Shown here one piece after another: positions 1 through 39,240 of a stretch of 39,240 nt of DNA. Numbering within the stretch: the first letter of the stretch is position 1; each line of letters starts with the position of its first letter. The DNA is from an uncultured Acetobacteraceae bacterium (lineage in GTDB: Bacteria; Pseudomonadota; Alphaproteobacteria; Acetobacterales; Acetobacteraceae): contig CALMVO010000150.1 of the NCBI GenBank assembly GCA_937873205.1, forward strand, positions 1 to 39,240, given 5' to 3'. The position numbers and the translations under genes are program-made. Below the pieces are notes generated by a model. The model made no database searches. It saw only the letters and a list, made by a program, of their open reading frames with translations, and was not told the origin of the DNA.

Positions 1-30
1 GGTCCAGGGGCAAGGCCCCTGGCCTTTTTT
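1..30. repeat. Partial copy of the four-hairpin repeat cassette (window edge)
   Basis: The edge carries CCAGGGGC, a three-base loop and GCCCCTGG followed by a T run. The same arm opens the complete cassettes at 25826-25945 and 35494-35609. Here it lies inside the open 3' end of the GH-SDR frame, so the true stop of that gene may be supplied by the repeat beyond the window. Confidence 0.7.
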
Positions 31-2011
31 GCACAAGACCGGGCCGCTCCGTCTCGATCCACCGCATCAGCTTGCCCACCCCATCCCGCCACCCGAGCGG
101 CGCCGCCAGTCCCAGCACCTCCCGCGCACGCCGCGTATCGGCGACGAAGTAGCGCTGGTCGCCGGTCCGCCAGGGATGCAGCGTGCGCTGCACGCGTCGG
201 CCGGTCTGACGCTCGATCTCCTCGATCAGCATCAGCAGCGTGATGGCGTTGTCGGCGCCACCGCCCAGGTTGAACGCCTGGCCGGCGACGGAGGGCGCAT
301 GATCCCGGGTGGCAAGGTAGGCCGCGACCGCGTCGCCCACTTCCAGCACGTCGCGCACCTGGCGGCCGTCGCCATACAGGCTGAGCGGCCGGTCCTGCAG
401 CGCCGAGAGCAGGAAGTGCGCGAGCCAGCCCTGGTCCTCGGTGCCGAGCTGGCGCGGCCCGTAGATGCAGCTCATCCGCAGCACCACCATCGGCAGCGCG
501 AACGAGCGCGCGTAGTCCAGCACGTACTGGTCGGCCGCCCCCTTGGAGCAGCCATACGGAGTGTGAAACGAGAGCGGCCGTGCCTCATCGATGCCGTGCG
601 CGCGGAGGGCCGGGTCGATCGGCAGGTAGGCGTCGCCATTGTGCGACAGCGGGATGTCGGCGAGATCGCCGTAAACCTTGTTGGTGCTGGCGAACACCAG
701 CGGCACCGGAACCGGCCGCTGTCGCAGCGCCTCCAGCAGGTTGAGCGTGCCGCGCAGGTTGACCTCGAAATCCGCCACCGGGTCGAGCAGGCTGGTGGTG
801 ACGGCGACCTGGCCGGCCAGGTGGAACACGCTCGACGCCTCGCGGGCGGCGTCGGCGACCGCGGCGCCGTCGCGTAGGTCGGCGATCGCCACCGAGATCC
901 GGGCACGGTGACGGCGCCGCAGCCAGTGCAGGTTCTCCTCGACGCCGGGCCGCGCCAGGCTGTCCAGGACCAGCACGTCCTCGCCGCCCTGGGCGAGCCG
1001 ATCGGCCAGGTTGCTGCCGATGAAGCCGGCACCCCCGGTCACCAACGCCGGGCGGATCCCGGCCAGCGCCGGCCGCGGCAACCCGGCCGCCGCCACCGCG
1101 CGCACGGCTTGCACCCCGCCCTCGGCCAGCAGCCGGCCGAGCAGCTTCGGCGCGCCGGCCTCCGTGTAGAGGCCGAAATGGTAGTGCCGCTCGTCGAAGT
1201 GCGGCCCCTCCTGCACCGCGACGTCGGCGGCAACGTCCTGCAGCCCGTACCAGTAGGTGCGCGCCACCGGCAGGTCGAGCAGTTCGACGAAGCGGCTGAG
1301 CTGCGCGAACGGATCGTGCCGCCAGGTCGAGTAGCCGGTCTCGGTGATCCACAGCTCGAGGGCCGGGTTGAACGCCCGCACCGTCTCGCCGACCGCGTCG
1401 ACCAGCGCCGGCCAGCCGCGCCAGGAGCGTGCCTCGCTGTCCCAGGTACCTGGAAACCCGTGCAGCCCGACCGCGTCCAGCACGCCGAGCAGGCCGCGCT
1501 CGCCCATCAGTCGCAGCCAGTTGAGGTCGGCCGGGCAGGGGCCGCCCAGCACCGCCTTCAGGCCGCGCCGCTGCACCCAGTAGGCGGCGGCGCCGGCCAT
1601 CTCGCAGAACAGCAGCCAGTCCTGGTCCTGCTGCCAGTCCCAGTCGAGCAGGTTATTGGGCTCGTTCCACAGCTCGACCGCCGGGAACAGCCCGTCGAAG
1701 CGGGTGATCAGGTGATCGATGAAGTCGGCGTAGGACCGGAGGTCGCGCGGCGGCCCGTTGGCGCGGCCGGTGCGGGACAGGCTGGGCGGCGTGAAGTGCA
1801 CGCAGGGCAGCAGCTCGACCGCGCGGGCCAGCCGCGGCACCAGCCAGCCATACCAGTCGGCGCCGCCGGGAGCGACGTATTCGGCCCACGAAATGTGCGT
1901 GCGCAGCCGGCCGACGCCAAGCGCCGCCATCCGTTCCAGGCTGGCCTCGACGCGCGCATGCTCGCCCGGCCGGAACCACTCGACCAGCCCGAGCGGCGAG
2001 CCTTCGGTCAT
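1..2011 (-). CDS. Fusion: clan GH-A glycosidase-like barrel + CDP-paratose/tyvelose 2-epimerase-type SDR (3' end outside window)
   Basis: One uninterrupted reading frame of 670 codons from an ATG that overlaps the stop of the upstream SDR gene (ATGA, 2008-2011). Residues 1 to about 300 resemble a clan GH-A TIM barrel: WNEP at 115-118 (Glu117 as the candidate acid/base) and WITETG at 221-226 (Glu224 as the candidate nucleophile). Residues about 320-655 are an extended SDR: GGAGFIG at 326-332 for NAD binding, STNKVYG, YGCSK with Tyr486 and Lys490, then SCIYGPRQ and GTEDQGW, a signature I associate with CDP-paratose (tyvelose) 2-epimerases. I translated the junction base by base (positions about 1021-1140) and saw no stop or shift, so the fusion is real in this sequence. 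No signal peptide is visible, so a cytoplasmic role is expected. Substrate is unknown. The frame reads into a hairpin repeat at the left edge without a stop. Confidence 0.85.
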   Translation of the reverse strand, partial: MTEGSPLGLVEWFRPGEHARVEASLERMAALGVGRLRTHISWAEYVAPGGADWYGWLVPRLARAVELLPCVHFTPPSLSRTGRANGPPRDLRSYADFIDHLITRFDGLFPAVELWNEPNNLLDWDWQQDQDWLLFCEMAGAAAYWVQRRGLKAVLGGPCPADLNWLRLMGERGLLGVLDAVGLHGFPGTWDSEARSWRGWPALVDAVGETVRAFNPALELWITETGYSTWRHDPFAQLSRFVELLDLPVARTYWYGLQDVAADVAVQEGPHFDERHYHFGLYTEAGAPKLLGRLLAEGGVQAVRAVAAAGLPRPALAGIRPALVTGGAGFIGSNLADRLAQGGEDVLVLDSLARPGVEENLHWLRRRHRARISVAIADLRDGAAVADAAREASSVFHLAGQVAVTTSLLDPVADFEVNLRGTLNLLEALRQRPVPVPLVFASTNKVYGDLADIPLSHNGDAYLPIDPALRAHGIDEARPLSFHTPYGCSKGAADQYVLDYARSFALPMVVLRMSCIYGPRQLGTEDQGWLAHFLLSALQDRPLSLYGDGRQVRDVLEVGDAVAAYLATRDHAPSVAGQAFNLGGGADNAITLLMLIEEIERQTGRRVQRTLHPWRTGDQRYFVADTRRAREVLGLAAPLGWRDGVGKLMRWIETERPGLVQKRPGALPLD

Positions 2012-3120
2012 GCCACCAGCCCGCGCGCTTCCAGCTCCAGCCTCGCTTCCTGGACCCGGTCGGTCGCCTGCTGGCGGCGTACCCACTCCATCTGCTCCGG
2101 CAGCGCGTTGGCGAAGGTGCGCACCGGCTCGAAGCCCAGCACGGCACGGGCCAGGGTGATGTCGGAGAAGCAGTGCCGGATGTCGCCGGAACGCGCCTTG
2201 CCGACCAGCTCCGGCTCGAGGTGACCCAGATCCATCGCCGCCGCCGCCGCCCTTGCCACCTCGGCGATCGACACGTCGATGCCGCTGCCGATGTTGAACA
2301 CCTGACCTGCCGCCGCCGGATGATCGAGGGAGAGCAGGAACGCCTGCACCACGTCGTCCACGTGCACGAAGTCGCGCCGCTGCAGCCCGTCCTCGAACAC
2401 CAGCGGCCGCTCGCGGTGCAGCAGCCGCGAGGCAAAGATCGCCAGCACCCCGGTATAGGGGTTGGAGAGCGCCTGGCCCGGGCCGTAGACGTTGAACATC
2501 CGCAGCGCCACGCCCTCGATGCCATAGGCGGCGGGCGCGCAGAGCACCATGCGCTCCTGCATGTACTTGGTGATCGCGTAGACCGAGGCCAGGCGGGTGG
2601 CCTTCCACTCCGGCGTCGCCGCCGGGATCAGCGCCTGCCCGTCCGGCCCGACCGGGTCCCAGCCGACGCCGGGCGCGCGGGCCGGCCGCATCACGTCCTG
2701 CATCGCCGTGCCGTCGGCGGTAACATAGAGCCCCTCGCCATAGACCGACATCGACGACGCCACCACGACGCGCTTCACCGGATGCTCGATCAGCGCCTGG
2801 CACAGCACCGCGGTGCCGAGATCGTTCACCGAGACGTAGCGCTCGATCAGGTACATGCTCTGGCCGACGCCGACATCGGCGGCGAGGTGGATCACCTTGT
2901 CGATGCCGATCAGCGCCCGGCCGAGCGCGTCGGGGTCGCGGATGTCGGCCTGCACCAGCTCGACGCCGTCCGGCACGGATTCCGGCGTGGCGCCGTGCGG
3001 ATGCACCTGCTCGATCAGGCTGTCATAGACCCGCACCTGATCGCCGCGGGCGAGCAGCGCCCGCGCCACGTGGCGGCCGATGAAGCCGGCGCCCCCGGTG
3101 ACCAGTATCCGCTCCGCCAT
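2008..3120 (-). CDS. SDR sugar-nucleotide epimerase, dTDP-L-rhamnose 4-epimerase-like
   Basis: A 370-residue extended SDR. It starts MAERILVTGGAGFIG, with the NAD-binding GGAGFIG near residues 9-15. It then shows a DSLIEQVH segment, HLAADVGVGQSMY, SSMSVYGEG and the catalytic pair in YAITK. The QSMY and ASSMSVYGEG features are those of the WbiB-type dTDP-L-rhamnose 4-epimerases, so a 6-deoxysugar epimerase is likely, although the exact substrate is inference. The start at 3120 is chosen because a purine-rich GGGAGG stretch lies just upstream. A longer frame to 3243 exists, but its extra N-terminus is encoded by the palindromic repeat at 3189-3296 and is not credible. The gene is translationally coupled (ATGA) to the downstream GH-SDR fusion, so the two enzymes probably act on the same sugar. 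Confidence 0.85.
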   Translation of the reverse strand: MAERILVTGGAGFIGRHVARALLARGDQVRVYDSLIEQVHPHGATPESVPDGVELVQADIRDPDALGRALIGIDKVIHLAADVGVGQSMYLIERYVSVNDLGTAVLCQALIEHPVKRVVVASSMSVYGEGLYVTADGTAMQDVMRPARAPGVGWDPVGPDGQALIPAATPEWKATRLASVYAITKYMQERMVLCAPAAYGIEGVALRMFNVYGPGQALSNPYTGVLAIFASRLLHRERPLVFEDGLQRRDFVHVDDVVQAFLLSLDHPAAAGQVFNIGSGIDVSIAEVARAAAAAMDLGHLEPELVGKARSGDIRHCFSDITLARAVLGFEPVRTFANALPEQMEWVRRQQATDRVQEARLELEARGLVA

Positions 3121-3188
3121 CCCGATCCGCCTCCCGTCGCCTCCCCCATCATCAGGAAGAAGAAGCCTCCCGGCAATGGCGACGGCGT

Positions 3189-3296
3189 CTAGAGCATCAT
3201 CCGGTCGAACGGACTCGTTCGAACGGATAAAGGTGCTCGTCAAAACAACAAGCTAGAGGATGATCCGTGAGCCCAAGCGATCGGATCATCCTCTAG
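3189..3296 (-). repeat. 108-bp MITE-like palindromic element, copy A
   Basis: Bounded by CTAG on both sides with imperfect 15-bp terminal inverted repeats (CTAGAGGATGATCCG against CTAGAGCATCATCCG, 13 of 15 matching). Inside are two stems: one of 15 bp around a 14-base loop, and one where TCCGTTCGAACG-type sequence faces its partner inside a GAGC...GCTC frame. It is nearly identical in sequence, in the opposite orientation, to copies B (10884-10991) and C (11023-11129). Its edge provides the TAG stop codon of the DUF2141 gene at 3293. Confidence 0.9.
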
Positions 3297-3718
3297 TAAT
3301 AATGCAGCGTGACCGCGATCGCGGCGTCCGCCATGCCCACGCGCAGTGCGCACGATCCGAACGAGGGCGGTCCGAACCCCGGCTTCGGATCGCGGGAGAA
3401 GCCCATTCCACCGCGGGGAATGCCGAACAGCCCGCGGCGCAGATGGCCGAGATCGGTCTCGTCCTGATAGGCGGCAACGGCGTACACACCCGGCCGTACG
3501 TCCGGGATGGTCGCGACGACGGTGCCCGGACGCGCCGACACGATCGCGTTATAGACGCAACGCTCGTGCAGGAATTCGGCGCGCTCGCATACGCCGATGC
3601 GGACATGGCCGAGGCCGCTGCGCACGCCCTGCACCGAGACGCTGAGCGTGGCCGCTCGTCCCGCCGTCGGCAGCAGGGCAATGGCGAGGGCGGCGACCAG
3701 GTGGCCGGCCCGGGTCAT
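3293..3718 (-). CDS. Secreted DUF2141-family protein of the carotenoid cluster
   Basis: A 141-residue protein beginning MTRAGHLVAALAIALLP, a clear cleavable signal peptide with a probable AxA-type site near GRAAT at residues 20-24. The body has the small beta-sandwich character of DUF2141 (pattern RIGVCERAEFL, PDVRPGVYAVAAYQDE, LFGIPRGGMGFS, then FGPPSF). Two cysteines (in VCERAEF and ERCVYN) could form a periplasmic disulfide. The start overlaps the upstream glycosyltransferase stop (ATGA, 3715-3718), so it belongs to the carotenoid operon as its last gene. The function of DUF2141 is unknown. The export signal suggests an envelope partner for the finished pigment rather than a catalytic step, which is inference. 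Its stop codon TAG is the first three bases of the repeat's CTAG boundary. Confidence 0.85.
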   Translation of the reverse strand: MTRAGHLVAALAIALLPTAGRAATLSVSVQGVRSGLGHVRIGVCERAEFLHERCVYNAIVSARPGTVVATIPDVRPGVYAVAAYQDETDLGHLRRGLFGIPRGGMGFSRDPKPGFGPPSFGSCALRVGMADAAIAVTLHYY

Positions 3719-4818
3719 GCGGGCGCGTAGCTCCGGCCGCGCCAGGTCGCCGGCCGGCCCGACCGCGCGCGGGCCAGTGCCATCCACTGCAGCCCCAACA
3801 GCGTCAGCACCCCCGCCGGATGCGCCGTCGCGCCGCGCAGGCTTTGCCGGAAGCGGCGCGCCAGCAGGGCGCGCAGCGCCACGTTGCACAGCACCGCCGC
3901 CAGCGCCGGCGGGCTCGGCGCCAGCAGCATCAGCGCCGCCGGCAGCACGTGGCCGCCGCCAAGCAGCACGGTCCAGACCGGCAACGCGCGGCGGCTCGCC
4001 ATGCCCTCGGTCGCGTTCTTCGACAACCCCTCCCAGAGGTCGCGTCGGTTCCCGTACATGCGGCAGGTGGCGATCGCGGTGGCGTCGAACAGGCCGGTGG
4101 CCAGCCCGTGGCGGCGGAAGGCGCGGGGCAGGGTGAGCCCGTCATGCAGCGAGGCGCGGATCGCCTGGTGGCCGCCCATGGCGCGGTAGCCGTCCCGCCT
4201 GGCGATGAAGAGCTGCCCGCAGCCGGCGGCGAAGCGCGGATCGACCTGGCCGACGTCGAAGACCTGCGGTCGGTAGCCGAACAGCAGCAGGTGGATCAGC
4301 GGCAGCAGCAGCCGCTCCGACCAGCTCCCGGTGATCTGTCGCGGCACCCCGCTGGCCAGCGCCACGTCCGGGTTGGCCTGCATGTACCCCGCCATGCGCG
4401 ACACCGCATCGGGCGCCAACCGCACGTCGGCATCGACGAACACCAGCAGCGGATGCCGCGCCTCGGCGCCGAGCCGCGCGCAGGCATGCTGCTTGCCCGA
4501 CCAGCCGGCCGGCAGCGCGCCGCTGCCGGCGACCACGCGCAGGCGCGGGTCGGCGATCGCCGCCAGGATCTCCGGCGTGGCGTCGGTGGAGCCGTCGTCC
4601 AGCACCAGCAGCTCGAGTTCGACGTCGACGCTGGCCAGCACGCAGCCGACGGCGTCCGCGATGTTGCCGGCCTCGTCGCGAGCCGGGATCAGCACCGAGA
4701 CCGCCGGCCGCGTTGTCGCTGCCAGGGGGGTGCGCAGCCGGCGCAGGTTGCCGACCGCCACCACAAGCGGCAGGGCGGCCAGCCCCAGCGCCACCCAGCC
4801 AGCCGCGATTCGGATCAC
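3715..4818 (-). CDS. Family 2 glycosyltransferase, CrtQ-like (carotenoid glycosylation)
   Basis: A 367-residue protein with an N-terminal membrane segment (about residues 5-22), then a GT-A fold: SVLIPARDEAGNI, LDDGSTDAT, WSGKQHACARLG and FVDADV, the last being the DXD metal site. Further membrane segments lie in the C-terminal third (around VWTVLLGGGHVLPAALMLL). Spacing and the WSGKQ motif match the glucosyltransferases found beside CrtN/CrtP genes, such as staphyloxanthin CrtQ; HpnB-like hopanoid enzymes are relatives and a less likely alternative. It overlaps the acyltransferase stop/start by ATGA (4815-4818) and the DUF2141 gene by ATGA, so it is in the middle of a coupled operon. Expected role: transfer of a sugar to a carboxylated or hydroxylated carotenoid at the cytoplasmic membrane. 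Confidence 0.82.
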   Translation of the reverse strand: MIRIAAGWVALGLAALPLVVAVGNLRRLRTPLAATTRPAVSVLIPARDEAGNIADAVGCVLASVDVELELLVLDDGSTDATPEILAAIADPRLRVVAGSGALPAGWSGKQHACARLGAEARHPLLVFVDADVRLAPDAVSRMAGYMQANPDVALASGVPRQITGSWSERLLLPLIHLLLFGYRPQVFDVGQVDPRFAAGCGQLFIARRDGYRAMGGHQAIRASLHDGLTLPRAFRRHGLATGLFDATAIATCRMYGNRRDLWEGLSKNATEGMASRRALPVWTVLLGGGHVLPAALMLLAPSPPALAAVLCNVALRALLARRFRQSLRGATAHPAGVLTLLGLQWMALARARSGRPATWRGRSYAPA

Positions 4819-5612
4819 GCCTCCTCGCCGTGCGAGGCGACGAACCGGCGTCCCGAGGCCCAGCTGCGCATCCGGCGCCAGCCGTCATAGGCCAGGCCGG
4901 TGCCGGTGCTGCCACGCAGCAGTCGGGTGAAGCGGGCGGGGTCGCGCGCCTGCGCGTCCTCGGCCAGCCGGTCCATGGTCTCGGTGAGGGCTGCCTCCAG
5001 GTGCCGCGTCCAGTCGGCCGGCCGGATGAAGCGGTCGCCCACGAGCGGCGTGCCGAAGCGGATCAGAAGCTCGGGCCGGCTTTCGTTCCAGAACGCGTAC
5101 TCGAGTGCCAGCGGCACCAGCACGGCGTCCGGCACCACCGCAGCCAGGTGCGCGATGCCGGGACGCAGCCGGACCGGGCGCACCCGCGGGTCGGTGAAGT
5201 CGCCCTCGGCGGTGATCCACATCATGAACCGGCCGGCCGGCCCGCCCGGATCGCCCAGCACCCGGCGCGACACCGACAGGAAGCGGCGGGCGCCGGTGGC
5301 AGTATGCTTGTCGATCCCGAAGATGCCGAGCCGGCGGAAGAAGCCGTATCGGACCAGCGCCTCGTCATCCATCGGCCCGAAGCCGGGCCGGCCGCGGAAC
5401 CGCATGTCGGCCAGCAGGATGTAGACCGCCGGATCCCACCAGGACGGATGGTTGCCGAACACGATCAGCGGCCGGTCGGCCGGCAACGTCGCGGTATCGG
5501 TGCCGGACAGACGGATGGCGCGGAACCGTCGCCCGGCCGACCAGCGCAGGTAAAGCGCGAACAGCCGGAACAGAGGTTCCGACCGGGCAGCGACCGGGTC
5601 GTCCGGTGTCAG
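4815..5612 (-). CDS. Lysophospholipid-type (PlsC-like) acyltransferase of the carotenoid cluster
   Basis: About 265 residues. FGNHPSWWDP carries the HX4D catalytic motif (His55, Asp60 with the start chosen here), followed by a second block ending in the conserved TAEGDFT segment. This is the PlsC/AGPAT fold, and the position between desaturase and glycosyltransferase genes suggests acylation of the sugar or carotenoid, the role CrtO has in staphyloxanthin synthesis (by analogy only, since Staphylococcus CrtO is another fold). There is no ATG, GTG or TTG near the expected N-terminus in this frame. A CTG at 5612, overlapping the desaturase stop as CTGA, is the best-placed initiation codon, so expression probably depends on translational coupling. 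The exact start is uncertain by some residues. Confidence 0.78.
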   Translation of the reverse strand: MTPDDPVAARSEPLFRLFALYLRWSAGRRFRAIRLSGTDTATLPADRPLIVFGNHPSWWDPAVYILLADMRFRGRPGFGPMDDEALVRYGFFRRLGIFGIDKHTATGARRFLSVSRRVLGDPGGPAGRFMMWITAEGDFTDPRVRPVRLRPGIAHLAAVVPDAVLVPLALEYAFWNESRPELLIRFGTPLVGDRFIRPADWTRHLEAALTETMDRLAEDAQARDPARFTRLLRGSTGTGLAYDGWRRMRSWASGRRFVASHGEEA

Positions 5613-7150
5613 GCGCTCAGCCTCGCGTCCGGGTCGTTGCGCCGCATGTCCTGGTCGAGGCTGTCGGCGGCGATCCAGCCCGACATCATCACCATCGGCA
5701 TCCCCGGTCCCGGGTGGGCGGCGCCGCCGGCCAGATACAGCCCGGGCAGGTCGCGCGAGCGGTTGCCGGGCTTGAAGGCGCCGACGAAGCGGCCGTGGCT
5801 GGCCAGCCCGTAGATGGCGCCGTCCAGCACCCGGTAGCGCTCGTGGATGTCGGCCGGCGTCAGGATGCGCTCGACCCGGATGCGGGACTCCAGGTCCTTC
5901 AGGCCGGCCGTGCGCGCCAGCTTGTCGAGGATGACGCGGCGGTAGCCCGGCAGCATCGCGGTCCAGTCGTGGTGCGGCCGCAGATAGGGCGTGTGCACCA
6001 GTACGTAGAGCGCCTCGCCGCCGGGCGGTGCCACGCCGGGCTCGGTGCGGGAGGGTGCGGCGACGTAGCAGGTCGGATCGGGCGCCGGCTCGCCCTTCTT
6101 GTAGATGAAGTCGAACTCCTCCTCCGGATCGCGCGAGAAGACGAAATCGTGGTGCAGCAGGTGGTCGTAGGCGCGGTCGAGGCCGAGATACATCACCACG
6201 CCGGAGCAGGCGGCCTCGCGCTTGCGGCGCCGCGTGAAGCTGCGGTCGGCGGCCCCGCCGACCAGCTCGCGATAGGTGCGCACGCTGTCCATGTTCGACA
6301 CGACGGCAGAGAGCGGCACCGTCTCGCCCGCCTCCGTGACGACGCCGTCCGCGCGTCCGCCGCTCTGGGTGATGCGCGCGATCCCGGTGCCGAGCCGGAT
6401 GTCGACGCCGAGCCGTTCGGCCAGCGCGGTCAGCGCGTCCGGCACCGCGCGTGTGCCGCCCATCGGATACCAGATCCCCTCCTGCACCTGCATGTGCGCG
6501 ATGCTGCACAGCACCGCCGGCGCCAGGTAGGGCGAGGAGCCGACATACTGCGTGAAATGGTCCAGCATCTGCGACACCCGCTCGTCGCCGATGCGCTTCC
6601 TGATCTCGCGCGCCACCGTCGAGCCCATGCGCAGGCTCATGACGTCGCGCAACGTCGTCAGGTCCATGTTCTTCTTCAGGTCCATCGTGTCGCCGATATC
6701 CTCGACCGACCGCCAGAAGAAGAACTTCTTGCTGACCTCATGCAGCTTCTCGCTCATGGCGAGGAAGTCGACGTAGCCCTGCTCGGTGCCGGCCTCGCCC
6801 GCGCCCGAGAAGCCGCGCAGGCGCAGGGCCATGGCGGCGATGTCCTCGTCGAGGTCGAGCACGGCGCCATCCTCGAAGAAGCAGCGCCATTGCGGGTCGA
6901 GCCGGCGCAGATCGAGCCGATCGGCCATCCTCTCGTCCGCCTCGGAGAAGATGCGCGCCAGGACCGAGGGCACGGTCAAGATGGTCGGCCCCATGTCGAA
7001 GCGGTAGCCGTCCTCCTCGTACAGCGCCGCCTTGCCGCCGAGCCAATCGTTCTTCTCGAACAGCACCACCTTGTGGCCGCGCGCGGCCAGGGTGCAGGCG
7101 GCGGCGAGCCCGCCCAGGCCCGAGCCGATGACGCCGACGGGATCGGTCAT
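5609..7150 (-). CDS. CrtI/CrtN-family carotenoid desaturase or oxidase (first in cluster order from the left)
   Basis: A 513-residue FAD-dependent amine-oxidase-like protein. The N-terminus MTDPVGVIGSGLGGLAAA gives the GxGxxG dinucleotide motif at about residues 9-14, then LFEKNDWLGGKA. The C-terminus LYLAGGAAHPGPGMPMV is the conserved CrtI-family FAD-binding end. Length fits the phytoene/diapophytoene desaturase family (about 490-520). With a second, divergent paralogue immediately upstream, the pair looks like CrtN plus CrtP/CrtNb: one to desaturate, one to oxidise a terminal methyl. Which does which cannot be fixed from sequence alone. It overlaps the neighbouring paralogue by ATGA (7147-7150). 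Confidence 0.88.
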   Translation of the reverse strand: MTDPVGVIGSGLGGLAAACTLAARGHKVVLFEKNDWLGGKAALYEEDGYRFDMGPTILTVPSVLARIFSEADERMADRLDLRRLDPQWRCFFEDGAVLDLDEDIAAMALRLRGFSGAGEAGTEQGYVDFLAMSEKLHEVSKKFFFWRSVEDIGDTMDLKKNMDLTTLRDVMSLRMGSTVAREIRKRIGDERVSQMLDHFTQYVGSSPYLAPAVLCSIAHMQVQEGIWYPMGGTRAVPDALTALAERLGVDIRLGTGIARITQSGGRADGVVTEAGETVPLSAVVSNMDSVRTYRELVGGAADRSFTRRRKREAACSGVVMYLGLDRAYDHLLHHDFVFSRDPEEEFDFIYKKGEPAPDPTCYVAAPSRTEPGVAPPGGEALYVLVHTPYLRPHHDWTAMLPGYRRVILDKLARTAGLKDLESRIRVERILTPADIHERYRVLDGAIYGLASHGRFVGAFKPGNRSRDLPGLYLAGGAAHPGPGMPMVMMSGWIAADSLDQDMRRNDPDARLSA

Positions 7151-8721
7151 GCGACGCCTCCTTCGAGAACCTGTTGCATCGGCGCGCCGTCGGTGCCGGT
7201 CCATTCCATCTCGGCGCCGACCGGGCGCAGCCCCAGATCCTCCGCCAGCAGCCGCGAGCTGATCCTGGCCCCCTCGAAGATCACCGGCAGCCCGCTGCCC
7301 GGATGGGTGCCGCCGCCAACCAGGTAGACCCCGTCCAGGTCCTCGAAGCGGTTGTGCGGCCGGAACTGCAGCATCTGCGTCAGCGAGTGGGCGAGGTTGA
7401 ACACCGCCCCCCGGTGCACGGCGTGGTCGGTGTCCCAGTCCGGCGGCGTGATCATCTTCTCGTAGACGATGCGGCGCTCGATGTCGGGCACACCGGCGCG
7501 CGCCAGCCGGTCCAGGATCAGCCGCCGGAACCGGGGGCCGGCCTCGGCCCAATCGATGCCGCCGTCGCGCTCGTGGCCGACCGGGACAAGTACATAGAGA
7601 GTGGAATGGTTCGGGGGGGCCAGCGCCGGGTCGGTGATGCAGGCGTTCTGGATGTAGAAGCAGGGCTCGCCGGGCGGCACCCGGCCCTCCTCGACGTCGG
7701 CCAGCGTGCGGGCATAATCGTGTGACAGGTAGATCGTGTGGTGCGCCAGTTCCGGGAGCCGCCCCTCGATGCCCAGATAGAGCATGAAGGTGGAGCAGGA
7801 GAGCTTCGCCTTGGCGATGCGGCGGTCGGTCCAGCGCCGGCGCAGATCCTGCGGCACCAGGTGCGCCATCGCGTGCAGGAAGTCGGCGTTCATCACCACG
7901 GCATCGGCGCGGGTGTCGCCCGCATCGGTGCGGACGCCCACCGCGCGGCGACCCTCGAACTTCAGCTCGCGCACCGGTTCGCCGAGCCGGAACACCACGC
8001 CCATCTGCCGCGCCGCATCGGCCATCGCCCGCATGACGGCGCCGTGGCCGCCGCGCGGATGGTAGATGCCGAACTCGTATTCCATGAACGCCAGGATGGT
8101 AAACAGGCTGGGACACCGATACGGCGACATGCCGAGGTACTTGCTCTGGAACGAGAAGCCGAGCCGCACCCGCGGATCCTTGAACCAGCGCTTGAGGTCG
8201 CTGTCGACCGACCGCGTCGGCCGCAGCATCCGCAGCGCCTTCAGCACATCCGGCTTCAGCAGGTCGGCGAAGCTGTTGAACGGGCTCTCCAGCACCGGTC
8301 GGAAAGCCGCCAGCTTGGCTCGGTTGTCGGCCATGAAGGCCGGGATCATCGCCGCATCCTCGGGGCAGAGCTCGGCCACCGAGCGCTGCAGCCGCGCGAT
8401 GTCGCTGCTGGCGGTGATGCGGCCGGCATCCTCGAAGATCACGTCGTAGTGGGTGTCGAGCCGGATCAGCTCGACCGCATCCTCCAGACGCCGGCCGCAG
8501 CTGGCGAAGATGTCGGCCAGCACGCGCGGATAGAGGAAGAAGGTCGGCCCGATATCGAAGTGGAACCGGCCCTGCGCCGTCGGCGCCTCGATCGTCCCGG
8601 ATCTGCCACCGACAGTGGCGTGTCGTTCGAAGACTGTGACCTCGGCTCCAGCGTTGGAAAGCAGCATCGCCGCTGCAAGGCCGCCGGGACCGGCACCTAT
8701 GATTGAGACGGACCTGTTCAT
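7147..8721 (-). CDS. CrtI/CrtN-family carotenoid desaturase or oxidase (promoter-proximal paralogue)
   Basis: A 524-residue paralogue starting MNRSVSIIGAGPGGLAAAM, with the FAD-binding GxGxxG at about residues 9-14 followed by FERHATVGGRSG. The C-terminal FAD block reads VYLVGGGTHPGSGLPVI. The central SLFTILAFMEYEFGIYHP and RGGHGAVMRAMA segments resemble the C30 desaturases (CrtN) of methylotrophs and staphylococci, so this copy is the better CrtN candidate; that is inference. It is the first gene of the coupled run 8721 to 3293 and is divergent from nadE, with a 114-base gap holding the regulatory sequence of both. No phytoene or squalene synthase is in the window, so the precursor pathway must be elsewhere. 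Confidence 0.88.
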   Translation of the reverse strand: MNRSVSIIGAGPGGLAAAMLLSNAGAEVTVFERHATVGGRSGTIEAPTAQGRFHFDIGPTFFLYPRVLADIFASCGRRLEDAVELIRLDTHYDVIFEDAGRITASSDIARLQRSVAELCPEDAAMIPAFMADNRAKLAAFRPVLESPFNSFADLLKPDVLKALRMLRPTRSVDSDLKRWFKDPRVRLGFSFQSKYLGMSPYRCPSLFTILAFMEYEFGIYHPRGGHGAVMRAMADAARQMGVVFRLGEPVRELKFEGRRAVGVRTDAGDTRADAVVMNADFLHAMAHLVPQDLRRRWTDRRIAKAKLSCSTFMLYLGIEGRLPELAHHTIYLSHDYARTLADVEEGRVPPGEPCFYIQNACITDPALAPPNHSTLYVLVPVGHERDGGIDWAEAGPRFRRLILDRLARAGVPDIERRIVYEKMITPPDWDTDHAVHRGAVFNLAHSLTQMLQFRPHNRFEDLDGVYLVGGGTHPGSGLPVIFEGARISSRLLAEDLGLRPVGAEMEWTGTDGAPMQQVLEGGVA

Positions 8722-8777
8722 CTGCCCTAAAGCCTTACATGCTTCTCCGGCACGCACCAGCCGTGCGGCCCGCTTCA

Positions 8778-8794
8778 GACCGGGTTTTCCGGTC
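8778..8794. promoter_or_regulatory. Small perfect inverted repeat in the crt/nadE divergent gap
   Basis: GACCGG, five bases, CCGGTC. It lies between the divergent starts of the carotenoid operon (8721) and nadE (8836). It could be an operator or chance; no convincing -35/-10 pair was seen beside it. Confidence 0.25.
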
Positions 8795-8835
8795 ACATGC
8801 CTGGCAACATCGTTCCAGCCCAGCAGGGGTCGCCC

Positions 8836-10875
8836 ATGCCGGAGTTCCGGTCCCTCTACCGCCACGGCTTCGCCCGCGTCGCCGCCTGCACGCAGCCGGT
8901 GACGCTCGCCGACCCGCTCGCCAATGCCGAGGCTACACTGGCATTCGGCCGGGAACTGGCGGAGGACGGCGTCGTGTTGGCGGTGTTCCCCGAGCTCGGC
9001 CTGTCCGGCTACGCGATCGACGACCTCCGGCTGCAGGACGCGCTGCTGGACGCGGTCGAGCTGGCGCTGACCCGTCTCATGGAGCAGGGCGGCGACCTGC
9101 TGCCGGTCCTGGCGGTCGGCGCCCCCCTGCGCCATCGCGGCGCGCTGTTCAATTGCGCCGTGGTGCTGCACCGGGGCCGCATCCTGGGCGTGGTGCCGAA
9201 ATCCTACCTGCCGAACTACCGCGAGTTCTACGAGGCGCGGCAGTTCGCCCCCGGTGTGGGCCGCGTCGGCGAGACGATCGCCGTGGCCGGGGTGCGGGCG
9301 CCGTTCGGCACCGACCTGCTGTTCGAGGTGGACGACATGCCGGGCTTCGTGCTCGGCGTGGAGATCTGCGAGGATCTCTGGGTGCCGCTGCCGCCCAGCA
9401 CGCGGGCGGCGCTGGCCGGCGCCACGGTGATCGCCAACCTTTCGGCGAGCAACATCACCATCGGCAAGGCCGAGACCAGGCGGCTGCTGTGCCAGTCGCA
9501 GTCGGCGCGGGCCCTCTGCGCCTACGTCTACGCCGCCGCCGGCGAGGGAGAATCCACCAACGACGTCGCCTGGGACGGCCAGGTTTCGATCTTCGAGGCC
9601 GGAGCGCCCCTGGCCGAGACCGCGCGCTTTCCGTCCGGCGCCCAGGCGGCGGTGGCCGACCTCGACCTCGACCTGCTGCGCCAGGAGCGCGCCAGGATGA
9701 ACACCTTCGACGCCAACCGCGCGGCGTCGGACGTCACCCCCTATCGCCGCGTCGGCTTCGCGCTGTCGCCGCCGGATCGCGATTTCGGGCTGCGCCGGCC
9801 GCTGGAGCGGTTCCCGTTCGTGCCCGCCGACCCGGCCCGGCTGAGCCAGGACTGCTACGAGGCCTACACCATCCAGGTCACCGCGCTGATGCAGCGCATG
9901 CGCGCGATCGGCGTGCGCCGCCTGGTGATCGGCGTCTCCGGTGGCCTCGACTCGACGCAGGCGCTGATCGTGGCCGCGCACGCGGTGGACCGGCTCGGCT
10001 TCGGCCGCGACGCCATCCTCGCCTACACCATGCCGGGCTTCGGCACCGGCGAGGGGACGAGGCGAAACGCGCTCGCCCTGATGGCCGCCCTGGGCGTCAC
10101 CGCCACCGAGCTCGACATCCGGCCGACCGCCACCCTGATGCTGCGCGAGATGGGCCACCCGTTCGGACGCGGCGAGCCGGTGCACGACGTCACCTTCGAG
10201 AACGTGCAGGCGGGGCTCCGCACCGACTACCTGTTCCGGCTCGCCAACCAGCACGGTGGCATCGTGGTCGGCACCGGCGACCTGTCCGAGCTCGGGCTCG
10301 GCTGGTGCACCTATGGCGTCGGCGACCAGATGTCGCACTACAACGTCAACGCGGGCGTGCCCAAGACGCTGATCCAGCACCTGATCCGCTGGGTGATCGC
10401 CTCCGCGCAGTTCGAGCCGCCGGTCCTGCGCACGCTGGGCGCCATCCTCGATACCGAGATCTCCCCCGAGCTGGTGCCGGCCGGCGAGGGGAGCGCGCCG
10501 CAGAGCACCGAGGCCGCCATCGGCCCCTACGCGCTGCAGGACTTCACCCTGTTCCACCTGCTGCGCTACGGCTTCCGTCCGTCCAAGGTGGCTTATCTGG
10601 CGCTGATGGCCTGGGAGGATGCCGGCCGCGGCGACTGGCCGCCCGGCTTCCCGGAGGCTGGCCGCGTCGCCTACGATCTGCCGGCGATCCGGCACTGGAT
10701 GGGGGTGTTCCTGCAGCGGTTCTTCGGCTTCGCCCAGTTCAAGCGCAGCGCCGCGCCGAACGGCCCCAAGCTGTCGGCCGGCGGCGCGCTGTCGCCGCGC
10801 GGCGACTGGCGCGCGCCCTCCGACGCCAGCGCCCGCGCCTGGCTGGACGAGCTGCGCCGCAACGTTCCCGAATAG
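8836..10875 (+). CDS. nadE: Glutamine-dependent NAD(+) synthetase
   Basis: A 679-residue enzyme that amidates nicotinic acid adenine dinucleotide to NAD using glutamine. The N-terminal half is a nitrilase-fold amidotransferase: Glu in FPELGLSGYAIDDL, Lys in VVPKSYLPNYREFYE and Cys in GVEICEDLW form the catalytic triad. The C-terminal half is the synthetase with the PP-loop SGGLDSTQAL and the conserved block GTGDLSELGLGWCTYGVGDQ. Length fits the bacterial two-domain form. The start at 8836 (MPEFRSLYRHGFARV) is preferred because family members begin with this kind of YRHGF segment and a CAGGGG stretch precedes it. An in-frame ATG at 8797 would add 13 residues. Monocistronic: MITE-like copy B begins 8 bases after the stop. 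Confidence 0.93.
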   Translation: MPEFRSLYRHGFARVAACTQPVTLADPLANAEATLAFGRELAEDGVVLAVFPELGLSGYAIDDLRLQDALLDAVELALTRLMEQGGDLLPVLAVGAPLRHRGALFNCAVVLHRGRILGVVPKSYLPNYREFYEARQFAPGVGRVGETIAVAGVRAPFGTDLLFEVDDMPGFVLGVEICEDLWVPLPPSTRAALAGATVIANLSASNITIGKAETRRLLCQSQSARALCAYVYAAAGEGESTNDVAWDGQVSIFEAGAPLAETARFPSGAQAAVADLDLDLLRQERARMNTFDANRAASDVTPYRRVGFALSPPDRDFGLRRPLERFPFVPADPARLSQDCYEAYTIQVTALMQRMRAIGVRRLVIGVSGGLDSTQALIVAAHAVDRLGFGRDAILAYTMPGFGTGEGTRRNALALMAALGVTATELDIRPTATLMLREMGHPFGRGEPVHDVTFENVQAGLRTDYLFRLANQHGGIVVGTGDLSELGLGWCTYGVGDQMSHYNVNAGVPKTLIQHLIRWVIASAQFEPPVLRTLGAILDTEISPELVPAGEGSAPQSTEAAIGPYALQDFTLFHLLRYGFRPSKVAYLALMAWEDAGRGDWPPGFPEAGRVAYDLPAIRHWMGVFLQRFFGFAQFKRSAAPNGPKLSAGGALSPRGDWRAPSDASARAWLDELRRNVPE

Positions 10876-10883
10876 GGCGTCGA

Positions 10884-10991
10884 CTAGAGGATGATCCGAT
10901 CGCTTAGGCTCACGGATCATCCTCTAGCTTGTTGTTTTGACGAGCATCTTTATCCGATCGAACGAGTCCGTTCGATCGGATGATGCTCTAG
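10884..10991 (+). repeat. 108-bp MITE-like palindromic element, copy B
   Basis: Starts CTAGAGGATGATCCG and ends CGGATGATGCTCTAG. A 15-bp perfect stem (CTAGAGGATGATCCG with CGGATCATCCTCTAG) is followed by a linker with GTTGTTTTGACG and a second stem, TCCGATCGAACG facing CGTTCGATCGGA, framed by GAGCATC and GATGCTC. It lies just after the nadE stop and could also act as a terminator-like structure. Confidence 0.92.
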
Positions 10992-11022
10992 CCGCCAGCC
11001 CCGCGGCCAGCCGTTACCGCTC

Positions 11023-11129
11023 CTAGAGGATGATCCGATCGCTTAGGCTCACGGATCATCCTCTAGCTTGTTGTTTGACGGGCATCTTTATCCGATCGAA
11101 CGAGTCCGTTCGATCGGATGATGCTCTAG
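11023..11129 (+). repeat. MITE-like palindromic element, copy C (tandem with copy B)
   Basis: The same element, in the same orientation as copy B and 31 bases after it. Differences from B are a single T missing from the linker and one A to G change in the GAGCATC frame. So B and C are a recent tandem pair or two insertions into one spot. Confidence 0.92.
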
Positions 11130-11244
11130 GAAAGGCTGGGCTCTGCCCAGACCCGTCAAGGCCCGAGGCCCTTGGAACCCGATCCATCAAGCAAGAGGAT
11201 TCTCAAGGCTCCGCCTCGAGCGGGTCCGGGGCGGAGCCCTGGCG
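11130..11244. repeat. Degenerate four-hairpin repeat cassette between copy C and the amidohydrolase gene
   Basis: Contains CTGGGC tct GCCCAG, then AAGGCC cga GGCCCTT, then CAAGGCTCCGCCTCGAG, and finally GGTCCGGGGCGGAGCCCTGG. The order and spacing match the better-preserved cassettes at 25826-25945 and 35494-35609. It ends at the stop codon of the amidohydrolase gene (11245). With copies B and C it fills the whole 369-base gap after nadE; no gene is seen there. Confidence 0.7.
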
Positions 11245-12420
11245 TCAGCCCAGGCGCGCCAGCTCCCGCTCGACGATCGCCGCATACAAGGCGCCGCCGG
11301 TCGGGATCGCCGCGTCATTGAAGTCGTAGCCCGGGTGGTGCAGCGGAGCGCTGTCGCCGTTGCCGACGTTTATGTAGGCGCCCGGCACCGCCTCCATCAT
11401 GAAGGCGAAGTCCTCCGATCCCATGACCGGGTCCTGGTTGCGCTCGACCGCGGCCTCGCCGACCAGGCTCGCCGCCGCGTCGGCCAGCGCGGTGGCATGC
11501 GCGGGATCGTTCACCAGCGGCGCGAAGATGGTGCGGATCTCGAGCGTGGCGGCAGCACCCAGCCCGACGGCGACGCCCTCGGCCACCCGGCGCATGGCCT
11601 GCTCGATCAGCGTCAGCGTCCCGGTGCGGAAGGCGCGCGTGGTGCCGCGGATACGGACCGCGTCGGGGATGACGTTGTAGGCCTGGCCGCCCTCGATCGC
11701 GCAGCAGCTCAGCACCGCCGCCTCCGATGCCGGCACGGTGCGCGCCACCACCGACTGCAGCGCGCTCACGACGTGGGCCGCCGCCAGCACCGGGTCCACC
11801 CCCGCCTCCGGCCGCGCCGCATGGGTGCCGCTGCCGGTGATGACGAGGTCGAAGAAGGTGCCGCCCGCCATCATCGGACCCGGCCGGATCGCGTACCGGC
11901 CGAGCGCCAGCCCGGGGCGGTTGTGCATGCCGAACACCGCCCGGCAGGGGAACCGGTCGAATAGTCCGTCGGCCAGCATCGCCTGCGCGCCGCCGATCCC
12001 CTCTTCCGCCGGCTGGAAGATAAAGTGGACGGTGCCATCGAACCGCCGGGTCTCGGCCAGATAGCGGGCCGCGCCCAGCAGCATGGTGGTGTGGCCGTCG
12101 TGCCCGCACGCGTGCATGACCCCGGACGTGCCGGAGGCGTAACGGGCGCCGGTGGCCTCGTGGATCGGCAGCGCGTCCATGTCGGCGCGCAGCCCGATCG
12201 CGCCGCCGTTGCCGTCGCCCGGGCCCGCGCGCAGCACGCCGACCACGCCGGTACGCCCGACCCCGCGATGCGCCTCGATGCCCCATGACTCCAGCAGGCC
12301 GGCCACGATCCCCGCCGTGCGGTGCTCCTCGAAGCCCAGCTCCGGATGCGCGTGCAGGTCCCGGCGCACCGCCGTCAGCATGTCGTGGTAGCCGCGGATA
12401 TGCTCGATCGCCGTTGCCAT
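11245..12420 (-). CDS. M20-family amidohydrolase / aminoacylase (hippurate hydrolase-like)
   Basis: A 391-residue cytoplasmic metallohydrolase of the M20D type. Metal-binding and catalytic segments are visible: LRADMDALPI, HACGHDGHTTMLLG, FQPAEEGIGG and, near the end, MGSEDFAFM. NVIPD in the dimerisation domain is also typical. Such enzymes cleave N-acyl or amide bonds of amino acids, for example hippurate, N-acyl amino acids or auxin conjugates; the substrate cannot be told here. The start MATAIEHIRGYHD at 12420 is chosen over a longer frame to 12462 because GGGAGG sits about eight bases upstream. It is transcribed away from the TerC-type gene, with 102 bases between the starts. Confidence 0.88.
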   Translation of the reverse strand: MATAIEHIRGYHDMLTAVRRDLHAHPELGFEEHRTAGIVAGLLESWGIEAHRGVGRTGVVGVLRAGPGDGNGGAIGLRADMDALPIHEATGARYASGTSGVMHACGHDGHTTMLLGAARYLAETRRFDGTVHFIFQPAEEGIGGAQAMLADGLFDRFPCRAVFGMHNRPGLALGRYAIRPGPMMAGGTFFDLVITGSGTHAARPEAGVDPVLAAAHVVSALQSVVARTVPASEAAVLSCCAIEGGQAYNVIPDAVRIRGTTRAFRTGTLTLIEQAMRRVAEGVAVGLGAAATLEIRTIFAPLVNDPAHATALADAAASLVGEAAVERNQDPVMGSEDFAFMMEAVPGAYINVGNGDSAPLHHPGYDFNDAAIPTGGALYAAIVERELARLG

Positions 12421-12522
12421 GCCCGACCTCCCTGTCCCGTCCCAACTGCAGTCTGGAGGCACCCGCCGGGCGGGACCAGCCCCGTCCTCGCCGGGTCGTG
12501 CGGCGCTTGCTATAGCCGTGCC

Positions 12523-13143
12523 ATGCTTCCGATCGTCCCTGGCGACGTCCTGCCGCAGCTGGTCATCCTGGGGCAGGTGCTGCTGATCGACCTGGTGCTG
12601 GCCGGCGACAACGCCGTCGTGGTGGGCATGGCGGTGGCCGGCCTGCCGCCGCGGCAGCGCCGCCGCGCCATCCTGGGCGGCATCGCGGCGGCGGCGCTGA
12701 TCCGGATCGGGCTCGCCCTGGTGGCGCTGCGGCTGCTGGCGGTGGTGGGCCTGACCCTGGCCGGCGGGCTGCTGCTGCTCTGGGTGTGCTGGCGCATGTA
12801 TCGCGAGCTACGGCCGCGCCGGCGCGGCGGTGCCGCGTCCCCCGTGCCTCCAAAGACGCTGCGCGCCGCCATGGCGCAGATCGTGCTGGCCGACCTGTCG
12901 ATGAGCCTCGACAACGTGCTCGGCGTGGCCGGCGCCGCGCACGGCCATCCGGTGCTGCTGGCGGTCGGGCTGGTGATCTCGGTGGCGATGATGGCGCTGG
13001 CCGCCAGCCTGATCGCCCGCCTGCTGGAGCGCCATCGCTGGCTCGCCTGGGTCGGGCTGGCGGTCGTCGTGTTCGTGGCCTGCCGGCTGATCTGGGACGG
13101 CTCGAACGACGTGCTGCGGCGGCTGCCCTGGGCGGTCGTCTAG
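12523..13143 (+). CDS. TerC/YjbE-family integral membrane protein
   Basis: A 206-residue membrane protein with about six to seven hydrophobic helices. The two repeat halves carry the family's acidic signatures, LAGDNAVVVGMA near residues 26-37 and LADLSMSLDNVLGVAG in the second half, which are thought to form a metal site. A basic loop RELRPRRRGG lies between the halves. TerC-type proteins are linked to metal export, including manganese (MntP/YkoY-like riboswitch-controlled relatives); no riboswitch is evident upstream here. The ATG at 12523 follows a short leader. The stop overlaps the convergent SemiSWEET stop by four bases (13140-13143). Confidence 0.85.
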   Translation: MLPIVPGDVLPQLVILGQVLLIDLVLAGDNAVVVGMAVAGLPPRQRRRAILGGIAAAALIRIGLALVALRLLAVVGLTLAGGLLLLWVCWRMYRELRPRRRGGAASPVPPKTLRAAMAQIVLADLSMSLDNVLGVAGAAHGHPVLLAVGLVISVAMMALAASLIARLLERHRWLAWVGLAVVVFVACRLIWDGSNDVLRRLPWAVV

Positions 13144-13448
13144 CCGTCGGCGCCGACCTTGGGCGCCACGGTGTCGGCGACCTCCTTGGTCTTGTCGGCC
13201 GGCAGCAGCTTCATCGTCAGGATGAAGGCGGACAGGCCAAGACAGACCACGTTCTGGGTGATGATCGCCCACTGACCCTTCAGGATCCCGTAGAGCAGCC
13301 AGGTGGCGAATCCGGTCACGGTGATGACGTACATGCGCAGCGAGATCGCGTCGCTGTTGCGCGAGCGGATGATGCCCCATGCCTGCGGCACGTAGCTGAT
13401 CATGGACAGCGAGGCGGCGAACAGGCTGACGGCGGTGACGGCGTTCAT
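13140..13448 (-). CDS. SemiSWEET-type (PQ-loop) small sugar transporter
   Basis: A 102-residue protein with three predicted membrane helices, the size and layout of a bacterial SemiSWEET half-transporter that works as a homodimer. The PQ motif lies at Pro21-Gln22 in SYVPQAWGIIRSRNSDAISL, the family hallmark. A second conserved stretch is TGFATWLLYGILKGQW. The C-terminus is a short charged cytoplasmic tail. Likely role: facilitated diffusion of a small sugar across the inner membrane, the substrate unknown. It converges with the TerC-type gene, with a 4-base stop overlap. Confidence 0.88.
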   Translation of the reverse strand: MNAVTAVSLFAASLSMISYVPQAWGIIRSRNSDAISLRMYVITVTGFATWLLYGILKGQWAIITQNVVCLGLSAFILTMKLLPADKTKEVADTVAPKVGADG

Positions 13449-14506
13449 CTGCGGGTCCCGGATGGACGAGGCGGCGTCGCATGCGGGAGGAAGCCTGGCC
13501 GCACGCGGACTAGTGGGTGCAGCGCGGGGCGGGGTGTCCGGTTCAGGCTTGTTGCGCCGGGCGCCCTATCCCGGGCGCCGGAGCCAGGCGGCGGTGTCCG
13601 CCAGCCCGTCCTCCCAGGCGACCCGCGGCCGCCATCCGGTCGCCTGCCGCAGCCTCGCGCTGTCCAGCACGTTGACGGCGACGTCGGCCCGGCGCGGCGG
13701 CCGCACGTCCAGCACCGGCCGGCGGCCGACCACCCGGGCGGCGTCCTCGATCACCGACAGCACGCTGCGCCCGACGCCGCTGCCGACGTTGCAGAGCGTC
13801 GGCCCGTCGCCGAAGCCCATCGTCAGCATCGCCGACACCACGTCGGCCACGTGGATGTAGTCGCGCACCACGGCGCCGTCGCCCCAGACCGGGATCGCGG
13901 CCCCGGTCAGCAGCCGGTGCAGCACCGCGGCGACCAGACCCTGCTCGCGCAGCGGATGCTGGTGCGGCCCATAGGCGTTGGCGATCCGCAGCACGCGGCT
14001 GTCCAGGCCGTGCAGGTGCCGGTACAGCGCCAGGTACTTCTCGACCGTGAGCTTGCCGATGCCGTAGGCCGAGATCGGGTCGGTGGCGGCCGTCTCCGCA
14101 ATCGGGTCGGGTCCGCTCGGCCCATACACGGTGCCGCCGGAGGAGGCGAACACCAGCCGCCGCACCCCGGCCCGCAGGCAGGCCTCGAGCAGTCGCACCT
14201 TCGGGGGCAGCCCGTCCGCCACGATCTCGGCCGGGTTGCGGTTCGAGCTGTCGGGTAGCCCGGCGCCGATCAGGTCGAACACGTGCGTGCGGCCGGCGAC
14301 CAGCGAGTCCGGGTCGGCCAATGCCTCGATGCTGCCCTGCCGCCAGTTGAGCCCGGCCAGCGTCGGCGGTGGGGTGCTGCGACCGAAGCCGGTCACCCGA
14401 ACCCCGAGCCCGACCAGCGCCGTGCACAGATTGGTGCCGATGAAGCCGCCGGCACCCAGCACCAGGCAGGCGGCGTCGGGCGGCGGGAGCGCGGTCGGGG
14501 CCGGGC

Positions 14507-18037
<3,531 letters not shown>

Positions 18038-18373
18038 GGGGGTGGCGTGACGCAGCGCAGGGCCGGCGTCAATCGTCGTCGCCCGGACAAGACGAAATGC
18101 CGGTTCCGCATTTCGTTTCTGTGACAGCCCTGCGTATAGGGCGGTCATCAGGCGCCGACACGCGGTTGATTACGTGTTTTTTGTGCTACGAGTCTCGGAT
18201 ATGGCTGAAATGACCTGCGGATCGAGAGTTCACCCGTCTCTCATTCACCATTAAGTCACATGGCGCAGCTCGTTTCTGGTTGCACTGCGGCATAACTGGC
18301 GGTATCACTCGATGGCACGCGTTGGTCAGGGATGGGGGCGGGGTGCCTCGATCCTGAAATAGGGGACGTATCC
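18038..18373. other. Divergent intergenic region, AT-richer than its surroundings
   Basis: The 336-base gap between the large glycosyltransferase (minus) and the beta-roll gene (plus) is notably richer in A and T than the genes on either side, for example around 18168-18260. It must hold two promoters. No repeat, RNA gene or conserved small protein was seen. Confidence 0.6.
18280..18308 (+). promoter_or_regulatory. Possible sigma70-type promoter of the beta-roll gene
   Basis: TTGCAC, 17 bases, TATCAC, about 65 bases before the start codon. The -35 matches at four of six and the -10 at about four of six. Spotted by eye only. Confidence 0.35.
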
Positions 18374-19759
18374 ATGGCTGGTGGTATAGTTACGGTTGTT
18401 GGCGCCGGAGGCACCCACGTCAGTGTCACCGTAAACGGTGGCGGCGCCTTTACCCTTGCGCAGGCCTATGCGTCGGCGGTGAACAGCGCGACGTCGCTGT
18501 TCGCGAGCTCTGGATCGACCGGCGGGACGGTGACGCCGGCGGGCGGCTCCGCGGTGAACGAGTTCGTGGCGACCACGGGCGGCTACTACGCCTTCCCGTC
18601 GGGCTACGACCACTTCGTCACCCAGACGACCTCGGCCGTCACCATCGACGCGACCGCTGCGACCTCCGCCCAGTCGCTCAACACGCTGGTCGGCACCGGC
18701 GGGGCGACCTACCTGGCCGGCAATGAGACCAACAGCACGTTCATCGCCGGCGGCGGCAACAACGTGTTCATCAATTCGGGCACCGGCACCTACAACATCG
18801 CGACCAGCGACGGCAACGACACCATCTTCTCTGGTTCGGGCGCGACCTCCATTCAGGCCGGCACCGGCAACAACTTCGTCAGCCTCGGGTCCGGGTCCGA
18901 CACCGTCACCTCGACCGGCATCGACAAGATCTTCGCCGGGTCGGGCTCCGATACGGTCAACCTGACGGCGAGTGCGTCCACCGTATACGGCAGTTCCGGC
19001 TTCCTCACGGTGAACGACACCGGGACCGGAAATTCGATCAGCGGCGGCACCGGGATGGCCTCCATCATCGGTGGCACCGACGGCTCCTACACGCTGAGCG
19101 GCACCTCGACGGTCTTCGGCGGCACGGGCGATACCATCAGCGCATCCGGCAACACGACCGTGTTCGCGGGTGCGGGCAACCTGCTGGTCAACGACACCGG
19201 AAGCTCCTCCCTGTTCTTCGTGGGCTCGACCGGATCTGCGACCGTCAACGCAGGGTCGGCCAGCGCGCTGGTGTTCGGCGTCAACGGCACGAACCTCACC
19301 TACTCCGGTGGTGGCATCGTTGTGGCCGGCGTCGGCAACGAGACCCTCAACGGATCTGGAAGCACCCAGGGCTTCGAGGGCTTCGTCTCGAACATCGACT
19401 CGAACAAGGCGACGGGCGTCAGCATCGCCGGTGGCTCCGGTGCCGACACGCTGGTGGCCGGTCTCGGCACGCAGACGCTGTCCGGCGGCGCGGGCGCCAA
19501 CTTGTTCGTGCTGGCGAAGAACGGCACGTCCGACACGGCCAATCCGAGCGGTGCGAACATCACCATCAGCGACTTCGGCAGCTCCACGAGCAACCTGGTT
19601 GGGCTGTTCGGCTATGGTGCGGGAGAGGTCGCCACGGCTCTCGGCACCGCCGCGAACGTTGCGGGCGGCGTGCAGATCACGCTCGGCGATGGCTCGAAGG
19701 TCACGTTCACCGGCCTCACCACCACGACCCTCAACCACAACAGCTTCTTCGGCGGCTGA
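18374..19759 (+). CDS. Secreted beta-roll (RTX-like) repeat protein
   Basis: A 461-residue protein overwhelmingly made of Gly, Ser, Thr, Asn, Ala and Val with very few charged residues. Irregular repeats of the type GSGSDTVTSTG, GSGSDTVNLTA, GGTGMASIIGG and, near the end, GGSGADTLVAGL plus TLSGGAGANLFVL are related to the calcium-binding RTX nonapeptide. No Sec signal is present, as expected for type I secretion, which uses C-terminal signals; the last residues (HNSFFGG) are hydrophobic rather than a strong match to a classical one. Start at 18374 (MAGGIVTVVG) is preceded by AGGGGACGTATCC. The protein is flanked by large glycosyltransferase genes and ends in a strong terminator. Likely a surface or extracellular matrix protein, perhaps S-layer-like or a glycosylation target. 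No toxin domain is seen. Confidence 0.75.
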   Translation: MAGGIVTVVGAGGTHVSVTVNGGGAFTLAQAYASAVNSATSLFASSGSTGGTVTPAGGSAVNEFVATTGGYYAFPSGYDHFVTQTTSAVTIDATAATSAQSLNTLVGTGGATYLAGNETNSTFIAGGGNNVFINSGTGTYNIATSDGNDTIFSGSGATSIQAGTGNNFVSLGSGSDTVTSTGIDKIFAGSGSDTVNLTASASTVYGSSGFLTVNDTGTGNSISGGTGMASIIGGTDGSYTLSGTSTVFGGTGDTISASGNTTVFAGAGNLLVNDTGSSSLFFVGSTGSATVNAGSASALVFGVNGTNLTYSGGGIVVAGVGNETLNGSGSTQGFEGFVSNIDSNKATGVSIAGGSGADTLVAGLGTQTLSGGAGANLFVLAKNGTSDTANPSGANITISDFGSSTSNLVGLFGYGAGEVATALGTAANVAGGVQITLGDGSKVTFTGLTTTTLNHNSFFGG

Positions 19760-19770
19760 CGCTGCCTCTA

Positions 19771-19788
19771 CCGGGCCCTTGGGCCCGG
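19771..19788 (+). terminator. First of two hairpins after the beta-roll gene
   Basis: CCGGGCCC, two bases, GGGCCCGG: a perfect 8-bp stem 11 bases after the stop codon. It is not followed by a T run, so it probably acts together with the next hairpin or stabilises the mRNA 3' end. Confidence 0.55.
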
Positions 19789-19804
19789 ACGACAACCGTG
19801 CAAG

Positions 19805-19833
19805 AAACCGGGCCTCTGGCCCGGTTTTTTTTT
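19805..19833 (+). terminator. Rho-independent terminator after the beta-roll gene
   Basis: AAACCGGGCC, loop TCT, GGCCCGGTTT, followed by a run of T. The stem is 10 bp and the T tract is the longest in the region. It separates the beta-roll transcript from the downstream glycosyltransferase gene, whose start lies only about 20 bases later. Confidence 0.9.
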
Positions 19834-19851
19834 GGCTTCCGGCTGTTCGCG

Positions 19852-22686
19852 ATGGACCCCATGGACGGCATCCCGACTCGCCCCCCGATACCTCCCGACG
19901 ACACGCCGGAGGCTGTCCTGCGCCGGCTTCAGGCCGAATTAGACGACACGAGGGCGCTGCTCGACGCGACGCGGGCCAGCCTACGGCTGCAGGGGATGCG
20001 CGCGTCGGGACTGCAGGCCGGTCTTGACGGCGCCTTTCATCGCATGAACCAGCTGCTGCGATCCGTCTCCTGGCGCGTGACGTCGCCGCTGCGCACGACC
20101 CGGGCCCTGGCCGCCGGACGGTTGCCGAACGGCTACGGCTTCCGGCAGGCGGCGCTGCACGTCGCCGAGATCGCGCGCGACGATGGCCTCCCTGGCCTAG
20201 CCCGCCTGCTCCGCCGCACCTTGCCGCTGCCGGCGATCCGGCGCCGCCGGCCGGCCCCCGCCGTCTCGCCCGACGCCGACGGCGCGCCGCATCCCTACGC
20301 CGCGCCGATCCTGCCGAACGCGCCGCTCGTGCTCAGGCCGCAGATCCTGATCGTGGCCGAGCTCAGCATCCCGCAATGCGCCAAGTACCGGGTCTGGCAG
20401 AGGCAGGAGCTGCTCGAGAGCCTGGGCTGGCGTTGCCGCGTGCTGAGCTGGCGCGAGCTGGGCGACGTCATCACCGCGCTGCAGCTCTGCACCGAGGTCA
20501 TCTTCTACCGCGTGCCGGGCGAGCCGCCGGTGCTGGCCCTGCTGGAGGAGGCGAGGCGGCTTGGGCTCGATCCCTGGTGGGAGGTGGACGACCTCATCTT
20601 CGACGAGCCGCTCTATCGCCTGAACAGCAACCTCGCCACCCTCGACCGGCCGCTCCGCCGCCAGGTGCTGGCCGGCGTCCGCCTGTACCGCCGCGCCATG
20701 CTGGCGTGCCGCCGCACCATCGCCTCGACCGAGCGCCTGGCCGAGGCGATGCGCGACGCCGGGATCGCCGAGACGCTGGTGATCGAGAACGCGCTCGACT
20801 CCGAGACGCTGCAGGCGGCGGCGGCACTGCGGGCGGAACGGGACCGGCGTCCGGACGACCTCGACCGCGCGGTCACCATCGTCTACGGCTCCGGCACCAA
20901 GACCCACGACGCCGACTTCGCGGTCGCGGGCCCGGCCATCCTCACCCTGCTGCGGCGTCACCCCGGGCTCCGCCTGCGCATCGTCGGCGACCTCACCCTG
21001 CCGGACGGCTTCGACGCGGTACTATCGCAGGTGGACGAGATCGCCGGCACCGACTACCGCGCCTATCTTGGGCTGCTGGCCGACGCCGACATCGCGATCG
21101 CCCCGCTCGAGGACACGGTGTTCAACGATGCCAAGAGCAACATCAAGTTCCAGGAGGCGGCGATCCTGGGAGTCCCGTCGGTCTGCTCGCCGCGGCAGAC
21201 CTTTCGCGACGTCGTGGCGGCGAACGAGAATGGGTTGCTTGCCGCTACCGCCGCCGAGTGGGAGGAGGCGCTGGAGCGGCTGGTGCTGGACCCGTCGCTG
21301 CGCCGCAGGCTGGGACAGCGCGCCCTGGAGGACGTGCTGGAGCGCTATGCGCCGGAGCGGATCGCGCGCCTGCAGGTGGCCGCCGTCGCCGGCCGGCCGG
21401 TTACGCGGCCGCGAGACCGGCTGCGCGTGCTCGCCGCCAACATCTTCTTCGCGCCGCAGAGCTTCGGCGGCGCCACTGTCGTGGCGCAGGAGATGGCAGC
21501 TCGGCTGCAGGCGGCGGACGATCTCGAGCTGTGCGCGTTCACCTCGCGGCCCTCGTTGCCGGACCGTCCGGGCTCGCTGCTGCGCTATGACTGGCAGGGC
21601 ATACCGGTGTTCGCCAGCAGCCTGTCGCCGCCCAGCGACCAGGTGGTGCAGCTCGACAACCCGGCGATGGTCGAGACCTTCGGGCTGCTGCTCGACGCGC
21701 TGCAGCCGGACATGGTGCACGCCCACTCGATCCAGGGCTTCGGCGCGCCGATCCTGCGGCTGTGCCAGGAGCGCGGCATCCCCTACGTGGTGACGCTGCA
21801 CGACGCCTGGTGGCTCTGCGACCGCCAGTTCATGGTCCGCGCCGACAACCGCTACTGCCACCAGACCCGGATCGATCTCCGCGTCTGCCAGAACTGCGTC
21901 CCGCACGCGCGCCATCTCGACCTGCGCATGCGGATCATGATGGGCGCGCTGGCCGGCGCCAGCCTGCTGCTCTCGCCGAGCGAGTCGCATCGGCGCCTCT
22001 ACCTCGCCAACGGCATCGAGCCTGAGCGGATCCGCGTCAACCGCAACGGCATCCGCCTGCCGCAGCGCCCGCACCGGGTGCGCGTGCCGGGCAGCCGGGT
22101 GCGGTTCGGGTTCGTTGCGGGTGCGGAGGCGATCAAGGGGTTCCAGCTGATCAGGGAGACGTTCGAGAGCCTGGAGCTGTCCGATTGGGAGCTGGTGCTG
22201 GTCGACAACACGCTGAACCTCGGCTTCCGTTCGATCGACGTGCGGCACTGGAAGGTTGCCGGCACCGTTACCGTGGTGCCGGCCTACACCCAGGACGGTC
22301 TCGACGACTTCTTCGACCGCCTCGACGTCCTGCTGTTCCCGTCGCAATGGAAGGAGAGCTTCGGCCTCAGCGTGCGCGAGGCGCTGGCCCGCGACGTTTG
22401 GGTGATCGCGACCGAGGATGGCGGCCAGGCCGACGAGATCGAGGACGGCACCAACGGCCGGCTGATCCCGATGGACGGCAGGGCGGACGGGCTGACCGAC
22501 GCCGTGACCGAGCTGCTGCTGGCGCCGCAGCGGCTCGACGGCTACCGCAATCCGCGGGCCGGCCGGATTGCCTCCTACGACAGCCAGGCGGTCGAGCTCG
22601 CGGCGCTGTTGCGCTCAGTGGTCAGACCCGCCGCACCCCGCCCCGCCACGCCGGTATCGGCAGCGACTCCGGCCAGTCCCGGCTGA
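19852..22686 (+). CDS. Double GT4-type glycosyltransferase with N-terminal coiled coil
   Basis: A 944-residue protein. An N-terminal coiled coil (about residues 20-45) leads to SWRVTSPLRTTRAL, the same kind of segment as in the 14507-18037 protein. Then come two GT-B units: about 160-500 (VAELSIPQCAKYRVW, VDDLIFDEPLY, KSNIKFQEAAILG) and about 520-915 (FGGATVVAQEMA, HAHSIQGFG, HDAWWLCDRQF, LLFPSQWKESFGLSVREAL). The second unit's FPSQWKESFGLSVREAL is the sugar-nucleotide-binding EX7E-type region of GT4 enzymes. It has four cysteines around residues 670-685 (CHQTRIDLRVCQNC) that could be a structural metal or disulfide site. Start at 19852 is chosen because an upstream GTG lies inside the terminator. 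The 3' end overlaps the convergent gene by 65 bases. Confidence 0.82.
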   Translation: MDPMDGIPTRPPIPPDDTPEAVLRRLQAELDDTRALLDATRASLRLQGMRASGLQAGLDGAFHRMNQLLRSVSWRVTSPLRTTRALAAGRLPNGYGFRQAALHVAEIARDDGLPGLARLLRRTLPLPAIRRRRPAPAVSPDADGAPHPYAAPILPNAPLVLRPQILIVAELSIPQCAKYRVWQRQELLESLGWRCRVLSWRELGDVITALQLCTEVIFYRVPGEPPVLALLEEARRLGLDPWWEVDDLIFDEPLYRLNSNLATLDRPLRRQVLAGVRLYRRAMLACRRTIASTERLAEAMRDAGIAETLVIENALDSETLQAAAALRAERDRRPDDLDRAVTIVYGSGTKTHDADFAVAGPAILTLLRRHPGLRLRIVGDLTLPDGFDAVLSQVDEIAGTDYRAYLGLLADADIAIAPLEDTVFNDAKSNIKFQEAAILGVPSVCSPRQTFRDVVAANENGLLAATAAEWEEALERLVLDPSLRRRLGQRALEDVLERYAPERIARLQVAAVAGRPVTRPRDRLRVLAANIFFAPQSFGGATVVAQEMAARLQAADDLELCAFTSRPSLPDRPGSLLRYDWQGIPVFASSLSPPSDQVVQLDNPAMVETFGLLLDALQPDMVHAHSIQGFGAPILRLCQERGIPYVVTLHDAWWLCDRQFMVRADNRYCHQTRIDLRVCQNCVPHARHLDLRMRIMMGALAGASLLLSPSESHRRLYLANGIEPERIRVNRNGIRLPQRPHRVRVPGSRVRFGFVAGAEAIKGFQLIRETFESLELSDWELVLVDNTLNLGFRSIDVRHWKVAGTVTVVPAYTQDGLDDFFDRLDVLLFPSQWKESFGLSVREALARDVWVIATEDGGQADEIEDGTNGRLIPMDGRADGLTDAVTELLLAPQRLDGYRNPRAGRIASYDSQAVELAALLRSVVRPAAPRPATPVSAATPASPG

Positions 22687-23527
22687 TCAGCGCCTGCAGC
22701 AGGCGCATCCGCAGGCTCTGGCGCGGCATGGGCGCCGCGTACATCCCCCCGTCGCCCAGATGCGCGTCGATCGCCGAGACCGGCAGCAGCGTCTGCGCCG
22801 TCACCATGCGGCGCCAATGGCCGATCCAAGCGATCGCCGTCGGGTTGTCGCGCAGCAGCTCGATCTTGATGAATGGCACCGCACCCGACCGCAGCACCGA
22901 CAGGAAGTCGAGATGCATGGCGTTGCCCGGCACCAGCCGGCGCAGCCGTCCGGTTGGCTGCCGCCAGCGCGCGTCCCAGCGCAGGCCTTCGGCGCGGATC
23001 GCGGCGCCGAGTCCGAGCTCGCCGTGGACGATCACCTCCGGCTTGGTCATGGCGACGAACGGCAGATGCCGCACGCGGGCGATGGCGGGTGCGGCGTAGG
23101 CGGCGGCCGTGAAGCACAGGAACCAGGACTGCAGGTGCCAGGCCCCTTCCCGCGACTCCACCATGCCCCAGACGTCGGCGGCGCCGGACGACATCGTAGC
23201 GAAGATCGGCGTCAGTGGCTGCAACGGACCAAAGACGCTGTCGTTGGCAAGCAGGATGGTGTCGGCGCCGACGGCGCAGCCCGCGGCGTCTAGGTCCGCC
23301 CACGCGCCGAAATCGAGGCCGCGATTGAGGCGGAAATGCGGAACGACGCCCAGCCGGTCGAGCAGCTTGCGATCCGCATCGTGCAGCCGGTCCATGCCGG
23401 AAAGCGCGATGTGGGTGGAAAAACCGCTCCGGTGCAGCTCATGCAGATAATGTGCGACGTGTGGAGCGATCCGTCCCCCGAGGTCGTAATGGGCGAACAG
23501 GCAGACACGTCTGTCTTGCTTTTGCAC
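22622..23527 (-). CDS. RgpF-like rhamnan synthesis protein (glycosyltransferase-associated)
   Basis: A 301-residue protein that begins MQKQDRRVCLFAHYDLGG and shows the rhamnan-synthesis F pattern: ALSGMDRLH, RLNRGLDFGAWADL, LLANDSVFGPL and SREGAWHLQSWFLCF. It is a nucleotide-sugar enzyme or polymerising factor of the RgpF family (PF05045-type). Rhamnose-containing polysaccharide is suggested, and this agrees with the rhamnose-type epimerase-like gene at the left end, though the two are not adjacent. The gene is convergent with the double glycosyltransferase and shares 65 bases with it. Its start at 23527 is the ATG closest to the conserved N-terminus. Confidence 0.8.
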   Translation of the reverse strand: MQKQDRRVCLFAHYDLGGRIAPHVAHYLHELHRSGFSTHIALSGMDRLHDADRKLLDRLGVVPHFRLNRGLDFGAWADLDAAGCAVGADTILLANDSVFGPLQPLTPIFATMSSGAADVWGMVESREGAWHLQSWFLCFTAAAYAAPAIARVRHLPFVAMTKPEVIVHGELGLGAAIRAEGLRWDARWRQPTGRLRRLVPGNAMHLDFLSVLRSGAVPFIKIELLRDNPTAIAWIGHWRRMVTAQTLLPVSAIDAHLGDGGMYAAPMPRQSLRMRLLQALISRDWPESLPIPAWRGGVRRV

Positions 23528-23748
23528 GATCGGTAACCTGCAGGTAATCTCACGGCCAGTAATCGAGATCAGTGGACGCGACGCCAGCCTTGCAGTGCTG
23601 TCAAGGCAGGATGCCGACCCGGGATTGTCTTAGCACTTGGCGCCGGCGGGATTATCGGGCTAGAAGCCGTTACGGCATCGGGTCGCACAGAAACTTCACG
23701 ACTGGGCCTTCGATGTCCCGGCAATTCCAACAGGAGCACCCCTTTTCT

Positions 23749-24018
23749 ATGAGCAAGGCCTTCATTGCGAGCGTCATCCAGGATTCCGTCGAGTGCACGG
23801 GCGTCGCCGCCAACCAGGCGGCGGCGGACCTGATCGCCGCGATCGTGCGCGAGATGAAGAAGGAGGGCGGGTTCACCCTGCCGTCGTTCGGCACCTTCAC
23901 GGTGCGCAAGACCAAGGCGCGCAAGGCACTCAACCCGCGCACCGGCGAGCCGGTGAAGGTGAAGGCCGGCAAGACGGTGCGTTTCAAGGCGAGCCCGAAT
24001 CTCAAGAAAGCAGTCTGA
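23749..24018 (+). CDS. HU-family DNA-binding protein
   Basis: An 89-residue HU-type histone-like protein that starts MSKAFIASVIQDSVECTGV. It has the HU core: GGFTLPSFGTFTVRKTKARK, which contains the GxFxxxxRxxRxGRNPxTG-like DNA-binding arm, here read as FTVRKTKARKALNPRTGEPV. A ribosome-binding AGGAG lies about ten bases before the ATG at 23749; upstream in-frame starts would add residues that do not fit the family. Role: DNA bending and nucleoid structure. Followed by a hairpin and, on the other strand, tRNA-Gln. Confidence 0.9.
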   Translation: MSKAFIASVIQDSVECTGVAANQAAADLIAAIVREMKKEGGFTLPSFGTFTVRKTKARKALNPRTGEPVKVKAGKTVRFKASPNLKKAV

Positions 24019-24036
24019 CCAAGGTTTCGTCCGGTT

Positions 24037-24067
24037 CTGGCTCGCCGGTCTCGTCCGGCCGAGCCAG
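24037..24067 (+). terminator. Stem-loop after the HU gene
   Basis: CTGGCTCGCCGG, six bases, CCGGCCGAGCCAG: about 12 pairs with one bulge, 19 bases after the stop. There is no T run after it, so termination could be Rho-assisted or the structure may only protect the mRNA. Confidence 0.45.
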
Positions 24068-24156
24068 TGTCCGCGGCGGACCATGAATGCTCGCCTGATC
24101 TCGAGATCCTTCGTCACGTGCGCAGCGTCTCGTCGCGGACGGTGAGATGATGGGCT

Positions 24157-24231
24157 TGGCTGGGGCGGGAGGATTCGAACCTCCGCATGGCGGAATCAAA
24201 ATCCGCTGCCTTACCACTTGGCGACGCCCCA
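24157..24231 (-). tRNA. tRNA-Gln (anticodon UUG), with encoded CCA
   Basis: On the minus strand the cloverleaf reads: acceptor TGGGGCG pairing with CGCCCCA, D arm GCC/GGC, anticodon stem GCGGA/TCCGC around loop TTTTGAT with anticodon TTG, and T arm GGAGG TTCGAAT CCTCC. The discriminator base is G and CCA is encoded (24159-24157). TTG is the glutamine anticodon. Confidence 0.95.
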
Positions 24232-24306
24232 ATCGGCGGCGGCCCTAGATAGGATCAGCCGTCACCGCGGTAAAGGGCCGCCGGCGGGACCGTGCCGGCC
24301 AGCTTC

Positions 24307-24957
24307 TCACATCATCGGGTCGACCACGCCCGGATCCGGTTCCGGCACGTCCGCCGGCGTGACGTCCACGACGTCCTCGCCGGCCGGCTCCCGACTCAGC
24401 ATGCGGCCCAGCCGTTCGGCACGGTCGAGCGCCTTGTCGAGGGCCGCCATCGTCGTGGACAGGTCGGCGCTGTCATCGCCGTCCCAGGCCCGCACCGTCT
24501 GCAGCCAGACCGCCACCAGCCCGCCCGCCCGCACCCGGCCCATCAGCCCGGTGGTGTCGACGCCGGCGGCCTGCGCCACCCAATCCATGCTGACGGCGGT
24601 GGCATTGCCCAGCACCAGCGCCAGCAGCGGATCGAGCGGCAGCGCCCGCAGCACCGCGCGGACCCCGCCGCGATATTGCTGCAGCACGTCGATCCGGCGC
24701 ATCAACAGGTCGAACAGCCTCTCGCGTATGCTGCCCGCCGAGCCGTCATCGACCAGCGCCGCCCGGTCGGCCAGCATGCCGAGGCGCAACAGCACCGTGG
24801 CGGGCACCGGGAACCGCATCCGCGCCTCGTCGAGCGGCAGCCCGGCCGCCCGTGCCGCCTCGGCCACCGCGACGCCGCGCCAGCCCACCGCCTCGGCGCG
24901 GGCCATGGCGGCCTGGATGAGAGCGGAGTCGAATTGTCCCTGGTCCATGGTCGCCAT
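24307..24957 (-). CDS. COQ9-family protein (ubiquinone biosynthesis)
   Basis: A 216-residue all-alpha protein with an N-terminal TetR-like helical part (FDSALIQAAMARAEAVGWRGVAV, AEAARAAGLPLDEARMRFP) and the COQ9 core (VDDGSAGSIRERLFDLLMRRIDVLQQYRGG region) with an acidic, Pro-rich tail. COQ9 binds lipid and helps deliver ubiquinone intermediates to the COQ7-type hydroxylase. The start is either ATG 24957 or 24948; the first is used. Its neighbours on the same strand are proC, a YbjN-domain gene and ubiK, so two ubiquinone-pathway accessory proteins lie in one likely transcription unit. The initial helical part might be misread as a TetR regulator. Confidence 0.82.
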   Translation of the reverse strand: MATMDQGQFDSALIQAAMARAEAVGWRGVAVAEAARAAGLPLDEARMRFPVPATVLLRLGMLADRAALVDDGSAGSIRERLFDLLMRRIDVLQQYRGGVRAVLRALPLDPLLALVLGNATAVSMDWVAQAAGVDTTGLMGRVRAGGLVAVWLQTVRAWDGDDSADLSTTMAALDKALDRAERLGRMLSREPAGEDVVDVTPADVPEPDPGVVDPMM

Positions 24958-25019
24958 CCCGATCTGGCCGCCCGCCCTATGTCGTACGCCGCATGCCCCG
25001 GGGGATGGGCGAGGCGGCG

Positions 25020-25820
25020 TCAGCTTGCAAGGGCCCGCGAGCGTGTTGTCCCCGCCGCCACCGCCCGGCGCAGGAGGTCGGGCCAGGCGGCTTCGTCCAT
25101 CAGCACCGCGAGCGCGGCTTCGGTGGTGCCGGCGGGACTGGTGACTGCGCGCCGCAGCGACGCCGCATCCTCGTCCGATGCGGCCAGCAACGCGCCGGCG
25201 CCTGCCACGGTCTCCCGCGCCAGCCGGCGGGCGAGGGCCGGCGGCAGCCCCTGCGCCGCGCCGGCCTGCTCCAGCAGCTCGGCCAACAGGAACACGTAGG
25301 CGGGCCCGCTGCCGGAGACCGCGGTGACCGGGTCGAGCAGCGCCTCGTCCTCGGTCCAGGCCAGGCTGCCGGCCGCCTGCAGCAGCCGCGTACACAGCGC
25401 CCGCCGCGTCGCGTCGACGCCGGGCTCCGCGACCGCCACCGAGATGCCGCGGCCGATCGCGGCCGGGGTGTTGGGCATCGCGCGCACGATGGCCCCGGCG
25501 TCCGGCAGCGCCGTGCGCAGGTTAACAAGCGTGCGTCCGGCCATGATCGACAGCACGGTCGCCTCCCGCGTCCACGGTGCCACCGCCTGCATCGCCTGGT
25601 CGGCTCGCTGCGGCTTCACCGCCAGCACCACCGCGGCCGGTCGAAAATCCTCCGGCAGCGCCGAGATGTCGGCCACCGCGTGATGCGGTCCCGGCGGCGC
25701 GGTCCCGGCCGGATCGATCACCATCGAGGGCGACAGCCCGTCCGCCTGCCAGCCGGCCAGCAGCGCGCTGCCCATGCGGCCGCAGCCGACCAGGAGGATG
25801 GGGGGAATCAAGCCTGTCAT
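25020..25820 (-). CDS. proC: Pyrroline-5-carboxylate reductase
   Basis: A 266-residue enzyme, usual family length, that catalyses the last step of proline synthesis: NAD(P)H-dependent reduction of 1-pyrroline-5-carboxylate. Rossmann motif LVGCGRMGSALLAG near residues 10-23; further conserved blocks VLAVKPQ, MPNTPAAIGRGIS and AVSGSGPAYVFLLAE. The C-terminal helical dimerisation domain carries RLARETVAGAGALLAAS and TSPAGTTEAAL. The ATG at 25820 is preceded by the hairpin repeat at 25826-25945, which puts a potential structure right over the ribosome-binding region. Confidence 0.93.
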   Translation of the reverse strand: MTGLIPPILLVGCGRMGSALLAGWQADGLSPSMVIDPAGTAPPGPHHAVADISALPEDFRPAAVVLAVKPQRADQAMQAVAPWTREATVLSIMAGRTLVNLRTALPDAGAIVRAMPNTPAAIGRGISVAVAEPGVDATRRALCTRLLQAAGSLAWTEDEALLDPVTAVSGSGPAYVFLLAELLEQAGAAQGLPPALARRLARETVAGAGALLAASDEDAASLRRAVTSPAGTTEAALAVLMDEAAWPDLLRRAVAAGTTRSRALAS

Positions 25821-25825
25821 CAGGG

Positions 25826-25945
25826 AAGGCCAGGGGCTCTGCCCCTGGACCCCGCCAAGGGCGGAGCCCTTGGAACCCGATTCTCAAGTGAGGGAGTCCA
25901 AAGGCTCCGCCTCTGGTGGGGTCCAGGGGCGAAGCCCTTGGCCTT
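25826..25945. repeat. Four-hairpin repeat cassette between ybjN-like gene and proC
   Basis: About 120 bp made of four consecutive hairpins. The first is CCAGGGGC tct GCCCCTGG and the second CCAAGGGC gga GCCCTTGG. The third and fourth (around TCCAAAGGCTCCGCCTCTGG and CCAGGGGCGAAGCCCTTGG) are less perfect. The outer flanks AAGGCC and GGCCTT are inverted. Left end is five bases from the proC start codon; right end is about eight bases from the YbjN-domain gene's stop. Confidence 0.9.
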
Positions 25946-25952
25946 CATCTCA

Positions 25953-26456
25953 TTACGCCTCGCCGGCGCATTCCAGCATCGCGCACTCCAGCGCTTCGGT
26001 CGGCGACTTGCCGCCCCAGAGCACGAACTGGAACGCCGGATAGAACCGCTCGCACTCGGTGAGCGCGATGTCGATCATGTCCTCCAGGCTCTCCACGGAG
26101 GCACCCGGTGCGCCGCGCAGCAGCACCGAGTGACGGAACAGCGGCATGCCATCGTCCGGGTCCATGCCGAAATGGCCGATCCACAGCCGCTCGTTGGCCA
26201 GCGCCAGCAGCTCGAACAGGTTGCGGCGCTGCGCGCTCGGGACCTTGAGGTCGAACGCGCAGGTGAAGTGCATGGCGCTGATCTCGCGCGACCAGGAAAA
26301 GTAGAGCCCGTAGTCGCACCATTTGCCGGGCGCTTCGGCCGCCATCTCGGTGTCGGTGCGGCGGTCGAACGCCCATTCGTAGCCGCCGACGATCTGTTCC
26401 ATGACGTCGAGCGGGTTGGTGGCGAGCTGCGGGGTGTGCTGATCGAGAGCAGGCAT
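25953..26456 (-). CDS. YbjN-domain protein
   Basis: A 167-residue protein starting MPALDQHTPQLATNPLDVME. It matches the YbjN-type fold, an alpha/beta domain related to type III secretion chaperones: DTEMAAEAPGKWCDYGLYFSW, then FELLALANERLWIGHFGMDPDDG and LWGGKSPTEAL. YbjN-like proteins are regulatory or stress-linked; the precise role is unknown. It lies between ubiK (177 bases upstream) and proC, in the same orientation, an arrangement consistent with one unit interrupted by the repeat cassette. Confidence 0.82.
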   Translation of the reverse strand: MPALDQHTPQLATNPLDVMEQIVGGYEWAFDRRTDTEMAAEAPGKWCDYGLYFSWSREISAMHFTCAFDLKVPSAQRRNLFELLALANERLWIGHFGMDPDDGMPLFRHSVLLRGAPGASVESLEDMIDIALTECERFYPAFQFVLWGGKSPTEALECAMLECAGEA

Positions 26457-26633
26457 GCGGGGCTCCCCCATCGGAAGGGTGTCCGGCCGAGCCGGGCCCT
26501 TCGTGTCTGCAAATCCGGCGCCACCCCGTCGGCGCGCCGCGCGGCGAGGGGTCGAGCCCCAAAACGAGCGTATGGGCAGCACCGCAGGCCCGCAAGGGAG
26601 CGGCATGCCGACGACAGGCGCCTTGGGACCGCC

Positions 26634-26987
26634 TCAGCCCGCGTCGGACAACAGCCCGTCGAGCGGCGGCGGACCGCCCGGTGCGCCCTCGCCGCCATGG
26701 TGCTCCTTCATGACGTCGACCGGAGCGGCGCGGCCCTCGAGGGAGGCGACTCGGGCCTCCAGCAGAGCGAGGCGGGAGTCGGCGGCCTCCTGGGCGTTGC
26801 GGGCGTTGGCGGCGAGCTCGCTCACCGCCTCGAACTCCTCGCGCCGGACCAGCGACAACCGCTCCAGCGCCTCGTCGATGCGGGCGCGGACCAGGGCACC
26901 GAGCTCGTCGCCAATGCCGGCGATGGCGGAGAAGGCGCCGCCGGCGACACCGGCGAAATCGTCGAACAGACGGGACCGTTCAGCCAT
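26634..26987 (-). CDS. ubiK: UbiK-family (BMFP domain) ubiquinone biosynthesis accessory factor
   Basis: A 117-residue protein with an N-terminal amphipathic segment (MAERSRLFDDFAGVAGGAFS) and a long coiled coil (LVRARIDEALERLSLVRREEFEAVSELAANAR and SRLALLEARVASLEG regions, each shown in short parts: RRIDEAL-like heptads). BMFP/UbiK proteins trimerise, bind membranes and support the aerobic Ubi complex. The C-terminal tail is Pro/Gly-rich. Start at 26987 is preceded by GGAG; a longer frame to 27047 would include non-family residues. Divergent from hldD, with 125 bases between the starts. Confidence 0.82.
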   Translation of the reverse strand: MAERSRLFDDFAGVAGGAFSAIAGIGDELGALVRARIDEALERLSLVRREEFEAVSELAANARNAQEAADSRLALLEARVASLEGRAAPVDVMKEHHGGEGAPGGPPPLDGLLSDAG

Positions 26988-27112
26988 GATGCTGTACTCC
27001 GTTGCGGCCGCCGGCATGATCCGCCACGGCTCGCTCCAGTATGGCACGGTGTCCCGCGGCTTGCATCGCCCGGCGGTTGGCTCCGGACGGCCCGGCTGCC
27101 TATAAGCGCGGC

Positions 27113-28090
27113 ATGATCCTGCTCACCGGCGGCGCCGGCTTCATCGGCTCGTGCCTGCATGCGGCGCTGCGCGCGCGCGGGCACCGGACGATCGTGGTCG
27201 ACCGCCTGGGCCAGGACGGCAAGTGGCGCAACCTCGCCTCACATCCGCCGGAGCGCCTGCTGGCGCCGGACGAGCTGGAGGGCTTCCTCGCCGCTGCACC
27301 CAGGCTCGACGCGGTGATCCACCTGGGTGCCGTCAGCGAGACCACCGCCCGCGACGGCGACCTCGTGTGGCGGACCAACGTGGCGCTGTCGCAGGCGTTG
27401 TGGAGTTGGTGCGCGGCGCAGGGCGTGCCGTTCCTCTATGCCTCGTCCGCCGCCACCTACGGCGCCGCCGACGGCGAGGGCGGCTTTTCCGACGATCCCG
27501 CCCGCCTGGCGGCACTGCGCCCGCTCAACCTCTACGGCTGGTCGAAGCACGCCTTCGACCTGTGGGTGCAGCGGCAGCTGGCGGACGGCCTGGCCGCGCC
27601 GCCGCGTTGGGCCGGATCCAAGTTCTTCAACGTTTACGGTCCGAACGAATACCACAAGGGGCCGATGATCTCGGTGGTGAAGACCAAGCACGACGAGGTC
27701 GCGGCGGGCGGCCCGGCCCGGCTGTTCCGCTCCGACCGCCAGGGGCTCGCCGACGGGATGCAGGCGCGCGACTTCGTCTGGGTCGGCGACGTGGTGGACG
27801 TGCTGCTGTGGCTGCTGGACACGCCGCGCGCGAACGGGCTGTTCAACCTCGGCACCGGCACCGCGCGCACCTATCTCGACCTCGCCCACGCGGTCTGCGA
27901 CGCGGCCGGCGCTCCCCGCCGCATCGCGTTCGTGGACATGCCGGACTCGTTGCGCGGCCAATACCAGTCCCATACCTGCGCCGATCTCGGCCGGCTACGC
28001 GCCGCCGGCTACGACGGCCAGTTCACGCCGCTCGAGGAGGGGGTGCGGCGCTACGTGGCGCGGCTCCGCTCCGCCGACCCCTATCTCTGA
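27113..28090 (+). CDS. hldD: ADP-L-glycero-D-manno-heptose 6-epimerase
   Basis: A 325-residue SDR. NAD-binding MILLTGGAGFIGS with GGAGFIG at residues 6-12, then LGAVSETTARDGD, SSAATYG and the catalytic YGWSK. FFNVYGPNEYHKG and MQARDFVWVGDVVDVLLW are characteristic of the RfaD/HldD type. It makes ADP-L-glycero-D-manno-heptose, the heptose donor for the LPS inner core. The gene is first in the plus-strand run hldD, lgt, midA-like, pgeF. The stop is 18 bases before the lgt start. Confidence 0.88.
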   Translation: MILLTGGAGFIGSCLHAALRARGHRTIVVDRLGQDGKWRNLASHPPERLLAPDELEGFLAAAPRLDAVIHLGAVSETTARDGDLVWRTNVALSQALWSWCAAQGVPFLYASSAATYGAADGEGGFSDDPARLAALRPLNLYGWSKHAFDLWVQRQLADGLAAPPRWAGSKFFNVYGPNEYHKGPMISVVKTKHDEVAAGGPARLFRSDRQGLADGMQARDFVWVGDVVDVLLWLLDTPRANGLFNLGTGTARTYLDLAHAVCDAAGAPRRIAFVDMPDSLRGQYQSHTCADLGRLRAAGYDGQFTPLEEGVRRYVARLRSADPYL

Positions 28091-28107
28091 CCATCGGGAA
28101 GACCACG

Positions 28108-28941
28108 ATGCTGCCGGTTCTGGTATTCCCCGATTTCAGTCCCGTGCTGGTGCAGCTGGGGCCGCTGGTGATCCGCTGGTACGCGCTGGCCTACATCGTG
28201 GCGTTGGTGATCGGTTGGCGCGTCATGCGCCGCATCGCCGTGCAGGCGCCGGCGGTGGCGACGCCGCTGCAGGTGGACGATTTCCTGACCTGGGCTACGC
28301 TCGGCGTCGTGCTCGGCGGCCGGCTCGGCTACGTGCTGTTCTACCAGCCCGGCCTCTACCTCTCGCATCCGGCGGCGATCCTGGAGCTGTGGCACGGCGG
28401 CATGAGCTTCCATGGCGGCATGTTGGGCGTCGTGGTGGCGCTGATCGTCTATACGCGCCGCCAGGGCCTGAGCCTGCTCGGCTTCGCCGACCGGCTCGCC
28501 GCCGTGGTGCCGATCGGGCTCGGGCTCGGGCGCGTCGCCAACTTCGTCAACGGCGAGCTGTGGGGCCGTCCGGCGCCGCCCTGGCTGCCGTGGGCGATGA
28601 TCTTCCCGCGCGTCGACGATATCCCCCGCCATCCGAGCGAGCTGTACGAGGCGCTGCTGGAGGGCGTGCTGCTGCTGGGCGTGATGCTGCTGCTGGCGGC
28701 GCGGCTGCGGGTGCGCGAGCGTGCCGGGCTGCTGACCGGCTGCTTCCTGCTCGGCTACGCCTGTCTGCGCGCGTTCGCCGAGCATTTCCGCCAGCCGGAC
28801 GCGTTCCTGAACTACCTGGCGTTCGGCACCACGATGGGCCAGCTGCTCTGCATCCCGATGGGCCTCGCCGGCCTGGGCCTCATCGCCTACGCGCGCCGCG
28901 GCCCGGTGCTGGCGCCGATGGCATTGCCCGACCCCGCGTGA
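28108..28941 (+). CDS. lgt: Prolipoprotein diacylglyceryl transferase
   Basis: A 277-residue integral membrane enzyme, about seven helices, that transfers diacylglycerol from phosphatidylglycerol to the lipobox cysteine of prolipoproteins. Conserved blocks: GGRLGYVLFYQPG, LELWHGGMSFHGGMLG, the signature GRVANFVNGELWGR and RHPSELYEALLEG. ATG at 28108 follows GGGAAGACCACG. Two lipobox proteins encoded nearby (30754 and 34833 starts) are plausible substrates. The stop overlaps the next start (GTGA, 28938-28941). Confidence 0.93.
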   Translation: MLPVLVFPDFSPVLVQLGPLVIRWYALAYIVALVIGWRVMRRIAVQAPAVATPLQVDDFLTWATLGVVLGGRLGYVLFYQPGLYLSHPAAILELWHGGMSFHGGMLGVVVALIVYTRRQGLSLLGFADRLAAVVPIGLGLGRVANFVNGELWGRPAPPWLPWAMIFPRVDDIPRHPSELYEALLEGVLLLGVMLLLAARLRVRERAGLLTGCFLLGYACLRAFAEHFRQPDAFLNYLAFGTTMGQLLCIPMGLAGLGLIAYARRGPVLAPMALPDPA

Positions 28942-29951
28942 CGGCGCCCGCCGAGCGCCTCGACCGCTTCATGGCGCGCGCCAACGCGGCCTACTACGCC
29001 ACCCGCGACCCGTTCGCCGACTTCGCCACCGCGCCCGAGATCTCGCAGGCGTTCGGGGAGATCCTGGGTGCCTGGGCGGCGGTGGCGTGGCGGGCGATGG
29101 GCGCGCCCGACCCGGTGCTGCTGGTCGAGGCTGGCCCGGGCCGCGGCACGCTGCTGGCCGATGCGCTGCGCCTGGTGGCCCGGGTGGCGCCGGACTTCGC
29201 CGCGTCGTTGCGGCTGCACCTGGTCGAGACCTCGCCGCGGCTGCGCGCCATCCAGGCGGCAGCACTCCCCGGTCATGCGGTCACGTGGCACGACCGCATC
29301 GAGGATGTGCCGGTTGGCCCGCTGATCCTCCTCGCAAACGAGTTCCTGGACGCGCTGCCGATCCGCCAGCTGGTCCGCACCGGAACCGGTTGGAGCGAGC
29401 GCCACGTCGAGGCCGGCGGCTTCGCGCTGCGGGACGGCGCGCCGCCGCCAGCGCCGCTGGACGGCCGCGCGGTGGCGCCGGGCGAGGTGCTGGAGCTCTG
29501 CGAGCCGGCGCTCGCGGTGGTGCGGCACCTGTCGGACCGCCTGGCGCGGGAGCCGGGTGCGGCCCTGTTCCTCGACTACGGTCCCGATCGGCCCGGCAAC
29601 GGCGACACGCTGCAGGCGCTGCGGGATGGGCGCCCGGCTGATCCGCTGGCCAACCCCGGCAGCGCCGACCTCACCGCCCACGTCGACTTCCCGGCGCTGC
29701 GCGACGTCGCCCTGTCCTGCGGCGCCGCGGTGCGGGGACCGGTCGGGCAGGGCGCCTTCCTGTCCGAGCTCGGTCTGTTCGCGCGCACCGAGCGGCTGGC
29801 CCGCGACCGTTCGCCGGCTGAGGCGCGGGCGCTGGTCGATGCCGCCCACCGGCTGGCCGCCCCCGACCGCATGGGGCGGCTGTTCAAGGCGATGGCGCTG
29901 TGCCACCCGTCGCTGGCGAGCCTGCCCGGCTTCGCGACGGAGATCCCATGA
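28938..29951 (+). CDS. MidA/NDUFAF7-family SAM-dependent methyltransferase
   Basis: A 337-residue protein of the COG1565-type family whose mitochondrial member NDUFAF7 methylates an arginine of complex I subunit NDUFS2. N-terminal YYATRDPFADFATAPEISQAFGE is the family signature; the SAM motif is VEAGPGRGTLLAD, followed by HLVETSPRLR and LLANEFLDALPIRQ. Start is GTG (28938), overlapping the lgt stop. Family members often have a longer DPFGxxGDFxTAPEIS segment; here it is shortened to DPFADFATAPEIS. The complex I role in this organism is inference. Confidence 0.85.
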   Translation: MTAPAERLDRFMARANAAYYATRDPFADFATAPEISQAFGEILGAWAAVAWRAMGAPDPVLLVEAGPGRGTLLADALRLVARVAPDFAASLRLHLVETSPRLRAIQAAALPGHAVTWHDRIEDVPVGPLILLANEFLDALPIRQLVRTGTGWSERHVEAGGFALRDGAPPPAPLDGRAVAPGEVLELCEPALAVVRHLSDRLAREPGAALFLDYGPDRPGNGDTLQALRDGRPADPLANPGSADLTAHVDFPALRDVALSCGAAVRGPVGQGAFLSELGLFARTERLARDRSPAEARALVDAAHRLAAPDRMGRLFKAMALCHPSLASLPGFATEIP

Positions 29952-30757
29952 GCGAGTCGGCCCCAATCTCCGCCGCGCCGGTCTTCCTGCGCAGCGAGAC
30001 GCTGGCGCCGCTGCCGCACGGGTTCTTTACCCGCATCGGCGGCGTGTCGGAGGGGCGGTTCGCCAGCCTGAACTGCAGCGTGACCAGCGGCGACGATCCC
30101 GCGGCGCTGGCCGAGAACCGGCGCCGGGTCGCCGCCGCGATCGGCCTGGCGCCGGACCGCCTGCTGGGCGTGACCCAGGTGCACGGCATCGCCGTGGCGA
30201 CCGTGACCGTGACCGGGCCGTGGCCATCGGGGCAGGGGCCGCGCGCCGACGCGCTGGTGACCGACCGGCCCGGCATCGGGCTCGGCATCATCACCGCCGA
30301 TTGCGCGCCGGTGCTGCTGGCCGATCCGGCGGCGGGCGTGATCGGCGCCGCCCATGCCGGCTGGCGGGGTGCCGCCGCCGGCACGCTGGAGGCGGTGCTG
30401 GCCGCGATGACCGGCCTCGGCGCCGCCCTGGAGCGCGTCGTCGCGATCGTCGGGCCTTGCATCGGCCAGGCCAGCTATGAGGTGGGGCCGGAGGTGCGGG
30501 ACGCCGTGCGCGCCTCCGGCGTCGCCGAACCGGATCGTCACTTCGCACCCGGCCTCGCCGATCGGCTGCAGTTCGACCTCGCCGGCTTCTGCGCGGCCCG
30601 CCTGCGTGAGGCCGGGGTCGGCACCGTGCGGACGATCGGCGCGGACACCTGCGCCGACCCCGCGCGGTTCTTCAGCCATCGCCGCCGCGTGCGCGAGGGC
30701 GGCGGCCCGATCGGCCACCAGATCTCGGCGATCGCCCTGCCGGCCGGTGCCCGATGA
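29948..30757 (+). CDS. pgeF: Peptidoglycan editing factor PgeF (laccase/YfiH-domain protein)
   Basis: A 269-residue protein of the multicopper-polyphenol-oxidase-like YfiH family, now known to remove mis-incorporated L-Ser from peptidoglycan precursors (in the E. coli homologue). Metal-ligand blocks are present: TQVHG, ITADCAPVLLAD, GAAHAGWRGAA and GPCIGQASYEVGPEV. The ATG at 29948 overlaps the previous stop (ATGA), and the stop overlaps the following lipoprotein start (ATGA, 30754-30757). Cytoplasmic, no signal peptide. Confidence 0.88.
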   Translation: MSESAPISAAPVFLRSETLAPLPHGFFTRIGGVSEGRFASLNCSVTSGDDPAALAENRRRVAAAIGLAPDRLLGVTQVHGIAVATVTVTGPWPSGQGPRADALVTDRPGIGLGIITADCAPVLLADPAAGVIGAAHAGWRGAAAGTLEAVLAAMTGLGAALERVVAIVGPCIGQASYEVGPEVRDAVRASGVAEPDRHFAPGLADRLQFDLAGFCAARLREAGVGTVRTIGADTCADPARFFSHRRRVREGGGPIGHQISAIALPAGAR

Positions 30758-31671
30758 AAGCGACGCGCACGGTCGGCGCCCTGTTCGCCGTCGGGCTCCT
30801 CGCCGGCCTCGCGGCCTGCGGCGACCTGCCGCAGCCCTTCGCCGGCGACCCGGGTGCCAACGCGCTGCGGCTGGCTGCGGCGGCACCGCCCTCCCGGCTC
30901 GACATCCCGGTGCCGACCGCAGCCCTGCTGCCGGCGCCGCAGGCCGGTCTCTGGAGCCGGGCGCTGGCGGATTCGCTGCTGGGCAAGGAGGTGCCGGCGG
31001 TGGCGCAGCCGACCCGGCCAGGGGACTGGCACCTGGCCGTCACCGCTGCCCGCCAGGGCGACCAGGTGGTGCCGACCTACCGCGTCATCCGCCCGAACGG
31101 CGGCGTCGCCGCGGAGCAGCAGGGCGCCGCCATGCCGGCCGGCGACTGGTCCGGCGCCGACCCCGCCCGCCTCGCGGCCAATGCGGCACTGGCTGCGACG
31201 CAGGTCGACGCCATGCTGACCCGCATCCAGGCCGCCGCCGCCGAGGCCGATCCCAACAGCCTGCTCAACCGGCCCACCCTGATCTACTTCGCCGGCGTCA
31301 CCGGCGCGCCCGGCGACGGGAACGCGGAGCTGAGCCAGGAACTCGCCGCCCGGCTGCCGGACGAGCACGACACGCTGCACACGACCGCCGCCGGCGCCGA
31401 CTACGTGGTCGACGGCACCGTCGCGGTCTCCAAGCCGGACCGGGCGAACGACGGCGTGCAGCACGTCGAGATCGTCTGGACGGTGCGCAGCGCCAAAGGC
31501 CACGAGGCCGGGAAGGCGACGCAGCTGCACGACGTCCCCGCGCACTCGCTCGACGGCTACTGGGGCGATGTCGCCGTCGCCGCCGCCGCAGAGGCCGCCG
31601 GCGGCATCCACGAGGTGATCGCCAACAACGAGGGCCGGGCGCACGCCCCGCCGGCCGCCAGCGGCTCCTGA
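30754..31671 (+). CDS. Lipoprotein of unknown function
   Basis: A 305-residue protein with a typical lipoprotein signal: [22 protein letters not shown], lipobox LAAC with Cys22. The mature part starts GDLPQPF and is rich in Ala, Pro and Asp. It contains a possible nucleoside-hydrolase- or GNA1162-like stretch? No: no known motif was recognised with confidence. Segments [20 protein letters not shown] and [14 protein letters not shown] suggest a beta-rich, periplasmic domain. Coupled by ATGA to pgeF, so it is probably co-expressed with envelope genes. No function is proposed. Confidence 0.75.
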
Positions 31672-31777
31672 TACCGGCAGGCCACGGTTTCGCTGCCATC
31701 TCGGCTCACGATGGCGTGACTCCGTGACAGTCCGGCGACCGATTGCTAGAACCCGGCCGGTTGCCGGAGCCCGCTTG

Positions 31778-32710
<933 letters not shown>

Positions 32711-32711
32711 G

Positions 32712-33320
32712 GTGACCGCCCGGCTCGCCCTCCGCCCGTTCTGGTACCTGCGCCACGGCGAGACCGACTGGAACGCGCAGGGGCTGAGCCAGGGCCGCAC
32801 CGACGTCGCGCTGAACGCCCGCGGCATCGCCCAGGCCGCCGCCGCCGCCGCCCTCATGGCCGAGCACGCGCACGACCATGCGCCGATCACCCGCATCGTT
32901 ACCTCGCCGCTGGTCCGCGCCGCCCGCACCGCGGAGATCGTCGCCGATGCGTTGGCCAAGCGCGACGGCGTACGCCTGCCGCTGCTGACCGACCCGGAGC
33001 TCAAGGAGACCTGCTTTGGCGAGCAGGAAGGCCGCCCGATGGGCGACTGGTATGACGACTGGATCGCCGGTCACTACGTGCCGGCCGGCGCCGAGCCGTT
33101 CCAGGAGCTGGTGTCGCGCGCCGTCGCCGCCGTCGACCGCGCCACCGCGCCCGAAGGTGCGGCGCTGATCGTCTGCCACGGTGCCATGTTCCGGGCGCTG
33201 CGCATGGCGATGGGGCTGGCGGCCAACGTCCGGCTGCCGAACGCGGTGCCGCTGTGGCTGGCACCTGGCGCGCCCACCCCGCTGCCCTGGGCGCTGACCG
33301 AGGTCGGCCGGCAACCCTGA
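32712..33320 (+). CDS. Histidine phosphatase family (phosphoglycerate mutase-like) protein
   Basis: A 202-residue protein starting with GTG at 32712. The N-terminal active-site motif is YLRHGETDWNAQG (His in RHG), with the second conserved histidine in IVCHGAMFRAL and the Arg of VTSPLVRAARTAEIV. Members act on phosphosugars, phosphoserine or alpha-ribazole phosphate; substrate unknown. It probably shares the prs transcript. The IS element begins 31 bases beyond the stop. Confidence 0.88.
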   Translation: MTARLALRPFWYLRHGETDWNAQGLSQGRTDVALNARGIAQAAAAAALMAEHAHDHAPITRIVTSPLVRAARTAEIVADALAKRDGVRLPLLTDPELKETCFGEQEGRPMGDWYDDWIAGHYVPAGAEPFQELVSRAVAAVDRATAPEGAALIVCHGAMFRALRMAMGLAANVRLPNAVPLWLAPGAPTPLPWALTEVGRQP

Positions 33321-33350
33321 GCCGGCGCCCATCCGACTGCTTCCAGGCCT

Positions 33351-34203
33351 AGAGCGCCTAACGAAACCGGTTCCGGGGCGTTATGGAGGCATGGCCAGAC
33401 CTCTTGTTCCCGATGATCTGTGGGCGGCGATCGCGCCGCTGCTGCCGCCTGAGCCGCCGAAACCCAAGGGTGGACGGCCGCGCCTGCCGGACCGGGCGGC
33501 GCTGACTGGCATCCTGTTCGTGCTGAAGTCGGGCCTGCCATGGGAGATGCTGCCCGCCGAGATGAGGTGAGGCTCTGGCATGAGCTGCTGGCGGCGCCTG
33601 CGTGACTGGCACGAGGCAGGAGTGTGGGCGGCCTTGCATCAGGTGCTGCTGGAGCGTCTTCACGCGGCAGGACAGCTCGACTGGCGCCGCGCCGCCCCTG
33701 GACAGCACGTCTGTGCAGGCAAAAAGGGGGTGCGGCGACCGGACCAAACCCGACGGATCGGGGCAGGCCAGGGAGCAAACGCCACATCGCCGTCGACGCC
33801 AGGGGCACGCCACTTGGTGTGCTGATCGGTCCAGCTAACCAGCACGACAGCCGCATGCTGGCGCCAACGCTGGATGCCGTCCCCCCGGTGAAGAGCGGAA
33901 GGCGCGGCCGACCGCGACGACGGCCCGGCAAGCTGCATGCCGACAAGGGCTACGACGACCGGCGCTGCCGCCAGGAGTGCCGTACCCGTGGCATCCGGTC
34001 CCGTATCGCCAGGCGTGGCATGGACAACGGCCAACGCCTCGGATGTCACCGCCGGGTGGTGGAACGCACGCACGCCTGGCTGAACCGTTTCCGGCGCCTG
34101 AGCGTCCGCTACGAACGCCGCGCCGATATCCACCTGGCCTTCAGCATCCTCGGCTGCGCCCTCGTCTGTCTCAACCAGATCAGACGGTTCTGTTAGACGC
34201 TCT
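33351..34203 (+). mobile_element. IS5-family (IS427-like) insertion sequence, decayed
   Basis: About 853 bp bounded by 19-bp imperfect terminal inverted repeats, AGAGCGCCTAACGAAACCG on the left and, reading inward from the right, AGAGCGTCTAACAGAACCG (16 of 19). Flanking TA-type bases on each side (CTA on the left, TTA on the right) fit this group's small target duplication. The single transposase gene inside is broken, so the copy cannot move itself. Confidence 0.88.
33391..34196 (+). pseudogene. IS5-family transposase, inactivated
   Basis: Translation starts MARPLVPDDLWAAIAPLLPP (DUF4096-type N-terminus). It meets an in-frame TGA at 33568-33570 where the family has a Cys codon (GLPWEMLPAEM then stop then GSGMSCWRRL). 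The frame then shifts twice around 33700-33740 (between DWRRAA, LDSTSVQAK and GGAATGPNPTDRG). The rest is intact: KLHADKGYDDRRCR and RRVVERTHAWLNRFRRL supply DDE residues, ending CLNQIRRFC. One frame change may be the group's natural programmed shift, but the nonsense codon shows decay. Confidence 0.88.
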
Positions 34204-34211
34204 TAGCCTAG

Positions 34212-34352
34212 TCGTCGCTCCGGCAGTTCCTGCTTTGGGCGATCTCGCTCCAGGGCGGCAACAAGCCCGAGGCGGTGGGCTCGGTCGGCTTCATCGCGCT
34301 GCCCGACTTCATCCGCGCCCTCAGCGAGCACCAGATCGCGCGGATCAGGTAG
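34212..34352 (+). pseudogene. C-terminal fragment of a PstS-like phosphate-binding protein
   Basis: The stretch between the IS and the next gene translates as LRQFLLWAISLQGGNKPEA followed by VGSVGFIALPDFIRALSEH and a stop. This resembles the C-terminal lobe of PstS-type solute-binding proteins (FLLWA...GFIPLP). The 5' part is absent, because the histidine phosphatase gene ends just left of the IS. It suggests that the IS insertion and a deletion removed a binding-protein gene. Similarity is by eye and could be weak. Confidence 0.55.
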
Positions 34353-34377
34353 GCTCCAGGCGCGCCTCGCCGCGATC

Positions 34378-34833
34378 CTACTTCACCTCGATGTGGTAGC
34401 TGACACGCTCGGCCCGGCCGTTGGTGGCGATGATCTCCAGCTCCACCGCATCGTCGCCGACATAGTCCGGCGCGGACACGTACCATACGGCGGTTCCGTC
34501 GGCAGGCTGGGTGTTGCAGGCCGAATGCGCGTTGCTCGCCGGATAGTTGGGATAGTAGCGGCCGTGCTCGACGCTCGCCGTGCCGTGCGCCGGCAGCGAC
34601 AGCAGGCGCACCGTCAGGTAGTCGTTCAGCGAGCAGTCCGGGTTGAGCGAGAACATCGTGGCGAGCCGGGTGCGCTTGCCGCTGGCGGCGATGAAGACCG
34701 GTGCCGGACGATGGATCAGCACGATCCGGCGCGGCGCCGCGCCGCCGCCGCCGCCGCCCGAGGCGGCCGCGGGGTTGGTGTTCGTGACGCAGCCGCCGAG
34801 CGAGGCGGCAACCATCAGCATGAGCAGGCGCAT
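34378..34833 (-). CDS. Small lipoprotein of unknown function
   Basis: A 151-residue protein with a short lipoprotein signal MRLLMLMVAASLGGC (lipobox LGGC, Cys15). A Gly/Ala-rich spacer (NPAAASGGGGGGAAP) separates it from a domain with RRIVLIHRPAPVF, LNPDCSLNDYLTVRLL and GDDAVELEIIATNGRAE, which looks like a small beta-sandwich. Two cysteines in the domain (DCSLN, ACNTQ) might pair. Start at 34833 is preceded by AAGGACGTGCTCG. Function is not recognised. It is in opposite orientation to the IS and faces it, monocistronic as far as can be seen. Confidence 0.78.
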   Translation of the reverse strand: MRLLMLMVAASLGGCVTNTNPAAASGGGGGGAAPRRIVLIHRPAPVFIAASGKRTRLATMFSLNPDCSLNDYLTVRLLSLPAHGTASVEHGRYYPNYPASNAHSACNTQPADGTAVWYVSAPDYVGDDAVELEIIATNGRAERVSYHIEVK

Positions 34834-34962
34834 CGAGCACGTCCTTGGGATCAGGAACGCACTCCATAATCCCGATCCCGCGGTCGGCGCACCGGGGGGG
34901 CGCCCCATCCCCGGGGCGATGTGGCTTCGAAATGTAACGCCCTTGTCCAGCTCGCCGGATCG

Positions 34963-35466
34963 TTACGGCCTGAAACCCAATCGCAGCAGGTCGTGCGCCA
35001 TGATCGCCAGCACCGAGATGATCGGGATCGCCATCTGCACCGGTCGCAGCCGCTCGAAGAACAGCGGCGCTCCGCCCCGCCTGGCCGCCAGCGGGTCCAG
35101 CACGGCCAGGCTGACATAGCCGAGCAGCAGCAGCACCCGCGCCACCTCCAGCGTCAGTGTCGCCAGCGCACCCACCCCCAGCACGAACAGCCACAGCATC
35201 GTGGCGATCTGCGCCACCTTAGGGCCGCCGGGCGTGCGGAAGCTCACCCCCCGCCGCACCCCGGCCAGGAAGCAGAGGATCGCCCCGGCCCACAGCACGG
35301 CGCCGCTTTCGGCGAGCGGGCCGAACGGGAACGGCAGCCACGCCAGCAGGGCGCCCGCCGCGATCGGCAGCATCGCCGAGAACGCCAGCAGCAGGCTCAG
35401 CGGCGGCGTATGCGCCGGCTCCCTCACCGTGAAGCTGCGGCCGTCATCGCTGGTCGGGTCGGTCAT
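34963..35466 (-). CDS. DUF3429-like integral membrane protein
   Basis: A 167-residue protein with about five hydrophobic helices (for example PLSLLLAFSAMLPIAAG, SGAVLWAGAILCFLAGVRRG, IATMLWLFVLGVGALATL, VLLLLGYVSLAVLD) and a basic RRGVSF loop. This layout matches the DUF3429 family of small bacterial inner-membrane proteins, whose function is unknown. Start at 35466 is chosen (MTDPTSDDGRS); an upstream ATG would take its N-terminus from the repeat cassette. It lies 28 bases from the repeat at 35494-35609. Confidence 0.72.
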   Translation of the reverse strand: MTDPTSDDGRSFTVREPAHTPPLSLLLAFSAMLPIAAGALLAWLPFPFGPLAESGAVLWAGAILCFLAGVRRGVSFRTPGGPKVAQIATMLWLFVLGVGALATLTLEVARVLLLLGYVSLAVLDPLAARRGGAPLFFERLRPVQMAIPIISVLAIMAHDLLRLGFRP

Positions 35467-35493
35467 GGGCGGGCTTCTTTGTATTGGAAGAAA

Positions 35494-35609
35494 AAGGCCA
35501 GGGGCTCTGCCCCTGGACCCTGCCAAAGGCTCGCCTTTGGAAACCACTTAACAAAAAAGGGTTCCAAGGGCCTCGGCCCTTGGCGGGTCCAGGGCAGGGC
35601 CCTGGCCTT
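35494..35609. repeat. Four-hairpin repeat cassette, best preserved copy
   Basis: Four hairpins in a row: CCAGGGGC tct GCCCCTGG, CCAAAGGC tc GCCTTTGG, CCAAGGGCC tc GGCCCTTGG and CCAGGGC ag GGCCCTGG, framed by AAGGCC and GGCCTT and with an AT-rich middle (CACTTAACAAAAAA). The second stem differs from the one at 25826-25945 on both strands (G to A with C to T), so pairing is kept. Right end shares one base with the stop codon of the ABC ATPase gene. Confidence 0.92.
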
Positions 35610-37381
35610 CATCCGGCAAGGCGAGGGGCAGTGGCGATCAGGGCGGCGCTGTAGGCGTGCTGCGGCGACGCGATCAGCGCGGCCGTGTCGGCCAGCTCGA
35701 CGATGCGGCCGTCCTTCAGCACGGCGATACGGTCGGCGAGCCAGCTCACCGCCGCCAGGTCGTGGCTGATGATCACGTAGGCGACATGCTCGGTGCGGCT
35801 GAGGTCGCGCAGCAGCGTCAGCAGCATCGTCTGCGTCGAGACGTCGAGCGCCGAGGTCGGCTCGTCCAGCACGATGATCTCCGGCCGCGCCGCCAGCGCC
35901 CGCGCCACCGCCACGCGCTGCGCCTGCCCGCCCGAGACCTGGCCCGGCAGCCGGTCGGCCAGCGACGGGTCGAGCCCGACCTTTCGCAGCAGCGCCGACA
36001 CCTCGCGCGCCAGCCGGCCGCGCTCGCGCACGCCGCCCAGCCGCAGCGGCTCGGCCAGGCAGTCGCCGATCCGCATCCGCGGGTTCAGCGACTCTCTAGG
36101 ATCCTGGAACACCACCTGGATGCGCCGCCGCGCCCGCCGCAGCCCCGCCGCCGGCAGCCGCGCGATCGCCTCCCCATCCAGCAGGATGCTGCCCTCGAAC
36201 CGCAGCATGTGCAGGATCGCCCGCCCCAGCGTCGACTTCCCCGAGCCGCTCTCGCCGACGATGCCCAGGCATTCGCCCCGCCGCAGCGTGAGCGACACCC
36301 CCGACAGCGACGGCGCCGCCGCGCCGTAGCGCACGCCCACTTCGTCGAGCGCCAGCAGCGGCGCCTGCCCGCTGCGGTCGGTCGCCGCCGCCGCATGCTC
36401 GGCTTCCAGCACCGGCATCGGCGGCGGATACAGGCAGGCCGCCGCCTCCTCCGCATCGCCGATCGCCGGCGGATAGCCGGCATCGCAGGGCGGCCGGTGA
36501 TAGGCGCAGCGCGGCGCGAACCGGCAGCCCTGCGGCCGCGCGGACGGCTCGGGCAGCGTGCCCGGGATGCCGCGCAGGCTCGCCTGGCCGAGCCGCGGCA
36601 CCGCGCCCAGCAGCGCCTGGCTGTACGGGTGACGCGGGTTGGCGAAGAACCGCCCGGCCTCGCCCCACTCCACCGCGCGGCCGGCGTAGAGCACCGCAAG
36701 CCGGTCGGCATGCTCCTGCACGATCGACAGGTCGCGGGTGATGAACAGCACGCCGAGCCGGTGCGTCCGCTGCAGCCGGGCCAGCAACGCCAGGATCTGC
36801 CGCGCCACCAGCGGGTCGAGCCCGGTGGTGGGCTCGTCGGCGATCAGCATCTTCGGATCGCAGGCCAGGGCCGCCGCGATCATCACCCGCTGCCGCTGCC
36901 CACCGGAGAACTGGTGCGGGAAGTCGCCGTGCCGCCGTGCCGGATCGGGGACGCCGACCTCGCCCAGCAGCTCGATCGCCCGCGCCCGGGCCTGCGCGCG
37001 CGAGCCGCCCCCATGCAGGAGATGCCCCTCCGCCACCTGGTCGCCGATCGTCATCGACGGGTTCAGCGCCGAGAGCGGGTTCTGGAACACCATGCCGATG
37101 CGGCCGCGCAGGTCCCGCATCCGCCGCTCGCCCTGTGCCAGCAGGTCCACGCCCTCGAACAGCGCCCGCCCGCTGGTGCGCGCGCCCGGCGGCAGCAGCC
37201 GCACCGCCGCCAGCGCCGCGATGGTCTTGCCCGATCCACTCTCGCCGACCAGCGCGGTCATCTCGCCCGGCCGCACCTCCAGGTCCAGCGCCTCCACCAG
37301 CTGCAGCCGCGTCCCGCCCGCAGCACCCCGCGGCGGCATCGAGACGCCGAGCCGCTCCAGCCGCAGCACCGGGTCCGTCAC
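35609..37381 (-). CDS. Fused double ATPase of a dipeptide/oligopeptide-type ABC importer
   Basis: A 590-residue protein with two nucleotide-binding domains, as in GsiA/YejF-type importers. The first NBD has Walker A GESGSGKT and a signature motif SGGQRQRV, and Walker B MLIADEPTTG. A zinc-ribbon-like oligopeptide-type C-terminal tail follows (CRFAPRCAYHRPPCDAG). The second has Walker A GESGSGKST, SGGQAQRVAVARALA and IIVLDEPTSALD. A GTG start at 37381 overlaps the permease stop (GTGA). Energises uptake of a peptide or other substrate by the two permeases. The binding-protein gene would lie to the right, outside the window. Confidence 0.92.
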   Translation of the reverse strand: MTDPVLRLERLGVSMPPRGAAGGTRLQLVEALDLEVRPGEMTALVGESGSGKTIAALAAVRLLPPGARTSGRALFEGVDLLAQGERRMRDLRGRIGMVFQNPLSALNPSMTIGDQVAEGHLLHGGGSRAQARARAIELLGEVGVPDPARRHGDFPHQFSGGQRQRVMIAAALACDPKMLIADEPTTGLDPLVARQILALLARLQRTHRLGVLFITRDLSIVQEHADRLAVLYAGRAVEWGEAGRFFANPRHPYSQALLGAVPRLGQASLRGIPGTLPEPSARPQGCRFAPRCAYHRPPCDAGYPPAIGDAEEAAACLYPPPMPVLEAEHAAAATDRSGQAPLLALDEVGVRYGAAAPSLSGVSLTLRRGECLGIVGESGSGKSTLGRAILHMLRFEGSILLDGEAIARLPAAGLRRARRRIQVVFQDPRESLNPRMRIGDCLAEPLRLGGVRERGRLAREVSALLRKVGLDPSLADRLPGQVSGGQAQRVAVARALAARPEIIVLDEPTSALDVSTQTMLLTLLRDLSRTEHVAYVIISHDLAAVSWLADRIAVLKDGRIVELADTAALIASPQHAYSAALIATAPRLAG

Positions 37382-38262
37382 CGCGACCGGCCCTGCCGCG
37401 CCAGCAGGCCCTGGCCGATCAGCGACGCCGCCAGCAGGGACGCGAAGATCAGCAGCCCCGGCGGCAGGATCAGCCACCACGGATCCAGCGCCACGAGCTG
37501 CAGCGCCGATTCCAGCAGCCCGCCCCAGCTGGTCTGCGGCGGCTGCACGCCGAGCCCCAGGAACGACAGCGCCGAGAGCACCAGCACCATGTCGCCCGCG
37601 AGGAAGGTGAAGTTCACCACCAGGATCGGCGCCATCACCCGCAGCAGGTGCGTCGTGGCCACGTGCAGGAAGCCGCCGCCCATCTGCCGCGCCGCCTGCA
37701 CGAACTCGCGGTCGCGCTGCGCCAGCGTCTCGTTACGCACCAGCCGCGCCAGCGGCGGCCACGAGATCAGCCCCAGCAGCAGGATCAGCGACGGCGTCGC
37801 CAGCTTCAGGATCGAGGCGAAGAAGATCAGCACCACCAGCCCCGGCAGCGCCAGGATCGCGTCCAGCAGCCGCATCATCACGCTGTCGAGCAGGCGCGGT
37901 CCGAGCCCCGCGACCAGGCCGTAGAGCAGCCCGGCCAGGAACGTCACGACCGCCGCCGGCACCGCCACCAGCAGCGTCGCCTGCCCGGCATTCAGCACGC
38001 GCGCCAGGTTGTCGCGGCCGATCTCGTCGCTGCCGAGCGGGAACGCCCCGCCCGGCGCGCTCAGCGTCGCCTCCGGATGCAGCGCATAGGGGCTGGCGGT
38101 GTAGGCGAGCGGCAGCAGGAAGCAGAGCGACGCGATCAGTCCCGCCAGCACCAGTCCGGTCGCCAGCATCCCGCCCGGCCGCCGCCGGACCCCGGCGCCG
38201 GCCAGGCGCGCCAGCCAGACCGCGGCGCTGCGCGGGGGCGCCGTCGCGACCAGATCAGGCAT
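37378..38262 (-). CDS. ABC importer permease, DppC-type
   Basis: A 294-residue permease with six hydrophobic segments and an N-terminal basic cytoplasmic part. LGSDEIGRDNLARVLNAGQ is the DppC/OppC N-terminal signature. The EAA-type loop that contacts the ATPase is in EFVQAARQMGGGFLHVATTH. SFLGLGVQPPQTSWGGLL near the end is also typical. It pairs with the DppB-type permease upstream (8-base overlap, 38255-38262) and the fused ATPase downstream. Confidence 0.92.
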   Translation of the reverse strand: MPDLVATAPPRSAAVWLARLAGAGVRRRPGGMLATGLVLAGLIASLCFLLPLAYTASPYALHPEATLSAPGGAFPLGSDEIGRDNLARVLNAGQATLLVAVPAAVVTFLAGLLYGLVAGLGPRLLDSVMMRLLDAILALPGLVVLIFFASILKLATPSLILLLGLISWPPLARLVRNETLAQRDREFVQAARQMGGGFLHVATTHLLRVMAPILVVNFTFLAGDMVLVLSALSFLGLGVQPPQTSWGGLLESALQLVALDPWWLILPPGLLIFASLLAASLIGQGLLARQGRSR

Positions 38263-39217
38263 AGCGCGTGCGTGGGTCGAGCAGCCCGTTCACCAGGTCG
38301 GCCAGCAGGTTGCCCAGCACCGTCAGCACGCCGATCACCAGCACGATGCCGACGACCACCGGATAGTCCTGGGCGATTGCCGACTGCCACAGCAGCCAGC
38401 CCAGCCCCGGATAGGAGAACACCGTCTCGGTGATGACGCCGCCGGCGAAGATCGCGGGCAGCGACAGCCCCAGGATCGTCACCAGTGGCCGCAGCGCGTT
38501 GCGCAGCACGTGGCGCAGCAGGATGCGCGCAGGCGACGCGCCGCGGGCGGCGGCCGAGCGCACGTAGTCGCGGCCCAGCTCCTCGTGCACCGACTGCGCG
38601 AAATAGCGCGACAGCGTCGGCACCGTGAACAGGACGAGTGTGAGCGCCGGCAGCGCCAGGTGCGCCACCTCGGAGCCCAGCGTCTGCCGTTCCAGCCGGA
38701 GGTCGTCGAGCCCGCCGGCCGGAAACCAGCCGAGATCCATCGAGAACCACAGGATCAGCAATGTGCCGCTGAAGAAGGTCGGCACCGCATACAACGCCAG
38801 CTCGACCGCGCCGATCGCCTGTCCGCCGCGCCGGGCGTAGTGCACGCCGTGCGCCAGCCCCATTGCCAGCCCGATCAGCAGGCTGGCCGCCAGCGACACG
38901 ATCTGCAGCGCCAACGTGTTGCGCTCGTAGGACAGCAGCATCTGCCCGACCGGCCGGCTGTAGATGTAGGAGTTGCCGAGGTCGCCGTGCGCCAGTCCCC
39001 ACAGATAGCCGAGATATTGACGCCAGAGCGGCTGGTCGAGGCCGAGCACGTGGTTCACCGCCGCGATCGCCGCCGGCTTGGCTCCCTGGCCCAGGATCGA
39101 ATAGGCCGGGCCGCCCGGCGTCAGGTGGATCAGCACGAAGGCGATGCTGACCAGGATCAGCAGCGACAGCAGCGCGGCGCCGAGCCGCGACCGCAGCGTG
39201 CGCAGCAGGCCCCTCAT
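38255..39217 (-). CDS. ABC importer permease, DppB-type
   Basis: A 320-residue permease. An N-terminal transmembrane helix (LLSLLILVSIAFVLIHLTPGG) is followed by the DppB-type block HVLGLDQPLWRQYLGYLWGLAHGDLGNSY. The EAA loop is RDYVRSAAARGASPARILLRH, and ETVFSYPGLGWLLWQSA is diagnostic of the family. The ATG at 39217 overlaps a TGA that ends a frame coming from the right edge (TGATG), so a binding protein or other importer gene may precede it. Confidence 0.92.
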   Translation of the reverse strand: MRGLLRTLRSRLGAALLSLLILVSIAFVLIHLTPGGPAYSILGQGAKPAAIAAVNHVLGLDQPLWRQYLGYLWGLAHGDLGNSYIYSRPVGQMLLSYERNTLALQIVSLAASLLIGLAMGLAHGVHYARRGGQAIGAVELALYAVPTFFSGTLLILWFSMDLGWFPAGGLDDLRLERQTLGSEVAHLALPALTLVLFTVPTLSRYFAQSVHEELGRDYVRSAAARGASPARILLRHVLRNALRPLVTILGLSLPAIFAGGVITETVFSYPGLGWLLWQSAIAQDYPVVVGIVLVIGVLTVLGNLLADLVNGLLDPRTRYA

Positions 39218-39240
39218 CAGCCGTGCGGCGGGGGCGGGGC
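39217..39240 (-). CDS. Possible 3' end of an upstream importer gene
   Basis: The last 24 bases read as a Pro-rich tail ending in TGA that shares one base with the DppB start. A binding-protein gene would be expected here, but the fragment is too short to identify. Confidence 0.25.
   Translation of the reverse strand, partial: APPPPHG

Follow-up and report, generated by a model that had tools for sequence, protein, structure and literature searches.

The window, that is the whole stretch of DNA analysed here, comprises 39,240 nucleotides of contig CALMVO010000150.1 (C150) from an uncultured Acetobacteraceae bacterium, and its base 1 is the first base of that contig. On the minus strand, a gene starts with an ATG at position 2011 and stays open to base 2, giving 669 or more codons with 0 stops inside the window. 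Since the open frame runs to the contig start, the true C-terminus of the protein lies outside the data. Residues 1-313 (1073..2011, minus strand) make up a (beta/alpha)8 barrel that is like clan GH-A and GH39-PslG. On the same strand, the codons of Glu117 in WNEPNN (1661..1663) and of Glu224 in WITETG (1340..1342) occupy, by alignment to PslG, the positions of the general acid/base and the nucleophile, respectively. The barrel is followed at residues about 319-655 (47..1057, minus strand) by an extended SDR resembling CDP-tyvelose 2-epimerases. Alignment to the solved chains 9rl0 and 1orr places its triad at 542..685 of this strand, with Thr443 at 683-685, Tyr486 at 554-556 and Lys490 at 542-544, while the GTEDQGW loop (residues 523-529; 425..445, minus strand) was located by alignment to solved epimerases.

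A preliminary description of this DNA had read barrel and SDR as one frame, with Glu117 in WNEP and Glu224 in ITETG. The minus-strand frame is indeed uninterrupted, and both glutamates are found at the positions given. A frameshift or sequencing error at the junction of the two domains (about 1057-1073) was looked for and none was found. Such an error is ruled out by the GC content at codon position 3 (0.91-0.96 across four blocks of codons 1-400), by the open junctions of two congeners (barrel identity 78 and 83%) and by the single frame seen in 78 of the best 80 relatives.

The fusion gene is preceded by the first SDR gene of an operon (P0003; 2008..3120, minus strand), the probable start of which is the Met of MAERILVTGG and the stop codon of which overlaps the ATG of the fusion (ATGA). 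At its 3' end, the fusion is interrupted by a hairpin/T-run repeat with which the contig ends (1..30, no strand assigned). This repeat of 26-32 bases is spread over many contigs, and 24 of the 36 match rows in the genome cover that stretch alone. The start of another contig of the genome, C35, is 83% alike over 71 bases. The operon continues on C35 with a radical-SAM gene at 174-1463, followed by three glycosyltransferase matches. Rfam gave 0 matches over window positions 1-4000. Upstream of the operon, positions 3715-10920 of the minus strand encode an HpnB/CruG-like GT2, a PlsC-like acyltransferase and two desaturases of the CrtI/CrtD type; homologues of the GT2 and the PlsC-like gene also adjoin the operon in the congeneric genomes G001 and G004. 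Judging from this gene content, a connection of the operon with a glycosylated carotenoid is possible.

The fusion had been described as uncommon, which is wrong. A scan of genome contigs yielded at least 549 encoding stretches, and the 80 best were retained; it relied partly on the WNEPN pattern, and dead barrels could be under-sampled in it. In 78 of these best 80 relatives, distributed over 10 phyla, both domains are fused in one frame (in one of them, L096, the SDR half is more divergent), and the other two run off their contigs. The fusion as a rare oddity is therefore ruled out. Homologues that are consistently split, with a dead or unconserved barrel, had been named as a result that would speak against the fusion; instead, fusion and a conserved barrel are what the best 80 relatives show. 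The survey of neighbours that had been proposed shows a widespread gene with nearly always the same operon around it.

This operon consists of an SDR gene, the barrel-SDR fusion, either a B12-radical-SAM gene or a Zn-dehydrogenase together with a Gfo/Idh gene, a GT4, three glycosyltransferases and a TIGR04290 methyltransferase, and the gene order agrees in annotated records. Conservation was counted in 87 loci (L026-L112, where L027 and L033 are one contig and L029-L032 are split loci), in which the operon is often truncated at its 3' end by the flank. Homologues of the first SDR with more than 45% identity occur in 86/87 loci, the three glycosyltransferases in 83/87, 83/87 and 81/87, the GT4 in 78/87 and the methyltransferase in 64/87. 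An SDR resembling UDP-glucuronate decarboxylases is present in part of the loci (33/87 at >45% identity). Four annotated records list neither a flippase nor a polymerase or ABC exporter within the operon. In a set of 101 loci with a length of 15 kb or more (from L026-L112, L143-L145, L186, L187 and L189-L208), 25 have the B12-radical-SAM gene (TIGR04295), 66 the Zn-dehydrogenase with Gfo/Idh, 4 the dehydrogenase only and 6 neither, and 0 have both. This suggests a non-homologous replacement of one step; perhaps the alternatives are two ways to invert one stereocentre. The region 465-495 kb of pSymB of S. meliloti 1021 (L188) was rejected as a candidate for the same operon, as it gave SDR-type matches only. 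Neither the barrel-SDR fusion nor a permuted clan GH-A enzyme is reported in the open-licence PubMed Central literature among the matches listed.

Upstream of the operon, 29 of 37 alphaproteobacterial loci (L034-L062 and others) carry the motif GGAAC-N15..19-GTT, which we take to be the promoter consensus of the EcfG general stress regulon of Alphaproteobacteria; it occurs in 130 of 2950 control windows. In 24 of the 29, the site lies 58-80 bases ahead of the aligned start of the first SDR gene. A further set of 23 loci, 13 from Acetobacteraceae, has the same motif in 7, and the operons of the window and of L026 and L027, which belong to the same genus, lack it upstream. In the Alphaproteobacteria that bear the motif, the operon may thus be part of the general stress response.

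As to the barrel itself, searches of the natural-order domain against Pfam (to E 10) and NCBIfam (to E 1) gave no match, and no signal peptide was seen on inspection by eye. Since Foldseek with the full AlphaFold2 model gave solely SDR-type proteins among the matches listed, a profile search was used to place the barrel. A profile built from 45 natural barrels has PslG (GH39, clan GH-A) as its best solved match (E 1.4e-5), followed by weaker matches to chains named beta-glucosidase (from E 0.005) and beta-xylosidase (E 0.03-0.2). Both catalytic glutamates of PslG align with Glu117 and Glu224; in the available part of the PslG paper they are numbered Glu165 (acid/base) and Glu276 (nucleophile) (PMC11912335), with an offset between chain and paper numbering that we infer. 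The AlphaFold2 model, based on 51 sequences, has a mean pLDDT of 90.6 and contains the SDR as well as eight barrel strands (7-11, 35-41, 66-72, 111-114, 152-155, 180-185, 219-225 and 251-255). In the prediction, Glu117 stands at the end of beta4 directly after an Asn and Glu224 at beta7, as is characteristic of clan GH-A. The clan GH-A-like barrel with two catalytic glutamates that had been proposed is thus borne out by profile match and predicted strands alike.

PslG resembles the natural barrel in its strand order and in both aligned glutamates, and it is tied to polysaccharide production. It differs from the fused barrel in that the match is a distant one at profile level, that PslG is mainly periplasmic and that the solved PslG chains lack an SDR. 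Of 79 fused proteins that were aligned, 78 have both Glu117 and Glu224; the one without them is encoded on L106, a contig from Acidobacteriia. Because the glutamates are conserved, the barrel is considered to be an enzyme, and from its sequence it would be an active retaining beta-glycosidase or transglycosidase of clan GH-A.

The closest solved relatives of the SDR half, by both Foldseek and phmmer, are CDP-tyvelose 2-epimerases: 1orr (TM 0.94-0.95 by target length, 41-42% identity) and TaTyvE, 9rl0 (E 3e-80). The triad of TaTyvE is Thr124/Tyr164/Lys168 in the accessible part of the publication (PMC13098431), and the residues in contact with CDP were taken from the accessible part of another one (PMC7851689), in which Tyr203 makes a main-chain contact. 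As far as these excerpts define the residues, the SDR half shares with 1orr and TaTyvE the fold, the Thr/Tyr/Lys triad, the TNK segment and most phosphate and ribose contacts: the equivalents of Trp207 (Trp529), Phe211 (Phe533), Gln235, Arg237 and Arg299 are retained. On the same basis, the set contacting cytosine is incomplete, with Glu525 for Tyr203 and His532 for Trp210. This Glu/His pair is found in 103 of 104 SDR halves, the remaining one not being matched, and the fused barrel is a further difference from 1orr and TaTyvE. In the loop, the two solved enzymes read ATYDQGW-x-GWF, and the fusion family reads GTE or GNE, followed by DQGW-x-AHF. Consequently, of the tyvelose-type SDR with the CDP-paratose signature GTEDQGW that had been announced, the tyvelose-epimerase-like SDR stands and the signature does not.

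These relationships are what speaks for a true CDP-paratose or CDP-glucose 2-epimerase, in an operon that runs on CDP-sugars: CDP-tyvelose 2-epimerases are nearest among the solved structures, and the triad, the TNK segment and five contact residues are conserved. We consider this reading doubtful, given the Glu/His pair at the Tyr203 and Trp210 equivalents and the distribution of glucose-1-phosphate cytidylyltransferase (TIGR02623). The latter scores above cut-off in just 10 of 25 operon genomes (a count that leaves out L050) and in 0 of the window genome (G000) and its congeners G001 and G004; in G000 the best match has E 2.3e-8, below the cut-off. As two cytosine-contact positions differ and TIGR02623 stays below cut-off in its own genome, CDP-glucose is an unlikely substrate for the SDR. 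The assignment as a plain CDP-paratose enzyme was rejected on the loop residues and the cytidylyltransferase distribution.

A second form of the barrel exists as a stand-alone protein, in which strands beta4-beta8 come first and are followed by beta1-beta3. In 7 Acetobacteraceae genomes, the counterpart of natural-barrel residues 107-291 precedes that of residues 6-105 on the same strand; two homologous segments are thus exchanged and the new termini lie inside the old chain, as in a circular permutation. The start codon is found exactly 7 codons before WNEP in 29 of 30 permuted genes (ATG in 24, GTG in 5), and in 17 of the 30 the frame ahead of WNEP is shorter than 70 residues, which is not enough to accommodate beta1-beta3. 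AlphaFold2 predicts eight strands in the permuted order (pLDDT 86, pTM 0.87). Profiles of the natural and the permuted form match with probability 100 over beta4-beta8, and when 3 permuted barrels are re-ordered and aligned together with 4 natural ones, 60 columns are invariant, both glutamates among them. The beta7 glutamate is kept in 51/51 permuted sequences; as these were chosen by the motif WNEPNN, it alone is a free test. In a quick, unrooted tree, all 51 different permuted sequences group together, apart from 42 natural ones (SH-aLRT 100), and a branch of about 2 changes per site separates the two sets. In view of this long branch, the substrates of permutant and natural barrel may differ. 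The natural order is probably ancestral, because PslG has it as well.

In Pfam, the permuted barrel has a sub-threshold match to PF11790 (E 0.005, 16.9 bits against 21), and Foldseek with its model returns mostly generic barrels and partial GH matches, as expected of a permuted chain. Several NCBI records label the protein a beta-xylosidase. Those near a TIGR04290 methyltransferase in Sinorhizobium and Bradyrhizobium contain the homologous barrel, the best records being 81-82% identical to the permuted query; they are stand-alone and circularly permuted, whereas the fused barrel of the window has the natural order. The permutant occurs in 97 plasmid records, 66 of them from Sinorhizobium. Its gene directly follows a methyltransferase gene of the TIGR04290 type in L012 and L015, and several permuted loci sit apart from the rest of the operon. 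Neighbours common to two phyla, Pontibacter ruber (L219:4956-10398) and S. meliloti (L186:13330-17351), are, by annotation and Pfam, a histidine phosphatase, a polysaccharide pyruvyl transferase and a gene like the F420 hydrogenase beta subunit. In Bradyrhizobium sp. 195 (L187:9635-16147), the permuted barrel is flanked by genes annotated as inositol-3-phosphate synthase, nucleotidyltransferase and phosphopentomutase, a hint at the acceptor of the product.

In 249 Acetobacteraceae genomes, a barrel is present in 45, 36 permuted and 9 natural, and 0 were scored as having both. A class sample of 385 genomes gave 14 matches, 7 permuted and 7 natural, with one genome (G592) that also holds a degenerate natural copy, and a phylum sample of 398 genomes gave 26, of which 11 are permuted, 3 natural and 12 weak. 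A query with the epimerase, independent of the barrel, found it in 43 of 249 Acetobacteraceae genomes at E up to 1e-100; the resulting table of 42 does not include G119, whose epimerase-like SDR has none of the operon genes beside it within the 13 kb examined. Among these operon genomes, all 33 that bear the permutant are without an active fused barrel, which is deleted in 31 and dead in 2. In 29 of the 31 deletions, the distance between the two SDR genes was measured at -15 to 33 nt, with no barrel; the other two (L296 and L297) likewise have no barrel there. The 2 dead cases (G077 and G155) have a degenerate fused barrel with neither glutamate. All 9 operon genomes without a permutant, the window included, keep both glutamates of the fused barrel. 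The Fisher value for the 33/9 split is 2e-9; it ignores relatedness and serves as a guide only, since the sampling is phylogenetically nested and the split represents far fewer than 42 independent events. In three permutant-bearing draft genomes (G021, G165 and G189), the epimerase query found no match.

Dead fused barrels, that is those without the glutamates, were found in three lineages, always alongside an intact permutant. In addition to the two Acetobacteraceae genomes, four species of one genus (g359; G592 and G1343-G1345) have a permutant and a fused barrel in which WNEP has become AAAP or AATP and Glu224 Gly or Ala; in a fifth g359 genome (G1342), the permutant is present and the epimerase was not located. 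The third case is L106, which reads WNRPDD, has Ala at 224 and carries a permutant after its methyltransferase gene. The permutants of all 7 genomes with a dead fused barrel have both glutamates intact. When 32 fused genomes from the first scan were tested, a permutant was found in 2, L106 with its dead barrel and Pontibacter ruber with an intact one. Among 50 Pontibacter genomes, 3 have both forms, 22 the fused form only and 1 a weak fragment, and in the three with both, the glutamates are intact in fused barrel and permutant. The Pontibacter permutants lie at separate loci, and the 20 kb around that of P. ruber are without the operon; because of this location, the permutant may have another job there.

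It could be imagined that the barrel is a non-catalytic domain for glycan binding or scaffolding and the permutant an unrelated paralogue with a role of its own. The retention of both forms in Pontibacter would fit, as would the frames of the glutamate-less fused barrels, which stay open over 649-1005 codons, so that a structural role may persist. The idea seems improbable, though, since 78 of 79 fused proteins have both glutamates, the WNEPNN-chosen permutants all have the beta7 glutamate, and glutamate loss is seen only in permutant-bearing genomes. We give equally little credence to a neutral history, in which fission and permutation had no consequence and the barrel forms merely follow lineage without any replacement. 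The states do cluster on the SDR tree, where 5 changes suffice to explain the barrel-less, epimerase-alone state, compared with 13.4 when labels are shuffled; on the same tree, which takes in 14 barrel-less rows and not all known ones, a single barrel-less clade is rejected (AU p 1e-7). What argues against neutrality is that dead but still present fused barrels, each time with an intact permutant, are the intermediates that replacement predicts, and that the genus g119 contains one genome of each state.

The reading that we prefer, to which we assign a probability of roughly 70%, is that of a two-enzyme operon protein with an active barrel that can be replaced in trans by the permutant and is then inactivated or deleted. 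The fusion would be a two-enzyme polypeptide of a conserved operon for the biosynthesis of a glycan or glycoside. Its C-terminal SDR would interconvert the C2 epimers of a nucleotide sugar, probably not CDP-glucose, by NAD-dependent oxidation and reduction, and its N-terminal barrel would process an intracellular glycoside made by the operon. In many bacteria, the stand-alone circular permutant of the same barrel would take over, whereupon the fused barrel loses both glutamates or is deleted and the epimerase is left alone. That the permutant can do the work of the fused barrel is suggested by the pattern of decay; domain architecture, conservation, permutation and decay are observed, and this equivalence and both reactions are what we infer from the genomes. 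As the permutant acts unlinked, the fusion would not be essential. The preliminary model, which couples glycan reading by the barrel to tuning of the donor pool by the SDR, is thereby weakened, the barrel evidently being supplied by an unlinked permutant in many genomes. In a bolder extension, the barrel may be a proofreading glycosidase: it would remove glycosides built with the wrong C2 epimer, and its fusion to a reversible 2-epimerase would be explained in this way.

Circularly permuted pairs of glycoside hydrolases exist, for example GH13/GH70, in a clan other than the one concerned here. The present case is similar in being a natural circular permutation of a glycosidase barrel. Unlike in GH13/GH70, the permutant appears to take the place of one domain within a different protein, and that domain then decays. 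It is fairly likely that, on several occasions, a bifunctional protein had a catalytic domain replaced by the natural permutant of that same domain, the resident copy then being inactivated and finally cut out, with the intermediates still visible. The coexistence of active fused, dead fused and deleted states, with a permuted partner in trans, constitutes a natural experiment on the need for fusion. Furthermore, an uncharacterised glycosidase-like family that has no Pfam model comes into view, as does an uncharacterised operon of wide conservation, and with the permuted/natural pair, fold permutation, domain replacement and operon function can be tested directly.
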